DNA of 64,000 bases from Streptomyces plumbidurans (GTDB taxonomy: Bacteria > Actinomycetota > Actinomycetes > Streptomycetales > Streptomycetaceae). How positions within the stretch are numbered: position 1 is the first letter of the stretch; each line of letters opens with the position of its first letter. This document shows, piece by piece, positions 1-64,000 of the stretch. The stretch is from assembly GCF_019857225.1 (NCBI RefSeq), contig NZ_JAFJSY010000038.1, positions 1 through 64,000 on the forward strand, in the 5' to 3' direction. The notes beneath the pieces are model-generated. The model was given only the letters and a program-made list of their open reading frames with translations, did not search any database and was not told the origin of the DNA. A program made the translations under genes and the position numbers.

Positions 1-1
1 G

Positions 2-565
2 AGAACCGGCATGGCAGCCGGGACCGGTATGGCCGCCGGCACCGGGATGGCCGCCAAGTCCGGTACGGCCGCCAGGAGCGGTACGGCCGCCGGGACCGGC
101 AAGGCCGCCGGCGCCGGCACGGGGCGGCAGACCGGCAAGGGCATGCGCGGAGGAGCTGTCCCCGGTGAACTGTCGATGACGCGCTCCGAGGAGGAGATGC
201 ACGTCGGCACCGAGCGCCACGAGAGCGGGCACGCACGGCTGCGCAAGTACGTGGTCACGGAGGAGGAGCAGCACACCGTCCCCGTACGCCACGAGGAGCT
301 GCGCGTGGTGCGCGAGCCGATCACCGACACCGACCGGGTCGGCGACCTGACCGGTGGAACCATCGGCGAGGACGAGATCGAGATCACCCTCCACCGGGAG
401 GAGCCCGTGGTGGAGACCAGGGCCGTGCCCAAGGAACGGGTCCGGCTGTCCACCAACGAGGTCACCGAGGAGGAGACCGTCACCGGGCAGGTCCGCAAGG
501 AACGCGTCGAGGTCGAGGAGACCGACGAGAGCGGCCACCGCCGACCGGGCCGACAGGACACCTGA
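2..565 (+). CDS. DUF2382 (YsnF/AvaK-like) stress protein, 5' partial
   Basis: The frame is already open at the window edge, so the true start lies upstream; the first visible ATG is at 11. The last ~110 residues form a DUF2382 domain: charged, Glu/Arg-rich paired blocks such as LRKYVVTEEEQHTVPV and VRLSTNEVTEEETVTGQV. This domain is common in actinobacterial general-stress proteins, often behind a PRC-barrel, and its biochemical role is unknown. The visible N-terminal ~45 residues are a Gly/Ala/Thr repeat of the type MAAGTG, unlike the usual PRC-barrel; it may be a linker expanded by repeat slippage. A soluble cytoplasmic location is expected. I see no terminator directly behind it. Confidence 0.8.
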   Translation, partial: RTGMAAGTGMAAGTGMAAKSGTAARSGTAAGTGKAAGAGTGRQTGKGMRGGAVPGELSMTRSEEEMHVGTERHESGHARLRKYVVTEEEQHTVPVRHEELRVVREPITDTDRVGDLTGGTIGEDEIEITLHREEPVVETRAVPKERVRLSTNEVTEEETVTGQVRKERVEVEETDESGHRRPGRQDT

Positions 566-735
566 CGGCGGTCCCGCAGGCCCCCACCCCTGTCCCCTGG
601 GCGAGGCGCCCGGAGCGCGAAGAGTGACGCTTCCGCTCCGGGCGTCTCGCGTGCCCGGGGGCGGGTGGACGCACGGGGCGGCTGGGCCGGTTGGGGAGAT
701 TCCGTAGGGGGACTGAGGAAGGACAACCGGATGTC

Positions 736-764
736 TTGACGTGGTCTCCACGGGCCCGTTGGCT
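736..764 (+). promoter_or_regulatory. Candidate promoter of sugar-binding lipoprotein gene 1
   Basis: TTGACG (736-741), 17 nt, TTGGCT (759-764), then a tract beginning CTTTCTTCACC. The paralogous gene at 44385 carries exactly the same pair of hexamers with the same 17-nt spacing (44308-44336) and a similar downstream tract, although the sequence between the boxes has diverged. The -10 box is a poor match to the sigma-HrdB consensus, so an alternative sigma factor or an activator site is also possible. Confidence 0.5.
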
Positions 765-816
765 CTTTCTTCACCCGTGGCCCGCTTCCCCCCCCACGCC
801 CGGAAGGCACCAGCAA

Positions 817-1959
817 GTGAATGTTCGCACCCCCCGCAGAACCGGCACCGGACTGCGCCGCTTCGGCATACCCATGATCGCCTCCGCCTCGGCGCTGCTG
901 CTCTCCGCGTGCGGCGCCATCGACGCGGTGGGCGGCGGCGACAGCTCCGCGAGCCCGAAGAAGGGGGACGACATCACGGTGGGGCTGCTGCTGCCCGACA
1001 CGGACACGGCGCGCTTCGAGAAGTTCGACCACCCCCTGATCAAGAAGCGCGTCGCCTCCCTCACCCACGGCAAGGGCAAGGTCAGTTACGCCAACGCCGG
1101 GTCGAGCGCGGACCGGCAGGCCCACCAGTTCGCGCAGATGATCTCCGAGAAGGTGGACGTGATCCTGGTGGACGCGGTGGACTCCAAGGCCATCGCGCCC
1201 CAGGTCCAGAAGGCCAAGGACGCCGGGATCCCCGTCATCGCCTACGACCGGCTCGCCGAGGGCCCGATCGCCGCCTACGTCTCGCACGACAACGAACTCG
1301 TCGGCGAGGTGCAGGGCCGCGCGATCGTCGACGCGCTCGGCGACAAGGCCGAAAGCAGCAAGATCGTCATGATGAACGGCTCGCTCACCGACCCCAACAC
1401 GGCCAGCTTCCGGCACGGCGCCCTCAGCGAGCTGAAGGGCCGGGTGGTGATCGCCAAGTCGTACTACACCAAGGAGTGGCTGCCCTCGGAAGCCGAGGCC
1501 AACATGAAGAAGGCCATCCGGTCCATCGGGATCGGCAACATCGCCGCGGTCTACTCGGCCAACGACGGCATGGCGGGCGCCGTCATCGACGCGCTCAAGA
1601 GCGCGGGCGTCGAGAAGATGCCGCCGGTGACCGGGCAGGACGCGGATCTGGCCGCCGTCCAGCGGGTCGTCGCGGGCGAGCAGCGGATGAGCGTGTACAA
1701 GTCGTTCCTGCTGGAGGCGACCGGCGCCGCGGACCTGGCGGTGGCCAAGGTGCAGGGCAAGGCCATCGAGTTCGACGCGCTGGCCCAGGACACGGTCGAC
1801 AGCCCCACCGAGAAGTCGATCCCGGCCCATCTGGTCCCGGTGGTCGCGCTCACCAAGGACAACATCAAGTCCACCGTCATCAAGGACGGCGTCTACACCG
1901 TCAAGGACATCTGCACCGCGAAGTACGCGGACGACTGCGCGGCGATCGGTCTGCAGTAG
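817..1959 (+). CDS. Sugar ABC-transporter substrate-binding lipoprotein (XylF/RbsB-like)
   Basis: 380-residue lipoprotein of the LacI-like periplasmic binding fold (peripla_BP_4, xylose/ribose type). The GTG at 817 is chosen because GGAAGG lies ~9 nt upstream and because it aligns with the GTG of the paralogue at 44385. The signal peptide carries basic residues then a hydrophobic stretch ending LLLSAC, with Cys32 as the lipidation site. Family features follow: ITVGLLLPDTDTARFE, ILVDAVDSKAIAP, AGIPVIAYDRL, NDGMAGAVIDAL and VTGQDADLAAVQ. Expected role: capture of a monosaccharide outside the membrane. No permease or ATPase gene lies beside it, so it is an orphan binding protein that must borrow a transporter or act as a sensor. 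The substrate cannot be read from the sequence. Confidence 0.9.
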   Translation: MNVRTPRRTGTGLRRFGIPMIASASALLLSACGAIDAVGGGDSSASPKKGDDITVGLLLPDTDTARFEKFDHPLIKKRVASLTHGKGKVSYANAGSSADRQAHQFAQMISEKVDVILVDAVDSKAIAPQVQKAKDAGIPVIAYDRLAEGPIAAYVSHDNELVGEVQGRAIVDALGDKAESSKIVMMNGSLTDPNTASFRHGALSELKGRVVIAKSYYTKEWLPSEAEANMKKAIRSIGIGNIAAVYSANDGMAGAVIDALKSAGVEKMPPVTGQDADLAAVQRVVAGEQRMSVYKSFLLEATGAADLAVAKVQGKAIEFDALAQDTVDSPTEKSIPAHLVPVVALTKDNIKSTVIKDGVYTVKDICTAKYADDCAAIGLQ

Positions 1960-1988
1960 CGGGGGTACGACGGCGGTACAACAGGGGG

Positions 1989-2363
1989 ATGATCCTTCAC
2001 GTCGTCCCCGCCGCGGAGTGGGAAGCCGACCCGGGGCGGCCCTACGCCCCGGACTCCCTGGCCCGGGAGGGTTTCGTCCACTGCTCCCCCGACGAGCGGA
2101 CCACGCTCGCCGTCGTCAACGCCTTCTACGGCGACGCCCCCCGCCCCCTGCTCGCCCTGCTGATCGACGAGACCCGTCTCGGTGCGCCGTGCGTCTGGGA
2201 GGCGGCGGAGCCCGCGCCCCCGCCGGGAGTTGCCGAGGGCACCCTGTTCCCCCATGTCCTCGGCCCCCTCGACCGCGAGGCCGTCGAGCGCGTCCTGGTC
2301 GTGCGCTGGGACGACCAGGGCCGGGCGGCGGGTCTTGCCGGGAGCGCGCGGGGCGGTGGCTGA
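1989..2363 (+). CDS. DUF952 family protein
   Basis: 124 residues beginning MILHVVPAAEWEA, with the family signature GFVHCSPDERTTL and C-terminal HVLGPLDREAVERVL. DUF952 proteins are small cytoplasmic proteins of unknown function, structurally related to ADP-ribose-binding or ADP-ribosyltransferase-like folds. The ATG at 1989 follows a GGGGG run and a TACAAC box; either a short leader or leaderless expression is possible. The last ~15 residues are a Gly/Arg tail. It follows the sugar-binding gene by 29 nt but I see no functional link. Confidence 0.8.
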   Translation: MILHVVPAAEWEADPGRPYAPDSLAREGFVHCSPDERTTLAVVNAFYGDAPRPLLALLIDETRLGAPCVWEAAEPAPPPGVAEGTLFPHVLGPLDREAVERVLVVRWDDQGRAAGLAGSARGGG

Positions 2364-2420
2364 CTACGCTGCTGGAAGGGGGCCCAGCCGCATGTCGTCC
2401 CCGTCCCTGCGAGGCACACC

Positions 2421-2831
2421 ATGGTCACGGTTCGCTACATCGTCGACGACGTCGACGCCGCCATCGCCTTCTACTGCGGGCAGCTGGGCTTCCGTGAACT
2501 CATGCATCCGGCGCCCGCGTTCGCCATGGTCGTCCGGGACGAGCTGCGGCTCGCGCTGAGCAGGCCCGGGGGCGGACCCGGAGGCGGCGCGGTGCTGCCC
2601 GACGGCACGCTGCCCCGGCCCGGCGGCTGGAACCGGATCTCGCTGCAGGTCCCCGACCTCGACGCGGACGTCCGCCGGCTGCGGCAGGCGGGCGTGCCCC
2701 TGCGCAGCGAACCGGTCACCGGGGTCGGCGGCCGGCAGGTGATCGTGGACGATCCGTCCGGCAACCCCGTCGAGCTGTTCGAGCCGCTGCTGCCCGAGGC
2801 CCGCGAGGAGGCGTCAGGCGGCGGTGCGTGA
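2421..2831 (+). CDS. VOC (glyoxalase/dioxygenase superfamily) protein
   Basis: 136 residues with the vicinal oxygen chelate pattern: VRYIVDDVDAAIAFYCGQLGF at the N-terminus, a central ISLQVPDLDADV strand and VDDPSGNPVELFEPL at the C-terminus. Members bind a divalent metal and act on diverse substrates (glyoxalase, extradiol dioxygenase, drug-binding). Only part of the usual metal set (the C-terminal Glu of VELFE) is obvious, so catalysis is uncertain. The start ATG follows GAGG. Its 3' end overlaps the convergent narI remnant by 18 bp. Confidence 0.8.
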   Translation: MVTVRYIVDDVDAAIAFYCGQLGFRELMHPAPAFAMVVRDELRLALSRPGGGPGGGAVLPDGTLPRPGGWNRISLQVPDLDADVRRLRQAGVPLRSEPVTGVGGRQVIVDDPSGNPVELFEPLLPEAREEASGGGA

Positions 2832-3455
2832 GCGCCGGTCGGTGGTGCGGGCGCGTGAGCGGTAGACGACGTAGGGGCGTGCCGGGTAGGTCAGCGGCAC
2901 GGCGAAGGCGTGCACGAGGCTGGTGTAGGGCCACAGGGCGAACAGGGCCAGGGCGAGCAGGGCGTGCAGCTGGTAGACGAGCGGCGCGTGGGCGCTGCTG
3001 ACCCTCGTCCTGCTGGCCAGGCTCACCGCCACCGCGTCGTCGGTGACGAACCCGTATCGGGTACGTCACCCGGTCGCTGCGGCTGGTCGCCCGGCGCACG
3101 GCGGGCACCCGCAGCCGCCGGTACAGCAGCAGGGCGAGACCGCAGACGGCCGCGACGCCCGCCGTGCCGCCCATGGCCAGGGCGACGCCGTGGTACTGCG
3201 CCTCGCTGATCCGCAGGTACCGGGTGGCGCCTCGGGCACCAGCAGGCCCATGACATGGCCGCCGATGACGAGGAACAGCGCGTAGTGGAAGAGCGGGCCG
3301 CCCACCTTCAGCAGCCGGGACTCGTGCAGCTGGCTGGAGCGGGTGGTGAAGCCGAAGCGGTCGTAGCGGTAGCGCCAGGCGGTGCCGCTGACCAGGACGG
3401 CCAGCGCCAGATAGGGCAGCACACCCCACAGCGCGATCCGCAGATGCGTCGTCAC
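2814..3455 (-). pseudogene. narI: narI (nitrate reductase gamma subunit) remnant, two frameshifts and an internal deletion
   Basis: NarI is the membrane cytochrome b subunit that passes quinol electrons to NarGH. The GTG at 3455 overlaps the narJ stop (GTGA). The N-terminus reads GVLPYLALAVLVSGTAWRYR and then VIGGHVMGLLVPE. Near 3230 the homology moves to another frame (YLRISEAQYHGVALAMGG, then LLLYRRLRVPAVRRATSRSD), and near 3060 it moves back (HAPLVYQLHALLALALFALW to the end). At the second break about 35 residues, one transmembrane helix in intact NarI, are missing, so this is not a simple base-calling error. The product cannot be a working subunit. Confidence 0.85.
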
Positions 3456-3967
3456 AGCCGTACTCCTTCGTCGAGGGTGGCCCGCACCGCGCGGATCACG
3501 TCGAGATAGGGGCTGCCGTGTGCGGCGAGACCGGCGGCCAGCAGCGTGAGGGCGCCGCGGTGCTCGTGCAGCACGGCACGCCCGGCGGACGGGCAGCGCG
3601 CCGCGAACTCCAGGACGGCGGGCAGATGGTCGGGTAGTTCGCCGTCGCACGGCTCCCAGCCGTACTGCCGGTAGCGGGCCTTGAGCGCGGCGAGCGAGGC
3701 GCCCCGGCGACGGGTGTCGCCGTCGGTGTAGTGGGTCAGATGCAGGGTGCGCCTGCCGCTGCGGTCGAAGGTGGCGACATACTGCGCCGCGAGGTCGAGC
3801 AGCGGGATCTCCGCGGTACGGCGGCAGAACCGCAGCAGCTCTTCGATGCCCGGGCCCGGCAGCGCACCGATCGACGCCGACACCGTGTCCCGCCGGGCCG
3901 GCCAGCTCTGGTCGGGGTAGCTCAGGAGCAGGGAAGCCGCCTGATGGACGGCTCGGTGCTGGTTCAT
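3452..3967 (-). CDS. narJ: NarJ, nitrate reductase assembly chaperone
   Basis: 171 residues, MNQHRAVHQAASLLLSYPDQ at the start, then LLDLAAQYVATFDRSGRRTL and HLTHYTDGDTRRRG, the classic NarJ/TorD-type helical chaperone signature. NarJ binds NarG and inserts the molybdenum cofactor. The ATG overlaps the stop of the narH fragment (ATGA) and its own stop overlaps the narI GTG, keeping the ancestral narHJI spacing. The frame is intact, yet its client NarG is absent from the window, narH is a stub and narI is broken, so the gene is probably non-functional in context or a recent relic. Confidence 0.85.
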   Translation of the reverse strand: MNQHRAVHQAASLLLSYPDQSWPARRDTVSASIGALPGPGIEELLRFCRRTAEIPLLDLAAQYVATFDRSGRRTLHLTHYTDGDTRRRGASLAALKARYRQYGWEPCDGELPDHLPAVLEFAARCPSAGRAVLHEHRGALTLLAAGLAAHGSPYLDVIRAVRATLDEGVRL

Positions 3968-4310
3968 CGCGGCCCTTCGGCCTTCCGTTCGGGCAACAGT
4001 CCGCTGGGCCGGCCGCTGCGTTCCAGTTGAGCAGGTTGACCCGGCCACGCAGCGCGTCCGACGCCTTGGCGGCCGCGGCCGCGGGCACCGGCGGGGCGTG
4101 GAAGGCGGCCATCGCCTCGTCCGTCCCGTACATTCCGGGACCGCCGTCGTGGTCCAGGCTGCAGCCCGGCCCATCGGCGCCGCCCGCGCCGCCGCCGGCG
4201 GCATAGGTGGTGGGAATGACGTACCGCTCCTCGTACAGCAGCTGAGCGGCGGCCAGCGCCGCCGCTCGTTCCGCTTGTCGCCGGGCTCCGCGCCGTCTCA
4301 CCGTCTCCAC
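3964..4310 (-). pseudogene. narH: narH (nitrate reductase beta subunit) C-terminal fragment with frameshift
   Basis: Only the C-terminal ~110 residues of NarH remain: YEERYVIPTTYA, then CSLDHDGGPGMYG and GRVNLLNWN. After LLNWN (near 4021) a frameshift follows and the family ending RSGRPSGLLPERK continues in another frame to a TGA at 3964-3966, overlapping narJ. The four iron-sulfur cysteine motifs and all of narG are absent; the sequence upstream is directly the ClC gene. This marks a large deletion of narG and most of narH. Confidence 0.85.
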
Positions 4311-4393
4311 TCCCTACGCTCGGCATTCTGCTGCTGCCAGCGTCGGACATGGTGACGTACCGGAGTCGCGCGACTACTGCAAGTTGATCTTCT

Positions 4394-6409
4394 TTATGCG
4401 GAGATTTTCTTGCCCTTTGCAATAGTTGTGCTGGGCACGCGAATCGTGCCGCGGGGGCGCAGGGTGAGGATGCGCTCGGCGTGGTGCTCCTCGTGGTGGT
4501 CGATCCGCCGCGCGGTCAGCAGGTCGCGGAGGCTGATGATGCCCTCCACTTCAGGGCGCTCGCCCCGGGTGACGACGAGCAGCCGGGTCACCTCGCGGTG
4601 GGCCATGCGGTTGGCCAGGGCCCGCAGCGTCTCGTCGGGGTGCGCGACGACGGGGGCGCAGGCCAGCTCGCCGAGCGGGGTGGCATCGGCGGGGTCGGCG
4701 TGCACCAGCGCGCCGCGGGTCACCACGCCCGCGAGGCCGCCGTCGGCGTCGAGCACGGGGTACAGGCGCTGCGCGAGCAGCCGGTCGGCATCGCCGCCGT
4801 CGTGCGCCGCCCGGAGCAGCGCGGTGATCTCGCCCGCCGGCTGGTCGGCGCGGAAGGTGACGGCGACGGGGGTCTCCAACTGCCGTACGAGATGCACCTC
4901 GAGCGGGTCGACGGAGTACTCGCGGGTCAGATGCAGCCCGCGGCGCGCCAGCTTCTCGGTCAGCACCGAGCGCTTGAGGAGGATCACCGACAGCAGATAG
5001 GCGGCGGACGCGGTGATCACCATGGGGATCATGGCGTTGATCTCGTGGGTCAGCTCCAGGCAGAAGACGATGCCGGTGAGCGGGGAGCGCATCACCCCGC
5101 CGAGGACGCCCGCGAGCGAGACCAGGGCCCAGAAACCGGGGCTGACGTGCGGGAAGACCAGGGCCTCTGCCGCGCCGAGCGCGCCGCCGACCATGAACAT
5201 CGGGGCGAGGACACCGCCGGAGGTGCCCGAGCCGAGGGACAGCCCCCAGATGAGGGTCTTCACGACGAGCACGCCGACGATCAGGCCGACGGTGGCGTGG
5301 CCGGTGAGGAGGGCGTCGATGACGTCGTAGCCGACGCCGAGCGTGCGCGGTTCGACCAGCCCGCCGACGCCGATGATCGCGCCGCCGATGGCCGGCCACC
5401 ACATCCAGTGGATACGCAGCCGGGAGAAGAGGTCCTCGGAGAAGTAGACGAGGGCGGTGGCGCCGAGCGCGAGCAGTCCGGCCGCGGCGCCGGCCACGAT
5501 GCACAGGCCGTACGCGGAGAACGCGATGTGCGCGGGCACGTGCGCGCCGCCGAAGAGCGGGTCGGTGCCGAGCAGCGGGCCGCGCACCAGGGTGGCGGTC
5601 ACGGCGGCCACGGCCACCGGGAGATAGGAACGGGGCCGCCACTCGAAGAGCAGCAGCTCGACGGCGAGCAGGATCGAGGCGAGCGGGGCGTTGAAGGTCG
5701 CGGCCATACCGGCGGCGGAACCGGCGACCAGCAGGGCCTTGCGCTCGTCGGTGGTCACCCGCAGGAACTGCGCGATCAGGGAGCCGACGGCACCGCCGGT
5801 CATGATGATCGGCCCCTCCGCGCCGAACGGCCCTCCGGTGCCGATGGATATCGCGGCCGACGCCGGCTTCAGCGCGGCCACTCGCGGCTGCACCCGGCTG
5901 CCGCCGACCAGGATCGACTCGATCGCCTCGGGCATCCCGTGCCCGCGGATCTTCTCGGAGCCGTAGCGGGCCATGAGACCGATGACGAGACCGCCCACCA
6001 CCGGCATCATTAGCAGCAGCCAGCGGTGCGCGGTGTCGGCGGGCGCGGACGAGCCGAACCCGAAGCGCCCCTGGAAGGACAGGTTGGTGATCAGCGCGAT
6101 CAACTTGAGCAGCCCGGCGGCCACCACGGCCGCGACGGCCCCGATGGGGATGGCGAGCAGGCTGATGACCACGACGCGTGGGGGGACGTGGAAGTCGCCG
6201 AGGTGGGGGATTTTTACGGGGCCCAGATGGCGGGTGGGGGATGTGGGGTGCGCGTGGCGCGCGGTGTGCGGGGTCTGCGGGGCTGACGCGGCCGGTGCGG
6301 ACGGTGCCGGGGGGTGGTCGGCGGCGAGGGCGTCGGCGGGGTCGTCGGCCGGGACGTCGGCGGGGACGGGGGCATGCGTACGGGATCTTGCGGACACAGG
6401 GGAGGACAT
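4394..6409 (-). CDS. ClC-family chloride channel/transporter with C-terminal CBS domains
   Basis: 671 residues. After a ~90-residue Pro/Ala-rich N-terminus come about ten membrane helices with the ClC selectivity motifs: GHGMPE, then GTGGPFGAEGPI (the gating glutamate is present in GAEGP) and GSGTSGGVLAP. The last ~130 residues are a pair of CBS domains (for example YPVLDADGGLAGVVTRGAL and LLVVTRGE), which bind adenine nucleotides and regulate gating. Expected role: Cl-/H+ exchange or Cl- channel in the cell membrane. The ATG at 6409 is chosen because GGAG lies 6-9 nt upstream; an earlier in-frame ATG at 6472 has no such site. The 291 bp upstream (6410-6700) show no gene. Confidence 0.9.
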   Translation of the reverse strand: MSSPVSARSRTHAPVPADVPADDPADALAADHPPAPSAPAASAPQTPHTARHAHPTSPTRHLGPVKIPHLGDFHVPPRVVVISLLAIPIGAVAAVVAAGLLKLIALITNLSFQGRFGFGSSAPADTAHRWLLLMMPVVGGLVIGLMARYGSEKIRGHGMPEAIESILVGGSRVQPRVAALKPASAAISIGTGGPFGAEGPIIMTGGAVGSLIAQFLRVTTDERKALLVAGSAAGMAATFNAPLASILLAVELLLFEWRPRSYLPVAVAAVTATLVRGPLLGTDPLFGGAHVPAHIAFSAYGLCIVAGAAAGLLALGATALVYFSEDLFSRLRIHWMWWPAIGGAIIGVGGLVEPRTLGVGYDVIDALLTGHATVGLIVGVLVVKTLIWGLSLGSGTSGGVLAPMFMVGGALGAAEALVFPHVSPGFWALVSLAGVLGGVMRSPLTGIVFCLELTHEINAMIPMVITASAAYLLSVILLKRSVLTEKLARRGLHLTREYSVDPLEVHLVRQLETPVAVTFRADQPAGEITALLRAAHDGGDADRLLAQRLYPVLDADGGLAGVVTRGALVHADPADATPLGELACAPVVAHPDETLRALANRMAHREVTRLLVVTRGERPEVEGIISLRDLLTARRIDHHEEHHAERILTLRPRGTIRVPSTTIAKGKKISA

Positions 6410-6700
6410 GATGCTCCGGAGGGTGCGGAGGCGGACAGGGCGGATCGCCGTCCCGGCTCCGGGCGGTCGCACGGGTGCCCGGAGCGGTGGGGACGGTGGA
6501 GACAGGGGACGGTGGGTGTGCGCGGGCGTCGTTGCCCGTGCGGCACGGGTGGGTGAGGTGAGGTCGGGCGCGAAGGGGGGAGCGGAATCCGGAGGCTGGG
6601 GGCGTGGGGGCGGAGTCCGGGGGCGGATCGGGACCCGCGCACAAGGGACGGACGCGCATCGTCGCGCGTCCGCCGCGGGTCGGTCAGCTGTGCAGGGGCG

Positions 6701-6949
6701 TCACATGGGCGCGGGGCGGGCCGAGCGGACCCGGCCGGAACGCAGGATGCGGATCGTGCGCCCCGCGCACACCCGGCAGGTGTTGTCCGTGAGCGGGGAC
6801 GGCACCTTCAGGCCGTCCCTGAGGTGGTACTCGACCCTGAGGCGTCCCGCGCCGTCGCGGACATGCCGGATCTCGTACGCTCCCTCCCAGACGTGCCCGC
6901 AGCGCAGGCACGCGAAGGAATAGGCTTCGTGTATCGGTTCGGTTTTCAT
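6701..6949 (-). CDS. Small zinc-ribbon-like protein
   Basis: 82 residues starting MKTEPIHEAYSFACLRCGHV, with two cysteine pairs, CLRC (~14-17) and CRVC (~60-63), the layout of a small zinc ribbon. The central segment has RVEYHLRDGLKVPSPLTDNT. Similar small proteins are widespread in Streptomyces, with no function I can name. The start at 6949 is chosen because AAAGG lies 8 nt upstream; two earlier ATGs (6955, 6958) overlap that site. It diverges from the MarR gene and shares a 143-bp intergenic region with it. Confidence 0.75.
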   Translation of the reverse strand: MKTEPIHEAYSFACLRCGHVWEGAYEIRHVRDGAGRLRVEYHLRDGLKVPSPLTDNTCRVCAGRTIRILRSGRVRSARPAPM

Positions 6950-7014
6950 GGTCATCACCTTTGGCGCCGGAGCCTCGCGCCCGCATGGCCCCGGTCTGTC
7001 ACCACCAATCTATC

Positions 7015-7029
7015 ATTGCACTCTGCAAT
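7015..7029. promoter_or_regulatory. Perfect inverted repeat, candidate MarR operator
   Basis: ATTGCA-CTC-TGCAAT, a perfect 6-3-6 palindrome in the AT-richest part of the region between the divergent zinc-ribbon and MarR genes, 64 bp before the MarR ATG. MarR proteins typically bind short palindromes in their own promoter and that of the divergent neighbour. Assignment to this MarR protein is inference. Confidence 0.5.
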
Positions 7030-7092
7030 GGTGACCCCGGGTGACGGGGGCAACCCGGGCCGTCGAGAGTGCAACGGCAGAACGAGGAGTCC

Positions 7093-7638
7093 ATGAACCC
7101 ACAGGACCAGGTGCCGGACGACGCCGTGCTGGACCGCGAGGCGGAGGACGTCACCCTCGCCGTGATGGCCGCGTCCCGGCTGATCGTCGCCCTCTCCGCC
7201 CGCGCCCTCGCCTCGGTCGACGTACCGCTGACACTGCCCCAGCTGCGCTCCCTGGTCGCCCTGCACTCCTGCGGCCCGATCAAGCTCGCCGCCATGGCCG
7301 CCACCCTCGGCGTCAGCCCCTCCACGGCCCTGCGCATGGTCGAGCGGCTCGAGGCCCTGACCCTCATCGACCGCCGCATCAACCCCGACAACCGCCGCGA
7401 GGTCGTGCTGCGGCTGACCCCGGGGGGCGAGGAACTGGTCGATACCGTGCTCACGCACCGGCGGGCGGAGATCCGCGCCCTGGTCGAGCACCTGCCCGCG
7501 CAGCAGCGCACCGCGCTGGTCCCCGCACTCAAGGCCCTGACCGCGGCCGCCGACACCCTCGACCTCGGCCTCGACCCGGCCGACGAGGCGGGCCGCCTGG
7601 CCGGTGTGGTCGACGATCCGCTCAACCCCGCGCCGTAG
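7093..7638 (+). CDS. MarR-family transcriptional regulator
   Basis: 181 residues with the MarR winged helix: LTLPQLRSLVALHSCGPIKL, the recognition helix LGVSPSTALRMVERLEALTL, and the wing DRRINPDNRREVVLRLTPGG. MarR dimers usually repress their own gene and neighbours until a small phenolic or redox ligand binds. The ATG at 7093 (MNPQDQ) is preceded by GAGGAG; an in-frame GTG at 7069 would add eight residues. The likely targets are itself and the divergent zinc-ribbon gene, through the palindrome at 7015. Confidence 0.85.
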   Translation: MNPQDQVPDDAVLDREAEDVTLAVMAASRLIVALSARALASVDVPLTLPQLRSLVALHSCGPIKLAAMAATLGVSPSTALRMVERLEALTLIDRRINPDNRREVVLRLTPGGEELVDTVLTHRRAEIRALVEHLPAQQRTALVPALKALTAAADTLDLGLDPADEAGRLAGVVDDPLNPAP

Positions 7639-7723
7639 TCCGCGCCTTGCGCCTCCGTTCACCCGCGCCTGACACGATCACCGGGTGTGGCCACGACGGA
7701 CCGGAAGGGTGCGGTGAGGAGCG

Positions 7724-8605
7724 GTGCGGGAGCATGAGGCGGACCGGAACGCAGATGTGGGCGTGGGCGTGGGCGTAGGCATGGACGGGGACGGGGACCT
7801 GGATCTGGATCTGGACCGGGCGCTGGAGGTGGCGATCGGTCTGGGGGCCTGGGCGTCGGAGGCGATCCGGCGCCCGCGTACCCCGGCCACCGCGACCGAC
7901 GTACGGGAGAAGGACGGCCCGGCGGACATCGTCACCGACACGGACGAGGCCGTGGAGGCGCACGTTCGCAAGACCCTGCGCCACGCCTTCCCCGGGCACG
8001 GGATCGTGGGCGAGGAGTACGGCAGGACGGAGGGCGTCCCGGGTGCCCCGCACTGGGTGATCGACCCGGTCGACGGCACCACCAACTACGCCCACGGCAT
8101 CGGCTGGTGCTCCTTCTCCCTGGGACTCGCCGCCCCCGACGGAACCCCGCTGCTGGGACTGGTGGCCGACCCGTGGCGAGGCGAGACGTTCACGGCGGTG
8201 CGCGGCAGGGGGGCCTTCCTCAACGGCTCCCCCGTACGGGCCGCCGACCACACCACCCTCACCGGCCATGTCTTCATGACCGAATGGGCGGCACACGCGC
8301 ACTGGCCCGGCATGGACACCCTCCTCACAGACCTCGCCGACCGGCACTGCACGGTCCGCGTCATGGGCTCGACGGCACTCTCCCTGGCCCAGGTGGCGGC
8401 AGGCCGCGCCACCGCCGCAGCCATCGGCTCCTTCCACCACGTCGACGGCCTCCCGGCCCTCCTGATCGCAACAGAGGCGGGCGCTGTGGCCCTGCCCGAA
8501 CTTCCGGCCTACGGCGAGCCGTTGCTCTTGGCAGCACCGGGCGCGGCGGAGGAGGCGGCGGGGCTTTGGCAGAGGCCGCGCGGAACGGACCGCGGCGGCC
8601 GCTGA
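7724..8605 (+). CDS. Inositol-monophosphatase family protein
   Basis: Up to 293 residues. Family motifs: metal-binding GEEYG, the signature [15 protein letters not shown] (DPxDGT), and the C-terminal metal Asp in [15 protein letters not shown], where the usual WD pair has become VD. These enzymes hydrolyse phosphomonoesters (inositol-1-phosphate, histidinol phosphate, fructose-1,6-bisphosphate) with Mg2+; the substrate here is unknown. The start is uncertain: GTG 7724 has a close GAGGAG, but GTGs at 7757-7769 and ATG 7781 are possible, the first ~25 residues being a GVG/DGD repeat. The 3' end overlaps the convergent dehydrogenase by 97 bp. Confidence 0.8.
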
Positions 8606-9504
8606 TCCGCCGGGCCCGGTCGGCCGTCGGCCGCGCTCTCGGTGCGGGTCTCCAGCGCGCGTAGTACCGCCACCATGTCCTCGTGCCCGTACCCCTGTGC
8701 CACGGTCTCGCCGAAGAGGGCGTGGCAGACGTCCAGCAGCGGGGAGGCGAGGCCCGCGCTGCGGGCGGCCTCGGCGATCAGCCGGTTGTTCTTGAGGACG
8801 TCCGCGGCGGCTGCCTGAACGGTGAAGTCGCGCGTCAGCAGCTTGGGCCCCTTCATGCGGGAAACGGCGCTCGCCATCGGACCCGCGTCCAGGACGTCCC
8901 GGAGCAGCCCCTGGTCCAGCCCGTGCCGGCCGGCGAAGTGGAACGCCTCGGTCAACCCGGTGACCTGAGTGATCAGAAACAGGTTCACGGCGAGCTTCAT
9001 CACCAGCGCGTCAGGAACGGGCCCGCAGCGGAACGTCTCCCGGCACATCGGGCCGAGCAGGGGCCGTACGGCCGCCACGGCGTCGTCGTCACCGGCCAGC
9101 ATCGCCACCAACTCCCCCTGCTCCGCGGGGACTCGGGAGCCGGAGACCGGGGCCTCGACATACCGTCCGCCCGCTCCCCGGACGGCGTCGTGGAGGCCGC
9201 GGGAGTATTCCGGAGCGGTCGTACCCATGTGCACGACGGTGCGTCCCGCGACGAGGGCGGCGAAATTTGGGGTGCCTCGGCCCAGGACCGCGTCGACCGC
9301 GTTCTCGTCGGCCAGCATGAGGATCACGGTGCCGGCCCGCTCGAAGACCTCGGCCGGTCCCGCCGCGACCTCCGCTCCGGCGGCACGCAGGGGTGCGCAC
9401 CGCTCCGGAGTGCGGTTCCACACCACGAGGGGCGTCCCGGCGCGCACGAGATTGAGGGCCATGGGTTGCCCCATGACGCCGAGCCCGATGAACCCCAACG
9501 ACAT
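8509..9504 (-). CDS. NAD(P)-dependent beta-hydroxyacid dehydrogenase (HIBADH-like)
   Basis: 331 residues. The N-terminal Rossmann motif is [19 protein letters not shown]; the family signature continues with [15 protein letters not shown] and [20 protein letters not shown], and the catalytic lysine lies in [20 protein letters not shown]. The family reduces or oxidises 3-hydroxy acids and semialdehydes such as 3-hydroxyisobutyrate, tartronate semialdehyde or imines. It diverges from a TetR gene across twin palindromes (9543-9587), so it is very probably the regulator's target. The Pro/Ser/Ala-rich last ~45 residues run through the end of the convergent IMPase gene and look like read-through. 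Confidence 0.85.
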
Positions 9505-9542
9505 GCCGCACCGCCGTTCACTGACATCGCCACCGATAGCGC

Positions 9543-9587
9543 CTATGACAGCGGTCATAGTAGCCGCCGCTATGACAGCGGTCATAG
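9543..9587. promoter_or_regulatory. Two copies of an 18-bp palindrome, probable TetR operator
   Basis: CTATGACAGCGGTCATAG occurs twice, at 9543-9560 and 9570-9587, each with perfect 7-bp arms (CTATGAC/GTCATAG) around AGCG, 27 bp centre to centre. A weaker half site (CCGATAGCGCC) precedes the first. They lie between the divergent dehydrogenase and TetR genes, 39 bp and 65 bp from the two starts. The arrangement suggests two TetR dimers closing both promoters. Confidence 0.8.
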
Positions 9588-9651
9588 AGTGCGCATCGGA
9601 GAGCTTGAGCTCTGCTCGAAACCGCGCCCGGAGGCGAAGGCAGGTGGGGAG

Positions 9652-10356
9652 ATGGCAGCGGAAGAGACGTCCGACGGGTCGCCCTCGGAGACCTCGGAGC
9701 CCTCGGAGACCTCGGAGACCTCGGACGAGGCGCCCGACCGCGGCCCGCGCGAGCGCATGGTCTTCAGCGCGGCGCAGCTGATCCGGCGCGGCGGGGTCGC
9801 CGCCACCGGCATGCGTGACGTCGCGGTGCACGCGCAGGCGCCTCGAGGCTCGCTCCAGCACTACTTCCCGGGCGGCAAGGAACAGCTGGTCAACGAGGCG
9901 GTGGGCTGGGCGGGCCGGTACGCGGGCAACCGTGTCGCCCGCTTCCTCGCCGCCCTCCCCGAGCCGACCCCCGCCGGACTGTTCGCCGAGATGGTCCGCC
10001 AGTGGACCGACGAGTACGAGTCGACCGGCTTCGCCGCCGGCTGCCCGGTGGCCGCCGCGACCGTGGACTGCGCGGAGTCCACCGCCTCCACCCGCCAGGC
10101 CGTCGCCGCCGCCTTCACCGCCTGGACCGGCCCGGTGGCCCGCGCCCTGGCCGGCATGGGCGTACCGCACGAACGCACCGAGCCCCTCGCCACCCTCATG
10201 ATCAGCTCCCTGGAGGGAGCCATCCTCATCGCCCGCGCCGAAGAGGACGTACGAGCCCTGACGACCGTGGCCCGCGAGCTCGCCCCTCTCCTCGACGCGG
10301 CCGTGACCGTATCCCGCGGGCCCGCCGGCGAGCTGCCCGCGAAAGGCGCCGACTAA
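9652..10356 (+). CDS. TetR-family regulator (LmrA/YxaF-like C-terminus)
   Basis: 234 residues. The N-terminal tail is an acidic SET repeat encoded by 9-bp units around 9685-9725. The HTH follows: [20 protein letters not shown], then [20 protein letters not shown] with the usual YFPGGKEQL end. The C-terminal region ([18 protein letters not shown]) matches the LmrA/YxaF type, which often senses flavonoid- or antibiotic-like ligands. The ATG at 9652 has GGGGAG directly upstream. It probably represses itself and the divergent dehydrogenase through the twin palindromes. Its stop codon lies within the TAAGAT box of the downstream sigma-factor gene. Confidence 0.85.
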
Positions 10357-10359
10357 GAT
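10354..10359 (+). promoter_or_regulatory. -10 box (TAAGAT) for leaderless sigma-factor mRNA
   Basis: TAAGAT followed by 7 nt and then the ATG at 10367, with no Shine-Dalgarno sequence. This is the spacing expected for transcription starting at the A of the start codon. The box overlaps the TetR stop codon. Confidence 0.45.
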
Positions 10360-10366
10360 CCGGTCC

Positions 10367-11311
10367 ATGGCGCTGACGACGGACGCGGTGGACCGGTTCG
10401 AGGCATCCAGGCCCCGTCTGGAGGCCATCGCCTACCGCCTTCTCGGCTCCGCGAGCGAGGCCGAGGACGCCGTGCAGGAGACGTATCTGCGCTGGCAGGC
10501 CGCCGATGTCGACCGGATCGAGGTCCCCGAGGCATGGCTGACGAAGGTGCTCACCAATCTGTGCCTCAACCAGCTCACCTCGGCCCGCGCCCGGCGTGAG
10601 ACCTACGTCGGGCAGTGGCTCCCGGAACCGCTGCTCGCCGGAGACCCCATGCTCGGCCCCGCCGACACCGTCGAACAGCGCGAGTCGGTCTCGTACGCGG
10701 TCCTGGTCCTGCTGGAGCGCCTGACCCCCAACGAGCGTGCGGTCTACGTCCTGCGCGAGGCCTTCGCCTACCCGCACCGCGAGATCGCCGAGATCCTCGA
10801 CATCACCGAGGCCGCCGCCCAGCAGATCCACCACCGGGCCAAGAAGCATGTCGCGCAGGGCAGGGCCCGTACCGAGGTCGACGAGGCCGCCGCCCGGCGG
10901 ATCGTCGAGGAGTTCCTCGCGGCCGCCACCAGCGGACGCACCGAACCGCTCGTACGGCTGCTCACCCAGGACGCCGTCTCGGTCGGCGACGGTGGCGGCA
11001 AGATCCCGGCCCGCGCCAAGGTGGTCGAGGGCGCCGTCGCGGTCGCGAAGTTCCTGCGGGGCCTGTTCGCACCGGGCAAGGCCAAGCGCGACCTGACCGG
11101 CGGTTCGCCCGACATCCACATCGCGAGCGCCAACGGCGGCCCCGCCGTCGTGGCGGTCCTCGACGGCCGGGTCGTCGGCGTCATGTGCCTGGAGATCACC
11201 GACGAGGGCATCGCCGCGTCCCGCAACCAGGTCAACCCCGACAAGCTCGAACGCGCGACCAGGCGCTGGGCGGCCACCGACCACGACGCCCCCGTCTTCC
11301 AGGCCTTCTGA
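10367..11311 (+). CDS. ECF41-type sigma factor (SigJ-like) with SnoaL-like C-terminal domain
   Basis: 314 residues, longer than a plain ECF sigma factor. Region 2 ([33 protein letters not shown]) and region 4 ([39 protein letters not shown]) are joined by a linker with WLPEPL. The C-terminal ~120 residues are the SnoaL-like extension with the ECF41 motifs DGGGK and NPDKL. In ECF41 factors this extension replaces an anti-sigma factor and tunes activity. Typical targets are a neighbouring carboxymuconolactone decarboxylase, oxidoreductase or epimerase gene, here the FAD oxidoreductase downstream. Confidence 0.9.
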
Positions 11312-11447
11312 GACCCACGACCACCCCGCCTCCCGCTCTCTTCCGTTCCTCTGTGAGACGCATCACACCTCACCCCTGTCAGAAAACGGCGGCCCGCCCG
11401 GTTCAAGGCGCGAACCCGCTGAAGAACATGCAGACAGGAGCAGGGAA

Positions 11448-12734
11448 ATGCCGCACACGCAGCACGGGCCGAACATGCCGCACCGCATCGTCGTCCTGGG
11501 AGCCGGCTACTCCGGAGCCGTCGCCGCCGGTCGCCTCGCCAGGCGGCTGTCCCGCGAGGACGTCGCCATCACCCTCGTCAACGCCGAGCCCGACTTCGTC
11601 GAACGCGTCCGGATGCACCAGCTCGCGACCGGTCAGGACCTCACGCCCCGGCCCCTGGCCGAGATGTTCGCGGACACCGGCGTGGAACTGCGACTGGCGA
11701 AGGTCACGGCAGTGGACGTGGACAGCAAAAAGGTCACCGTCCTGGACGCCGCCGAGGGCACGAATGCCACAGGTGCCACAGATATCGCAAGTGCCACAGG
11801 TACCGCAGGTGCCACAGATGTCCCCGAGACGACGCTGGAGTACGACACCCTCGTCTACGCCCTCGGCAGCGGCTGGACCGACCAGGGCGTCCCCGGCGCC
11901 ACCGAGCACGCCCACCACATCGCGAGCCGCCCCGGAGCGCTCCGGCTGCGCGAGCGCCTCGCCGGGCTGGCGGCCGGGCAGTCCGTGCTCGTGGTCGGCG
12001 GCGGCCTGACCGGCGTGGAGGCCGCGACCGAGTTCGCCGAGGCCCGACCCGACCTCGATGTCGCGCTCGTAGCAGACGCCGACCTGGGCCACTGGCTGTC
12101 GCCGAAGGGCCGGCGCCACCTGCGCGAGGTCGCGGGCAGGCTCGGCCTCACGGTGCACGAGAACACGACCGTCACCGCCGTGGCGGCGGACCATGTCACC
12201 ACCGCGGCCGGGGACCGCATCCCCGCGGCCGTCACGGTGTGGACCACCGGCTTCGCCACCCACCCCATCGCGCGCGCCACGACCCTGGAGGTGGCCGCCA
12301 CCGGCCAGATCGTCGTCGACGGGACCATGCGCTCGGTCTCGCACCCGGACGTGTACGCCGTCGGCGACGCCGCCATGGCGATGGGCCCCGGCGACAAGCC
12401 GCTGCGTATGTCCTGCGCCAGCGGCATGCCCATGGCGTGGCAGGCCGCCGACAGCATCGCGGCCCGCCTGACCGGCACAAAGCTCCCGAGGACGCCGCTG
12501 CGCTACTTCAACCAGTGCATCTCACTGGGCCGCAAGGAGGGCCTGATCCAGTACGTCACCGCCGACGACCGCTCCGTACGGGCGGCCCTGACCGGTCGTA
12601 CCGCCGCCCTCTACAAGGAACTTGTCTGCAAGGGAGCGGCCTGGGCCGTCGCCAACCCGTTGCTCGGCCTCCCGGCCCGGCGCCGCCGCATCACACCGGC
12701 CACCGCCCCAACTCCCGCCCCCTCGGCCGCATGA
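11448..12734 (+). CDS. FAD/NAD(P)-dependent oxidoreductase (NDH-2-like)
   Basis: 428 residues with two dinucleotide-binding folds: IVVLGAGYSGAVAAGRLARR (FAD, ~13-32) and VLVVGGGLTGVEAATEFAEA (NAD(P)H, ~181-200), plus the FAD-contacting VYAVGDAAMA. The overall layout matches pyridine nucleotide-disulphide oxidoreductases of the type II NADH dehydrogenase/FSP1 type, but a CxxxxC redox pair is absent. RBS AGGAG precedes the ATG. Residues ~105-124 are a Gly/Ala/Thr insertion encoded by a 9-bp repeat (11763-11819), probably a surface loop. As the gene after an ECF41 sigma factor it is the expected sigma target; TGTCAGA at 11377 resembles the reported ECF41 -35 element but a CGTC -10 box is not clear. 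Confidence 0.85.
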   Translation: MPHTQHGPNMPHRIVVLGAGYSGAVAAGRLARRLSREDVAITLVNAEPDFVERVRMHQLATGQDLTPRPLAEMFADTGVELRLAKVTAVDVDSKKVTVLDAAEGTNATGATDIASATGTAGATDVPETTLEYDTLVYALGSGWTDQGVPGATEHAHHIASRPGALRLRERLAGLAAGQSVLVVGGGLTGVEAATEFAEARPDLDVALVADADLGHWLSPKGRRHLREVAGRLGLTVHENTTVTAVAADHVTTAAGDRIPAAVTVWTTGFATHPIARATTLEVAATGQIVVDGTMRSVSHPDVYAVGDAAMAMGPGDKPLRMSCASGMPMAWQAADSIAARLTGTKLPRTPLRYFNQCISLGRKEGLIQYVTADDRSVRAALTGRTAALYKELVCKGAAWAVANPLLGLPARRRRITPATAPTPAPSAA

Positions 12735-12893
12735 GAAGAACCACCGGCTGAAGGTGTCGCGTTCATGGTCCGCGCGTAGGGTGGGCGCGGTACTTCCTGA
12801 CCGCATTCTCACCGAAATGGTCGGTTCCGCGTGCCCCCGGACTCCGCGTCGCCGGGGCACGCCCGAACGACCCGTACGAGCGGAGAATCAGCG

Positions 12894-13724
12894 ATGGGCA
12901 CTGTCACCACCGACGACGGCACCACCATCTTCTACAAGGACTGGGGTCCACGGGACGGCCGGCCGATCGTCTTCCACCACGGATGGCCACTGAGCGCCGA
13001 CGACTGGGACAACCAGATGTTGTTCTTCCTCGCGCACGGCTACCGCGTCATCGCCCACGACCGCCGGGGACACGGACGCTCCGACCAGAGCCCCACCGGC
13101 CACGACATGGACACCTACAGCGCCGACGTCATGGCGCTCACGGACGCGCTGGACCTCCACGACGCCGTCCACATCGGCCACTCCACGGGCGGCGGAGAGG
13201 TCGCCCGCTACGTCGCCCGCGCCAAGCCCGGCCGGGTCGCGAAGGCGGTGCTCGTGGGCGCCGTACCGCCGGTCATGGTCAAGTCGGACACCAACCCGGG
13301 CGGCCTGCCCATCGAGACCTTCGACGGCTTCCGCGAGGCCCTCGCCGCCAACCGCGCGCAGTTCTACATCGAGGTACCCTCGGGCCCGTTCTACGGCTTC
13401 AACCGCCCCGGCGCGCAGGTCTCCCAGGGGCTGATCGACAACTGGTGGCGCCAGGGCATGATGGGCGCGGCCAACGCCCACTACGAATGCATCAAGGCCT
13501 TCTCCGAGACCGACTTCACCGAGGACCTCCAGCAGATCGACGTCCCCGTCCTGGTCGCCCACGGCACCGACGACCAGATCGTCCCCTACGACGACTCGGC
13601 CCCACTGACAGCCCAACACCTCAAGAACGGCACCCTCAAGTCGTACGAGGGCCTGCCGCACGGCATGCTGGCGACGCATCCGGAGATCCTGAACCCGGAC
13701 ATTCTTGCGTTCTTGCAGTCCTGA
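12894..13724 (+). CDS. Alpha/beta hydrolase (cofactor-free haloperoxidase/esterase type)
   Basis: 276 residues, very typical of the non-haem chloroperoxidase-like esterases of Streptomyces. Order of motifs: oxyanion-hole HGWPLSADDW, VIAHDRRGHGRSDQ, nucleophile elbow HIGHSTGGGE (Ser ~98), catalytic Asp in HGTDDQIVPY and catalytic His in GLPHGM. These enzymes hydrolyse esters and can perform perhydrolysis and halogenation in vitro; the natural substrate is unknown. The ATG at 12894 follows GGAG at ~10 nt. It lies 160 bp behind the oxidoreductase and may have its own promoter. Confidence 0.9.
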   Translation: MGTVTTDDGTTIFYKDWGPRDGRPIVFHHGWPLSADDWDNQMLFFLAHGYRVIAHDRRGHGRSDQSPTGHDMDTYSADVMALTDALDLHDAVHIGHSTGGGEVARYVARAKPGRVAKAVLVGAVPPVMVKSDTNPGGLPIETFDGFREALAANRAQFYIEVPSGPFYGFNRPGAQVSQGLIDNWWRQGMMGAANAHYECIKAFSETDFTEDLQQIDVPVLVAHGTDDQIVPYDDSAPLTAQHLKNGTLKSYEGLPHGMLATHPEILNPDILAFLQS

Positions 13725-13893
13725 GGGCCCGTCGGGCCTCCCGACCGCGAGGCTGCGCCTGCCTCGGCGGAGGCGGGCGTAGCCTCGAAGGTACCGAGGG
13801 CTTCTCGTGTGCCGGTGCATGTGCCGAGTGCCGTTCTCGGCGAACGACGACGCCGGGCCGGACCCCGTCCGGACCCGGGGCAGGGGCCGCCTC

Positions 13894-14607
13894 ATGACAG
13901 CGCACATGCCGCCCCGCCCGGCGACCGCCCGTCCCAGGACGCTTCCCAAGACGCCTCGCAGGACACCGCCCGGGACACCGTGCCCGCCGCGGACCAGGCA
14001 GGGGCCGTCACCAGACAGGGGCGAGCTCGTACGGCCCCTGACCCGGCGTCAGATCGACGACCGGATGGAGGAACTGGGCGAGCTGTACGCGCACACGTCG
14101 ACGAGCGGGCCGGACGAGCCGGAGTACCGGGACGCGTTGGACCGGTCCGGGGCCGCAGCTTTCCGGCGACGCCTCGCGGGCCATATGCGGCGGCCGGGAT
14201 TCGAGCTGCTCGTCGCGGAGGCCGTCCGGCCCACGGGCACCCCTGTCCTCACGGCATGCGCCTACGGCTTCCCCGTGCGCCTCAACGACCCCTGGTGGCC
14301 GGACCTCGACGGCTGTCTCCCGGAGACCCTGTTCCACGCTGCCGTCTCGGGCAAGCTCTTCGCGATCGGCGACGTACTCGTGGAGCGCCGGGTGCGCACC
14401 CAGAACCTGACCCGCGAGTGGAACCTCGCCCGGCGCCTGCAGAAGCGGCTGCTGGCAGACCACATCGGCGCAACCGGCGTCACCCTGGTCGACCGCCGTG
14501 ACGTGGACACCTACAGCGCCCTGCTGGCCTGGGGCTGGCACTGTCCGCCGGCCGAGGACGGCGGTGCGTCCCGCTTCGCTCCCCGCCGCCTCCTGGTGCT
14601 CCGCTGA
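13894..14607 (+). CDS. GNAT-like (acyltransferase fold) protein, divergent
   Basis: 237 residues. The first ~50 are Pro/Arg-rich and probably disordered. The rest suggests the GNAT fold: a strand VLTACAYGFPVRL, then LFAIGDVLVERRVRTQNLTR, then REWNLARRLQKRLLADHI in the place of the acetyl-CoA-binding R/QxxGxG helix, and the late DVDTYSALLAWGWH. The acetyl-CoA loop glycines are not conserved, so catalysis is doubtful. The ATG at 13894 is chosen for the CAGGGG site 8 nt upstream; the true start could be as late as ~14030. Cytoplasmic; no partner gene visible. Confidence 0.55.
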   Translation: MTAHMPPRPATARPRTLPKTPRRTPPGTPCPPRTRQGPSPDRGELVRPLTRRQIDDRMEELGELYAHTSTSGPDEPEYRDALDRSGAAAFRRRLAGHMRRPGFELLVAEAVRPTGTPVLTACAYGFPVRLNDPWWPDLDGCLPETLFHAAVSGKLFAIGDVLVERRVRTQNLTREWNLARRLQKRLLADHIGATGVTLVDRRDVDTYSALLAWGWHCPPAEDGGASRFAPRRLLVLR

Positions 14608-14624
14608 GGAGGGGGACTGCGCGA

Positions 14625-15089
14625 TCAGGTGCTGGTGTCGATGAGAATCTGCACGGCCTGCTTGGGATTACCGGTGCTGACCGCTTCTGCCATCGCGGCC
14701 CGCGCCGCGTCGACAGGCGTGTCCGGCGGTACGACGAGCAGGGAGAAGTAGTCCTGGTCCCCCCGGGTCACGAGCGCGGTGTCGTCGCCCACGGAGAAGC
14801 CGTCGATGTGCACGACGTGCTCGTCGACGGTCACCCGCGTCGGCATCTCGTCCCACGCCCCGGAGTCCAGGCCGATTCGGGTCACCGGCCCGAGGCGCTC
14901 GGTCAACGCGCTGATCAGCCCGGGTAGTTCGGTCGCGAGATGCCTCGTACGAGGCCACCACGCGCCGTCGAGTATGCCCTGGCGGTCCTGGGTGGTGGTG
15001 AGCCGCAGAAGAGCCGTCCCGGGACGGGCCGACGCGTGCACGCCCTCCGCCAGGAGCCCGTCGGCATGCGGGCTGGGAGTGTCCGGCAT
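14625..15089 (-). CDS. DUF5994 family protein (copy 1)
   Basis: 154 residues with the DUF5994 signature: ALLRLTTTQDRQGILDGAWW, PRTRHLATELPGLISALTER, then SGAWDEMPTRVTVDEHVVHI and LLVVPPDTPVDAARAAMAEA. Small cytoplasmic proteins of this family are abundant in Streptomyces; no function is known to me. The ATG at 15089 is preferred over the GTG at 15110 because AGGTGAG precedes it. A second, more divergent copy lies 82 bp upstream on the same strand, so the pair may be co-transcribed. Confidence 0.8.
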   Translation of the reverse strand: MPDTPSPHADGLLAEGVHASARPGTALLRLTTTQDRQGILDGAWWPRTRHLATELPGLISALTERLGPVTRIGLDSGAWDEMPTRVTVDEHVVHIDGFSVGDDTALVTRGDQDYFSLLVVPPDTPVDAARAAMAEAVSTGNPKQAVQILIDTST

Positions 15090-15170
15090 CGCGCTCACCT
15101 GCCTTTTCACGGAGGCCGAGCGGGGGCCGGAAGGAAAGGGGTCCGCGTCCTGGCTCCCGTACCGTTCACG

Positions 15171-15584
15171 CTACTCCTGCCGCCCTCGGGCGCGATCGCC
15201 TACGGCGGCGGTCATGAGCGGCCCGGCCTCCTCCGCAGTGGTGTCGGGCGGCACGACCAGCAGGTCCCAGCGGCCGTGTCCGGGGGCGAGCAGTACGACG
15301 GTGTCCGGCGCATGCGGCGCGACGGCCCTACGCAGCCGTACGACCTGGTTGCACACGAACATCCGCCCCGGCGCGGCGACCCACGCCGCCGAGTTCACCG
15401 TGACACTGGCGATATGCCCCCAGGCCCGCGGCAGCGCCGCCAGCAACGAGGGCAGCTCCGCCAGAAGATCGTAGGAATGCGGCCACCACACGCCGTCCAG
15501 GCGCTGGGGCAGGGCGCTGTGGGGCGCAAGGCGCAGCCGGAGAAGGGGGTGGGCGGGCGGTGCGGGAGGGCCGGTGATGATCAT
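15171..15584 (-). CDS. DUF5994 family protein (copy 2)
   Basis: 137 residues, same family as the gene at 14625: LLRLRLAPHSALPQRLDGVW, then YDLLAELPSLLAALPRAWGH, VTVNSAAWVAAPGRMFVCNQ and DLLVVPPDTTAEEAGPLMTA. The shared GxWWP, ELPxL and LLVVPPDT blocks make the two genes a tandem duplication that has drifted. The start at 15584 (MIITGPP) is the first ATG before the domain; longer starts would run into the repeat region at 15649. Confidence 0.8.
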   Translation of the reverse strand: MIITGPPAPPAHPLLRLRLAPHSALPQRLDGVWWPHSYDLLAELPSLLAALPRAWGHIASVTVNSAAWVAAPGRMFVCNQVVRLRRAVAPHAPDTVVLLAPGHGRWDLLVVPPDTTAEEAGPLMTAAVGDRARGRQE

Positions 15585-16010
15585 GTCTGTCCTGGGGTTG
15601 GTGATCGCGAAGGCTGAGTGCGGTGGCCGCCTGCTCAGCAGCGGGGATGTACCGGCGAGTACGGGCGAGTACGGGCGAGTACCGGCGAAAAAGCCGTACT
15701 CACCGCCCTGCGGCAAACGTCAGCCCGTGCCGCGTCCGGATCGAGAGCGTCGAGGACGCCGAGGAGGCCGAGGGCGTCGAGGGCGTCGAGGACGGACAGC
15801 CAAACCTGTCATGACGCGGCACCTGTCCCGGGCATCGATCCACCCCGGTGTCGTCACACCCCGGGAGCGAAACCGGCCCGATCACCGGCATACGAAGGGC
15901 CCTCGGTTCTTTCACCATACCGCGCATACAGCAAGAAAGCGGTGACGGACCGTCATACCTGCCTCCACCGCGGTCGGAACTGGACCACGGACCGGGGCGT
16001 CTTCGCTCGC
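15585..16010. other. Intergenic region with two short repeat tracts
   Basis: No gene is supported here. It holds four 10-bp repeats (15649-15688) and, at about 15744-15797, a degenerate tract of GTCGAGGAC/GCCGAGGAG units. Open frames across these tracts look like repeat artefacts. The promoters of the divergent DUF5994 and GNAT genes must lie here. Confidence 0.6.
15649..15688. repeat. Four tandem 10-bp repeats
   Basis: Units GTACCGGCGA, GTACGGGCGA, GTACGGGCGA, GTACCGGCGA in direct succession: the outer pair are identical to each other, as are the inner pair. They lie 65 bp upstream of the second DUF5994 gene. The 10-bp period would put each GTAC on the same helix face. Confidence 0.85.
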
Positions 16011-16523
16011 ATGACTGATACGCGGATCAGCATCCGTACGGCCCGTGTGGAGGAGGCCGCGGCCCTGTCTGTGCTCCACACCCGCACACGCACGGCGTAC
16101 TACACGGCGGGCGGCCTGCCGGCGAAGGAGCTTGCCGGACCGCAACAGATCAGCGCCTACTGGCAGCGGGCGGTCACCGAAGGCCGCGTACAGGTGGCCG
16201 CCACACCCGAGAACCGTGTCATCGGGTTCCTCATGACCGGCCCGCCGAAGTTCGACGACATCGACGCCACGTCGGTGCGGGAGCTGCAGCAGATCGGAGT
16301 CGAACCGAACGGCTGGGGACACGGCATCGGCAGGCTGCTGCACGAGGCGTTCGTGCGACAACTGCACGCGGACGGCATCACCGACGGAGTGCTCGAGTGC
16401 TGGGAGGCCAACACCCGAGCGCAAGCCTTCTACGCCAAACACGACTGGCGCCCGGACGGCTCCCGCCGCCTGGGACCGCTGGGTCGTGACTATGTCCGGC
16501 TGCGGGTGACGTTGCCTTTTTGA
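16011..16523 (+). CDS. GNAT-family N-acetyltransferase
   Basis: 170 residues: ISIRTARVEEAAALSVLHTR, then VIGFLMTGPPKFDD, the acetyl-CoA region LQQIGVEPNGWGHGIGRLLH (V-E-P-x-W-x-x-x-G-x-G) and ANTRAQAFYAKHDWRPDGSR. Standard GNAT motif A and B order, so transfer of an acetyl group from acetyl-CoA is expected; the substrate is unknown. The ATG at 16011 has no strong ribosome-binding site. A hairpin at 16533 follows the stop. Confidence 0.85.
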   Translation: MTDTRISIRTARVEEAAALSVLHTRTRTAYYTAGGLPAKELAGPQQISAYWQRAVTEGRVQVAATPENRVIGFLMTGPPKFDDIDATSVRELQQIGVEPNGWGHGIGRLLHEAFVRQLHADGITDGVLECWEANTRAQAFYAKHDWRPDGSRRLGPLGRDYVRLRVTLPF

Positions 16524-16532
16524 CACACGAAA

Positions 16533-16565
16533 AAGCGCCCTCGGCGGCGATGCCATGGGGCGCTT
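16533..16565. terminator. Terminator-like hairpin between convergent genes
   Basis: AAGCGCCC (16533-16540) pairs with the GGGCGCTT ending at 16565 across a ~17-nt loop. An A-run on the left side supplies a U-run for the leftward transcript. It lies between the GNAT gene and the convergent lipoprotein gene. Confidence 0.6.
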
Positions 16566-16579
16566 CCTGCAGGCGTGAA

Positions 16580-17068
16580 TCAGACGGCGTCGACCTGCCA
16601 GGCGATCACGCCAGTGGCACCCTTGGCGCCGTCGACGTTGATGCGGACCGACCCGTGCCCTGTGATCCGCTGCTGGACCAGCGACTGGTCGCACGGGACG
16701 TTGGCCTTCGAGGCGGTACTCGCCGGCGTGAACGACAACTGCGCGCTACCCGTGCCGATACACACCAGGTTGAGCTTGTAGCTCTTGCCTTTGCTCAGGA
16801 TCGTCTCGGTGTGGACCCCGTCGGTCACCCGTTCCGTGCCGGAAGCGAAGAACTTGCCACTCTGTACGGCAGCAAGGGCCGCCTGGGCCTGCTCCGCAAC
16901 TTCCTTCTCGGACGGGCTCGTTGCTGTTGCCGAGGTGCTGGATGCAGATGACGGTGACGAGGCTCCGGCCTTGTCCTTCCCGTCGTCCGAGCTACAGGAC
17001 GTGAGCAGAAGCACCGATGCCGCCAACGCACACCCGGCGAGGCAGACCCTCGGATTCACGTAGGTCAT
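16580..17068 (-). CDS. Putative lipoprotein, unknown function
   Basis: 162 residues. Signal peptide with lipobox VLLLTSC (Cys at ~25), then a Ser/Thr/Ala-rich spacer of ~30 residues typical of actinobacterial surface lipoproteins, then a compact domain: AALAAVQSGKFFASGTERV, SYKLNLVCIGTGSAQLSF and GHGSVRINVDGAKGATGVIA. I do not recognise the domain. The two cysteines VCIG and VPCDQ could form a disulphide outside the cell. The ATG overlaps the stop of the upstream secreted-protein gene (ATGA), so the two are probably translated together. Confidence 0.7.
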   Translation of the reverse strand: MTYVNPRVCLAGCALAASVLLLTSCSSDDGKDKAGASSPSSASSTSATATSPSEKEVAEQAQAALAAVQSGKFFASGTERVTDGVHTETILSKGKSYKLNLVCIGTGSAQLSFTPASTASKANVPCDQSLVQQRITGHGSVRINVDGAKGATGVIAWQVDAV

Positions 17069-17700
17069 GAGGAGGTCACCCACCACTTCCAGCCCACTTC
17101 TTTCGTGGGCAGCGTAGTTGTGCCGTGGCCGATCTCAATGGCCCCGCAACCGTTGCCCGTGGTTCGGTATCTCTTCCAGCTTGCCTTGTAGCCCCAGGAG
17201 CCGTACTGCATGTGACCGTACTTGTTCCTAGGGATGTTCTGGCTGTAGGTGTGACCAGTGGTGATGGACACGCTGCCGGCGACCTTGACGGAAATCGTGG
17301 CCTTGGCCTTCGCCAGGATCGCCCCGGCCGAATACTCGCCGCTGCCTGAGACTTCGGCCGAGATTGTGCCGCTCTTGAGCACGGACACCGTCATGGTCCC
17401 GCCTGGTCCGTCCTTGAACGAAGTGCCATTCCACCAGGAAGGTACGAACGTCGCCTTCTTCGATTTGAATTCGTACCAGGTCGACGGGCCGTCACACCGA
17501 CGCGGCCTCATCTCGACAACCGGCTGGTCCGTCTCATCCTCCCAGCCCTGTCTGTTGTTGATTTCCGTCGTCTGGTCTGCAGATACGGTCGTGTCGTCGG
17601 TCGGTACGTCTTCGGCGGCAGCCGTGCCCGCAGCAGCGAAGCAGAGAAGCAGTGCAGTAGTGGCAGCGCCGGTCGAAGCGCGCCGTGAACCGATGCCCAT
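17065..17700 (-). CDS. Secreted protein, unknown function
   Basis: 211 residues with a Sec signal peptide (hydrophobic TALLLCFAAAGTAAA, cleavage after AAA). The mature part holds EMRPRRCDGPSTWYEFKSKK, a Gly/Ser-rich beta segment (VAGSVSITTGHTYSQNIPRN) and ends GWKWWVTSS; two cysteines may pair. Many short beta-strand patterns suggest an all-beta exported domain. AGGTG lies 4 nt before the ATG. The downstream lipoprotein overlaps by 4 bp, which suggests the two act together at the cell surface. Function not recognised. Confidence 0.7.
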   Translation of the reverse strand: MGIGSRRASTGAATTALLLCFAAAGTAAAEDVPTDDTTVSADQTTEINNRQGWEDETDQPVVEMRPRRCDGPSTWYEFKSKKATFVPSWWNGTSFKDGPGGTMTVSVLKSGTISAEVSGSGEYSAGAILAKAKATISVKVAGSVSITTGHTYSQNIPRNKYGHMQYGSWGYKASWKRYRTTGNGCGAIEIGHGTTTLPTKEVGWKWWVTSS

Positions 17701-17965
17701 GTGACACCTTTCAGGTGGACCGCCCCCGTGGCGATCGAGCACTTGGACAGTATGTGCAGGTCATGCACGCGACAATCAAATGATCTATTTCCTGAGGACA
17801 ACTTGAGGAAAGATCGCCAACCTCAGCGCTCGCGCCCGCCCTCGCCGTCACGGCGCTCCCTGCTCGGCGAACCCCGCACTCCCTGACCGGACTTCGACAG
17901 TGAAGCGCCTGTTGGCCAAATAGGCATACTTGTCCGGCATCTGGGCATGTCCTCATGCTTCCGGC

Positions 17966-18718
17966 ATGGTGTATCGGTGCCGTGCGCAGACCGACGACGG
18001 GACGTTGTGCAAGAACCGAGTGACCGGCCCAGACATGCGATGCCACCTCCATCGCGGTCGGCCGGCGGGGCGCGTTCCCACGCCCCGCAAACAACCTGCG
18101 AAGCGTGCGCAACCCCCGCGTCGAGTGCCGCGACAGCCGACCGCGCTCAGAGCTCCCGGCCAGCCCCAACGACGCACCCAGCCCCCAGCACAGCCCACCA
18201 GAGAGCGTCAGAGAGCGGAGGAGGCCGCACGGTTGTGCCTGGACGTCATCGAGAACGGTGGCACTGCGGTCATCGCTGAGCGCGCGTCCGCCTACGTCTC
18301 GGAGGAGACGTGGAAAACGCTCGTAAAGCGGCACCGCCGGAGAGGCTGTGATGACCTCGCCCAGTTGGCGCGTAGCATCCTGAAAGGCAAGGAGCGATTA
18401 CATGAGGCCGTTGGCCGCGCAGCAGGCGGCGTCTTCGGTTTCCTGGGGCGCCCTAGGATCGAGCGTGTCTTTGCTGAAGAGCTGGCCCGGAGGATCCCGC
18501 TGCCAGTTGATGCGAAACTCTCGGCAGCTGCACGGGGCTTACAGATTGCGGGCATCTACATCTGCATCGTCGGCAACCGGGACCTGGCCGATTGTGCCTG
18601 CCTGCGAGAGATACTCAAGGCCGAAGGCAAGGAACGCCTGAAGCGACTGATGCAGGGGGCGTTGGAGGACTGGCAGGGGCTTCCTCGGCGCATGCGTGAA
18701 GGCATGACCGAGCTGTGA
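17966..18718 (+). CDS. Protein with N-terminal CxH-type zinc motif, unknown function
   Basis: 250 residues. The N-terminus carries YRCRAQTDDGTLCKNRVTG followed by MRCHLHRG, i.e. Cys-x(9)-Cys-x(10)-Cys-x2-His, a short zinc knuckle common in mobile-element and phage-encoded proteins. A basic Pro/Arg/Gln-rich linker (~40-95) follows, then a helical domain ending AARGLQIAGIYICIVGNRDL and ADCACLREILKAEGKERL. I do not recognise the C-terminal domain. The start at ATG 17966 is chosen so that the zinc motif begins the protein; earlier in-frame TTG codons lack a binding site. Base composition looks less GC-rich than the core genes. Confidence 0.65.
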   Translation: MVYRCRAQTDDGTLCKNRVTGPDMRCHLHRGRPAGRVPTPRKQPAKRAQPPRRVPRQPTALRAPGQPQRRTQPPAQPTRERQRAEEAARLCLDVIENGGTAVIAERASAYVSEETWKTLVKRHRRRGCDDLAQLARSILKGKERLHEAVGRAAGGVFGFLGRPRIERVFAEELARRIPLPVDAKLSAAARGLQIAGIYICIVGNRDLADCACLREILKAEGKERLKRLMQGALEDWQGLPRRMREGMTEL

Positions 18719-18751
18719 GAGTCCGGCTGCCGGCCAGCTCGAGGGCCATCG

Positions 18752-19201
18752 CTACTGGCGATGGAGCGCTTCTGAGGACAGGCCTTGATGCGACAACCCC
18801 TGGCGGAACGTCCTGTGCAGTGGGAGCGCCGTCGCCAAGACGAAGATTCCGAAGAGCGTGATCGGCGTCAGTCCGACCAGCTTTACGTAGTCGACTGGGT
18901 CGTTCAGGACGCCATTCCAGTTCGCCCACCAGTTTGCAGCCAGATCAGCCACCATGATGGTTGCCCCAAGGGGCGGCCCCGTCGGGTGCGCGAGGGCGAC
19001 CCACACAGCGACAAGCAGGTCAAGCACAAGCAGGGCATGGAAGAGCAGTTGGCTCGGCAAGGGCCAGTAGCGGTACGCGTGCAGCCCTCCCCTGATCACG
19101 TCGTAGGCGTGCGCCCCGGTTCCTTCCACGAACCCGATGACGTATATCGCCGCCACCCACCGCGCCCAGCGCGGCTGCGTCCCCCATCGCATGCCGCCCA
19201 T
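18752..19201 (-). CDS. Four-helix membrane protein, unknown function
   Basis: 149 residues with about four hydrophobic segments: WVAAIYVIGFVEGTGAHAYD, LLFHALLVLDLLVAVWVALA, TIMVADLAANWWANWNGVLN and LTPITLFGIFVLATALPL. Integral membrane protein; similar 4-helix proteins occur in Streptomyces without a known role. The start could be ATG 19201 or 19192; neither has a clear ribosome-binding site. It ends 34 bp from the convergent gene at 18718. Confidence 0.6.
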   Translation of the reverse strand: MGGMRWGTQPRWARWVAAIYVIGFVEGTGAHAYDVIRGGLHAYRYWPLPSQLLFHALLVLDLLVAVWVALAHPTGPPLGATIMVADLAANWWANWNGVLNDPVDYVKLVGLTPITLFGIFVLATALPLHRTFRQGLSHQGLSSEALHRQ

Positions 19202-19212
19202 CCTAGGTATGG

Positions 19213-19276
19213 GATGACCTGGTCTCACCGAGCGCGCTGAGCACCACAAGGAGGAGTCCACGGGAACGTATTCGCG
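19213..19276 (+). repeat. Fossil copy of an integrase-tail sequence
   Basis: About 64 bp, nearly identical (~88%) to 23305-23369, where the same sequence encodes the last residues of an integrase-like C-terminus in an open frame. Here one base is missing near 19225 and no frame is open. Shared core: GAGCACCACAAGGAGGAG against AAGCACCACAAGGAGGAG, then CCACGGGAACGTA. It marks an earlier element border or a duplicated end. Confidence 0.7.
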
Positions 19277-19302
19277 CGCCCTTGCGCGGCAGCCTCCGCC
19301 TG

Positions 19303-21177
19303 TCATTGGATGTCGACCCCATAGGCCCGGGCGAGGCCGTCGAGGCCGTCCGCCCATCCCTGGCCGAGGGCTCGTAGTTTCCATGCGGGTCGGCCGTCGA
19401 CGGTGTGTTGATACAGCTCGGCGACGACCATCGCTCGGATGTCCGGGTTCGGGGAGGGCTGGAAAGCCCATGCGGCCCCGTTCACGCAGTCCAGGTGCAA
19501 GGCGGCGTAAGTGAGAGCGCCGCAGTTCAAACCCGTGTCGACGTCCATGTTGATGGCAATGGCGACGCGGCGCACTCGTTCGGGCAGGGCGGCCAGGTGG
19601 AGGGTGGCGCGTTCGACGGAGTAGGGGCCCTCCTGGTGCTTGCCCAGAAGCCGTGCGGCACCGTCCGCAGCGAAGGGCTGGTTGTAGAAGACGAAGTCCT
19701 CGTCGCCCGCCACCCGGCCGTCGTCATCGGTCAGGAAGAGGGTGAGGTCCGCGTCCGCGCCGGCGAAGCTGAAGGCGACGCGCAGCCCCTGCCAGGCTTC
19801 CTCGGGCAGGACAAGGGTCTGGCCAGGGATGAGCGAGGCAGCAGGGGGTGCCGGCGGTGCGGGAGGTACAGGAGATACGGGAGGTACAGGAGGTACAGGA
19901 GCCGGTCCTGTCGCCGTCTCCTGCTTCCACTCGGCGAACGACTTGATCCGGTAGGGATCGGTGAGCGGGGCGCGGTCGTCGGGCGGGGTATGGGAGCCCA
20001 GGGTGACGTCGATGTCGGCGAGCGACGGTTCGCCGGGGCCGGGTTCGTCCTCTGCGTGGTCGAGCAGGTCCTGGAGGCCGGGCACGCGGCTGGTTTCCAG
20101 CGGCTTGATCGCGCTGGACAGGTTGCCCGATGCGGTGGTGGTGACGGAGCAGGCGACGTCCTGTCCGATGTCCTGGAAGCGCAGGGCGTCCGCGGGTTCC
20201 CGCCAGGGCGTGGACTCGATCGCCTGGCGCGTCCAGCGGCCGTAGGCCACGAAGCCGAGGCGCTGGGTGTCGGGCAGGCGAGTCAGTACGGCCAGGTCGA
20301 TGGCCGTGATGCCGGGTGCGGTGGCGAAGCCCTCCTTCAGCGTGGCGACGATGTTCGAGCCCATGGACGTCAGCCACCACAGGACGCGGTCCCGTTTGGT
20401 GAGGTTCTTCAGCGTGGGACGTCCGCTGGGCGTGAGCCCGGGCGTCTGATCCGGCATGGAGTCGAGGTCCTGTTGTCGCACGACGACGGACAGGACCGAG
20501 CCGTCCACGCCTACGGCACAGCCGGCGGCCGGATTGTCCGAGAAGGCGGTGTTCACCGCTTCGCACACGGTGTCCTCGTCATTGGCGAGCAGGGCTTGCC
20601 ACCAGTGTTCGGCCTCGTCCGTCAACTGATGGCGGATCTCTCGCAGTCGCGCTGTCTCGGCGGCCAGGTAGGCGGGCGCTTCCTGTTCCGCCCGTTGCTT
20701 GGCCGCAGCCTTCTCCGCGCGGGCCAGCCGCCCCACGCCCTGAAGGTGGAACGTCCGGGCTTCGGCGAGCGCCCAGGACAGGCTCAGTTGGGGAGCGTCC
20801 GGCATGACGGGCGGCTGCGCCGCGGGGAAGGATTCAAGGTGAACGCTGGTCATCTGCCGCCTCAGCTCACGCAACTGAGCGATGGCGGCATCGCGCTCCG
20901 CCTCCTGCTGGGCCCGCTCCGCCTGACGACGCGCCCGGTCCAGTTGCGCGGCCGAGGGTGCGACCGTACGAGAGCGTGTCGTACGCCGCGTGCTGGTGCG
21001 CCGTCGATCGCCGCCAAGGGAACTCGACGCGTAGAAGGGGCCGAGTCCGGTCGACATCCTGGCCCCGCCACTGCCCACGCTGAGCCTCGCGGCACGCGGC
21101 CCGATCGAGGTGCGCACTCCACGAGTGGAGACCCTCACACTCATCCCAGGCACACCGACACGGAAGCCGAACCCCAT
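19303..21177 (-). CDS. DUF4236-TerD fusion protein
   Basis: 624 residues. Residues ~1-55 (MGFGFRVGVPGMSVRVSTRG, SIGPRAARLSVGSGGARMST) are a DUF4236 domain; ~70-110 are a charged coiled coil. A middle region of unknown type (~170-420, with DRVLWWLTSMGSNIVATLKE) follows. A Pro linker (PVPPVPPVSPVPPAPPAPP, ~422-445) leads to a C-terminal TerD domain (~450-615) with the calcium-site motif LFLTDDDGRVAGDEDFVFYN and LPERVRRVAIAINMDVD. TerD proteins act in tellurite/stress and phage-related membrane complexes with Ca2+. No other ter gene is nearby. The start ATG 21177 begins the DUF4236 domain exactly and is preceded by GAGAGG. Confidence 0.85.
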   Translation of the reverse strand: MGFGFRVGVPGMSVRVSTRGVRTSIGPRAARLSVGSGGARMSTGLGPFYASSSLGGDRRRTSTRRTTRSRTVAPSAAQLDRARRQAERAQQEAERDAAIAQLRELRRQMTSVHLESFPAAQPPVMPDAPQLSLSWALAEARTFHLQGVGRLARAEKAAAKQRAEQEAPAYLAAETARLREIRHQLTDEAEHWWQALLANDEDTVCEAVNTAFSDNPAAGCAVGVDGSVLSVVVRQQDLDSMPDQTPGLTPSGRPTLKNLTKRDRVLWWLTSMGSNIVATLKEGFATAPGITAIDLAVLTRLPDTQRLGFVAYGRWTRQAIESTPWREPADALRFQDIGQDVACSVTTTASGNLSSAIKPLETSRVPGLQDLLDHAEDEPGPGEPSLADIDVTLGSHTPPDDRAPLTDPYRIKSFAEWKQETATGPAPVPPVPPVSPVPPAPPAPPAASLIPGQTLVLPEEAWQGLRVAFSFAGADADLTLFLTDDDGRVAGDEDFVFYNQPFAADGAARLLGKHQEGPYSVERATLHLAALPERVRRVAIAINMDVDTGLNCGALTYAALHLDCVNGAAWAFQPSPNPDIRAMVVAELYQHTVDGRPAWKLRALGQGWADGLDGLARAYGVDIQ

Positions 21178-21285
21178 GAGATACCCCTCTCCCCAGCAAC
21201 AGTCTGGCACCCGGACGGAGCCCGTGAGGCCGGCGCGGCCGGTCCTCGCAAAGGGGCGTGAGAAAGCGCAGCGCATACATCAAAC

Positions 21286-21312
21286 TGGTACATGGACTAC
21301 CCTTGGTACATG
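21286..21312. promoter_or_regulatory. Direct repeat TGGTACATG, candidate VapB operator
   Basis: TGGTACATG at 21286-21294 and again at 21304-21312, 18 bp apart. The second copy contains the vapB start codon at 21310. GTAC is itself palindromic, so each copy can act as a half site. Antitoxin-toxin dimers commonly bind such repeats to autoregulate. Confidence 0.45.
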
Positions 21313-21576
21313 TCCATGAAGCGCACCAACGTCTACGCAGACCCCGAGGATCTGGCCATCATCAAGGAGGCCGCCAAGCGCCGGGGCATAAGCGAGGCCG
21401 AGATCATCCGCCAGGGCATCCACCTTGCAGCCATGGCGAACCGTGTCTGGGACGAGCCGCTGTTCTCACGCACCTTCGAGGGGCCGGGGCGCACGCTGTC
21501 CACATCGGAGGTCCGCGACACGGTCGCCGAGGCCGTCCGGCGTGAGACCGGCTCGGCTTCCGGACCCGCCGCGTGA
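21310..21576 (+). CDS. vapB: VapB-type antitoxin (ribbon-helix-helix), copy 1
   Basis: 88 residues starting MSMKRTNVYADPEDLAIIKE; the RHH strand is KRTNVYADPED and the helices AIIKEAAKRRGISEAEIIRQ. The acidic/hydrophobic tail (ANRVWDEPLFSRTFEGPGR) would occupy the toxin active site. In-frame ATGs at 21292, 21310 and 21316 are all possible. The stop overlaps the toxin GTG (GTGA), the usual vapBC coupling. It binds and neutralises VapC and, with it, represses this promoter. Confidence 0.85.
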   Translation: MSMKRTNVYADPEDLAIIKEAAKRRGISEAEIIRQGIHLAAMANRVWDEPLFSRTFEGPGRTLSTSEVRDTVAEAVRRETGSASGPAA

Positions 21577-22016
21577 TCATTGTCATCGCCGATACGTCCG
21601 GCCTGCTGGCAGCCCTGGACTCGGCTCATCCGGAACACCGGGCGGCCAACGAGGCGATCACGGCGGCTGGCCTGCTGGTCATGTCCCCGCTCCTGCTGGC
21701 CGAACTGGATCACGTGGCGACGCGCGAACTCGGCAGGGAGGCGGCCCTCAGCGCGGTCGACGACCTGCGGCGCTGGATGAGCCGGGGTCGTGTCGTCGTA
21801 CCGGAGATCACCGAGGACCACCTTGGCGCCGCCCAGTCCGTCCGTGTCCGCTACCGCGGTCTGGACCTCGACCTCGCCGACGCGGTGAACGTGGCGCTTG
21901 CCGCCGACTACGACACGGACGTGATCCTCACCCTCGACCGACGAGACTTCCGGGCCGTACGCCCATTGGGCCGCCACAAAGCGTTCCGGGTACTCCCCGA
22001 CGCCCTCCCGCTCTGA
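21573..22016 (+). CDS. vapC: VapC-type PIN-domain toxin, copy 1
   Basis: 147 residues with the PIN acidic set: IADTSGLLAALD (Asp ~7), LLLAELDHVATRELG (Glu ~44), LDLADAVNVALAAD (Asp ~99) and ILTLDRRDFRAV. PIN toxins are Mg2+-dependent ribonucleases that cut tRNA or rRNA loops. GTG start overlapping vapB by 4 bp. The pair sits just left of the first partial tRNA-Gly copy (22131), so it could be cargo or a stabilisation module of a former integrated element. Confidence 0.88.
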   Translation: MIIVIADTSGLLAALDSAHPEHRAANEAITAAGLLVMSPLLLAELDHVATRELGREAALSAVDDLRRWMSRGRVVVPEITEDHLGAAQSVRVRYRGLDLDLADAVNVALAADYDTDVILTLDRRDFRAVRPLGRHKAFRVLPDALPL

Positions 22017-22443
22017 CGCGGGCCCTAAGCGGTCAAGTGCCCGCGCTCGCTGCGTACTTGAACGCCATCCGGAAGAACCGTGCGCGGGCAACGAGATGAG
22101 CCCCAGGCGGTTGACCTGGGGCGTCATGAAGAGCGGGTGAGGAGAATCGAACTCGCGCTCTCAGCTTGGGAAGCGACGGCGCTCGGGAAGGCCATGTGAT
22201 CGTTGACCTGCGCTGATGTGGTGGAGCGGTCGCCTCGCGAGAACTGGTTCGCACCGCTGTTGACCGTGGTGGTCCGCTCTTACGGGCACGCTGTGGGCAC
22301 GGCTTTGACGCGCGGCGGGCCGAGCGCCAGAGTGAACCAGAGTGAAGGGGCTCTGCTCTTGGCCGGGCCGGCTCGCATGTCCAGCTCGGGGAGCGTTTCG
22401 CGAGTGCAGGGCCATCCGGCGAAGCGTCCCGCCTGCACCTGCC
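22017..22443. other. Gene-free stretch carrying the first tRNA-Gly fragment
   Basis: No gene is supported. It holds the hairpin and tRNA-Gly fragment at 22101-22174. A short frame before it ends LNAIRKNRARATR at 22099; this could be the tail of a lost integrase or replication gene but is too short to call. The rest has no recognisable feature. Confidence 0.55.
22101..22174 (-). repeat. Partial tRNA-Gly 3' end plus terminator, att-site remnant 1
   Basis: 22131-22174 matches 24611-24654, the 3' end (discriminator side through the anticodon loop) of the intact tRNA-Gly(CCC), at 43 of 44 positions (C to G at 22141); identity stops abruptly after the anticodon stem. A hairpin CCCCAGG (22101-22107)/CCTGGGG (22115-22121) sits where the intact gene has its terminator. 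Tyrosine integrases use tRNA 3' ends as attachment sites and leave such duplicates, so this is read as an att remnant. Confidence 0.8.
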
Positions 22444-22866
22444 TCACTTGCCGGCTTCAGGGCCGTACCACTGGAGTGCCTGGCCGGTGACGGCGGCGAT
22501 GCATTCGAAGTCCCGGTCACGGTGCAGCAGCGTCAGTCCCTGCAACTCGGCCGTGGCAGCCACCACGAGATCGACGGCTCCGGCACTCCGGTGCTGCCCG
22601 CGCTGAGTGAGGACCTCCTGGACCCGCCAGGCGCGGTCGTAGGCGCGGTCGTCGACCGGCACCCCGCCGAAGAGCAGGCGCATGTCATCGATGCCTTGAG
22701 CACGGTCGGCGGCGGAACGCGCACTGCAAAAGAACTCAAGCTCGGTGATGGGGCAGGTGGCGATGAGCCCGGCGGCGGCCGCCTGGTCCCATCCGTACTG
22801 CTCGGCGTCGCCGCGCAGCATACGAGCGAGCGCGCTGGTGTCGATCAGGTACTGCGCGGCGTTCAC
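22444..22866 (-). CDS. vapC: VapC-type PIN-domain toxin, copy 2
   Basis: 140 residues: QYLIDTSALARMLRG (Asp ~9), ITELEFFCSARSAADRAQGI (Glu ~43), GAVDLVVAATAELQGLTLLH (Asp ~98) and RDRDFECIAAVTGQ. PIN ribonuclease toxin of a different subgroup from the copy at 21573. GTG start at 22866 overlaps the vapB stop (GTGA). The pair is encoded between the first and second tRNA-Gly fragments. Confidence 0.88.
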   Translation of the reverse strand: MNAAQYLIDTSALARMLRGDAEQYGWDQAAAAGLIATCPITELEFFCSARSAADRAQGIDDMRLLFGGVPVDDRAYDRAWRVQEVLTQRGQHRSAGAVDLVVAATAELQGLTLLHRDRDFECIAAVTGQALQWYGPEAGK

Positions 22867-23078
22867 CGGCGGTAGTTTCCCTTGTCCTCGAAGAGATCGA
22901 GGTCGAAGGCACCCTCTTCCGCCGACGCCCGCAGGCGGGTGAGCGCCAGGGCTCGCCGCCGGTTCTCCAGCACCTCGCGCAGGGCGGTGTTCACCGTCTC
23001 CTTCTTGGTGCTGGTACCGAGGGCCTTGGCCACGTCAGCGACCAGCTGGTCGTCGAGGTCGATCACGGTTCGGCTCAT
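22863..23078 (-). CDS. vapB: VapB-type antitoxin (ribbon-helix-helix), copy 2
   Basis: 71 residues: MSRTVIDLDDQLVADVAKAL then KKETVNTALREVLENRRRAL, the MetJ/Arc-type RHH seen in VapB antitoxins, and a toxin-binding tail GAFDLDLFEDKGNYRR. The ATG at 23078 is chosen because GGAGG lies 6-7 nt upstream. The region above it carries TGATATCA (23091-23098) and a GATATA element near 23122 around an AT-rich core, a plausible promoter/operator for autoregulation. Confidence 0.87.
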   Translation of the reverse strand: MSRTVIDLDDQLVADVAKALGTSTKKETVNTALREVLENRRRALALTRLRASAEEGAFDLDLFEDKGNYRR

Positions 23079-23262
23079 TGGCACCTCCATTGATATCATT
23101 TACGCCACTCTTTATATCCTAGATGGTGCGTGTCAGGTTGGTCTATCAGAGCAGGGTGGTCGGCCAGAGGTCGCGCGGACGAAATTTTCGATGACCGGGC
23201 TGAGGAACTGTCGTGCAGGTCAGTGATCGACTGATCGGCGAACCGGCCTGAACGGTCACTGG

Positions 23263-23364
23263 GCTCACCGCGAGGAGCGACAACGAAAGGTGGCCTCCGG
23301 GCTGGATGACCTGGTCCGCGCCGAGCGCGCGAAGCACCACAAGGAGGAGCCCACGGGAACGTAA
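23263..23364 (+). pseudogene. Integrase C-terminal fossil 1
   Basis: An open frame ending at TAA 23362-23364 reads HREERQRKVASGLDDLVRAE then RAKHHKEEPTGT. The RQ.KVASGLDDLVR block resembles the C-terminal tail of pSAM2-type tyrosine integrases and matches a second fossil at 24417 (RQQEVAAGLDETVRKAR). The catalytic R-H-R-Y part is missing. It is followed 60 bp later by a terminator and a tRNA-Gly fragment, the usual int-attP order in actinomycete integrative elements. Family assignment is from memory of the tail, not a search. Confidence 0.55.
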
Positions 23365-23422
23365 TCGCGTCCCTATGGTGCGGATGTGGTGCGCACCCTG
23401 CTCACCGGTCTCGACAACAAAC

Positions 23423-23515
23423 AACCCCCGGGCCGATGACCTGGGGGTTCGTCGTGGAGCGGGTGAGGTGACGAGAATCGAACTCGCGCTTTTTTCAGCT
23501 TGGCAAGCTTGGGTT
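23423..23515 (-). repeat. Degenerate tRNA-Gly-like fragment plus terminator, att-site remnant 2
   Basis: Hairpin AACCCCC (23423-23429)/GGGGGTT (23443-23449), then GTCGTGGAGCGGGTGA and ACGAGAATCGAACTCGCGC, matching the region around the 3' end of the intact tRNA-Gly, with small insertions near 23467 and 23490. At the anticodon position it reads CTTGGCAAG, i.e. GCC rather than CCC. No acceptor partner or D-arm is present, so it is not a functional tRNA. It is an older or differently derived att copy than the one at 22131. Confidence 0.7.
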
Positions 23516-23692
23516 CTCTCCGGACGGCTTCAGGGGCTGACCTGCGGCGGATCTGGAACGGGCGCGAGGCGGATACCGGCCGCGTTCCCCATTGTTCCCC
23601 GTGGTTCTCCGCGAGACCTGGCACGCATCTGGCACGTCCGTCCGGTGCATCGCCAGCAGTTGGCAGGCCCCTCAGTACTACTTGTACGCCCC

Positions 23693-23698
23693 TACGAT
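23693..23698 (+). promoter_or_regulatory. -10 box (TACGAT), leaderless spacing
   Basis: TACGAT, 7 nt, then ATG at 23706; no Shine-Dalgarno sequence. Supports 23706 rather than 23697 as the start of the next gene. Confidence 0.4.
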
Positions 23699-23705
23699 GC
23701 AGGCC

Positions 23706-24353
23706 ATGGGGGCCTCGGATTCCGAACCAGTCATACGCGCATGTTGGCTCTCATGGCTCGCGGTCGCGACCGTTGATCAGGCGGAAGTCGCGAAGGCCCT
23801 CGGCTTGACGGACGTACGGGAGACCACCTGGGCCGACGGCGTGGAACTCATCGACGAGGTGGCGCACGACGAGGAGGAGCCGTTCTCCGCAGTTGTCGTC
23901 AGCCCACCCATGCGGGGGTGGACCCTGGTCGTCGGGCCGTACTTCGGCCTGTCCTATCCGCAGCAGACAGCGTATGTCTCCGAGCTCTGCCGGGAGTTGA
24001 GCGAGCGGTTCGGCAAAGCCCAACTCTTCTTCCACAGTGAGCAGAACGACGGGGAGGCGTGGCTGATCGCCGAACGCGGGCGGATTGTCAGGCGTTGGAT
24101 CAGTGAGTACCCGGAGCTCGCTCTGGGCGAACCGTTCGGAGTGGAGCGAAGGCTCCTCGACGCGTACGGCATCACGGGCAGGCCCGAGGATCTCGATCCC
24201 AACAGCGACCTGGCCGGCGACTGGGCGGCGACTTGGGGGGATTGCTGGGCTACGACGGTTGCAGAGGAGTCCAGCGTCGACCCCACCGCAGCGACCCCTG
24301 AGGCGGGCTCGATCGGCAGCATGTGGGTAGCGGTCGCTCCAACTTTCGAATAG
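23706..24353 (+). CDS. Unrecognised cytoplasmic protein
   Basis: 215 residues. N-terminal segment VIRACWLSWLAVATVDQAEV then AKALGLTDVRETTWADGVEL; central MRGWTLVVGPYFGLSYPQQT, LCRELSERFGKAQLFFHSEQ and DGEAWLIAERGRIVRRWISE; C-terminal SVDPTAATPEAG. The order 'WTLVVG ... S.RFG.aqyF ... aW....G..vR ... SVDPT' recurs in actinobacterial proteins of unknown function, some beside toxin or effector genes, but I cannot name the family. It lies between the second tRNA-Gly fragment and the second integrase fossil, so it is a candidate island cargo gene. Confidence 0.6.
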   Translation: MGASDSEPVIRACWLSWLAVATVDQAEVAKALGLTDVRETTWADGVELIDEVAHDEEEPFSAVVVSPPMRGWTLVVGPYFGLSYPQQTAYVSELCRELSERFGKAQLFFHSEQNDGEAWLIAERGRIVRRWISEYPELALGEPFGVERRLLDAYGITGRPEDLDPNSDLAGDWAATWGDCWATTVAEESSVDPTAATPEAGSIGSMWVAVAPTFE

Positions 24354-24401
24354 GCGCGCCGTCTGCCACCGGCGGGGAAGCTGCCGACCACCGCTTGAGG
24401 A

Positions 24402-24559
24402 GTTCGATCCACTCCGACGACGATCGACAGCAGGAAGTTGCAGCCGGTCTCGACGAGACCGTACGCAAGGCACGCCAGGAAGCTGCAGCCGTGCCAGAAC
24501 AGGGGACAGATGACCCCGACGATCAAGCATCTGGCACGAATCTGGCACGCGACCGCTGA
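24402..24559 (+). pseudogene. Integrase C-terminal fossil 2
   Basis: Open frame to TGA at 24557-24559: SIHSDDDRQQEVAAGLDETV then RKARQEAAAVPEQGTDD and SGTNLARDR. The RQQ.VAAGLD..VR block and the SGTNLAR-type ending are typical of integrase tails of pSAM2-like elements. No catalytic domain precedes it. It ends 53 bp before the tRNA-Gly 3' end, where an int gene next to an att site is expected. Confidence 0.55.
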
Positions 24560-24572
24560 TCAGCACGGACAG

Positions 24573-24603
24573 CAAAAAGGCCCGGGTCTCTGACCTGGGC
24601 CTT
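24573..24603 (-). terminator. Rho-independent terminator of tRNA-Gly
   Basis: AAGGCCCGGGTC (24577-24588) pairs with GACCTGGGCCTT (24592-24603) with one mismatch; the AAAAA to its left is the U-tail on the minus strand. It lies 8 bp past the tRNA 3' end. The two partial tRNA copies carry different hairpins at the same position. Confidence 0.85.
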
Positions 24604-24611
24604 AGTCGTGG

Positions 24612-24682
24612 AGCGGGTGACGAGAATCGAACTCGCGCTCTCAGCTTGGGAAGCTGATGTTCTACCATTAAACTACACCCGC
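24612..24682 (-). tRNA. tRNA-Gly (anticodon CCC)
   Basis: 71 nt on the minus strand. Perfect 7-bp acceptor stem GCGGGTG/CACCCGC with discriminator U (24612), D-arm GTTTAATGGTAGAAC, anticodon stem TCAGC/GCTGA with loop TTCCCAA (anticodon CCC), and T-arm GCGAGTTCGATTCTCGT. CCA is not encoded. The 3' half is duplicated at 22131, and less well at 23457, so this gene is the integration site of former mobile elements. Confidence 0.95.
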
Positions 24683-24903
24683 GTAGACGCCGACCAAGGC
24701 CGGTGTCGAATGCAACGTCACTTTACCTCATCCCCGGCCCCCGGCGCTGAAGCCGTGGGGCCGTGCTGTGTTGGTGGGGGCTACGAGGCTGCGGGGGGCG
24801 GGAGTTGGGGCGTACGGTGGAGGCGTGGGGGAGGGTCCGGGCAGGGTCGGAGTGCCGTGTGGGAGTCGGTTTTTTCATCCCGTAATGTGGCATTTGTCGT
24901 CAG

Positions 24904-25113
24904 GTGAGCAGTAGCCAGACGCGGCTCTTGGGGAAGGGACTCTTGGACTTGATGGAGCGCACCGTCGTCCGTTGTGCCGATGGGCACGTGTTCAGCACCG
25001 CTTCGTTCCCGATGCAGCAGGCCGAGCGGCTCGGCCCCGGCCGGCTCGTGCGGTGTCCGCGATGTGCCCGGCTCCGCAGTGCGGTGCCGGTCAGCCTTCA
25101 GAAGCAGCATTAG
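24904..25113 (+). CDS. Small cysteine-containing protein
   Basis: 69 residues from GTG 24904, or 53 from ATG 24952. The core VVRCADGHVFSTASFPMQQA then LVRCPRCARLRSAVPV has a Cys-x4-His and a CPRC pair, a minimal zinc-ribbon arrangement. Function unknown. Neither start has a good ribosome-binding site; a TAATGT box at 24883 lies upstream of the GTG. It precedes dcd by 100 bp on the same strand. Confidence 0.6.
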   Translation: MSSSQTRLLGKGLLDLMERTVVRCADGHVFSTASFPMQQAERLGPGRLVRCPRCARLRSAVPVSLQKQH

Positions 25114-25202
25114 CAGCATCAGGGGTGCACACCGTGTACGTGGCATGAGTGGTGTGCAGGCGCGCGGGGCGGCTCGGTTGTGGTCGGTCCGCGCGCCTTG
25201 CG

Positions 25203-25208
25203 TATCCT
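25203..25208 (+). promoter_or_regulatory. -10 box (TATCCT) of dcd, leaderless spacing
   Basis: TATCCT, 6 nt, then the GTG at 25215; no Shine-Dalgarno sequence. TTGTGG at 25178 could serve as -35, although the 19-nt gap is long. Confidence 0.5.
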
Positions 25209-25214
25209 CGGGGC

Positions 25215-25790
25215 GTGCTTCTCTCTGACAAGGACATCCGGGCCGAGATCGACGCCGGGCGAGTGGTGATCGATCCCTACGACGAATCCATGGTGCAGCC
25301 GTCGAGTGTCGACGTGCGCCTGGACCGGTATTTCCGGGTGTTCGAGAACCACAAGTATCCGCATATCGATCCCTCCGTCGAGCAGGTGGATCTCACGCGG
25401 CTGGTGCAGCCGGAGGGCGACGAGCCGTTCATCCTGCATCCCGGGGAGTTCGTGCTCGCCAGCACGTACGAGGTCATCACGCTCCCCGTCGACCTGGCCT
25501 CCCGGCTCGAGGGCAAGAGCTCGCTCGGGCGGCTCGGTCTGGTCACGCACTCCACCGCCGGGTTCATCGACCCCGGCTTCTCCGGGCATGTGACGCTGGA
25601 ACTCTCCAACCTCGCCACCCTGCCCATCAAGCTCTGGCCCGGCATGAAGATCGGCCAGCTGTGCCTGTTCCGGCTCAGCTCGCCCTCCGAGTTCCCCTAC
25701 GGTAGCGAGCGCTACGGCTCCCGCTACCAGGGTCAGCGCGGACCCACCGCCTCCCGGTCCTACCTCAACTTCCACCGGACCCAGGTGTGA
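25215..25790 (+). CDS. dcd: dCTP deaminase
   Basis: 191 residues, the normal length. The GTG start gives [20 protein letters not shown], as in other actinobacterial Dcd proteins. Trimeric dUTPase-like fold with the catalytic signature [20 protein letters not shown], then [16 protein letters not shown], and C-terminal [16 protein letters not shown], which closes over the substrate. It deaminates dCTP to dUTP; mycobacterial homologues also hydrolyse it to dUMP. Feeds thymidylate synthesis. A phosphoribosyltransferase gene follows after 13 bp, suggesting a nucleotide-metabolism operon. Leaderless expression is likely. Confidence 0.95.
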
Positions 25791-25803
25791 GGGCGAGCGT
25801 GGC

Positions 25804-26316
25804 ATGAGTGAGAGCGGCATGAGTGGGATACGGGAGAACCTGACCTACGAGGCGTTCGGCACCGCCGTACGCGACCTCGCGCAGACCATCGCCGACGACG
25901 GGTACGAGCCGGACATCGTGCTCAGCATCGCCCGTGGAGGCGTCTTCGTCGCCGGCGGTCTCGCGTACGCCCTCGACTGCAAGAACATCCATCTCGTGAA
26001 CGTCGAGTTCTACACGGGCGTCGGCACCACCCTCGACATGCCCGTCATGCTCGCCCCCGTGCCCAACGTCATCGACTTCTCCGACAAGAAGGTCCTCATC
26101 ACCGACGACGTCGCCGACACGGGCAAGACCCTGAAGCTCGTACGGGACTTCTGCCTCGACACTGTCGCCGAGGTCCGCTCGGCCGTCATCTACGAGAAGT
26201 CGCAGTCACTGGTGAAGTGCGACTACGTGTGGAGGCGGACGGACGAATGGATCAACTTTCCGTGGAGCGTGATGCCGCCCGTGATCACCCGGTCCGGGCA
26301 AGTGCTCGACGCCTGA
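25804..26316 (+). CDS. Purine-type phosphoribosyltransferase
   Basis: 170 residues. PRTase core: YEPDIVLSIARGGVFVAGGL, then the PRPP-binding loop VLITDDVADTGKTLKLVRDF, and a C-terminal hood with TDEWINFPWS. The WINFPW ending resembles xanthine-guanine/hypoxanthine PRTases, so salvage of a purine base with PRPP is expected; the base is not certain. Two ATGs (25804, 25819) are possible; SGIRENLTYEAF begins the conserved part. Second gene of the dcd unit; a strong terminator follows. Confidence 0.85.
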   Translation: MSESGMSGIRENLTYEAFGTAVRDLAQTIADDGYEPDIVLSIARGGVFVAGGLAYALDCKNIHLVNVEFYTGVGTTLDMPVMLAPVPNVIDFSDKKVLITDDVADTGKTLKLVRDFCLDTVAEVRSAVIYEKSQSLVKCDYVWRRTDEWINFPWSVMPPVITRSGQVLDA

Positions 26317-26350
26317 CGGCGCTTCGGGCGCGAGAAGCGCCCGAAAAAGA

Positions 26351-26384
26351 GGGCTCCCGGCGCGTTGCCGGGAGCCCTTTCTTG
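26351..26384. terminator. Bidirectional terminator
   Basis: GGGCTCCCGGC (26351-26361) pairs perfectly with GCCGGGAGCCC (26367-26377), 5-nt loop, followed by TTTCTTGTT; AAAAAGA on the left serves the opposite strand. It separates the convergent PRTase and Yip1 genes. A second, smaller hairpin (GGGCGC/GCGCCC) lies at 26327-26343. Confidence 0.88.
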
Positions 26385-26394
26385 TTCCGGGTGG

Positions 26395-27285
26395 TCAGAA
26401 CGTGCCCAGTTTTACGATCGACAGGAGGGCGATCAGTTGGATGGCGCTGGCGCCCAGGGCCTTGGGCCAGGGGAGGTCGTGGGAGCGGGTGACCATGAGG
26501 GTCAGGAGGGCGCCGGCGGCTACCCAGGTTGCCCAGCCGAGGAGCTGGACGAAGGAGGCGTCGCCGCCGAAGAACATGGCGACGACCAGGCGGGGGGCGT
26601 CCGTGAGGGACATGATCAGCATGGAGAGGCCGACCGTGGGCTGCCAGGCGCCGTCGCCGCCGAGCTGGCGGGCCAGGGTGTGGGTGACCACGCCCAGGAT
26701 GAAGGCCGACAGCACCATCGCCACGGCCGTCGTCAGGACGATCGGGACCGCGTTCGAGAGCGTGGCCTCGATCGCGTCCTTGCGGGCGCCGTCGAAGCCG
26801 AAGACCGCGAGCAGGCCGTAGAGGAACGTCACGATCAGGGCCGGGCCCCACATCGTGTAGTCACGCATCTGCAGGAAGGTCTGGGTGGGGGACACGACGA
26901 TGCCCCGCAGCAGGTCCTTCCAGTGCAGCCGCGGTCCTACGGGGCCGGCCGCGGCCGAGCCCGCGCGGTAGGTGCCGCCCTGGCTGTACGGGTCCTCGCC
27001 GACCGAGAACGCCTGGGTGTGGCCGGGGTTGTTGGCCGCGTAGGGATCGTGGTGGCCCTGCGGCGCGTGGCCGCCCGGGCCGCCGAAGTACTCCGGCTCG
27101 TCGTATCCCCCGGCGCTGCCGCCCTGCTGCCACTGGCCGCCGCCGTTCGCGTACGGCTGCTGCGGCGCAGACGGGTAGCCGTACGACGGGCCCTGCGGGG
27201 CCTGCTGTCCGTACGGGGGTTGTTGCGGTCGCCTGGGCGGAGCTCCGTTGTTCCGGGCGCCGCGTCCGATCCTGAATCCAGCCAC
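26395..27285 (-). CDS. Yip1-family integral membrane protein
   Basis: 296 residues. The first ~115 are a Gln/Gly/Pro/Tyr-rich disordered tail (PPYGQQAPQGPSYGYPSAPQ). The rest is a Yip1 domain with five membrane helices, entered by DLLRGIVVSPTQTFLQMRDY and including ALIVTFLYGLLAVFGFDGAR and VPIVLTTAVAMVLSAFILGV. Its function in bacteria is unknown. GTG 27285 gives VAGFRIGRGARNN; a TACGTT box 7 nt upstream and no ribosome-binding site suggest leaderless translation. Confidence 0.85.
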   Translation of the reverse strand: MAGFRIGRGARNNGAPPRRPQQPPYGQQAPQGPSYGYPSAPQQPYANGGGQWQQGGSAGGYDEPEYFGGPGGHAPQGHHDPYAANNPGHTQAFSVGEDPYSQGGTYRAGSAAAGPVGPRLHWKDLLRGIVVSPTQTFLQMRDYTMWGPALIVTFLYGLLAVFGFDGARKDAIEATLSNAVPIVLTTAVAMVLSAFILGVVTHTLARQLGGDGAWQPTVGLSMLIMSLTDAPRLVVAMFFGGDASFVQLLGWATWVAAGALLTLMVTRSHDLPWPKALGASAIQLIALLSIVKLGTF

Positions 27286-27292
27286 GTCATCG

Positions 27293-27298
27293 AACGTA
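27293..27298 (-). promoter_or_regulatory. -10 box (TACGTT) of the Yip1 gene, leaderless spacing
   Basis: On the minus strand TACGTT, 7 nt, then GTG at 27285. No Shine-Dalgarno sequence. Confidence 0.4.
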
Positions 27299-27432
27299 AC
27301 CGATCCCGCAGAGTGGCGTGGCGGGCCCGGCGATTCGGGCCCGGCTTTGCGGCCGAGCTGTGACATCCCCTAGGGGACGGGCCGGGCGGGCGCGCCGGGA
27401 CCCGTAAGGGGGTTGTCAGGGAAAGAGAGGAG

Positions 27433-27462
27433 GAGCCGGGCCCGAGGGTGAGGGCCCGGCTC
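27433..27462. terminator. Terminator hairpin behind the FG-GAP gene
   Basis: GAGCCGGGCCC (27433-27443) pairs perfectly with GGGCCCGGCTC (27452-27462), 8-nt loop; on the minus strand the stem is followed by TCCTCTCTTT. It serves the leftward FG-GAP gene ending at 27516. Confidence 0.8.
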
Positions 27463-27510
27463 CGCTACGGGGACTGTCCGTCCGCTACGGGGACTGTCCG
27501 TCCGCTACGA
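27461..27510. repeat. 20-bp tandem repeat, 2.5 copies
   Basis: TCCGCTACGGGGACTGTCCG at 27461-27480 and 27481-27500, and a half copy at 27501-27510, lying between the terminator stem and the stop codon of the FG-GAP gene. Confidence 0.9.
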
Positions 27511-27515
27511 GGCGG

Positions 27516-28994
27516 TCAGTCCGCGAAGTTGGCGCCGAAGTACGGCGTGCCCGTCGTGGAGACGCCCGAGGTGCTCGGGGCGATGCTGCGCGAGCCGGTC
27601 GTGACGATCTTCGTGCCGTTCGAGGGCAGGTAGGTCACGCCGCCGTTGCCGTCGTTCTCATCTGAGCCGACGATCAGGTCCGCCTTGCCGTCGCCGGTGA
27701 CGTCGTCGAGCTTGACGTCCTGGCCGAAGTAGTCGTTCTTCTCGTCGTTGCCGGGCACGCCCGCCGTGGACTGCGCGAAGGACTGGGCGCCGGAGGCGGT
27801 GTTCAGGCCGTTCGCGGTGCCGTAGAGGACGTCGACGGCGCCGGTGTTGGTGGCGCTGCCGATGTTCTCGCCGGTCACGCCGATCGCGAGGTCCAGGAAG
27901 CCGTCGCCGTTGACGTCGCCCAGGTCGAGCTCGTAGCCGAAGAAGTCGTTGCCCTCGGCGGTGCCGGGGACGTTTCCGGTGTCCTGGGTGATGCCGGTGG
28001 CGTTGGTGGTGATCGGGCCGCCGTCGGAGCCGTAGGTGACCCAGACCTTGCCGCCCTTGCCGGAGTCGGGGACGGCCGTCCCGTCCTCGGTGGTGGGGTT
28101 CCAGTAGGCGCCGGAGACGATGTCGCCGTAGCCGTCGTGGTCGATGTCGCCGATCGCGGTGATCACGCCGGGCTTGAGCACCTCCGAGGCGCCCATGTTC
28201 AGGCCGCTCGCGGTGCCGGGGACGTAGTAGTTCTTGTTCCAGCCGTAGTTGGTCTGGGTCTCGTAGCCGTCGATGACCAGGTCGGTCTCCTGGCCGCCGT
28301 TGATGTTGCCGGCAGTCAGGTTGAGCGGGCCGTTCGCGTCGGTGCCCATGATCGGCGGCTTGATCGTGTACGTGCCGCCGGGCTTGCCGGTGGAGCTTAT
28401 GCCGCCCTTGAGGACGTAGATGGTGGCGTTGGAGCTGCCGACGGCCAGGTCGGCCTTGCCGTCGCCGTCGAAGTCGCCGGCGGCGAGGTTCTTGCCCCAG
28501 TAGTCGTGGCCGGAGGGGGACGGGTCGGAGACCGTGACGCCCTTGCCGGTGATGCCGGAGGCCGAGCCCCAAAGGATCGCGAGGCCGCCGCCGTCCTTGT
28601 CGCTGCCGACGTCCTCGCCGGGGGAGCCGACGGCGATGTCGTCGTAGCCGTCGCCGTTGAAGTCGGCGTACGCCGTCTCCGCGCCGAAGTGGTCGCCGGT
28701 CTCGGCGGTACCGGGGTTGCCCGTGGTGTTCTGGCTGATGGTGGAGCGCTTGGCGGAGGACACGCCGGACTTGGTGCCGTAGAGGACGACCAGCTGTCCG
28801 GCCTCGGCCTTGCCGCTGACGTAGGCGCCGTCGGCCGAGAAGGCCGTGTCGCCGATCCCGTCGCCGTTGAAGTCGGCCTGCGGGACGGTGGTGGAGTCCG
28901 CGGCCGTCGCGGTGACGGCCGAGAACGTGAGCAGACCGCCCGTCAGCGCGGCCGCGGTGGCGGTGGCGAGGGCGAGTCGCAGAGGTGTGTGCAT
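27516..28994 (-). CDS. Secreted FG-GAP/VCBS repeat (integrin-like propeller) protein
   Basis: 492 residues. Signal peptide MHTPLRLALATATAAALTGG... ending TATAA. The whole mature protein is a beta-propeller of about seven FG-GAP blades, each with a calcium loop of the type DFNGDGIGD, DFNGDGYDD, DFDGDGKAD, DIDHDGYGD, DVNGDGFLD and DVTGDGKAD. Such extracellular propellers bind ligands or polysaccharide; the enzymatic role, if any, is unknown. AGGAG 9 nt before ATG 28994 sets the start. A second FG-GAP gene lies upstream on the same strand, 241 bp away. Confidence 0.88.
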   Translation of the reverse strand: MHTPLRLALATATAAALTGGLLTFSAVTATAADSTTVPQADFNGDGIGDTAFSADGAYVSGKAEAGQLVVLYGTKSGVSSAKRSTISQNTTGNPGTAETGDHFGAETAYADFNGDGYDDIAVGSPGEDVGSDKDGGGLAILWGSASGITGKGVTVSDPSPSGHDYWGKNLAAGDFDGDGKADLAVGSSNATIYVLKGGISSTGKPGGTYTIKPPIMGTDANGPLNLTAGNINGGQETDLVIDGYETQTNYGWNKNYYVPGTASGLNMGASEVLKPGVITAIGDIDHDGYGDIVSGAYWNPTTEDGTAVPDSGKGGKVWVTYGSDGGPITTNATGITQDTGNVPGTAEGNDFFGYELDLGDVNGDGFLDLAIGVTGENIGSATNTGAVDVLYGTANGLNTASGAQSFAQSTAGVPGNDEKNDYFGQDVKLDDVTGDGKADLIVGSDENDGNGGVTYLPSNGTKIVTTGSRSIAPSTSGVSTTGTPYFGANFAD

Positions 28995-29234
28995 GCGGGT
29001 TTTCTCCTGCTGCATGCGGGGACGCCTGGCGGGCGTCCACAGTCAATGGGGTGCGCGCCGGATGGTGTTGGCCGGAAGTTGGCGTGGCGTTAACCATTCG
29101 GCTGGCGATCAGGAGACCCACAACGGTGTGCAAGGGTTGTACGTGAGTTCGGTTAATTTTTGGGACGGGTGTGAATCGTTTCTTCACGCGCCCCACAGGC
29201 CCGTGAGCCCGGCGGCCCGTCACTCCGCCAGGCA

Positions 29235-30518
29235 TCACTCCGCCAGGAACTCCGAGCTGGAGAAGGTGACCGACGGCTCGGGCGCCAGCAGGCCCTTCCT
29301 CATCCCCGGGTAGACCGCGACGGTGTCCTTCGTCTCGCCCCGGTACGTGCGCACCGCCAGGTCCGCCCGGCCGTCGCCGTCGAAGTCGCCCACCGACAGC
29401 ACCCTGGTCGTCCCCCGGGCCGCAGGCGCGACGGTGACCGTGCCGGTCGTGGTCAGGCCCGTCGTACGGCCGCGGAGGACCCGCAGCCGTGAGCCGCTGG
29501 AGACCAGGTCGGTGAGGCCGTCGCCGTCGAAGTCGGCGGCGTCGAGCAGGGAGCCGGGGGAGGCGAGGGTGGCGTGGGTCGGGGCCGGGAGGTCGTAGCG
29601 CAGGGACGTTTTGCCCATGGTGCCGACCGCCGCGTCCAGGGCCGCTCCCCTGCCGAAGCGGCCGAGGGCGATGTCGATGCCCTCGGGCAGGGCGGTGCCG
29701 GTGCGGGTCGGTCCGTCGGGTCCGCCGAGGACGACGTACGCCTTGCCCGGTCCGTCCGTCGTACGAACCAACAGGTCGTCGTAGCCGTCGCGGTCGACGT
29801 CGGCCGCCGGGCCGGTCGGGACCTCGCCCGGCGAGGGGACGGGGGCGCCGGCCGCGTGCGGAGCGCCCTTGCGGCTGAACGGGCCGCGCAGAAAGCTGAG
29901 CCGCTGCCCCGACGCGTGCAGGACGAGGTCCTGGGCGCCGTCGCCGTCGAAGTCGCCGCACACCGGCTGGTCGGGCCAGTCGTTGCCGAAGCGGGCGGCG
30001 GCGGGGACGGTGAGGGGGACCGCGTGGGTGAGGCCGGCGGGGGAGCCGAAGAGGACCTGGAGCGGGACCGGGGGCATGCCCTGGCCGTCGTAGGGCGGGT
30101 CGGTCGAGACGATGAGGTCGGTGAAGCCGTCCTTGTCCAGGTCGCAGCTCGCCTCCGCGTCGAAGACGGCGGGGAGTTGGCCCTTGGTGCGGGCGGCGTA
30201 CTTCGCGGGGCCGATCAACTGCCGTGCACCCGGGGCGAGTCCGTGCGCGCCGCCGTAGACGACGCCGATGCCCGCGTCGTCCACGTGGCTCCGGGCCTTC
30301 ACGAGGGCGTCGAGGACGAGGTCGCGGTGTCCGTCACCGTTGAAGTCGTCGGGGGTTTTGCTGCCCTTGCCGTGCGGGACGGGCAACTTGGCGGGGGCGT
30401 CGGCGATGCGTACGGGGGTGGGGCGGGTGCCTCCGGTGTCGGTACCCGGGCCGCACGCGGCGAGCACAAGCCCGGTGCAGACGACCGCCGTACACATCCC
30501 GCCTCTTCGCACGCGCAC
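29235..30518 (-). CDS. FG-GAP repeat lipoprotein
   Basis: 427 residues. GTG 30518 gives VRVRRGGMCTAVVCTGLVLA followed by AC; a lipobox with Cys ~22; GAGGTG precedes the GTG. FG-GAP calcium loops recur: DFNGDGHRD, DLDKDGFTD, DFDGDGAQD, DVDRDGYDD, DFDGDGLTD and DFDGDGRAD, consistent with a six- or seven-bladed propeller tethered to the membrane. One blade (~285-305) has lost its loop. Function unknown. It lies upstream of the purely secreted FG-GAP gene, from which it has diverged strongly. Confidence 0.85.
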   Translation of the reverse strand: MRVRRGGMCTAVVCTGLVLAACGPGTDTGGTRPTPVRIADAPAKLPVPHGKGSKTPDDFNGDGHRDLVLDALVKARSHVDDAGIGVVYGGAHGLAPGARQLIGPAKYAARTKGQLPAVFDAEASCDLDKDGFTDLIVSTDPPYDGQGMPPVPLQVLFGSPAGLTHAVPLTVPAAARFGNDWPDQPVCGDFDGDGAQDLVLHASGQRLSFLRGPFSRKGAPHAAGAPVPSPGEVPTGPAADVDRDGYDDLLVRTTDGPGKAYVVLGGPDGPTRTGTALPEGIDIALGRFGRGAALDAAVGTMGKTSLRYDLPAPTHATLASPGSLLDAADFDGDGLTDLVSSGSRLRVLRGRTTGLTTTGTVTVAPAARGTTRVLSVGDFDGDGRADLAVRTYRGETKDTVAVYPGMRKGLLAPEPSVTFSSSEFLAE

Positions 30519-30654
30519 CGCCCACCTCGTCAGCCCCGTCGACAACGCCGGGGCAATGATGCACGTGTTCGAGAGGGGGCGACAGTGCCGGTTCGGCCGT
30601 GCGGCGTTCGGCTGCGGCAACTCCTGCAGGTCCCGGACTACGGCGTGCCGCGAG

Positions 30655-31332
30655 TCACGGTGTGCCGGGAGTCACGAGGCCGGACTCGTAGGCGATGACC
30701 ACGAGTTGGGCGCGGTCCCGGGCGTTCAGTTTGGTGAGGAGCCGGCTGACGTGCGTCTTCGCCGTGGCGGCGCTGATGTGCAGGCGTACGGCGATCTCGG
30801 CGTTGGACAGTCCGCGGGCGACCTCCGTGAGGACTTCGCGTTCGCGGTCGGTGATGGTGCCAAGGGCGGTTGGCGTGGTCTTGACGGTCGGGGCGGTCTG
30901 GGGCCGGCGGGCGAACTCGGCGATCAGGCGCCGGGTGATGCGCGGCGCCAGCAGGCCGTCGCCGGCGGCGACGACGCGGACGGCGGCCAGGAGGTCCTCG
31001 GGGGTGGTGTCCTTGAGGACGAAGCCGCTGGCGCCCGCGCGCAGGGCCGTATAGACGTACTCGTCGAGGTCGAAGGTGGTCAGGATGAGGACGCGGACGC
31101 CCTCCAGACCGGGGTCGGTGCAGATGCGGCGGGTGGCCACGAGGCCGTCGGTGTGCGGCATTCGGATGTCCATGAGGACGACGTCAGGGCGGTGTTCACG
31201 GGCCAAGTCCAGGGCCTGCGCGCCGTCTTCGGCCTCCGCGACCACCTTCATGTCGGGCGCGGTGTCAAGCAGGAGCCTGAACCCGCCGCGGAGCAGTGGC
31301 TGGTCGTCGGCGACCACCACACGGATCGTCAT
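30655..31332 (-). CDS. NarL/FixJ-type response regulator
   Basis: 225 residues. Receiver domain with acidic pocket VVVADDQ, phosphoacceptor Asp54 in DVVLMDIRMPHTDG, Thr in ILTTFD and Lys in GFVLKD. C-terminal LuxR HTH: TITDREREVLTEVARGLSNA then EIAVRLHISAATAKTHVSRL. Phosphorylated by the kinase gene just upstream, whose stop overlaps this ATG (ATGA). The divergent ABC exporter (32836) is the most likely target, as in many Streptomyces drug-export modules. Confidence 0.93.
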   Translation of the reverse strand: MTIRVVVADDQPLLRGGFRLLLDTAPDMKVVAEAEDGAQALDLAREHRPDVVLMDIRMPHTDGLVATRRICTDPGLEGVRVLILTTFDLDEYVYTALRAGASGFVLKDTTPEDLLAAVRVVAAGDGLLAPRITRRLIAEFARRPQTAPTVKTTPTALGTITDREREVLTEVARGLSNAEIAVRLHISAATAKTHVSRLLTKLNARDRAQLVVIAYESGLVTPGTP

Positions 31333-32564
31333 GCCGTGCCCTCGTCGGTGGGGATACGGGCGAGGACACGGAACCCGCCCTCGGGCAGCGGCCCGGCGGT
31401 GAACTCGCCGCCGAACAGGTGCGCGCGCTCGCGCATGCCGACCAGTCCGTGGGCCGAAGTGCCGGGCGGGACAGCGGGGTTGGCGGGACGGGTGCCGCCT
31501 GCGCCATCGTCGGTCACTTCGATCGCCAGGTCCTCGGGGTGGTAACTGAGGCGCAGCCGGGCGCTCGTGGCTCCCGCGTGCCGGACGACGTTCGTCAGCG
31601 CCTCCTGGATGATGCGGTAGGCGGAGCGGCCGATGCTGTCAGGCAGCGCGCGTGGTGTGCCCTCGGCCCGCAACTCCACCTGGACACCCGCCTGGTGGAT
31701 ACGGGCGAGCAGCTCGTCGAGGTGGTCGAGGCCGGGGGCCGGTGCGGCGGGGGCATCGGGGGTGCCGGGGGCGTCGGCCTCGGCGTGCGGGGTGCGCAGG
31801 ACGCCCAGCAAAAGCCTCATCTCCTGCATGATGCCGCGGCTGGTGCTCTCGATGATGCCCAGCGCGGTGCGCGCCTCGTCGGGGCGGCTCTCGATGAGCA
31901 TGCGTGCGACGCCGGAGCGGACGGTGATCACGCTCATGGCGTGGGCGAGCGAGTCGTGCAGTTCGCGGGCGATGTGGATGCGCTCCTCCATGGCCGCCTG
32001 CCGGATCCGCCGCTCGCGCTCGGCTTCGCGCTCCGCGGCGCGTTCGGCCAAAGTCTGTTCGTACGCGCGTCGTTGGCGGGTGTTCTCGCCGACCAGCCAG
32101 CCGCCGACCAGCAGCAGCACCCCGGAGCCCAGCGTGCCGGACGGGCTGCCGGAGGCGCCGGTGAGCGCACCGGCGAACACCACGAGCACACCTGCGGTCA
32201 GCGCGGCGAGGGAGCGGCGGCGCGGGGTGACCGCGGCCATGGAGTACATGGCGAGCGTCGCGAGCTGTACCAGCCAGGCATTGGAGTGCAGCGCCATCGA
32301 CACGGCGACCGCGCCGCTGATCACGGTCAGTACGACGAGCGGACGGCGTCGCCGCCAGGGCAGCGGCAGGCAGACGGCGGCGATGGCCGCGTAGCGAACG
32401 AGGTCCCAGATCAGGCCCCTCGGCTCCGGGTGGCGGGTGGCCGCGAGGGCTGCCGCGTTCGCGGCGGCCGCGGTGGCGATCGCCCCGTCGAGGAGCGTCC
32501 AGTGGCGTGCGGTGAGGCGGCGGCTCAACGGACGCGTCAGCCGCTCCGGAAGGTCGTCGGGCAC
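31329..32564 (-). CDS. Sensor histidine kinase (HisKA_3 type)
   Basis: 411 residues. Four or five membrane helices in the first ~170 residues (IWDLVRYAAIAAVCLPLPWR, AALTAGVLVVFAGALTGASG), then the dimerisation helix with the phosphoaccepting His in IARELHDSLAHAMSVITVRS, and an HATPase domain with IIQEALTNVVRHAG, VTDDGAGG and HGLVGMRERAHLFGGE. With almost no extracellular loop it probably senses membrane stress or a hydrophobic ligand. GTG 32564 begins just before the first basic segment; no strong ribosome-binding site. Forms a coupled pair with the response regulator. Confidence 0.92.
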   Translation of the reverse strand: MPDDLPERLTRPLSRRLTARHWTLLDGAIATAAAANAAALAATRHPEPRGLIWDLVRYAAIAAVCLPLPWRRRRPLVVLTVISGAVAVSMALHSNAWLVQLATLAMYSMAAVTPRRRSLAALTAGVLVVFAGALTGASGSPSGTLGSGVLLLVGGWLVGENTRQRRAYEQTLAERAAEREAERERRIRQAAMEERIHIARELHDSLAHAMSVITVRSGVARMLIESRPDEARTALGIIESTSRGIMQEMRLLLGVLRTPHAEADAPGTPDAPAAPAPGLDHLDELLARIHQAGVQVELRAEGTPRALPDSIGRSAYRIIQEALTNVVRHAGATSARLRLSYHPEDLAIEVTDDGAGGTRPANPAVPPGTSAHGLVGMRERAHLFGGEFTAGPLPEGGFRVLARIPTDEGTA

Positions 32565-32835
32565 ATCGCCCAAGGCTAGCCACGGGCGGGGCGCCCGGCA
32601 TCGGCCCGGCGGCCTACGGGATCCGTACGCCTGCGGGTGTACGTCCGCCGTGCACACCGCCCCCGTACATCTGCCGGACGGTCCGCAGAACTGGCGTGCG
32701 GGCCGACGCATCGGCAGCTCATGCCCGCGGATTCTGGTGCCCATGTCCCGGGACGGCCGGGACCCGGCGGAGGGTCCTGGGGTGGCCGGGACTCGCCGCC
32801 GATTCCGAGGAACGAGAGACGAGGAACGAAGGACG

Positions 32836-33762
32836 ATGATCGCTGCCGAAGGGCTGACCAAGCGATACGGCTCGGTCACCGCCGTGGACGACCTGTCGTT
32901 CGACGTGCTCCCGGGCCGGGTGACCGGCTTCGTGGGGCCGAACGGGGCGGGCAAGACCACCACCTTGCGGATGGCGCTGGGCCTGGACGCGCCGACCGCG
33001 GGTCGGGTGACCATCGACGGCCGCCCGTACGGCGCGTACCGGCGCCCGCTGTTCGAGGTCGGGGCGCTGATCGACGCCCAGGCGCTGCACGGCGGACGCT
33101 CCGCCGCGCAGCACCTGCTCGCGCTGGCGCACAGCAACGGCATTCCCGGGCGCCGCGTGCAGCAGGTACTGAAGCGGGTCGGACTGGGCGACGTCGCCGG
33201 GCGGCGCGTGGGCGGGTTCTCGCTCGGCATGCGCCAGCGGCTCGGGATCGCCGCGGCGCTGCTGGGCGACCCACCGGTGCTGATCCTCGACGAGCCGGTC
33301 AACGGGCTCGATCCCGAGGGCATCGTCTGGATCCGTACGTTGCTGAAGTCCCTGGCCACCGAGGGCCGCACGGTGTTCGTCTCCAGTCACCTGATGAGCG
33401 AGATGGCGCAGACGGCGGACCACCTCGTCGTCATCGGCCGCGGCCGGTTGCTCGCCGACTCGAGCGTCGAGGCGTTCGTCGGCCGCACCTCCCGCAACGA
33501 GGTCCGGGTCGTCACCCCGCAGTCCACCGAACTGGCCGGGTTGCTCACCGATCACGGCGTGCACGTCCGGGCGGTGGACGGTGAGCGGCTCGTCGCCACC
33601 GGAACGGACGTCTCCACGGTGGGACGCCTGGCGGCGGACCACCGGATCGTGCTGCTCGAACTGGCAGCGCAGTCCGCCTCGTTGGAGGAGGCGTTCATGG
33701 AACTGACCCGCGACAGCGCGGACCACACGGCCGACTTCGGGAACATGGACGGAGCTGCGTGA
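32836..33762 (+). CDS. ABC transporter ATP-binding protein (drug-export type)
   Basis: 308 residues. Walker A GPNGAGKTTT, Q-loop region, signature GGFSLGMRQRLGIAAALLGD, Walker B VLILDEPVNGLDPEG and switch HL. The DrrA/CcmA-like ~80-residue C-terminal extension includes LAAQSASLEEAFMELT. Couples ATP hydrolysis to the permease encoded next (overlap TGATG). AAGGA precedes the ATG. Divergent from the two-component system across 271 bp, which suggests control by that response regulator. Confidence 0.93.
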   Translation: MIAAEGLTKRYGSVTAVDDLSFDVLPGRVTGFVGPNGAGKTTTLRMALGLDAPTAGRVTIDGRPYGAYRRPLFEVGALIDAQALHGGRSAAQHLLALAHSNGIPGRRVQQVLKRVGLGDVAGRRVGGFSLGMRQRLGIAAALLGDPPVLILDEPVNGLDPEGIVWIRTLLKSLATEGRTVFVSSHLMSEMAQTADHLVVIGRGRLLADSSVEAFVGRTSRNEVRVVTPQSTELAGLLTDHGVHVRAVDGERLVATGTDVSTVGRLAADHRIVLLELAAQSASLEEAFMELTRDSADHTADFGNMDGAA

Positions 33763-34586
33763 TGACCACGACCGAACACCTTCAGCGCATGGCCGCCCCC
33801 ACCGGCGCGATCATGCCCGGAGTCCTGCGGGCGGAGTGGACCAAGCTGACCTCGCTCCGTTCCACCCGCTGGCTCCTGCTGATCACCGTGCTGCTCGCCC
33901 TCGTGGTCAGCGCGGTCGTCACCAGCGTCTACGCCTCCCAGTACGACCAGGACTTCGCGGCCCGGCACACCATCGACCCGGCCTACTGGAGCCTGACCGG
34001 GCTGATCTTCGCCCAGCTCGGCGTAGGTGTCCTCGGTGTGCTCACCATGAGCGGTGAGTACGGCACCGGCCTGATCAGCACCACCTTCACCGCGGTCCCC
34101 CAACGGCGCACCGTCCTCGTCGCCAAGGCGGTCGTCGTGTCCGCGGTCGCCCTGGTCGTCGGGGCGGTGAGCAGCCTCGGCGCGTTCCTCCTCGGCCAGT
34201 TGGTGCTCTCCGGCAAGCACATCGGGGCCGGCATCGGTGACCCCGGTGTCCTGCGCGCCGTCACCGGCGGCGGGCTCTACCTCGCCGTGCTGGCCGTCCT
34301 CGCGCTGAGCCTCGGGGCCCTCGTCCGCCACAGCGCGGGCGCCATCGCCACCGTCCTCGGACTGCTCTACGTCCTCCCCGCGATCGGCGCGATCCTGCCG
34401 CCCTCCTGGCAGGACACCGCCGTGCCGTACTTCCCGGGCAACGCGGGGCTCGCCATCCTCCACGCGGTGCCGATGGTGAACGCTGCCGCTCCCTGGACCG
34501 GGTTCGCGGCCTTCTGCGCCTACGCCGCCCTCGCCTTCACGGCCGCCCTGTACGTCCTCCCCCGACGCGACGCGCTACCGAAATGA
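33762..34586 (+). CDS. ABC-2 type permease
   Basis: 274 residues with six membrane helices, including RSTRWLLLITVLLALVVSAV, GLIFAQLGVGVLGVLTMSGE and GLYLAVLAVLALSLGALVRH; the segment YGTGLISTTFTAVPQRRTVL is the conserved cytoplasmic loop of this permease type. Partner of the ATPase encoded upstream; probably exports a hydrophobic drug or lipid. ATG 33762 shares its A with the ATPase stop codon and has GGAG 7 nt upstream. Confidence 0.9.
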   Translation: MTTTEHLQRMAAPTGAIMPGVLRAEWTKLTSLRSTRWLLLITVLLALVVSAVVTSVYASQYDQDFAARHTIDPAYWSLTGLIFAQLGVGVLGVLTMSGEYGTGLISTTFTAVPQRRTVLVAKAVVVSAVALVVGAVSSLGAFLLGQLVLSGKHIGAGIGDPGVLRAVTGGGLYLAVLAVLALSLGALVRHSAGAIATVLGLLYVLPAIGAILPPSWQDTAVPYFPGNAGLAILHAVPMVNAAAPWTGFAAFCAYAALAFTAALYVLPRRDALPK

Positions 34587-34606
34587 CCGTGCGCGAGGAT
34601 GGGGGC

Positions 34607-34933
34607 ATGAGCGTAGTCAAGATCAACGTACTGACCGTGCCGGCCGAGCAGCGCGAGGTCCTGGAGAAGCGGTTCGCCGCGCGGGCCTCCGCCGTGGAGG
34701 GGTCCGACGGGTTCGAGTGGTTCGAACTCCTCCGACCCGTCGAGGGGACCGACAACTACCTCGTCTACACGCGCTGGCGTGACGAGGAGTCCTTCACTGC
34801 CTGGATGGAGGGCACGATGAAGTCCGCCCACGGGGGCGGCAGCGAGGGCGGTGAGCGCCCGAAGCCTGCGGCCACCGGTGCGACGCTGTGGTCCTTCGAG
34901 GTGGTGCAGTCGGCGGGGCCGAAGGGGGCGTAA
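34607..34933 (+). CDS. Antibiotic biosynthesis monooxygenase (ABM)-domain protein
   Basis: 108 residues, ferredoxin-like ABM fold: MSVVKINVLTVPAEQREVLE, then GFEWFELLRPVEGTDNYLVY and TRWRDEESFTAWMEG. The family includes haem-degrading IsdG/MhuD-like enzymes and quinol monooxygenases. The conserved EGSDGF.WFELLRP block is seen in actinobacterial homologues annotated as haem-related, but the haem-ligand His is not certain here. 20 bp behind the permease, so possibly co-transcribed. Confidence 0.85.
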   Translation: MSVVKINVLTVPAEQREVLEKRFAARASAVEGSDGFEWFELLRPVEGTDNYLVYTRWRDEESFTAWMEGTMKSAHGGGSEGGERPKPAATGATLWSFEVVQSAGPKGA

Positions 34934-34957
34934 CGCTCGCCGCGCCGCCGGGCCGCC

Positions 34958-35218
34958 CTACGCGGGCGGCTCGGCCTCTTCGGCGGGGCGCTGCGCTACG
35001 AAGGAGCCCAGGCCGACCTCGGCTCGGATGAGCCCCTCCGCCTTGAGGTGGGCCAACGCCTTCTGTGCGGTCGAGGCCGCGATGCCGAAGTCGTTGGACA
35101 GTTCGACAACAGACGGCACGCGCGCGCCCACCGGGTATTCGCCGCTGGCGATGCGGACTTCAATCGCGGCGGCGACCTGGCGCCAGATCGGTCGAGTGCG
35201 GTCAAGCTCGGGGCTCAT
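34958..35218 (-). CDS. Small GntR-type regulator, copy A
   Basis: 86 residues: only the GntR winged HTH, QVAAAIEVRIASGEYPVGAR, VPSVVELSNDFGIAASTAQK and EGLIRAEVGLGSFVAQRP. No effector domain follows, so it binds DNA as a stand-alone wHTH, as in the small YtrA-like or plasmid-type GntR proteins. The ATG overlaps the stop of copy B (ATGA). Its 3' end is nearly identical to that of copy B over 32 bp (34962-34993 against 35219-35250). Confidence 0.85.
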   Translation of the reverse strand: MSPELDRTRPIWRQVAAAIEVRIASGEYPVGARVPSVVELSNDFGIAASTAQKALAHLKAEGLIRAEVGLGSFVAQRPAEEAEPPA

Positions 35219-35469
35219 GCGGGCGGCTCGGCCTCTTCGGCGGGGCGCTGGGCCACGAAGGAGCCGAGGCCGGGTTCCGTGTAGATGAGCCCTTCCGCAC
35301 GCAACCCCTTGTGCACTTTCTGCGCGGTCACCGCAGCGATGCCGAACTCCGCGGTGATTTCGACTACGGATGGGATGCGGGTGCGCGGCGGGTACGTGCC
35401 GTCCTTGATGCGGGCGCGGATCACGTCGGCCACCTGGCGCCAACGGGGGATGTCGGGAGCAAATTCCAT
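35215..35469 (-). CDS. Small GntR-type regulator, copy B
   Basis: 84 residues, tandem duplicate of copy A: QVADVIRARIKDGTYPPRTR, IPSVVEITAEFGIAAVTAQK, and the same tail GLGSFVAQRPAEEAEPPA. The recognition helix differs (VTAQKVHKGL against STAQKALAHL), so the two may read different sites. ATG 35469 preferred; a GTG directly before it is possible. It diverges from two small Streptomyces-specific genes across a 158-bp gap holding a repeat at 35531. Confidence 0.85.
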   Translation of the reverse strand: MEFAPDIPRWRQVADVIRARIKDGTYPPRTRIPSVVEITAEFGIAAVTAQKVHKGLRAEGLIYTEPGLGSFVAQRPAEEAEPPA

Positions 35470-35530
35470 CACCGCACCACCATGCGCAGACAGTGGACCT
35501 CAGTGCGATTCGCAGTAGACAGCTCATACC

Positions 35531-35550
35531 GCAGTAGGGTGCGGTAGGGT
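35531..35550. promoter_or_regulatory. Tandem 10-bp repeat, candidate regulator site
   Basis: GCAGTAGGGT and GCGGTAGGGT in direct succession in the region between the divergent GntR pair and the gene at 35628. TAGGGT is also an acceptable -10 box for the rightward genes. Confidence 0.4.
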
Positions 35551-35627
35551 CGAGAGGAAAAGCCCCGGCGACGGTTGCAGCCGTCCCGGGGTGTGGCCAC
35601 CAGCTGAAGCCGATCGGAGCTGATGAC

Positions 35628-35921
35628 GTGACCGACCTTATCCACCGGCTCGCCGCCTGGATGCGACTCCTCCTCATCCCGCACCGACACGACCCCGCAC
35701 CGAAGCCCCCCGCACCACGCCCGGCACCGCCGTCCCACCCCCTCCCGGCCCACCGCAGCCCGTACGGCCTCCACGCCCCGCTCGACGGAACCGCAACCGT
35801 CGCCGTACGCCCCTATCTCACCGCCCACGAGCAGCGTCTACGGCGTCGTGAACTCGCCCTCGCCGCACTGGGATTGGACATGCCGGGGCCGTACTGGATT
35901 CACGGAACGGAGGTCGCCTGA
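35628..35921 (+). CDS. Small hypothetical protein
   Basis: 97 residues: hydrophobic start LIHRLAAWMRLLLIPHRHDP, a Pro-rich middle and a conserved-looking end PYLTAHEQRLRRRELALAAL then GLDMPGPYWIHG. No family recognised. GTG 35628 follows GGAGCTGATGAC. Its stop overlaps the next ATG (TGATG). The divergent GntR regulators are probably its controllers. Confidence 0.7.
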   Translation: MTDLIHRLAAWMRLLLIPHRHDPAPKPPAPRPAPPSHPLPAHRSPYGLHAPLDGTATVAVRPYLTAHEQRLRRRELALAALGLDMPGPYWIHGTEVA

Positions 35922-36202
35922 TGGAGCCGACTCCGCCCCGGCTCCTTCCCTGGTCCGGCGAAGAGGGCAAGCCCTGCTACCTGATCAGCGACGACGCCGG
36001 CGGCCCCCTCTCCCGGCTCGCCGACGCCACCGAGTCCATTCAGCTCGGTATGGGTGCGGAACTGCTCGCGCACGCCGGGGAATTGCTCCCCTGCGCGCCC
36101 CCTGGTGAACTCCGGTTCCTCGCCGAGCGTCTGGCCGAAGCCCTCCGGGACGCCCTGCGTGTGGCCGAGAGCCGGGGGCGGAGGCTGAGTCATTTGAACT
36201 GA
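35921..36202 (+). CDS. Small hypothetical protein
   Basis: 93 residues: PWSGEEGKPCYLISDDAGGP, LSRLADATESIQLGMGAELL, PPGELRFLAERLAEALRDAL. Soluble, mostly helical; no family name known to me. Coupled by overlap to the preceding gene. Small gene pairs of this kind beside a short HTH regulator are frequent in Streptomyces and have been linked to development in some cases; that link is not shown here. Confidence 0.7.
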   Translation: MEPTPPRLLPWSGEEGKPCYLISDDAGGPLSRLADATESIQLGMGAELLAHAGELLPCAPPGELRFLAERLAEALRDALRVAESRGRRLSHLN

Positions 36203-36252
36203 CCGAACTGACCGAACTGTCCGGACTGACCGTCCCTGTACGGCAAAACGCC

Positions 36253-36287
36253 GACGCCCCCACGTCCGCGTAGGACATGGGGGCGTC
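36253..36287. terminator. Terminator hairpin between convergent genes
   Basis: GACGCCCCCA (36253-36262) pairs with TGGGGGCGTC ending at 36287; the intervening CGTCC/GGACA extends the stem imperfectly. AAAACG on the left gives U-residues for the leftward Fe-S gene transcript. Confidence 0.75.
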
Positions 36288-36306
36288 AACAGCGCCGTAG
36301 AGGCGG

Positions 36307-38589
36307 CTACTTCACCGGCTCCGGCTCCGGGGCGTTCTCCGACTCCGGTTCGCCCGCCGGGTCCACCGGGGTCTTCACCGAGTCGAGGAGCAGCTGGGCC
36401 ACGTCCACCACCTGGATGGACTCCTTGGCCTTGCCGTCGTTCTTCTTGCCGTTCATCGAGTCCGTGAGCATGACCAGGCAGAACGGGCACGCCGTCGACA
36501 CGATGTCGGGGTTCAGCGACAGGGCCTCGTCCACGCGCTCGTTGTTGATGCGCTTGCCGATCCGCTCCTCCATCCACATGCGCGCGCCGCCGGCGCCGCA
36601 GCAGAAGCCGCGCTCCTTGTGGCGGTGCATCTCCTCGTTGCGCAGGCCCGGGACGTTGGCGATGATCTCGCGCGGGGGCGTGTAGATCTTGTTGTGGCGG
36701 CCCAGGTAGCAGGGGTCGTGGTAGGTGATGATGCCCTCGACCGGGGTGACGGGGATCAGCTTGCCCTCGTCGACCAGGTGCTGCAGCAGCTGCGTGTGGT
36801 GGATGACCTCGTAGTCGCCGCCGAGCTGCGGGTACTCGTTGCCGATCGTGTTCAGGCAGTGCGGGCAGGTCGCGACGATCTTCTTCGCCGACTTCGGCTT
36901 CGCGGACTCCGCGACCACCTTGCCGTCGTCGTCCAGCTCCTCGCCGAACGCCATGTTCAGCGCCATGACGTTCTCCATGCCGAGTTCCTGGAAGAGGGGC
37001 TCGTTGCCGAGGCGGCGGGCGGAGTCGCCGGTGCACTTCTCGTCGCCGCCCATGATCGCGAACTTGACGCCCGCGATGTGCAGCAGCTCGGCGAAGGCCT
37101 TCGTCGTCTTCTTGGCGCGGTCCTCCAAAGAGCCCGCGCAGCCGACCCAGTACAGGTACTCGACCTCGGTGAGGTCCTCGATGTCCTGGCCGACGACCGG
37201 GACCTCGAAGTCGACCTCCTTGAGCCACTCCAGGCGCTGCTTCTTGGCCAGCCCCCAGGGGTTGCCCTTCTTCTCCAGGTTCTTGAGCATCGTGCCCGCC
37301 TCGGACGGGAAAGCGGACTCGATCATCACCTGGTAGCGGCGCATGTCGACGATGTGGTCGACGTGCTCGATGTCCACCGGGCACTGCTCGACGCAGGCGC
37401 CGCAGGTGGTGCAGGACCACAGGACGTCCGGGTCGATGACGCCGTTCTCCTCGGCGGTGCCGATCAGGGGGCGCTCGGCCTCCGCCAGAGCCGCGGCGGG
37501 GACGCCGGCCAGCTGCTCCTCGGACGCCTTCTCCTCGCCCTCCATGGACTTGCCGCCACCCGCGAGCAGGTACGGCGCCTTGGCGTGCGCGTGGTCGCGC
37601 AACGACATGATCAGCAGCTTCGGGGAGAGCGGCTTGCCGGTGTTCCAGGCCGGGCACTGCGACTGGCAGCGGCCGCACTCGGTGCAGGTGGAGAAGTCCA
37701 GCAGGCCCTTCCAGGAGAACTGCTCGACCTGGGAGACGCCGAAGACGTCGTCCTCGCCCGGGTCGGTGAAGTCGATCGGCTTGCCGCCCGAGGTCATCGG
37801 CAGCAGCTCGCCCAGGGCCGTACCGCCCGCCGCGTCACGCTTGAACCAGATGTTGGGGAACGCCAGGAAGCGGTGCCAGGCCACACCCATGTCGGTCTTC
37901 AGGCCGACCACGATCATCCAGATGAACGAGGTCGCGATCTTCAGGCCCGCGAAGAAGTACGTGAGGTTCTGCAGCGTGGAGACGTCCATGCCCCGCAGCC
38001 ACGACACCACCGGGTACGAGATGAAGAACGAGGCCTCGTAGCCGTCCACGTGGTGCTGGGCGCCCTCCAGCGCGTGCAGCATGAAGATGCACACGCCGAC
38101 GATCAGGATGACCGCCTCGACGAAGTACGCCTGGCCGAAGTTGGAGCCCGCGAACCGGGACTTGCGGCCCGGCCTGCGCGGGTGGCTGAGCTGACGGATG
38201 CCGATCAGCACCAGGATGCCGAGCACGGTCATCGTGCCGATGAACTCGACGAAGACGTTGTACGGCGCCCAGTCGCCGATCACCGGCAGGATCCAGTCGG
38301 CCTGGAACAGCTGGCCGATGGCGTTGACGATCGTCAGCAGCAGGGTGAAGAAGCCCACCGCCACGAACCAGTGCGCGGCGCCGACGATGCCCCAGCGGTT
38401 CATCCGGGTGTGGCCGAGGAACTCCTTGACCACCGTGACGGTGCGCTGCACGGGCTCGTCGGTACGGGTGCCGGCGGGCACGCTCTGGCCGAGCCGCATG
38501 AAGTTGTAGATCTGCAGGATGGCGCGGGCGAACAGGGCCACACCAACCACGATCAGGACCATCGACACGATGATCGCGGCGAGTTGCAT
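36307..38589 (-). CDS. Membrane iron-sulfur oxidoreductase (HdrD/GlpC-like, CCG domains)
   Basis: 760 residues. About six N-terminal helices (1-260, NarI/DUF3483-like, with AAHWFVAVGFFTLLLTIVNA), then two 4Fe-4S motifs CTECGRCQSQCP (~300) and CTTCGACVEQCP (~395), then two CCG domains with VGCAGS, CPHCLNTIGNEYP (~575) and GFCCGAGGARMW (~663). It resembles heterodisulphide-reductase subunit D-type proteins fused to a membrane cytochrome-like part, found throughout actinobacteria, and should pass electrons between a quinone pool and an unknown soluble partner such as an acyl-CoA dehydrogenase. His residues in the membrane part could bind haem. Stand-alone gene with its own terminator. Confidence 0.88.
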   Translation of the reverse strand: MQLAAIIVSMVLIVVGVALFARAILQIYNFMRLGQSVPAGTRTDEPVQRTVTVVKEFLGHTRMNRWGIVGAAHWFVAVGFFTLLLTIVNAIGQLFQADWILPVIGDWAPYNVFVEFIGTMTVLGILVLIGIRQLSHPRRPGRKSRFAGSNFGQAYFVEAVILIVGVCIFMLHALEGAQHHVDGYEASFFISYPVVSWLRGMDVSTLQNLTYFFAGLKIATSFIWMIVVGLKTDMGVAWHRFLAFPNIWFKRDAAGGTALGELLPMTSGGKPIDFTDPGEDDVFGVSQVEQFSWKGLLDFSTCTECGRCQSQCPAWNTGKPLSPKLLIMSLRDHAHAKAPYLLAGGGKSMEGEEKASEEQLAGVPAAALAEAERPLIGTAEENGVIDPDVLWSCTTCGACVEQCPVDIEHVDHIVDMRRYQVMIESAFPSEAGTMLKNLEKKGNPWGLAKKQRLEWLKEVDFEVPVVGQDIEDLTEVEYLYWVGCAGSLEDRAKKTTKAFAELLHIAGVKFAIMGGDEKCTGDSARRLGNEPLFQELGMENVMALNMAFGEELDDDGKVVAESAKPKSAKKIVATCPHCLNTIGNEYPQLGGDYEVIHHTQLLQHLVDEGKLIPVTPVEGIITYHDPCYLGRHNKIYTPPREIIANVPGLRNEEMHRHKERGFCCGAGGARMWMEERIGKRINNERVDEALSLNPDIVSTACPFCLVMLTDSMNGKKNDGKAKESIQVVDVAQLLLDSVKTPVDPAGEPESENAPEPEPVK

Positions 38590-38791
38590 TTCGGGGCTCC
38601 TCGGGCCTGCGAGGGTACTTCGAGGTGATCCTCGACATTACTAAGCGGTAACTTATGCAGTCCGTCTGAGACTACCCCCATCTTCCGTCGCACTGTAGCC
38701 AGCAGCTCGGTGATCTGTGTCGCTGAGGGTTGCCTCAAAGGTTTGTGACGATGCGATCGTGTTATTCATGCCAAATTGGTACATTCGCCCC

Positions 38792-38797
38792 TAACTT
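38792..38797 (+). promoter_or_regulatory. -10 box (TAACTT), leaderless spacing
   Basis: TAACTT, 6 nt, then GTG at 38804; no Shine-Dalgarno sequence. Confidence 0.4.
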
Positions 38798-38803
38798 AGA
38801 TCC

Positions 38804-39919
38804 GTGCTATACGGGATCGCCGCTGCCACCACCGCCCTGCTGCTCGCCGCAGTGCTCACCGCGCTGCTGCGGGTGCCCGCGCTGCGCCTGGGGATCCTCG
38901 ACCGCAGACGACGGCAGCGGCCCGTGCCGCTGACCGGAGGAGTCGCCGTGGTCCTCGCCACCGGCGTGGTCGTGGTGGCCGGAGAACGCACGGGCGTGGC
39001 CCCGGTCGGCGAAGGCGTCGGGCGGCTGCTGGTGGCCGCGGGCGCCGTCGCCCTGCTGGGTCTCGTCGCCGACCTGCGGCGGGTCAAGGCCCGGGTGATC
39101 GTCGCCGGTACGGCCGTGGCGGCGGCCAGTGTCGTGCCGTACGAGGAGACCGGGGTGCCCGCGGGGCTGCTCGCCGTCGGCTGGATCGTCTTCGTCGCCG
39201 TCGCCTTCAAGGCGCTCGACCACGCCGACTCGCTCGCCGGGACCATCGGCGTGGTCACCGCCTTCGGGGTCGGCGCCTGCGCCGCGGCCGAGGTGATGGA
39301 CGGGCTCGCGGTGCTGCTGAGCGTGCTGGCCGCCGCGCTGACCGGGTTTCTCATGCACAACTGGCCGCCCGCGCGCGTGGGCCTGGGCGCCTGCGGATCG
39401 CTGTTCACCGGGTTCGTGCTCGCCGCGGCGGCCGTGACCACCCGGGCCGGCTACGGGCTCGCCGACAGCGCGGGCGTGCTGTTCCCGCTCACCGCCGTGG
39501 CGAGCGCGGACGTACTCCTGGTGGTCCTGTCGCGGCGGCTGGCCGGGCGGCCGCTGCTGCGGGGCGGGCCCGACCATCTCGCCCACCGGCTGCGGCGGTT
39601 GGGGCTCACCCCGCAGGGCGCGATCGTCCTGCCCGCCATCGGCGCCTTCGCCGGAGTGCTCGTCGCCGTGCTCATGCACATCGGCTGGACCGCACAGTCC
39701 GGGGTGTTCTGGGTCGCCGCGGGAACACTCGTCGTCGTACTCCTGCTGTTGCGGGTGCCGGTGTACGGAGCACGCCGACCCGTGCCCACCCAGGCGGGTC
39801 GGCCGTTGTCCTCACGGGCGGGCGGTCCGTCCACGCAGGTCGCCAAACCGGTGTCCACTCAGGTCGGCAGATCGGTGTCGACGCAGGTCAGCGGCCACTT
39901 GCGTGTAAGGAACGGATAA
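38804..39919 (+). CDS. MraY/WecA-like polyprenyl-phosphate transferase homologue, key Asp missing
   Basis: 371 residues, about ten helices. It follows the glycosyltransferase-4 layout: GILDRRRRQRPVPLTGGVAV (the D..R..H.P..GG region), AFKALDHADSLAGTIGVVTA (in place of N..N..DG.DGL), and HNWPPARVGLGACGSLFTGF in place of N..PA...MGD.GS, then PDHLAHRLRRLGLTPQGA. The GD.GS aspartate, needed for Mg2+ and UDP-sugar, is replaced by Ala-Cys, so normal transferase activity is doubtful. The last ~60 residues repeat TQV/STQVG units. GTG start with a -10 box 6 nt upstream. It ends 94 bp before dnaK. Confidence 0.75.
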   Translation: MLYGIAAATTALLLAAVLTALLRVPALRLGILDRRRRQRPVPLTGGVAVVLATGVVVVAGERTGVAPVGEGVGRLLVAAGAVALLGLVADLRRVKARVIVAGTAVAAASVVPYEETGVPAGLLAVGWIVFVAVAFKALDHADSLAGTIGVVTAFGVGACAAAEVMDGLAVLLSVLAAALTGFLMHNWPPARVGLGACGSLFTGFVLAAAAVTTRAGYGLADSAGVLFPLTAVASADVLLVVLSRRLAGRPLLRGGPDHLAHRLRRLGLTPQGAIVLPAIGAFAGVLVAVLMHIGWTAQSGVFWVAAGTLVVVLLLLRVPVYGARRPVPTQAGRPLSSRAGGPSTQVAKPVSTQVGRSVSTQVSGHLRVRNG

Positions 39920-39921
39920 GA

Positions 39922-39942
39922 GTTGAGTCGCCATGACTCAGG
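39922..39942. promoter_or_regulatory. HAIR-like HspR site, upstream copy
   Basis: GTTGAGT-N7-ACTCAGG, an imperfect form of the HspR-associated inverted repeat CTTGAGT-N7-ACTCAAG, just upstream of the dnaK -35 box. Confidence 0.7.
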
Positions 39943-39946
39943 TCTG

Positions 39947-42508
<2,562 letters not shown>

Positions 42509-42541
42509 GCTTGAACCGATGAGAAAGGAGGGGCGTCGAGG

Positions 42542-43723
42542 ATGAGCACCAAGGACTTCATCGAGAAGGACTACTACAAGGTCCTCGGCGTCCCCAAGGA
42601 CGCCACCGAGGCCGAGATCAAGAAGGCGTACCGGAAGCTCGCCCGCGAGAACCACCCGGACGCCAACAAGGGCAACGCCAAGGCCGAGGAGCGCTTCAAG
42701 GAGATCTCCGAGGCGAACGACGTCCTCGGTGACCCCAAGAAGCGCAAGGAGTACGACGAGGCCCGCGCACTGTTCGGCAACGGCGGCTTCCGCCCGGGGC
42801 CGGGTGCGGGCGGCGGTTCGTTCAACTTCGACCTGAGCGACCTCTTCGGAGGCGGCGCCCAGGGCTCGGGCGGGAACTCCGGCGGCTTCGGCGGCGGGAT
42901 CGGTGACGTCTTCGGGGGCCTGTTCAACCGAGGCAGCTCCGGCACCACACGCGTGCAGCCCAGACGCGGCCAGGACATCGACACCGAGGTCAGCCTCAGC
43001 TTCACCGAGGCGATCGAGGGGGCGACGGTCCCGCTGCGCATGTCCTCGCAGGCGCCCTGCAAGGCCTGCTCCGGCACCGGCGACGCGAACGGCAACCCCC
43101 GGGTGTGCCCGACTTGCGTCGGCACCGGCCAGGTGGCGCGGGGCTCCGGCGGGGGCTTCTCCCTCACCGACCCCTGCCCGGACTGCAAGGGCCGCGGCCT
43201 GATCGCGGAGAACCCCTGCGAGGTCTGCAAGGGCTCGGGCCGCGCCAAGTCGTCCCGGACCATGCAGGTCCGTATCCCGGCCGGGGTCTCGGACGGCCAG
43301 CGCATCCGGCTGCGCGGCAAGGGCGCACCGGGCGAGCGGGGCGGCCCCGCGGGCGATCTGTACGTCACGGTGCACGTCTCCGCGCACCCGGTCTTCGGCC
43401 GCAAGGGCGACAACCTCACCGTCACCGTCCCGGTGACGTTCGCGGAGGCGGCCCTCGGCGGCGAGGTCAGGGTGCCCACCCTGGGCGGCCCGCCCGTCAC
43501 CCTGAAGCTGCCGCCGGGCACGCCCAACGGCCGCACCATGCGCGCCCGCGGCAAGGGCGCGGTCCGCAAGGACGGCACCCGCGGCGACCTTCTGGTCACC
43601 GTCGAGGTGAGTGTCCCCGCGGACGTGACGGGGAAGGCTCGTGACGCACTCGAGGCGTATCGCGAGGCAACCGCGGCTGAGGATCCGCGGGCGGAGCTGT
43701 TCAAGGCCGCGAAGGGAGCTTGA
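42542..43723 (+). CDS. dnaJ: DnaJ, Hsp40 co-chaperone (class I)
   Basis: 393 residues. J domain with the HPD in ARENHPDANKGN, Gly/Phe-rich region (~90-150), four zinc repeats CKACSGTG, CPTCVGTG, CPDCKGRG and CEVCKGSG, then the C-terminal beta domains (VRIPAGVSDGQRIRLRGKGA, LPPGTPNGRTMRARGKGAVR). Stimulates DnaK ATPase and delivers substrates. AGGAGGGG precedes the ATG. It is the DnaJ1 type, encoded with hspR. Confidence 0.98.
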   Translation: MSTKDFIEKDYYKVLGVPKDATEAEIKKAYRKLARENHPDANKGNAKAEERFKEISEANDVLGDPKKRKEYDEARALFGNGGFRPGPGAGGGSFNFDLSDLFGGGAQGSGGNSGGFGGGIGDVFGGLFNRGSSGTTRVQPRRGQDIDTEVSLSFTEAIEGATVPLRMSSQAPCKACSGTGDANGNPRVCPTCVGTGQVARGSGGGFSLTDPCPDCKGRGLIAENPCEVCKGSGRAKSSRTMQVRIPAGVSDGQRIRLRGKGAPGERGGPAGDLYVTVHVSAHPVFGRKGDNLTVTVPVTFAEAALGGEVRVPTLGGPPVTLKLPPGTPNGRTMRARGKGAVRKDGTRGDLLVTVEVSVPADVTGKARDALEAYREATAAEDPRAELFKAAKGA

Positions 43724-43728
43724 GAGAG

Positions 43729-44178
43729 ATGGACGGCCGTCGACGCAATCCGTACGAACTGACCGAGGAGACCCCGGTCTACGTCATCTCGGTGGCGGCC
43801 CAGCTCTCCGGCCTGCACCCGCAGACCCTGCGCCAGTACGACCGGCTCGGCCTGGTCTCTCCCGACCGCACCGCCGGCCGCGGCCGGCGTTACTCGGCCC
43901 GCGACATCGAACTGCTGCGCACCGTGCAGCAGTTGTCGCAGGACGAGGGCATCAACCTGGCCGGCATCAAGCGGATCATCGAGCTGGAGAACCAGGTCGC
44001 CGCGCTCCAGCAGCGCGTCGCCGAACTCCAGACGGCGGTCGAGGGCGCGGCGGCCGCGATGCAGCAGCGCGAGGCGGCGGTGCACGCGTCGTACCGCCGC
44101 GACCTGGTGCCGTACCAGGAGGTGCAGCACACCAGCGCGCTGGTGGTGTGGCGGCCCAAGCGACAGCAGTCGGACTGA
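43729..44178 (+). CDS. hspR: HspR, MerR-type heat-shock repressor
   Basis: 149 residues. MerR-like HTH: YVISVAAQLSGLHPQTLRQY, DRLGLVSPDRTAGRGRRYSA, RDIELLRTVQQLSQDEGINL; then a coiled coil ELENQVAALQQRVAELQTAV and a C-terminal tail. Binds HAIR sites in front of dnaK and clpB in this window and represses them with DnaK. The ATG at 43729 lies 5 bp after dnaJ, so it is the last gene of the operon and autoregulated. A terminator hairpin follows at 44199. Confidence 0.97.
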   Translation: MDGRRRNPYELTEETPVYVISVAAQLSGLHPQTLRQYDRLGLVSPDRTAGRGRRYSARDIELLRTVQQLSQDEGINLAGIKRIIELENQVAALQQRVAELQTAVEGAAAAMQQREAAVHASYRRDLVPYQEVQHTSALVVWRPKRQQSD

Positions 44179-44198
44179 CACATTCCGTCACATCGCGG

Positions 44199-44227
44199 CA
44201 GGGGTCCGGAGACATTCCGGGCCCCTG
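44199..44227 (+). terminator. Terminator hairpin of the dnaK operon
   Basis: CAGGGGTCCGG (44199-44209) pairs with CCGGGCCCCTG (44217-44227) with one mismatch and a 7-nt loop; TGTGTCATG follows, a weak U-tract as is usual in Streptomyces. Confidence 0.75.
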
Positions 44228-44307
44228 TGTCATGTGCGGGGGCCGTCCGTCTTGCGTCAAGGACGTGGCCGGACTCTAACGTTGACATCTCATTACCTGG
44301 TTATTCC

Positions 44308-44336
44308 TTGACGATCGTGTGAAGAAAGCGTTGGCT
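44308..44336 (+). promoter_or_regulatory. Candidate promoter of sugar-binding lipoprotein gene 2
   Basis: TTGACG (44308-44313), 17 nt, TTGGCT (44331-44336), then CCTTCACC: the same two hexamers and spacing as before the paralogue at 817. A further TTGACA lies at 44282. Confidence 0.5.
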
Positions 44337-44384
44337 TCCTTCACCTGGGCCGCCTCAAGCACCCTTGTCCGGAAGGTCAACGCA

Positions 44385-45503
44385 GTGAACACCCGCACCC
44401 GTCGTATCGCCCTGTGCACCGCAGTAGCCGCGACCAGCCTGTCTCTCTCGTCCTGCGGCGTGCTGAACGTGTCGGGGGACAGCAGCTCGGCGAGCCCGAC
44501 GAAGGGCAACGACGTCACCATCGGTCTGCTGCTGCCGGAGACGGCCAACACGCGGTACGAGGACTTCGACTACCCCATCATCAAGAAGCAGGTCGCCTCG
44601 CTGACCAAGCAGCAGGGGAAGGTCGACTACAAGAACGCGGACCAGAACGCGGGCAAGCAGGCGAGCCAGATGCAGGAGATGATCGACAACAAGGTCGACA
44701 TCATCGTGCTGGACGCCGTGGACGCGCACGCCATCGCGGGCGAGGTGAAGAAGGCCAAGGACGCGGGCATCCCGGTCATCGCCTACGACCGCCTGGCCGA
44801 GGGCCCCATCGACGCGTACGTCTCCTTCGACAACGAGCTCGTCGGCGAGGTCCAGGGCCGCTCGCTGCTCGACGCGCTGGGCAGCGACGTCAGCACCTCC
44901 GACAAGATCGTGATGATGAACGGCTCGCCCACCGACCCCAACGCCAAGCAGTTCAAGGCGGGCGCGCTGTCCGAGCTCAAGGGCAAGGTGACGATCGCCG
45001 AGTCCTACGACACCAAGGACTGGGACCCGAAGAACGCCCAGGCCAACATGTCCGAGGCGATCAAGGCGGTCGGCAAGAACGACATCGCGGGCGTCCTTTC
45101 CGCCAACGACGGCATGGCGGGCGGCATCGTCGCGGCCATGCAGAACGCGGGCATCAGCAAGCTGCCGCCGCTGACCGGACAGGACGCGGAGCTGACGGCC
45201 GTGCAGCGGATCGTCTCCGGCGAGCAGTACATGAGCGTCTACAAGTCGTACCCGCAGGAGGCCCAGGCGGCCGCTCAGATGGCCGTCGCCAAGGTGCAGG
45301 GCAAGGACATCGAGTTCGACGCGCTGACCCAGGACACGGTCGACAGCCCCACGAACAAGGACATCCGGGCGCAGCTCGTCACCGTGACCGCGCTGACGCG
45401 CAAGAACATCAAGTCGACGGTGGTCGCGGACGGCATCTACAAGGTCTCGCAGATCTGCACCTCGAAGTACGCCTCGGAGTGCGCCGCGATCGGCTTGAAG
45501 TGA
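44385..45503 (+). CDS. Sugar ABC-transporter substrate-binding lipoprotein, paralogue 2
   Basis: 372 residues, clear paralogue of the gene at 817, with the same order of blocks: VTIGLLLPETANTRYEDFDY, IIVLDAVDAHAIAG, AGIPVIAYDRLAEGPIDAYV, SFDNELVGEVQGRSLLDALG, SANDGMAGGIVAAMQNAG and LTGQDAELTAVQRIVSGEQY. Lipobox LSLSSC (Cys24). GTG 44385 has GGAAGG upstream. No permease or ATPase gene is near this copy either. The two paralogues keep their promoter hexamers and C-terminus (CAAIGL), so they probably answer the same signal and may bind related sugars. Confidence 0.92.
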   Translation: MNTRTRRIALCTAVAATSLSLSSCGVLNVSGDSSSASPTKGNDVTIGLLLPETANTRYEDFDYPIIKKQVASLTKQQGKVDYKNADQNAGKQASQMQEMIDNKVDIIVLDAVDAHAIAGEVKKAKDAGIPVIAYDRLAEGPIDAYVSFDNELVGEVQGRSLLDALGSDVSTSDKIVMMNGSPTDPNAKQFKAGALSELKGKVTIAESYDTKDWDPKNAQANMSEAIKAVGKNDIAGVLSANDGMAGGIVAAMQNAGISKLPPLTGQDAELTAVQRIVSGEQYMSVYKSYPQEAQAAAQMAVAKVQGKDIEFDALTQDTVDSPTNKDIRAQLVTVTALTRKNIKSTVVADGIYKVSQICTSKYASECAAIGLK

Positions 45504-45858
45504 TCGCTCCCGCCTCCCGGTGACACCCGTACGACGATGCCGCCGACGGCCCTCGCGGTGAGCCGCGCGCCGTCAGGCGGCAGTGTCGTATTTGCGAACG
45601 CGACGTTGCGCGACCGCCTTTGACGTCTCACCGGAGTCCCTGACTTCGCCCCCGGCCCGGACCGTATCGCGCCATCGCCGGCCCGGATTCCGGCTCCCGC
45701 GCCCCGCCCTGCCCCAAGAGACCGTCAGGTTGTTGCAATGTGACGGGATGAGGACCGTATAAAACGGGAGTTAAGGGTGTTTAACGGCGCCGACGCGGTG
45801 TCGAGCCGTGTTGCGGAGCCGGTCCCGTCCGCGCATAGTTGCGCTGCGAAGGGCGGCG
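45504..45858. other. Intergenic region with terminator-like hairpin and promoter
   Basis: No gene. 45539-45581 can fold: GCCGCCGACGGC pairs with GCCGTC-A-GGCGGC (one bulged A), with a nested CGCGG/GCCGCG hairpin, suited to terminate the sugar-binding gene. Further on, TTGCAA (45733-45738) and TATAAA (45758-45763) lie 19 nt apart, a plausible promoter for the LuxR-type gene at 45859; TATAAA is unusually AT-rich here. Confidence 0.6.
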
Positions 45859-46923
45859 ATGTCGGGGGTGGGATGGGCGATGGCCGGGCACGGGACGGAC
45901 GGGCATCCACACGGTGCTGACCGACTGTGCGAGGCCGGGGAGCGCGTGTACTCCCGGGCCGTACGGCGCGGCCGTGTGCCGCGCCCCGACGCCGGACCGG
46001 TGCCGTGTCTGCTGGAGCTGGCCCTGCTGCATCCGGACCCCGACGACATGGACTGGCTGGTCCCTACGTCGCCGCAGGAGGTCATGACACGGCTGCTGCG
46101 CGGGGTCTACGACGAGGTCAGCGCGAGTCAGCGCAAAGTGGGCGCCGTGGTCGCCGCCGTCGAGCGGTACGCGGGCCTGGGCCCCGCGACGCAGACGGGA
46201 CCCGGCGTGGCCGAGGGCACCGCGATCCGGGTGCTGGACGGGCTCTCGCGCATCCAGGCCGCGATGGACGAGGCGACCGAGGCGTGCACGACGGAGGTCC
46301 TCACCGTCCAGCCGGGCGGCATCCGCCCCGAGGACGAGCTGACCGAGGGGCTGCACCGGGCGCTCGCCCTGCGCGGGCGGGGCGTTCAGATGCGGGACCT
46401 GTACACCCATGTGGCCCGGCACGGCCAGGGCCTGCTCAACTACCTGGAGCTGATGGGCGGTTCGGTCGAGGCGCGCACCCTGGACGAGGTGATCGACCGG
46501 CTGATCCTCTTCGACCGCAGGGTGGCCTTCATCCCCGCCAACGCCGACCGCACCCTCGCCCTGGAACTGCGCCACCCGGCCCTGGTCGGGTATCTGGTCA
46601 CGGTCTTCGAGCGGCTGTGGCGGCTGGCGATCCCGCTGACCGCCCCGCTGCCCGACACCGGCATCGAGGGCATCTCGCACCGCGAGCAGTCCATCGCGGC
46701 GCTGCTGGCGGAGGGCCACCAGGACGCGGTGATCGCGGAGCGGCTCGGCATAAGCGTCCGCACCTGCCGCGCCCACATCGCCCGGCTCTCCGAGACCCTC
46801 GGCGCGGCCAGCCGCACCCAACTCGGCGTCCGCATCGCCCAGGTGGGCCTGGACGCCCCGCGTCACCCCGCCGACGCCGGTCCCGTCACCCTTCCCGGTC
46901 AAGAATCCCGGACCGCCCGATGA
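45859..46923 (+). CDS. LuxR-type regulator with TrmB/PLD-like sensor domain, paralogue 1
   Basis: 354 residues. N-terminal helical region (DRLCEAGERVYSRAVRRGRV), a middle domain with LDGLSRIQAAMDEATEACTT, EVLTVQPGG and EARTLDEVIDRLILFDRRVA, FIPANADRTLALELRHPALV, and a C-terminal HTH (SHREQSIAALLAEGHQDAVI, AERLGISVRTCRAHIARLSE). The middle resembles the phospholipase-D-like effector domain of TrmB-type sugar sensors; its ligand is unknown. ATG 45859 has AAGGG; ATG 45880 aligns better with the paralogues. Its end overlaps paralogue 2 (convergent) by 38 bp. Confidence 0.85.
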   Translation: MSGVGWAMAGHGTDGHPHGADRLCEAGERVYSRAVRRGRVPRPDAGPVPCLLELALLHPDPDDMDWLVPTSPQEVMTRLLRGVYDEVSASQRKVGAVVAAVERYAGLGPATQTGPGVAEGTAIRVLDGLSRIQAAMDEATEACTTEVLTVQPGGIRPEDELTEGLHRALALRGRGVQMRDLYTHVARHGQGLLNYLELMGGSVEARTLDEVIDRLILFDRRVAFIPANADRTLALELRHPALVGYLVTVFERLWRLAIPLTAPLPDTGIEGISHREQSIAALLAEGHQDAVIAERLGISVRTCRAHIARLSETLGAASRTQLGVRIAQVGLDAPRHPADAGPVTLPGQESRTAR

Positions 46924-47866
46924 GATAACCGAGCTGCGCCCGGCTCTCACTGCCCAGCGTGGCCGCCAGCTTCGCGATGTGCACCCGCGCGGTCCGCACG
47001 TTCATCCCGAGCCGCTCGGCGATGTCGGTGTCGGTGTGGCCTTCGACGAGGAGGGCGGCTATGGCGCGTTGGCGGGGGGTGAAGCCGCCGGGGGCGGCGC
47101 GGGTGGCGGCGGTGGGGTGCATGGGCGTGGCCAGGTGCCAGAGCCGGTCGAAGGTGGTGGCGAAGTACTCGATCAGGACCGGGTGCCGGACTGCGAGGGC
47201 GAGGGTGCGGTCGGCGTTCGCCGGGATGAAGGCCACCGTGCGGTCGATCACGATGAGGCGCTCGGTGATCTGGTCGAGGGTGCGGGCCTCGGCGTCGCCG
47301 GTCAGCTGCTCGTAGCGCGCGGTCACGGCGGGCGAGTACCGCTGTGTGTGCTGGTAGAGCGTGCGGATACGGCCTCCGCGGTCGAGCAGGTCCTGGTCGC
47401 GGCCCAGGCTCTTGGCCAGGCGCTCGGCGGGGCTGCGGCCGTCGTAGGGCTGGATCGCCAGCAGCTCGTGGCGGGCGTCGGCCATGGCCTCGGCGATGGC
47501 CTCGTTGATCCGGTCGAGCCCGCCGACGACGTCGATGTCCGGCCGCTGCGCTGTTCCCGCCGGCTGCCCACCGATGCTCATGAGCGGCTCGAACGTCTCC
47601 ACCAGCCGTTGCTCGCGCTGCCGTTCACCGGCGATGCGGTCCGCCGAGGTGCGCAGCAGGCGGTGCAGGGCGACGGCCGGGGCGACGGGCTCAAGACGGC
47701 CGGTCCCGGTGACGCAGGGACGCAGCAGCCCGAAGGCGACGAGACAGGGGGAGGCGTCGGCGTCCGCGCTGCTCACCTGCCCTTCGCGCAGGGCGCGTCC
47801 GTACAGGTCCAGACCTGCTCGGCACAGGTCCTCCGGTCCGTGGTCCGGATGTGTCGCCGGACTCAT
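46886..47866 (-). CDS. LuxR-type regulator, paralogue 2
   Basis: 326 residues with the same architecture: PEDLCRAGLDLYGRALREGQ, VVGGLDRINEAIAEAMADAR, LLAIQPYDGRSPAERLAKSL, RTLDQITERLIVIDRTVAFI, PANADRTLALAVRHPVLIEY, and HTH FTPRQRAIAALLVEGHTDTD then IAERLGMNVRTARVHIAKLA. ATG 47866 follows GGGAGG at a good distance; GTG 47881 would add five residues. Lies 19 bp downstream of paralogue 3 on the same strand, so the two may be co-transcribed. Confidence 0.85.
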   Translation of the reverse strand: MSPATHPDHGPEDLCRAGLDLYGRALREGQVSSADADASPCLVAFGLLRPCVTGTGRLEPVAPAVALHRLLRTSADRIAGERQREQRLVETFEPLMSIGGQPAGTAQRPDIDVVGGLDRINEAIAEAMADARHELLAIQPYDGRSPAERLAKSLGRDQDLLDRGGRIRTLYQHTQRYSPAVTARYEQLTGDAEARTLDQITERLIVIDRTVAFIPANADRTLALAVRHPVLIEYFATTFDRLWHLATPMHPTAATRAAPGGFTPRQRAIAALLVEGHTDTDIAERLGMNVRTARVHIAKLAATLGSESRAQLGYLIGRSGILDREG

Positions 47867-47885
47867 CGTGTCCCTCCCCACGGAT

Positions 47886-48866
47886 TCAGACGTCCTGCTC
47901 CAGGAGCCCCGACTGCGCGATGAGGAAGCCGAGTTGGGCCCGGCTTCCGCTGCCCAGGGCCGTCGCGAGCTTGGCGATGTGGGCGCGGCAGGTGCGCACG
48001 TTCATGCCCAGCCGCCGGGCGATGGCCTCGTCGACATGGCCCTCGACGAGCAGTTTGGCGATGGAGTGCTGGATCTCCGTGATGCCGTCGGGGGCGGTCT
48101 CGTAGGGGGCGCCGGCGCTCAGCGGGACCGCGCGGCTCCACATGAACTCGAACACCTTGATCAGATAGCGGACGAGCCCCGGATGCCGGAGTTCGAGGGC
48201 GATCGCGCCGTCGTCGCGGGTCGGGATGAAGGCCACCGTCTCGTCGCAGATGATCAGTCGTTCGACGAGTTCGTCGATGGTGCGGTACTCCACCTTGCCG
48301 TCGGTGAACTGGGCGACGTAGGCGAGGGTTTCGGGGCTGTAGCGGGCGGGGTGCTGGTAGAGCGTGCGGATGCGGCAGCCGCGTTCGATCAGCGGCCGGT
48401 CGCGGTTCAGTCCCTGCGCCAGTGTGTGCTCGAGCCGGCGGCGGCTCGGCTGGACGGTGAGCATCTCGGTGTGACACTGGGACGTGGCGAGATCGAGCGC
48501 CGCGTTGATCCGGTCGAGTCCTTCCAGCACCGTGATGGAGTGGGTCGGTGTGGTCGACTGGGCGCTGAGTGCCATGAACGGCTCGAAAGCGTCGGCGAGT
48601 TCGATGGACATCCGCCTGCGCTGGGTGATCTCGTTCTCGATCGGTGTGAGGCGCTGGGCGAGCGCGACCGAAGGGGGTACCGGGCGCAGCCAGTTCGGGT
48701 CGTCGGGATCGGGATGAAGCAGGGCGAACTCCATCAGGCAGGGCGCCGGTTCCACATCGGTGCGGGCTATGCGTCCCGTCCGGAGTGCGTTGCCGTAGAG
48801 GCGGCGGCCATCCTCGCACAGGTCGGTCAACCCATGGGGATGTGTCCGCTTAGTCTCATTTATCAC
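47886..48866 (-). CDS. LuxR-type regulator, paralogue 3
   Basis: 326 residues: HGLTDLCEDGRRLYGNALRT, VLEGLDRINAALDLATSQCH, TEMLTVQPS, YRTIDELVERLIICDETVAF, IPTRDDGAIALELRHPGLVR, and HTH GITEIQHSIAKLLVEGHVDE then AIARRLGMNVRTCRAHIAKL. GTG 48866 with GGAGATCTG upstream. It diverges from the DSTW-repeat gene across a 116-bp region, so it is well placed to control that gene. Confidence 0.85.
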   Translation of the reverse strand: MINETKRTHPHGLTDLCEDGRRLYGNALRTGRIARTDVEPAPCLMEFALLHPDPDDPNWLRPVPPSVALAQRLTPIENEITQRRRMSIELADAFEPFMALSAQSTTPTHSITVLEGLDRINAALDLATSQCHTEMLTVQPSRRRLEHTLAQGLNRDRPLIERGCRIRTLYQHPARYSPETLAYVAQFTDGKVEYRTIDELVERLIICDETVAFIPTRDDGAIALELRHPGLVRYLIKVFEFMWSRAVPLSAGAPYETAPDGITEIQHSIAKLLVEGHVDEAIARRLGMNVRTCRAHIAKLATALGSGSRAQLGFLIAQSGLLEQDV

Positions 48867-48982
48867 CAGATCTCCACCCCCCAGGGTCCTGAACGTGCAG
48901 GAACATGATGCATCGTTTGTGTGGCCATGACGTGCCGGAATGGGCCATCGTCTTATTCGGACGGGGGAGAGGTGACCTTCAA

Positions 48983-49264
48983 ATGAGGACGAAGCCGACT
49001 ATGCATAAGAGAATGCTTCGCTCGGCGCTTGTCGCCGCCTTCTCCGCCGCCTTGGCCTTCGGAGCGCTGAGCGGTCTCGCGGGGGCGAAGAGCGATGGTG
49101 CGCAGGACAGCACGTGGAAGACGACTTCCGTGTCGGCCGCCGGCAACGGCGACAGCACGTGGATCGTCGCGGCGTCCGGTACCCCGGGAGACAGCACATG
49201 GGTCGCTCCTGCGGACAGCACATGGGTCGCCCCCGGCGACAGCACCTGGATCGCCGGGTCATGA
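48983..49264 (+). CDS. Small secreted protein with five DSTW repeats
   Basis: 93 residues. Sec signal peptide: basic MRTKPTMHKRMLR, hydrophobic SALVAAFSAALAFGALSGLA, cleavage near AGA/AKA (~35). The ~58-residue mature part is Gly/Ser/Ala/Pro-rich with DSTW at residues 42, 57, 70, 78 and 86; the last three are 8 residues apart (DSTWVAPA, DSTWVAPG, DSTWIAGS). Evenly spaced single Trp residues in a flexible chain suggest a modified or wall-binding peptide, or a precursor cut between repeats. GAGAGGTG precedes the ATG. The stop overlaps the next ATG (ATGA), so it is co-translated with the Rieske-like gene. Function unknown. Confidence 0.8.
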   Translation: MRTKPTMHKRMLRSALVAAFSAALAFGALSGLAGAKSDGAQDSTWKTTSVSAAGNGDSTWIVAASGTPGDSTWVAPADSTWVAPGDSTWIAGS

Positions 49265-49596
49265 CCACTCCACCCGACGACCGCTCCTTCCGTCGCGAAA
49301 TGGCCACGGCCTACCGCTCGGGCTGGCACTTCATCGACCTCGTCACCGCGATCCCCCACACCGGTGACTCGTTGATGGTGACCGTCTTCGGTGAGCCCGT
49401 GGTCGTCACGCGCGACGAGGACGAGGACGTACGGGCGTACCGGTGTCTGCGACGGCCTCGGGGGGCGCCGCAGCCCGTGCGATGTGCCATCCGGTACGGA
49501 ATGATCTTTGTGAACCTGGACCAGCGAGACCACCGGCTGGTGGAACCGGAAACCCCCGATGTTCGGACCATCTCAGCCACCCCCCGCAGTGCCTGA
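49261..49596 (+). CDS. Short Rieske-like protein with both cluster His replaced by Arg
   Basis: 111 residues. It follows the N-terminal Rieske part of ring-hydroxylating oxygenases: AYRSGWHFIDLVTAIPHTGD, SLMVTVFGEPVVVTRDEDED, VRAYRCLRRPRGAPQP, CAIRYGMIFVNLDQRD. The [2Fe-2S] motif C-x-H...C-x2-H appears as C62-L-R64 ... C75-A-I-R78: both Cys kept, both His now Arg, with the loop between them shortened. The catalytic non-haem iron domain is absent. It may bind an altered cluster, none, or act as a binding protein for the DSTW peptide encoded upstream, with which it overlaps by 4 bp. Confidence 0.65.
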   Translation: MTTPPDDRSFRREMATAYRSGWHFIDLVTAIPHTGDSLMVTVFGEPVVVTRDEDEDVRAYRCLRRPRGAPQPVRCAIRYGMIFVNLDQRDHRLVEPETPDVRTISATPRSA

Positions 49597-49744
49597 CGCG
49601 AATCCCCCGTCGTAACAGTTCGCTCAGGTGCTTCCCCCCGCAGCGGCGTCACCGTGACCTGAACACGGTGACGCCGCTGCAGTTTTGGGCGACATTTCGG
49701 GGAATCGACGTATTCGGCCATGGTCGTTTCCTGACCGAAAACAA

Positions 49745-50158
49745 TCATCCGCGTCCCATCGCCCGGGTCAGCCCGATCTCGATCACCACGCGGGACGGAT
49801 TGGGCCTCGGGGTGCGGCCGTAGCGCTCGGCGTAGCGCCGCTCGGCCTCCGCGACCCGGTCCCGGTCCGTGCGTACGACGGCCCGGCCCTCCAGCGTCGC
49901 CCAGCGCGCCCCCTCCACCTGGCACACGGCGACCCGCGCCCCCTCGGCCCCGGCCGCCAGCACGTTCTGCACCTTCGTGCTCGCCTTGTCCGCGATCACC
50001 CGGGCCAGCCGGGCCCCGGGATCGTAGGTGACCCCGACGGGCACGACGTGCGGGCTGCCGTCCGGGCGCGGAGTCGTCAGCGTGCACAGGTGCCGTTCCT
50101 GCCAGAAGTCGAGGCACGCGGCGTCCGGTGCGCCGGGGTCCTGCGGATAGCTCGCCAT
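49745..50158 (-). CDS. Pyridoxamine 5'-phosphate oxidase-like flavin/F420 (PPOX) protein
   Basis: 137 residues, split-barrel fold: FWQERHLCTLTTPRPDGSPH, VVPVGVTYDPGARLARVIAD, KASTKVQNVLAAG, GARVAVCQVEGARWATLEGR, AERRYAERYGRTPRPNPSRV. Actinobacterial members of this TIGR03618/Rv1155-like type use F420 or FMN. Substrate unknown. ATG 50158 gives MASYPQD; TAAGTT 8 nt upstream (50167-50172) suggests a leaderless start. Divergent from clpB; the HAIR at 50198 lies between the two. Confidence 0.85.
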   Translation of the reverse strand: MASYPQDPGAPDAACLDFWQERHLCTLTTPRPDGSPHVVPVGVTYDPGARLARVIADKASTKVQNVLAAGAEGARVAVCQVEGARWATLEGRAVVRTDRDRVAEAERRYAERYGRTPRPNPSRVVIEIGLTRAMGRG

Positions 50159-50197
50159 GAGTCCGGAACTTAGTCCTTGAGACCTCGCGGGCGTCGA

Positions 50198-50218
50198 CTT
50201 GAGTGGAATAGACTCAAC
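50198..50218. promoter_or_regulatory. HAIR (HspR operator) of clpB
   Basis: CTTGAGT-GGAATAG-ACTCAAC, one mismatch from the HspR consensus, 88 bp before the clpB GTG. A lone half site TTGAGT follows at about 50234. clpB is a known HspR target in Streptomyces. The site is also only 40 bp from the divergent PPOX start. Confidence 0.88.
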
Positions 50219-50305
50219 TTTGTGTACGCTGATTGAGTCAGTACTGGGAGACCTGTGGCCGACGGCTGACATCAGGACGGCTGACATCAGGAGGAGAGCG
50301 CGACA

Positions 50306-52903
50306 GTGGACGCCGAGCTGACCAACCGGAGCCGGGACGCGATCAGGGCGGCCGAGCAGCGGGCCGTGACCGAAGGGCACCCCGACCTCACCCCCGCCCA
50401 TCTGCTGCTGGCCCTGCTGCAGGGCCAGGACAACGAGAACATCACCGACCTGCTGGCCGCCGTCGACGCCGACCAGGCGGCCGTGCGCGCCGGTGCGGAG
50501 AAGATCCTCGCCGGGCTGCCCAGCGTGACCGGCTCGACCGTCGCGCCCCCGCAGCCGAGCCGTGAACTGCTCGCCGTGATCGCGGACGCCGGCGAGCGCG
50601 CCAAGGACCTCGGCGACGAGTACCTCTCCACCGAGCACCTGCTCCTCGGCATCGCCGCGAAGGGCGGCGCCGCCGGTGACGTACTGTCCGGGCAGGGGGC
50701 CGGTGCGAAGAAGCTGCAGGAGGCCTTCCAGAAGGCGAGGGGAGGACGCCGGGTGACCACACCCGATCCGGAGGGCCAGTACAAGGCCCTGGAGAAGTTC
50801 GGCACGGACTTCACGGCCGCGGCGCGCGAGGGCCGGCTCGACCCGGTCATCGGCCGCGACCAGGAGATCCGCCGCGTCGTGCAGGTGCTCTCGCGCCGCA
50901 CCAAGAACAACCCCGTCCTCATCGGCGAGCCCGGCGTCGGCAAGACGGCCGTCGTCGAGGGCCTGGCCCAGCGCATCGTCAAGGGCGACGTGCCGGAGTC
51001 GCTGCGCGACAAGCGGCTGGTCGCGCTGGACCTCGGCGCGATGGTCGCGGGTGCGAAGTACCGCGGTGAATTCGAGGAGCGCCTGAAGACGGTCCTGGCG
51101 GAGATCAAGGACTCCGACGGCCAGATCATCACCTTCATCGACGAACTGCACACCGTCGTGGGCGCGGGCGCCGGTGGCGATTCGGCCATGGACGCGGGCA
51201 ACATGCTCAAGCCGATGCTCGCGCGCGGCGAGCTGCGCATGGTCGGCGCGACGACGCTGGACGAGTACCGCGAGCGCATCGAGAAGGACCCGGCGCTGGA
51301 GCGCCGCTTCCAGCAGGTGCTGGTGGCGGAGCCGAGCGTCGAGGACACGATCGCGATCCTGCGCGGGCTCAAGGGCCGCTACGAGGCCCACCACAAGGTC
51401 CAGATCGCCGACAGCGCGCTGGTGGCCGCCGCGACCCTCTCCGACCGCTACATCACCTCACGCTTCCTGCCCGACAAGGCCATCGACCTGGTCGACGAGG
51501 CGGCCTCCCGGCTCCGTATGGAGATCGACTCCTCGCCCGTCGAGATCGACGAACTCCAGCGCGCCGTCGACCGGTTCAGGATGGAGGAGCTGGCGCTGGA
51601 GAAGGAGACCGACCCGGCCTCCCGCGACCGCCTGGAGAAGCTGCGCCGCGACCGCGCCGACAAGGAGGAGGAGCTGCGGGGCCTGACCGCCCGCTGGGAG
51701 AAGGAGAAGCAGTCCCTCAACCGCGTCGGTGAACTCAAGGAGAAGCTCGACGAGTTGCGCGGCACGGCCGAACGGGCCCAGCGCGAGGGCGACTTCGACA
51801 CCGCCTCCAAGCTGCTCTACGGCGAGATCCCCACCCTGGAGCGGGATTTGGAGGAAGCCTCGGCGGCCGAGGAGGAGGTCTCCCGGGACACCATGGTCAA
51901 GGAGGAGGTCGGCTCCGACGACATCGCGGACGTCGTCGCCGCCTGGACCGGCATCCCCGCCGGACGCCTGATGGAGGGCGAGACGCAGAAGCTGCTGCGG
52001 ATGGAGGAGGAGCTCGGCAAGCGCCTGATCGGGCAGACGGAGGCCGTGCAGGCGGTGTCCGACGCGGTGCGGCGCACCCGGGCCGGCATCGCCGACCCCG
52101 ACCGTCCCACCGGCTCGTTCCTGTTCCTCGGCCCGACGGGCGTCGGCAAGACCGAGCTCGCCAAGGCGCTCGCCGACTTCCTCTTCGACGACGAGCGGGC
52201 GATGGTCCGCATCGACATGTCGGAGTACGGCGAGAAGCACAGCGTCGCCCGCCTGGTCGGCGCCCCGCCCGGCTACATCGGCTACGAGGAGGGCGGCCAG
52301 CTCACCGAGACCGTGCGCAGGCGCCCGTACAGCGTCGTCCTGCTCGACGAGGTGGAGAAGGCCCACCCCGAGGTCTTCGACGTCCTGCTGCAGGTGCTGG
52401 ACGACGGCCGGCTCACCGACGGCCAGGGCCGCACGGTCGACTTCCGCAACACCATTTTGGTGCTGACCTCCAACCTGGGCAGTCAGTTCCTGGTCGACCC
52501 GCTGACCGGCGAGGAGGAGAAGAAGGAGCAGGTCCTGGAGGTCGTCCGGACGTCCTTCAAGCCGGAGTTCCTCAACCGCCTCGACGACCTGGTCGTCTTC
52601 TCGGCGCTGTCGAAGGACGAGCTGAGCCGGATCGCCCGGCTGCAGATCGGCCGTCTCGCCAAGCGCCTGGCGGAGCGCAGGCTGACCCTGGAGGTCACCG
52701 ACGAGGCGCTGGCCTGGCTCGCCGACGAGGGCAACGACCCCGCCTACGGCGCCCGCCCGCTGCGCCGCCTGGTCCAGACGGCCATCGGCGACCGGCTCGC
52801 CAAGGAGATCCTCGCGGGCGAGGTCAAGGACGGCGACACGATCCGTGTGGATGCCTTCGGGGACGGGCTGATCGTGGGCCCGGCGACGGGCAAGACACTC
52901 TGA
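50306..52903 (+). CDS. clpB: ClpB disaggregase (AAA+ Hsp100)
   Basis: 865 residues. N domain (~1-150), AAA1 with Walker [11 protein letters not shown] (~208) and Walker [13 protein letters not shown], the ClpB middle coiled coil (~405-520, [20 protein letters not shown]), AAA2 with Walker [11 protein letters not shown] (~609), arginine-finger region and a D2 small domain ending [20 protein letters not shown]. No ClpP-binding loop, as expected for ClpB. Hexamer that pulls proteins out of aggregates with DnaK/DnaJ. GTG start; HspR-controlled through the HAIR upstream. Confidence 0.97.
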
Positions 52904-52935
52904 GCCCTGACGGTCTGAGCTGAGCTGTGCTGTGA

Positions 52936-52986
52936 CAGGGCGTGGCGGCGTGCGGAGGTGGGTACTCCGTCCGCTGCCGCGCCCCC
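52936..52986 (+). terminator. Candidate terminator of clpB
   Basis: CAGGGCGTGGCGGCG (52936 onward) can pair with CTGCCGCGCCCCCTG, which ends at 52988, and an inner CGGAG/CTCCG extends the stem; no clear U-run. Confidence 0.5.
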
Positions 52987-53093
52987 TGCTGTCCGGATCA
53001 CGGCGGCACCCGGCCGACAGGCACCGGCGGGGCTTGCCACCCCCCTCCCCGGATGAGGGAGGATGACTGAATCCGTACGAAGGGAAAATCACG

Positions 53094-53630
53094 GTGAGCA
53101 TCGACCCGTCCTCGATTCCGAACTTCGGGGGCCAGCCCGAGCCGCAGCCCGGCGGACCGGCGGGCCCCGTCGTCCCGGATCAGGACCTCGTGAAGCAGCT
53201 CCTGGACCAGATGGAGCTCAAGTACGTCGTCGACGACGAGGGTGACCTCGCGGCGCCGTGGGAGCAGTTCCGTACGTACTTCATGTTCCGTGGTGAGGAC
53301 GACCAGCAGGTCTTCTCGGTGCGGACGTTCTACGACCGGCCCCACCAGATCGACGAGAAGCCCGTGCTGCTCGAGTCGATCGACGACTGGAACCGCCGGA
53401 CCCTGTGGCCCAAGGTCTACAGCCACACCCACGACGACGGCACCGTCCGCCTGATCGGCGAGGCGCAGATGCTGATCGGCACCGGCGTCAGCCTGGAGCA
53501 CTTCGTCTCCTCCACGGTCAGCTGGGTGCGCGCGGCCATCGAGTTCGACCGGTGGCTCGTCGAGCAGCTCGGCCTCGAACAGGAGGTCAGCGAGACGGAC
53601 GAGAAGCCCAAGGGCGACGACGAGGCATAG
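53094..53630 (+). CDS. YbjN-domain protein
   Basis: 178 residues. A Pro/Gly-rich start, then a YbjN/type III chaperone-like domain: LLDQMELKYVVDDEGDLAAP, FRTYFMFRGEDDQQVFSVRT, WNRRTLWPKVYSHTHDDGTV, GVSLEHFVSSTVSWVRAAIE. Family members are cytoplasmic; they resemble secretion chaperones in fold but their role is unknown. GTG 53094 preceded by AAGGGAAAATCACG. A strong hairpin follows at 53691. Confidence 0.85.
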   Translation: MSIDPSSIPNFGGQPEPQPGGPAGPVVPDQDLVKQLLDQMELKYVVDDEGDLAAPWEQFRTYFMFRGEDDQQVFSVRTFYDRPHQIDEKPVLLESIDDWNRRTLWPKVYSHTHDDGTVRLIGEAQMLIGTGVSLEHFVSSTVSWVRAAIEFDRWLVEQLGLEQEVSETDEKPKGDDEA

Positions 53631-53690
53631 GCCCTCCCCCTACGGCGTCATCCGGGCAAATACACCCGGACACGCCCCACAGCCGAACGA

Positions 53691-53740
53691 GAGCCCGGCC
53701 CGGACACCGACCATCACGGTCGCGTGGCGGGGCCGGGCTC
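53691..53740. terminator. Terminator hairpin between convergent genes
   Basis: GAGCCCGGCCC (53691-53701) pairs with GGGGCCGGGCTC ending at 53740; an inner ACCGACCATCACGGTCG can fold as well. TTGG follows. Confidence 0.75.
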
Positions 53741-53764
53741 TTGGCGTAGCTCGCGGGGTGGCTT

Positions 53765-54955
53765 TCAGCGCGTGAACACCTTGCGCAGCCGTTCCGCCGC
53801 CTCCTCCAGCACCCCCGTCCGCTTGCAGAACGCGAACCGTACGAAGGGCGCGCCCTCGTCGCGGTGGTCGTAGAAGACCGCGTTCGGGATGGCCACGACG
53901 CCCGCGCGTTCGGGGAGGGCGCGGCAGAAGGTGAAGCCGTCGGTTTCGCCGAGGGGGCGGATGTCGGTGGTGATGAAGTACGTGCCCGCCGGGCGGAAGA
54001 CCTGGAAGCCCGCCTGCTCCAGCCCGTCCGCGAGCAGTTCCCGCTTGGCGCGCATGTCGGCGCGGAACTCCTCGAAGTAGCTGTCCGGCAGGCGCAGGGC
54101 CTCGGCGACCGCGTACTGGAAGGGCCCGGCCGAGACGTAGGTCAGGAACTGCTTCGCCGAGCGCACGGCCGTGACCAGCGGCGGCGCGGCCGTCACCCAG
54201 CCCACCTTCCAGCCGGTGAAGGAGAAGGTCTTGCCGGCCGACCCGATGGTGACCGTGCGCTCCCGCATGCCCGGGAACGTCGCGAGCGGCACGTGCTCAC
54301 CGTCGAAGACCAGGTGCTCGTAGACCTCGTCCGTGACGACCAGCAGATCCCGCTCGACGGCCAGCTCGGCGATCGCGGCGAGCTCGGCGCGGGTCAGGAC
54401 CGTGCCGGTGGGGTTGTGCGGGGTGTTCAGCAGGAGGAGCCGGGTGCGGTCGGTCACCGCGGCGCGCAGTTCGTCGAGATCCAGCCGGAAGCTCGCGCCC
54501 CCGTCGACGTGCGGGCGCAGGGTGACCGGGACGCGGGTGCCGCCCGCCATCGCGATACTGGCCGCGTACGAGTCGTAGTACGGCTCCAGGGCGATCACCT
54601 CGTCGCCGGGCTCCACCAGCGCGAGCAGGGCCGCCGCGATGGCCTCGGTGGCGCCCGCGGTGACCAGGACCTCCGTGTCCGGGTCGTACGCCAGCGCGTA
54701 GCGGCGCTCCTGGTGCGCGGCGATCGCGGTGCGCAGCTCGGGGATGCCGGGGCCGGGCGGGTACTGGTTGCCGCGTCCGTCGCGCAGCGCCCGTACCGCC
54801 GCCTCGCGGACCTCCTCGGGGCCGTCCGTGTCGGGAAAGCCCTGGCCCAGGTTGATCGCGCCGGTCTGCAGGGCCAGGGCCGACATCTCGGCGAAGATCG
54901 TCGTCCCGAACTCGGTGAGTCGGCGGTTGAGGAGCGGACGGCTGCTGGAGGTCAT
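53765..54955 (-). CDS. dapC: PLP-dependent aminotransferase, DapC-like
   Basis: 396 residues, fold-type I class I/II aminotransferase. FGTTIFAEMSALALQTGAIN, LGQGFPDTDGPEEVREAAVR, GRGNQYPPGPGIPELRTAIA, NTPHNPTGTVLTRAELAAIA, VVTDEVYEHLVFDGEHVPLA, and the PLP lysine in TIGSAGKTFSFTGWKVGWVT. The start and the NQYPPGPG block match mycobacterial DapC, the N-succinyl-diaminopimelate aminotransferase of lysine/peptidoglycan synthesis; methionine/kynurenine aminotransferases (YbdL/KAT) are close relatives, so the substrate is not certain. ATG 54955 has AGGAT 7 nt upstream; ATG 54964 does not. Confidence 0.85.
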   Translation of the reverse strand: MTSSSRPLLNRRLTEFGTTIFAEMSALALQTGAINLGQGFPDTDGPEEVREAAVRALRDGRGNQYPPGPGIPELRTAIAAHQERRYALAYDPDTEVLVTAGATEAIAAALLALVEPGDEVIALEPYYDSYAASIAMAGGTRVPVTLRPHVDGGASFRLDLDELRAAVTDRTRLLLLNTPHNPTGTVLTRAELAAIAELAVERDLLVVTDEVYEHLVFDGEHVPLATFPGMRERTVTIGSAGKTFSFTGWKVGWVTAAPPLVTAVRSAKQFLTYVSAGPFQYAVAEALRLPDSYFEEFRADMRAKRELLADGLEQAGFQVFRPAGTYFITTDIRPLGETDGFTFCRALPERAGVVAIPNAVFYDHRDEGAPFVRFAFCKRTGVLEEAAERLRKVFTR

Positions 54956-55002
54956 GGCGGCCATCCTGCGCCGAAGCTCCGGGGTTCCTCAACTCGTGGA
55001 TC

Positions 55003-55008
55003 TATGCT
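55003..55008 (+). promoter_or_regulatory. -10 box (TATGCT), leaderless spacing
   Basis: TATGCT, 6 nt, then ATG at 55015, with no Shine-Dalgarno sequence. Confidence 0.5.
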
Positions 55009-55014
55009 CCGACG

Positions 55015-55521
55015 ATGGACTGGGGCACAGTTGTGAGCACCGTGACGGGAGCGGTCATCGGAGTCGGCGCCACCTCGCTGTCCGACCGGTCCAGATGGCG
55101 CCGCGAGCAGTCCGAGCGCCGGACAGCCGTCAAGCGCGAGCTGTACGCGGAGTACCTCGCCGCCGTCGCGCGCACCTGGAGCGAGATCCGCGCGGCGGTC
55201 ATCAACAGCGACGAGCCGTGGCCCGAGCGCGCGCAGCGGGCGGGGCACGCCTACCGGAGCGGACGCGTCTACGAGCTGCGCTACCAGATCTCCATCACCG
55301 CCCCACCGGACATAGTCGTCCTGTCCGACCAGGTCATGCGCGGCATACGGGACCTCGTCGAGGACCTCACGGACGGGGCCACCTTCAGCGACTGGGCCGA
55401 TCTCCGGAGCGCCAACATGGGCTGGTTCGACGCGTTCGACGCCATGCGCGCCAGGATGCGCCTCGACCTCGACGGCACCTCGCACCCGCTGCCCGCCGCC
55501 GCGCACGAGCCGACTGCCTAG
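55015..55521 (+). CDS. Hypothetical protein with N-terminal hydrophobic segment
   Basis: 168 residues. WGTVVSTVTGAVIGVGATSL is a short hydrophobic segment followed by a charged helix (SDRSRWRREQSERRTAVKRE) and a helical body (LYAEYLAAVARTWSEIRAAV; ITAPPDIVVLSDQVMRGIRD). This matches the common actinobacterial layout of a membrane-tethered four-helix protein seen near a variety of genes; function unknown. Leaderless start from the TATGCT box. Divergent from the aminotransferase with only 59 bp between the starts. Confidence 0.7.
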   Translation: MDWGTVVSTVTGAVIGVGATSLSDRSRWRREQSERRTAVKRELYAEYLAAVARTWSEIRAAVINSDEPWPERAQRAGHAYRSGRVYELRYQISITAPPDIVVLSDQVMRGIRDLVEDLTDGATFSDWADLRSANMGWFDAFDAMRARMRLDLDGTSHPLPAAAHEPTA

Positions 55522-55649
55522 AACGACCCGGGGACCCGGACTCCCTCAGAAGTTGCTCAACTCTGCTTTGGGTGCGACGGCGTTCGGGAATCCCCCGTTC
55601 ACGCAAGAAACAACGTACGCAGAAAACCAAGGCGCCCACGGGGGGCTGC

Positions 55650-55664
55650 TTCGGTTCAACCGAA
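55650..55664. promoter_or_regulatory. Inverted repeat before the Gly/His/Cys-rich gene
   Basis: TTCGGTT-C-AACCGAA, perfect 7-bp arms, 15 bp before the ATG at 55679 and overlapping the AAAGGAC ribosome-binding region. As RNA it would hide the site in a hairpin; as DNA it could be an operator. Confidence 0.5.
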
Positions 55665-55678
55665 AGGACGGTGGCGCC

Positions 55679-55999
55679 ATGACCGGCTTCATCGTGGCGG
55701 CGGTCTTGATCGTGTTCGTGGCGGTCGTCGTGTCAGCAGTGCGCAGGGGCGGTTCGAACAGGGTCCGTTCGGCGGGTCGGCGGGGGTCGTTCGCCGGGAG
55801 CAGCGGCGGCAGTTGGTGGGCCGGCGACAGCGGTTCGTCGGGCGGGCACGGGGGACACCACGGAGGACATCACGGGGGACACCACGGGGGTGGTCACCAC
55901 TCCTGCGGCGGCGGCCACTCCTCCTGCGGAGGCGGCTCGTCCTGTGGTGGCGGCTCGTCCTGCGGCGGTGGCGGCGGGTGCGGTGGCGGAGGCAGCTGA
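55679..55999 (+). CDS. Small membrane-anchored Gly/His/Cys-rich protein
   Basis: 106 residues. One N-terminal membrane helix (GFIVAAVLIVFVAVVVSAVR), a basic Ser/Gly linker (~20-55), then repeats of GHHGGHHGG (~58-72) and CGGG/SSCGGG units (~75-104), giving about 11 His and 6 Cys in ~50 residues. This strongly suggests metal binding (Zn, Ni, Cu) or a disordered surface tether. AAAGGACGG precedes the ATG. The 13-bp hairpin at 56032 is its likely terminator. Function unknown. Confidence 0.75.
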   Translation: MTGFIVAAVLIVFVAVVVSAVRRGGSNRVRSAGRRGSFAGSSGGSWWAGDSGSSGGHGGHHGGHHGGHHGGGHHSCGGGHSSCGGGSSCGGGSSCGGGGGCGGGGS

Positions 56000-56305
56000 C
56001 ACGGGGCAGCTGAGCTCCGCCGGGGCACACCGGCGTACGCCACGACCGCCGTGGCGTACGCCGTGATTGAACAATTGAGCAGTGAAGCCCTCTGAGGGAT
56101 GGAAACCCTACGAAGTTGGGTAAAAAGGCTGTGGTGGCGCCACAGTTCATGATTCCCTCTAAATCACCGACACAGCCCCTCGGTCGTCCCGCGAAGTGCT
56201 TCTGACCTCCCGACTGGGCTGACCCGGGCGTCCCCCCGGAGTCACCGGGGTGTGCCGGGCCCCCACACCTCTTCCTTTCTTTGTGTGCCAGCGGAGAGCC
56301 GACCC
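56000..56305. other. Intergenic region with a long hairpin
   Basis: No gene. GGCGTACGCCACG (56032-56044) and CGTGGCGTACGCC (56050-56062) form a perfect 13-bp stem with a 5-nt loop, probably the terminator of the gene ending at 55999. A smaller palindrome CTGTGG-TGGCG-CCACAG lies at about 56129-56145 after an A-run. The rest holds the promoter region of the DUF2617 gene. Confidence 0.7.
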
Positions 56306-56842
56306 ATGCTCACAACCCTGAACACCTCGTACACCGACACGCGCGCGGCCGACCTCGCCTGGGCCCTCGGCCGTCAGGCGCTTCCGGCACTGGCCACGCT
56401 CGATCTGGAACTGGCTGGAGCCAAACTGCAGTTGAGACTGCTCGGCGCCTCCCACCAGGTGCTCCTGGAGGAGGAGCGGGGCATGTGTTCGGAGACGGTG
56501 GCGTGCATCCCCGGCAGCAGCACCCCGCTCCCGCTGGGCGTCGCCAAGCGGGTGGGCGACTGGGAGTACGAGTTCGCGGCCCGGGTGGAGGCGCTGTCAC
56601 CGGGCTCGTTCGCGGGCCGCGCACAGGAGTTGCTCGCGCTGGTCTCCGACCATCCGCACGGCCTGGCGGGTGTCTTCCCCGGCAGCCCGCACGCCTTCAC
56701 CGCGCTGTTGGCCCAGCGGCACGAGGGCCAGGTGCACTGGCGGACCTGGCACGCCTACCCGCAGGACGGGCAGCTGGTGGCGACGCGGACCCGGGTGGGA
56801 GTACGGGTGCCGGCGGCACGGCTCAGTGCGGCGGACGCCTGA
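56306..56842 (+). CDS. DUF2617 family protein
   Basis: 178 residues: MLTTLNTSYTDTRAADLAWA, LGASHQVLLEEERGMCSETV, ACIPGSSTPLPLGVAKRVGD, WEYEFAARVEALSPGSFAGR, FPGSPHAFTALLAQRHEGQV and HWRTWHAYPQDGQLVATRTR. Highly conserved among Streptomyces; cytoplasmic, function unknown. GGAGAG lies 11 nt before the ATG. A spermidine-synthase-like gene follows. Confidence 0.85.
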   Translation: MLTTLNTSYTDTRAADLAWALGRQALPALATLDLELAGAKLQLRLLGASHQVLLEEERGMCSETVACIPGSSTPLPLGVAKRVGDWEYEFAARVEALSPGSFAGRAQELLALVSDHPHGLAGVFPGSPHAFTALLAQRHEGQVHWRTWHAYPQDGQLVATRTRVGVRVPAARLSAADA

Positions 56843-56928
56843 CCCGAGGACGCGACCTCAAACACCAAACCCTCGACTGACGAACAGTTCCACACGTGTG
56901 GGTGACGAGGCGTGACTCTCCCGTGACG

Positions 56929-56934
56929 TAACGT
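56929..56934 (+). promoter_or_regulatory. -10 box (TAACGT), leaderless spacing
   Basis: TAACGT, 6 nt, then GTG at 56941; no Shine-Dalgarno sequence. Confidence 0.45.
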
Positions 56935-56940
56935 CGCACC

Positions 56941-58572
56941 GTGATCGAACCGCACGCACCGGCACCACCCGGCTCCCCGCCCGACTGGGCGGGCCCGGCC
57001 AGGCTGCCGGTGCGGCCGGACACGGGCCGGTTCCTGGTCCTCGCGTGCGTCTTCGTCTGCGCGGCCTGCGGACTGGTGTACGAACTCGAACTCGTCGCTC
57101 TCGCCTCGTACTTGATCGGCGACTCGGTCACCCAGGCCTCGGTCGTGCTGTCGGTCATGGTCTTCGCGATGGGTATCGGATCGCTCGCCGCGAAGCGCCT
57201 GCGCTGGTGGGCCGCGGCCGGCTTCGGTGCGATCGAGACGATCCTCGCCCTCGTCGGCGGCTGCAGCGCGATGGCCCTGTACGCGGTCTTCGCCTGGACC
57301 GGCGGCTGGGGCGGTCTGTGGGGTCCGCGCTGGCTGCTGGTCGCCTTCTCCCTGACGATCGGTCTGCTCATCGGCGCCGAGATCCCCCTCCTCATGGAGC
57401 TGATCCAGCGCATCCGCCGCCAGGACGCGGGCGGCGCGGTCGCCGACCTGTTCGCGGCGGACTACGTCGGCGCACTGGTCGGCGGACTCGCCTTTCCCTT
57501 CCTACTGCTGCCCCTGCTGGGCCAGTTGACCGGCGCCCTGATCACCGGAACGGTCAACGCGCTCGCGGGCGGCACCCTCGTCCTCGGCCTGTTCCGCCGT
57601 GACCTCAGCCGCCGCGCCCGCTGGCTGCTGCTCATCGCCAACCTCACCGTCCTCGGCCTCCTCGCCTCCGCCGCCGTCCTCGTCGACGACTTCGAACGGG
57701 CCGCACGGCACGCGGTGTACGGCAACGACGTACGGGTGGCGCTGCAGACCGGCATCCATGAGGTCGTCCTCACCGGCGGCACCCACGGCCGTCCCCTCGA
57801 CCTCTTTCTCGACGGCCGCCTCCGGGTCAGCGGACGCGACGAACTGCGTTACCACGAAGCCCTGGTGCACCCCGCGATGAACGGTCCGCACGCGCGCGTG
57901 CTGATCCTCGGCGGCGGCGACGGCCTGGCCGCACGCCAAGTCCTGCGCCACACCGGGGTGCGGCGCGTGGACATCGTCGAACTCGACCCGGCCGTCGTAC
58001 GGTTGGCCCGCCACGACCCGGCCCTGTCACGGCTGAACGGCCACGTCTACGACGACCCACGCGTGCGAGTGGCGACCGACGACGCCTTCAGCCGGCTGCG
58101 CACGGTGCCCGCCTCCTCGTACGACGTGGTGATCTCCGACCTGCCCGACCCGGGCATCACGGCCAGTACGAAGCTGTACTCCCAGGAGTTCTACGGCCTC
58201 GCCCGGCGCGCCCTCGCGCCCAGTGGCCGGCTGGTGGTGCACGCGGGTCCCTGCGCCGACCGGCCGCGGGTGTTCTGGACGGTCGAGGCGACGCTGCGGG
58301 CCGCGGGCCTGCACACCGCGCCCTACCGCGTCGGCGGCAGGGACGCCGGCTTCGCCGCGGGACCCGACCGCAGCGCCGGTGCGTCCAGCGCCCCGCACGA
58401 CTGGGGCTTCGTCCTGGCCTCCGCGGACGGCCCGCCCCGACTCGGCCTGGATCCGCACGAGCCACGCCTGCGCACCCTCACCCAGCAGGGGCTGACGGCC
58501 GATGCGAAGGCCGTACGGGCCACCCGTGTCGCGGGCCTGCGGGCGTCGACCCTGGTGCACCCGCGGTACTGA
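56941..58572 (+). CDS. Membrane-fused spermidine synthase-like protein
   Basis: 543 residues. The first ~240 hold seven membrane helices ([60 protein letters not shown]). The C-terminal part is a spermidine synthase/methyltransferase-like domain: [73 protein letters not shown], and the catalytic-type [14 protein letters not shown]. It would transfer aminopropyl from decarboxylated AdoMet to a polyamine if fully active; fused forms are widespread and their substrate is unsettled. Leaderless GTG start. The stop lies in an 18-bp tandem repeat. Confidence 0.87.
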
Positions 58573-58620
58573 TTGCACCCGCGGTACTGATTGCACCCGC
58601 GGTACTGAACGCACCCACGG
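58557..58620. repeat. 18-bp tandem repeat spanning a stop codon
   Basis: GCACCCGCGGTACTGATT three times (58557-58574, 58575-58592, and 58593-58610 ending AAC) plus a partial GCACCCACGG. The period is a multiple of three, so every unit carries the TGA in the same frame; the first one is the stop of the spermidine-synthase-like gene (codons H-P-R-Y-stop). Confidence 0.92.
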
Positions 58621-58676
58621 CGGGCCGACGCGCGGTCACTTTCGACCAACGGGGGTGCAGGATCCGGCCTCGTGGG

Positions 58677-58682
58677 TAGGCT
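58677..58682 (+). promoter_or_regulatory. -10 box (TAGGCT), leaderless spacing
   Basis: TAGGCT, 8 nt, then ATG at 58691; no clear Shine-Dalgarno sequence. Confidence 0.4.
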
Positions 58683-58690
58683 CGCGTGAC

Positions 58691-59563
58691 ATGGAGCATG
58701 AGGTGTTCGTTCCGGTTCCGGCCCAGCGGCTGAAGGAAGCACTCGCCGACCAGGCAAAGGTCGCGCGTGCGGTGCCCGGGCTCCAGCAGGACGCGGGCGC
58801 CGAGCCCGTCACCGGGCGGCTGAAAGTACGCGTCGGCAGCCACTCCGTCACCTATCGCGGCACCGTGCGGGTCGTCGCGCGGGGGGACGGTTCGTACACC
58901 GCCGAGGGCGACGTCGCCGAGACCCGCGGCACCGGCTCGGTCAAGCTCGCCCTCACGCTGCGCGTCGAGGCGGCCGACGACGGCTCCCGGCTGGTCTTCG
59001 GCGGCACGGCCTCCGCGGACGGCCGCGTCACGGAGATGCCGTCCGAGCAGGTCGCCGCGGCCGCGACCCGCCTGCTGAACCGTTTCGCGGAGAGCCTCGG
59101 GGAGCTGGCGGCGGAGCAGCCCGCGCAGGAAGCCTCGAAGGGCTCGGCGTCGGAGTCCGCGGCGGAAGCGAAGGACTCGGCCACGGAAGAGGAAGCGGGG
59201 GCGGCCGACGCCGGGCACACGTCCGTCTTCGACACCGAGGTGCCCCCACCCTCCCTGGACCCGCTCGCGCAGGACGAGACCGAGGCAGTGGCTAAGGACG
59301 AAGCCGGAGCTGCGAAGGGAGAGGGCGGCGGCGACCCCACCGCGGACTCCGCGCCCCCCGCCGAAGCCGCCCACGCCCGCCGCACGATGATCGGCCGCAG
59401 CGCGGAGGAGGTCGACCACGCCCCGCCCCGCGGCCGCTACGCCCCCGTCCCCGCGCCGCAGTCGGTCACCGGGGGCTCACCGCTGCGCTGGGCGGCCCCG
59501 GCGGCGGCCCTCGCACTCGCGTCGGCGATCGTCGTGAGCCGGGCGCTGCGCAAGCGCCGCTGA
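58691..59563 (+). CDS. CoxG/SRPBCC-domain protein with C-terminal membrane anchor
   Basis: 290 residues. Residues 1-~145 are an SRPBCC (CoxG, CO dehydrogenase subunit G-like) domain: MEHEVFVPVPAQRLKEALAD, VARAVPGLQQDAG, VGSHSVTYRGTVRVVARGDG, SRLVFGGTASADGRVTEMPS, VAAAATRLLNRFAESLGELA. An acidic Ala/Glu/Ser linker of ~110 residues follows, then a hydrophobic tail LRWAAPAAALALASAIVVSR plus ALRKRR, which anchors the domain to the inner membrane face. Binding of a lipid or cofactor is expected. No coxMSL genes are near. Confidence 0.82.
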   Translation: MEHEVFVPVPAQRLKEALADQAKVARAVPGLQQDAGAEPVTGRLKVRVGSHSVTYRGTVRVVARGDGSYTAEGDVAETRGTGSVKLALTLRVEAADDGSRLVFGGTASADGRVTEMPSEQVAAAATRLLNRFAESLGELAAEQPAQEASKGSASESAAEAKDSATEEEAGAADAGHTSVFDTEVPPPSLDPLAQDETEAVAKDEAGAAKGEGGGDPTADSAPPAEAAHARRTMIGRSAEEVDHAPPRGRYAPVPAPQSVTGGSPLRWAAPAAALALASAIVVSRALRKRR

Positions 59564-59612
59564 ATCCCGACGGGTGCGCGACGGCGGACGTACGCGGTCT
59601 TGATCGCCCCAG

Positions 59613-59618
59613 TAGGGT
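59613..59618 (+). promoter_or_regulatory. -10 box (TAGGGT), leaderless spacing
   Basis: TAGGGT, 6 nt, then GTG at 59625; no Shine-Dalgarno sequence. Confidence 0.45.
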
Positions 59619-59624
59619 CGTCCC

Positions 59625-60431
59625 GTGAGTAACGAAGACATCACGCTGACCGCGGGCGACGCGGAGGTGACCGTACGGCCGGGCAACGGCGGGCGGGTCT
59701 CGGGGCTGCGCGTCGGCGGGACCGAACTGCTGCGCCAGGGTGAACGTTTCGGGTGCTTCCCGATGGCTCCCTGGTGCGGGCGGATCAGGAACGGCCGCTT
59801 CCTGGACGGCGCGACCCTGCACCAGATGCCGCTCAACTCCCCGCCGCACGCCATCCACGGCACCGCCCGCGACGGCGCCTGGAGCGTCGTACGCGCGGGC
59901 ACCGACGAGGCGGTCATCACGTGCCGGCTGGTGGAGCCCTGGCCCTGGGCCGGCCGGGTCACGCAGGAGTTCGCCCTGACGCCCGACTCCCTGACCCTGA
60001 CGATGTCCGTGGAGGCGCAGGACTCGTCCTTCCCGGCACAGGTCGGCTGGCACCCGTGGTTCAACCGCGCCCTCACGCGCGAGGACGGCACCGTCGGCGA
60101 GGACGTACGGATCGACTTCACGCCCGCCTGGCAGGAGGAGCGCGGCGAGGACCACCTGCCGACCGGCGACCGCGTCGAGCCGAGGCCCGGCCCCTGGGAC
60201 GACTGCTTCGGCACACCCGGCGGCGTCGACGTCACCCTGACCTGGCCCGGACAGCTGGAGCTGAAGGTGACCAGCCGCGAGGAGTGGGTCGTCGTCTACG
60301 ACGAGCAGCGCGAGGCCGTGTGCGTGGAGCCGCAGACCGGTCCGCCCAACGGTCTGAACACCATGCCCCGCCAGGTCACCCTGCTGGAGCCGCTGGAAGC
60401 GACGACCACCTGGACCTGGCGCCGCCTTTAA
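59625..60431 (+). CDS. Aldose 1-epimerase family protein
   Basis: 268 residues, galactose-mutarotase fold: GNGGRVSGLRVGGTELLRQG, FPMAPWCGRIRNGRFLDGAT, NSPPHAIHGTARDGAWSVVR (catalytic His region), FPAQVGWHPWFNRALTREDG (HPWF), DDCFGTPGGVDVTLTWPGQL and the catalytic Glu in AVCVEPQTGPPNG. Interconverts alpha and beta anomers of hexoses or acts on a phosphorylated sugar (YeaD type is an alternative). GTG 59625, leaderless. pyrE follows after 10 bp with its own -10 box inside this stop region. Confidence 0.88.
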   Translation: MSNEDITLTAGDAEVTVRPGNGGRVSGLRVGGTELLRQGERFGCFPMAPWCGRIRNGRFLDGATLHQMPLNSPPHAIHGTARDGAWSVVRAGTDEAVITCRLVEPWPWAGRVTQEFALTPDSLTLTMSVEAQDSSFPAQVGWHPWFNRALTREDGTVGEDVRIDFTPAWQEERGEDHLPTGDRVEPRPGPWDDCFGTPGGVDVTLTWPGQLELKVTSREEWVVVYDEQREAVCVEPQTGPPNGLNTMPRQVTLLEPLEATTTWTWRRL

Positions 60432-60434
60432 GCT
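60429..60434 (+). promoter_or_regulatory. -10 box (TAAGCT) of pyrE, leaderless spacing
   Basis: TAAGCT, 7 nt, then ATG at 60442. The first three bases are also the TAA stop of the epimerase gene. Confidence 0.45.
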
Positions 60435-60441
60435 GACTGGC

Positions 60442-60990
60442 ATGACGGACGTACGTGGCGAGCTGCTGCAGCAGATCAAGGACAAGGCCGTGGTGCACGG
60501 CAAGGTGACCCTGTCGTCGGGGCTGGAGGCGGACTACTACGTCGACCTGCGCCGGATCACCCTTGACGGTGAGGCCGCACCGCTGGTGGGCCAGGTGCTC
60601 CTCGATCTCACCGCCGATCTGGACTTCGACGCGGTGGGCGGTCTGACCATGGGCGCGGACCCGGTCGCCGCCGCCATGCTGCACGCGGCCGCCGCGCGCG
60701 GGAAGCGGCTCGACGCCTTCGTGGTGCGCAAGGCCGCCAAGGCGCACGGGCTGCAGCGCCGCGTGGAGGGCCCGGACATCGCGGGCCGCCGGGTGCTGGT
60801 GGTGGAGGACACCTCCACCACCGGCGGCTCCCCGCTGACCGCCGTCGAGGCGGTGCGGGAGGCGGGCGCGGAGGTGGTCGCCGTGGCGACCATCGTCGAC
60901 CGTGCGACCGGCGCCGCGGAGAAGATCCAGGAGGGCGCGGGAGTGCCGTACCTGTTCGCGTACGCGAAGGACGACCTGGGTCTCGACTGA
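60442..60990 (+). CDS. pyrE: Orotate phosphoribosyltransferase
   Basis: 182 residues: LLQQIKDKAVVHGKVTLSSG, LEADYYVDLRRITLDGEAAP, GGLTMGADPVAAAMLHAAA, DAFVVRKAAKAHGLQRRVEG, and the PRPP loop VLVVEDTSTTGGSPLTAVEA. Joins orotate and PRPP to give OMP in pyrimidine synthesis. Stand-alone as usual in Streptomyces, with fba downstream. An independent leaderless promoter is likely. Confidence 0.96.
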   Translation: MTDVRGELLQQIKDKAVVHGKVTLSSGLEADYYVDLRRITLDGEAAPLVGQVLLDLTADLDFDAVGGLTMGADPVAAAMLHAAAARGKRLDAFVVRKAAKAHGLQRRVEGPDIAGRRVLVVEDTSTTGGSPLTAVEAVREAGAEVVAVATIVDRATGAAEKIQEGAGVPYLFAYAKDDLGLD

Positions 60991-61130
60991 CCTTATCCAC
61001 AGGGTGGACAGGGCGGGCAACGCAACCGGCCGAGTCTGGAAAGATGGGGCCGACGATGACGTCACCCCCAAGGTCTAGGTCAGGGCCGTAGGACGCACAA
61101 CGCCAACCGCACATACCAAGGAGCGGACAG

Positions 61131-62153
<1,023 letters not shown>

Positions 62154-62182
62154 TCGGGGGCGGCCCCGGGGCCGTCACCTTG

Positions 62183-62214
62183 AGCGAGCCCGGTGCTACG
62201 GCGCCGGGCTCGCT
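62183..62214 (+). terminator. Terminator hairpin of fba
   Basis: AGCGAGCCCGG (62183-62193) pairs perfectly with CCGGGCTCGCT (62204-62214), 10-nt loop. No U-run; the -10 box of the following gene (TATACC, 62216) begins directly after it. Confidence 0.8.
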
Positions 62215-62228
62215 GTATACCTGGGGTC

Positions 62229-63695
62229 ATGCCCGACGTCCGGATCGCCTCGCCCCAGGGCAAATGGATCCTGCTGACCACCGTGCTCGGCTCCAGCATG
62301 GCGATGCTGGACTCCACCGTCGTCAATGTCGCCCTGCCGCGCATCGGCACCGATCTGGACGCCGATCTCGCCGCGCTGCAGTGGACCGTCAACGCGTACA
62401 TGCTGACGCTGGCCGGGCTGATCCTGCTCGGCGGCTCCCTCGGCGACCACTACGGCCGCCGCAAGATCTTCGTCATCGGCGTCGTGTGGTTCGCCGCGGC
62501 GTCCCTGCTGTGCGGTCTCGCGCCGACGTCCGGCATCCTCGTCGCGGCCCGCGCCCTGCAAGGAATCGGCGGCGCACTGCTCACCCCGGGCTCGCTGGCA
62601 CTGATCCAGGCGTCCTTCCACGCGGACGACCGGGGCAGAGCGGTCGGCCTGTGGTCCGGGTTCGGGGGCATCGGCGCGGCCGTCGGACCGTTCCTGGGCG
62701 GCTGGCTGGTGGATGGCCCCGGCTGGCGCTGGGTCTTCCTGCTCAACGTCCCGCTGGCCCTGCTGTGCGCGCCGATCGCGCTGCGCCATGTCCCCGAGTC
62801 GGCGGACGGCCGCTCCCACGGCCGCTTCGACGTCCTGGGCGCGGCCCTCGGCGCCCTGTCCCTCGCCCTGATCACCTACGCCCTGATCGAGGCCCGCCAG
62901 AGCTCGCTGGTGGTCGTCGTCACCGCGGTGGCCGGTCTGGTCGCGGGCGTGGCGTTCGTCCAGGTGGAGAAGCGCAACCCGGACCCGATGATGCCGCCGG
63001 ACATCTTCGCCTCCCGCCAGTTCACGGCGGTCAACCTGGTCACCCTGTGCGTGTACGCGGCGTTCGGCGGCTTCTTCTTCCTGACCGCCCTGCAGCTCCA
63101 GGTCGCCGTCGGCTGGTCGCCGCTGGCCGCCGGTACGGCCCTGCTGCCGACGACCGCCCTGATGCTGCTGTTCTCCGCCCGCTCGGGCGCCCTGGCCGAC
63201 CGGATCGGCCCCCGCATCCCGCTCACCGCGGGCCCCCTGCTGTGCGCCGCCGGAATGCTGCTGATGCTGCGGGTGAGCCCCGGCGCCTCCTACGCCGCCG
63301 ACGTGCTGCCCGCGCTCCTGGTCCTCGGCACCGGCATGGTCACCCTGGTCGCCCCGCTGACGTCCACGGTCCTCGCCTCGGTGGACACCGCGAGGGCGGG
63401 CCTGGCCAGCGGCATCAACAACGCGGCGGCCCGCGCGGCCGGCCTCATCGCGGTAGCCGCACTGCCCCTCGTCGCCGGCATGGGCCCGGAGGCATACCGC
63501 TCCCCCGACGCCTTCGACAACGCCTTCCACCGCGCCATGCTGATCTGCGCCGCCGTCCTGGTGATCGGCTCAGCGGTCGCGTTCATGACCGTCCGCGCCC
63601 TGCCGCCAGGTTGCCGCCACCCGGAGTGCCTGACGCACGGTTCGGTGACGGCGCCGCCGCTGGAGGGGGAGCGGGCGGGGCGGAGGATCGCGTAG
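62229..63695 (+). CDS. MFS exporter, DHA2 (EmrB/QacA, 14-helix) type
   Basis: 488 residues. Motif MAMLDSTVVNVALPRIGTDL in helix 1, then LAALQWTVNAYMLTLAGLIL, motif A GSLGDHYGRRKIF, motif C GIGAAVGPFLGGWLVDGPGW, and helices through LIAVAALPLVAGMGPEAY. Proton-driven export of drugs or toxic metabolites. The C-terminal ~45 residues (VRALPPGCRHPECLTHGSVT) are a polar tail with two Cys; this tail is duplicated downstream (63811-63963). ATG 62229 lies 7 nt behind TATACC, probably leaderless. No regulator gene is adjacent in the window. Confidence 0.9.
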   Translation: MPDVRIASPQGKWILLTTVLGSSMAMLDSTVVNVALPRIGTDLDADLAALQWTVNAYMLTLAGLILLGGSLGDHYGRRKIFVIGVVWFAAASLLCGLAPTSGILVAARALQGIGGALLTPGSLALIQASFHADDRGRAVGLWSGFGGIGAAVGPFLGGWLVDGPGWRWVFLLNVPLALLCAPIALRHVPESADGRSHGRFDVLGAALGALSLALITYALIEARQSSLVVVVTAVAGLVAGVAFVQVEKRNPDPMMPPDIFASRQFTAVNLVTLCVYAAFGGFFFLTALQLQVAVGWSPLAAGTALLPTTALMLLFSARSGALADRIGPRIPLTAGPLLCAAGMLLMLRVSPGASYAADVLPALLVLGTGMVTLVAPLTSTVLASVDTARAGLASGINNAAARAAGLIAVAALPLVAGMGPEAYRSPDAFDNAFHRAMLICAAVLVIGSAVAFMTVRALPPGCRHPECLTHGSVTAPPLEGERAGRRIA

Positions 63696-64000
63696 GGCGG
63701 TGGCCGGGGGGATGGCGGTCGCCGGGCGGTGCTGATCCGTGCCCGGGGGGTGCCTGTCATCGGGCGGTGCTGATGTGCGCCCGAGGGGGTGCCTGTCACC
63801 GGACGATGCGGATCTGCGCGCCGTGCTGGTGGTCGGGTCGGCGGTGGGCTTTGCGGCCGTGCACGCTCTGCCGCCAGGTTGCCGTCACCCGGAGTGCCTC
63901 CTGCACGGCTCGGTCACCGCGCCGCCGCTGGAGGGGGAGCGGGCGGGGCGGCGGATTGCGTAGGGCCGTGGCCGAGGGGCGCCGCGGGCGCCCCGGGTAG
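63696..64000. other. Duplicated debris behind the MFS gene
   Basis: No intact gene. 63720-63835 holds about 2.5 units of a ~42-bp repeat (shared core GGGTGCCTGTCA and GGGCGGTGCTGAT), and 63811-63963 is a second copy of the MFS 3' end. The window stops inside this region. Confidence 0.7.
63811..63963 (+). pseudogene. Duplicated 3' end of the MFS exporter gene
   Basis: Aligns with 63542-63695: VLVVGSAVGFAAVHALPPGC then RHPECLLHGSVTAPPLEGER against VLVIGSAVAFMTVRALPPGC and RHPECLTHGSVTAPPLEGER, both ending AGRRIA and TAG. The copy lacks everything upstream of the last membrane helix. Differences are mostly synonymous or conservative, so it may be old, or a remnant of a second transporter fused by deletion. 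Confidence 0.8.

Follow-up and report, generated by a model that had tools for sequence, protein, structure and literature searches.

A recently collapsed narGHJI operon with an intact narJ in Streptomyces plumbidurans, and recurrent orphan narJ genes in the genus

The window analyzed here comprises 64,000 nucleotides at the start of contig C122 of the Streptomyces plumbidurans draft genome (8.64 Mb, 189 contigs). Near its beginning lie the remains of a respiratory nitrate reductase operon, narGHJI, whose genes read on the minus strand. Upstream of the genes, an element at 4395 to 4436 (minus strand) matches the G148 operon at 90% over 42 nt and contains TTGCAAAGGGCAAGAAA; it is likely part of the former operon promoter region. 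Its motif also precedes narG in G148 and is found at decayed loci in S. carpinensis, S. spiralis, and G193. The string TTGCAAAGG[AG]CAAGAAA (window 4406 to 4422, minus strand) is kept before all four decayed loci of the window type and before the intact G148 operon. narG starts with GTG at 4310, and about 25 codons of it are left (4237 to 4310, minus strand; 85.5% DNA identity over 69 nt to G148 narG). At 4236/4237 this stub is joined in frame to approximately codon 454 of narH, and sequence comparison and frame reading assign 3969 to 4236 (minus strand) to the last ~94 narH codons, about 454 to 547. A deletion of about 5 kb joined the narG start to the narH end. An earlier note on this DNA had considered narG and most of narH gone; most of both genes is indeed lost, but the ~25 narG codons and the upstream region remain. 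Its claim that the narH end is frameshifted was confirmed, with the frame lost downstream of the join, near 4010 to 4030. A tblastn match of NarG amino acids 6 to 54 at 4464 to 4318 was rejected as translated upstream sequence, because the frame of the G148 query ran into its own upstream region.

The narJ gene (3452 to 3967, minus strand) is intact, as recognized by its match to the TIGR00684 profile, alignment, and a structure model, and it is followed by narI in three pieces. The 5' part of narI (3058 to 3455, minus strand, by sequence alignment) has a 1-nt gap that breaks the frame ~221 nt from the start of the piece aligned from 3446. The next piece (2993 to 3056) lies on the plus strand and is inverted: by blastn, 64 nt match G077 narI at 84% (E 4e-15) and 54 nt match G148 narI at 87% (E 2e-13), both on the opposite strand. 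About 70 nt of narI are deleted beside it. The 3' end (2814 to 2993, minus strand) covers PF02665 positions 171 to 217 and is 88.6% identical to G148 DNA over 140 nt. Two frameshifts and a lost helix had been proposed for narI; the 1-nt gap is one of these lesions, but the other is the 64-nt inverted piece plus the ~70-nt deletion. At one join of the inverted piece, we found a hairpin with 7-bp outer arms (z −2.2; 7 of 200 shuffles fold equally well), a structure that would be compatible with a template switch between short inverted repeats. Inversion, deletion, and frameshift together broke narI, and narJ stayed whole. The ancestral gene overlaps persist, as had been noted: the narH stop lies over the narJ ATG, and GTGA combines the narJ stop with the narI start.

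The pieces of narI in the window are 86 to 89% identical to the functional gene. In the first of them, differences from G148 are distributed over the codon positions as 15/11/30, and this bias toward the third position implies that narI was broken recently. With intact narGHJI operons from the same clade in G148, G106, and G077, the closest ones to the window, the window locus is a recently collapsed narGHJI operon, and the description of it as a snapshot of operon decay stands. It is not a functional operon, which would have intact narG, narH, and narI together with narJ. Neither is it a narX-type fusion, a single open frame of NarG, NarJ, and NarI parts: the frame from the GTG at 4310 leaves the narH frame before narJ, and narI is broken.

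The product of narJ, which the earlier note had correctly called open, is a protein of 171 amino acids (3967 to 3452, minus strand) that scores 120.1 bits against the NCBIfam profile TIGR00684 (cutoff 59.35; E 8e-35). In the alignment it carries the signature HYTDGDTRRRG with the motif intact. Its AlphaFold model (pLDDT 93.1), made from this motif-bearing copy, has the all-helical NarJ fold and superimposes on the NarJ structures 8jzc and 8jzd with Foldseek TM scores of 0.87 and 0.83. In family, fold, and conserved residues, it is thus like the NarJ/TorD redox enzyme maturation proteins. Binding of the NarG N terminus and promotion of cofactor insertion would be its predicted chaperone role, as the role of the family.

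Elsewhere in the draft genome, a profile search found no NarG or NarH over the curated cutoff, and narI had no match outside the window locus. There is, however, a second NarJ gene, on contig C105 (76519 to 77010), with no narG, narH, or narI around it. In total, the 189-contig draft yielded two NarJ genes and no Nar enzyme. Beside the window protein, TIGR00684 was scored for three NarJ proteins: 91.2 for the C105 copy, 97.4 for that of G193, and 54.3, below the 59.35 cutoff, for the clean orphan of G009. The C105 copy may already be doing a second job in this genome.

The decayed loci with intact narJ closest to the window are those of S. carpinensis and S. spiralis (NarJ identity, 84%) and G193 (78%). 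The window and G193 have the same genomic neighborhood; S. carpinensis and S. spiralis have another, which they share with the intact operons. In the NarJ tree, these four form one clade beside operon genes (support, 98/95). All four retain the upstream motif and differing lengths of narG and narH, and the DGDTRRRG motif is kept in the window, S. carpinensis, and S. spiralis and lost in G193. A stretch of 330 nt that begins at the upstream motif, before the narG start, and extends into narG has 79.4% identity between S. carpinensis and S. spiralis and five gaps whose lengths are not multiples of three; narJ has 94.3% identity and no such gap. The functional pair G106 and G148 shows 93.5% identity over the narG 5' region and 95.2% in narJ. 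The narH stub had been tried as the neutral control, but 240 nt of it that looked strong were partly nonorthologous and 150 nt were not decisive, so the narG 5' region was used instead.

In the genus, 392 genomes were searched for NarJ and 199 of them for all four nar genes. Matches to the window NarJ were found in 174 of the 392 genomes and matches to the C105 NarJ in 171. Among the 199, NarG was over the cutoff in 65 and NarH in 67; narI matched in 72, full or near-full in 65, and none of these 65 occurred without a NarG match. narJ without an intact NarG was present in 19 of the 199 genomes, including G061 with a broken NarG and leaving aside the weak narJ matches of G069 (E ~1e-3) and G121 (E ~4e-4). 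A NarG test of 70 genomes, 27 of them over the cutoff, gave 15 more genomes beyond the 199 with an orphan narJ and no NarG over the cutoff. Among the 42 aligned orphans of the C105 type, 33 come from genomes in which the NarG test was negative; the remaining nine are from genomes with NarG at another place or outside that test. All aligned orphan narJ frames run full length, counting as full those of G101, G177, and G343, in which a stop lies inside the long match and the frame reaches the end of a shorter one. Orphan narJ is a recurrent state in Streptomyces.

narJ is not always spared. G311 retains 47 residues of it, G096, G175, and G008 have none at the locus, and G137 has none in the genome. 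Neither narG nor a clear narJ is present in 112 of 198 genomes, and any second function of NarJ must therefore be dispensable. At two loci, L173 of G175 (~6207 to 6576) and L174 of G096 (~6596 to 6179), a 5' piece of narG is joined directly to the narI end, with narH and narJ deleted; the two pieces are in different open frames, so there is no in-frame fusion. Fragments of narI also lie away from intact narI in G146 (contig C20), G022 (C44), G036 (C1:3961682), G110 (C1:9042073), and G096 (C6:8020808), and these may be additional decayed nar loci, perhaps with more losses of narJ.

Orphans of the C105 type mostly share their neighbors on one side with complete narGHJI operons of related genomes. 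The marker there is a downstream gene that, from its sequence, we take to be dnaK; it is present at 47 of 56 C105-type loci (11 of 13 operons and 36 of 43 orphans). Upstream, a gene for an XRE-type regulator accompanies 38 of 43 orphans and 3 of 13 operons, the operon count being limited by a compared stretch that mostly ends short of the regulator position. Ten C105-type orphan loci still hold scraps of narG, narH, or narI. We separated orphans with scraps from clean ones by whether nar remains were found at a tblastn E of 1e-3; some clean orphans show a few narG codons, and scraps scored as the first narG residues include some upstream sequence. Before narG in the operons stands an element, TGACCCGTACGGG ... 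GGTGCGCTCCC ... CCCCTAG, which in clean orphans sits just before narJ (e.g., L040, 8425 to 8519). A pattern from its 3' part, chosen after the sequences had been seen, was found in the 250 nt preceding narJ for 29 of the 32 clean orphans and 2 of the 10 with scraps, compared with 14 of 1,280 random 250-nt stretches of the same loci. The element looks promoter-like, and narJ has likely come to lie behind the old promoter through deletions of narG and narH. In their sites and sequences, nar operons in Streptomyces show a pattern of shrinking toward the putative promoter region plus narJ.

Eight clean orphans form one clade (97/88) with a single upstream junction in common, and their ancestor must therefore have been an orphan itself. 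In the seven of these genomes other than G229, a test for NarG was negative. In the NarJ tree as a whole, from which G201 and G050 were left out because of contig ends, orphan and operon genes are mixed. Nine label changes are needed, at least three of them forced by well-supported branches, and the number of independent operon collapses is uncertain.

Omega for NarJ was estimated with pairwise codon models. It was 0.077 in the eight-species clean-orphan clade (four pairs), 0.103 in nine other orphan pairs, 0.17 to 0.18 in the window clade (two pairs), and 0.074 in six operon pairs; for pairs from outside the eight-species clade, some of each evolutionary path may be older than the loss. An omega of 1 was rejected in every set, with 2dlnL values of 186, 473, 60, and 373 for the eight-species clade, the other orphans, the window clade, and the operons, respectively. 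The operon pairs differ slightly between the whole-gene and by-region estimates, and pairs on unresolved parts of the tree need not be true sisters. Thus, old orphan NarJ remains under purifying selection, except in the segment of residues 59 to 99. Because the window narJ is young and its motif intact, selection after the loss cannot be shown at the window locus alone; this NarJ may be selected as its relatives are, or it may simply have escaped damage so far.

The exceptional segment, which is the freed stretch in the C105 type, surrounds DGDTRRRG. When omega was estimated separately for the N-terminal, middle, and C-terminal regions, the six operon pairs gave 0.049/0.038/0.067 and the nine orphan pairs gave 0.051/0.209/0.081 (2dlnL 72.6 versus a single omega). 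The eight-species clade, in which the motif is already deleted, gave 0.030/0.068/0.077. Scored as the presence of G75, R78, and R80, the motif of the C105 type is whole in all 13 operon genes, in 8 of the 10 orphans that still have nar scraps, and in 4 of the 32 clean ones (Fisher P = 1.5e-4 for scrap-bearing versus clean orphans, with kinship ignored). In the 48 columns that are invariant in 16 operon NarJ proteins, 268 of 2,208 orphan cells differ, many of them in or near the DGDTR columns. In the C105 type, more than 40 residues do not vary at all among the 42 orphans and 13 operon genes, and nearly all of these residues lie outside 59 to 99; a set of conserved positions (40/40) was picked for conservation and is no proof in itself. 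The lesions of the motif differ between lineages. When the segment is omitted, the tree is poorly resolved and requires 15 changes, and an independent-pairs test of motif loss, with two pairs on supported branches, has no power.

In Escherichia coli, the 15 residues at the start of NarG are bound in a hydrophobic groove of NarJ that includes E119 (PMC3501500), and insertion of the cofactor is controlled by a second NarG site (PMC10609526). The counterpart of E119 in the alignment of the C105 type is E112, which is identical in 42 of 42 aligned orphans. The simplest reading of this conservation is that the peptide groove of orphan NarJ still has a partner, and the DGDTRRRG segment probably serves NarG maturation.

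The nar genes described here have the gene order and families of Nar1 to Nar3 (narGHJI) of Streptomyces coelicolor. Unlike in those systems, NarGHI is missing in the window and in the orphans, and the chaperone persists without its enzyme. For the C105 type we use the label narG1/NarJ1, and no correspondence to Nar1 to Nar3 is implied; in PMC7931247, NarJ1 is called the private chaperone of Nar1. The narX gene of the Mycobacterium tuberculosis complex is described in PMC12803068 and PMC7816997 as what a deletion left of a collapsed nar operon: part of the catalytic subunit, a NarJ domain, and NarI sequence, with no assigned function. narX is one fused open frame, whereas the window narJ is separate and unfused beside a broken narI, and clean orphans keep narJ alone. 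The genetic association of NarJ with narGHI is described as strict in PMC4464133; in contrast to the NarJ/TorD family as presented there, Streptomyces narJ is often alone and often without the signature segment. In searches of the open-access literature by title and opening lines of the abstract, we found no Streptomyces case of orphan NarJ and no report of recurrent stand-alone NarJ with loss of one segment.

Taken together, these results make it fairly likely that NarJ has a function independent of NarG that survives the collapse of the operon, a recurrent event of which the window locus is a young case. NarJ would then be kept for a job that does not need NarGHI, as the selection on it suggests. 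The earlier note had also offered the possibility that narJ is the last gene to degrade; on this view, it is a small target that by chance has not yet been hit. The youth of the window collapse, seen in the narI identities, the third-position bias, and the intact NarJ motif, would fit this, as would the loci that have lost narJ wholly or mostly, and for the window locus by itself such an explanation is possible. Across the genus, however, it is disfavored and, overall, unlikely: at ~0.7 kb, narI is not a much larger target, yet a full-length copy without narG was found in 0 of 199 genomes versus 19 of 199 for narJ, and the old, clean orphans with the common junction are under purifying selection (omega 0.077). 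That narJ is kept as the chaperone of another NarGHI enzyme in the same genome, which had also been suggested, is very improbable. Some orphans do occur in genomes with other NarG genes (G336, G101, G182, and G068), but the window's own genome has no NarG or NarH over the cutoff, and neither do 33 further orphan-narJ genomes have NarG over the cutoff, several of them in one to three contigs (NarH was searched in the first 199). An operon that is really intact and only appears broken through assembly or sequencing error is scarcely credible: the draft is in 189 contigs and the two small frameshifts are short events that could still be errors, but a ~5-kb deletion and a 64-nt inverted piece are beyond what sequencing error can make, and related decayed loci occur in separate assemblies, including the single-contig G193.

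If NarJ has a job of its own, what might it be? After the loss of NarG, the DGDTRRRG segment would have been freed and often deleted, and the conserved groove would probably bind the N-terminal peptide of another protein. It is possible, although a little short of probable, that orphan NarJ is a repurposed chaperone that sheds its NarG-specific segment each time NarGHI is lost and acts as a stand-alone peptide binder with a second client throughout the genus. Our guess for this client is another Mo-bisPGD enzyme, e.g., a formate dehydrogenase or an assimilatory nitrate reductase. A regulatory or signal-peptide-binding function in place of molybdoenzyme maturation is rather unlikely. It would agree with a cavity region that stays fixed while the freed segment varies and with the tested formate dehydrogenase not co-occurring with every orphan. 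Against it, among the best nine scored candidates per genome, NarG-less genomes hold a mean of 6.9 molybdopterin oxidoreductases with orphan narJ versus 5.6 without narJ (P = 0.003), and four or fewer are found in 0 of 19 orphan-narJ genomes versus 32 of 112 narJ-less ones (P = 0.004). This comparison ignores kinship, and the orphan genomes are larger (9.2 versus 8.3 Mb; size-adjusted t 2.2). If NarJ, the classic example of a dedicated chaperone, repeatedly outlives its enzyme under selection, as the favored reading holds, a second client is possible even for so-called private chaperones. The orphans would then amount to a mutagenesis experiment done by nature, in which the segment required for NarG is told apart from the part for the other job, a division that is testable by molybdoenzyme-assembly biochemistry.

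One particular candidate client, a formate dehydrogenase encoded 36 kb away from narJ on C105, was considered too weak and rejected. It is present in 11 of 19 orphan genomes, 32 of 112 NarG-less genomes without narJ (Fisher P = 0.017 between these two), and 26 of 67 narG-bearing genomes. The formate dehydrogenase-like enzyme at G000:C105:40135-42051 and its orthologues lie ~30 to 50 kb from orphan narJ (e.g., in G000, G009, G020, G159, and G193), which may be plain synteny. G000 also encodes, on contig C168 (L042:4219-7500), a formate dehydrogenase alpha subunit whose reading frame contains a single TGA, in ENQARVUHSSTVPGLG; it is probably a selenocysteine enzyme.
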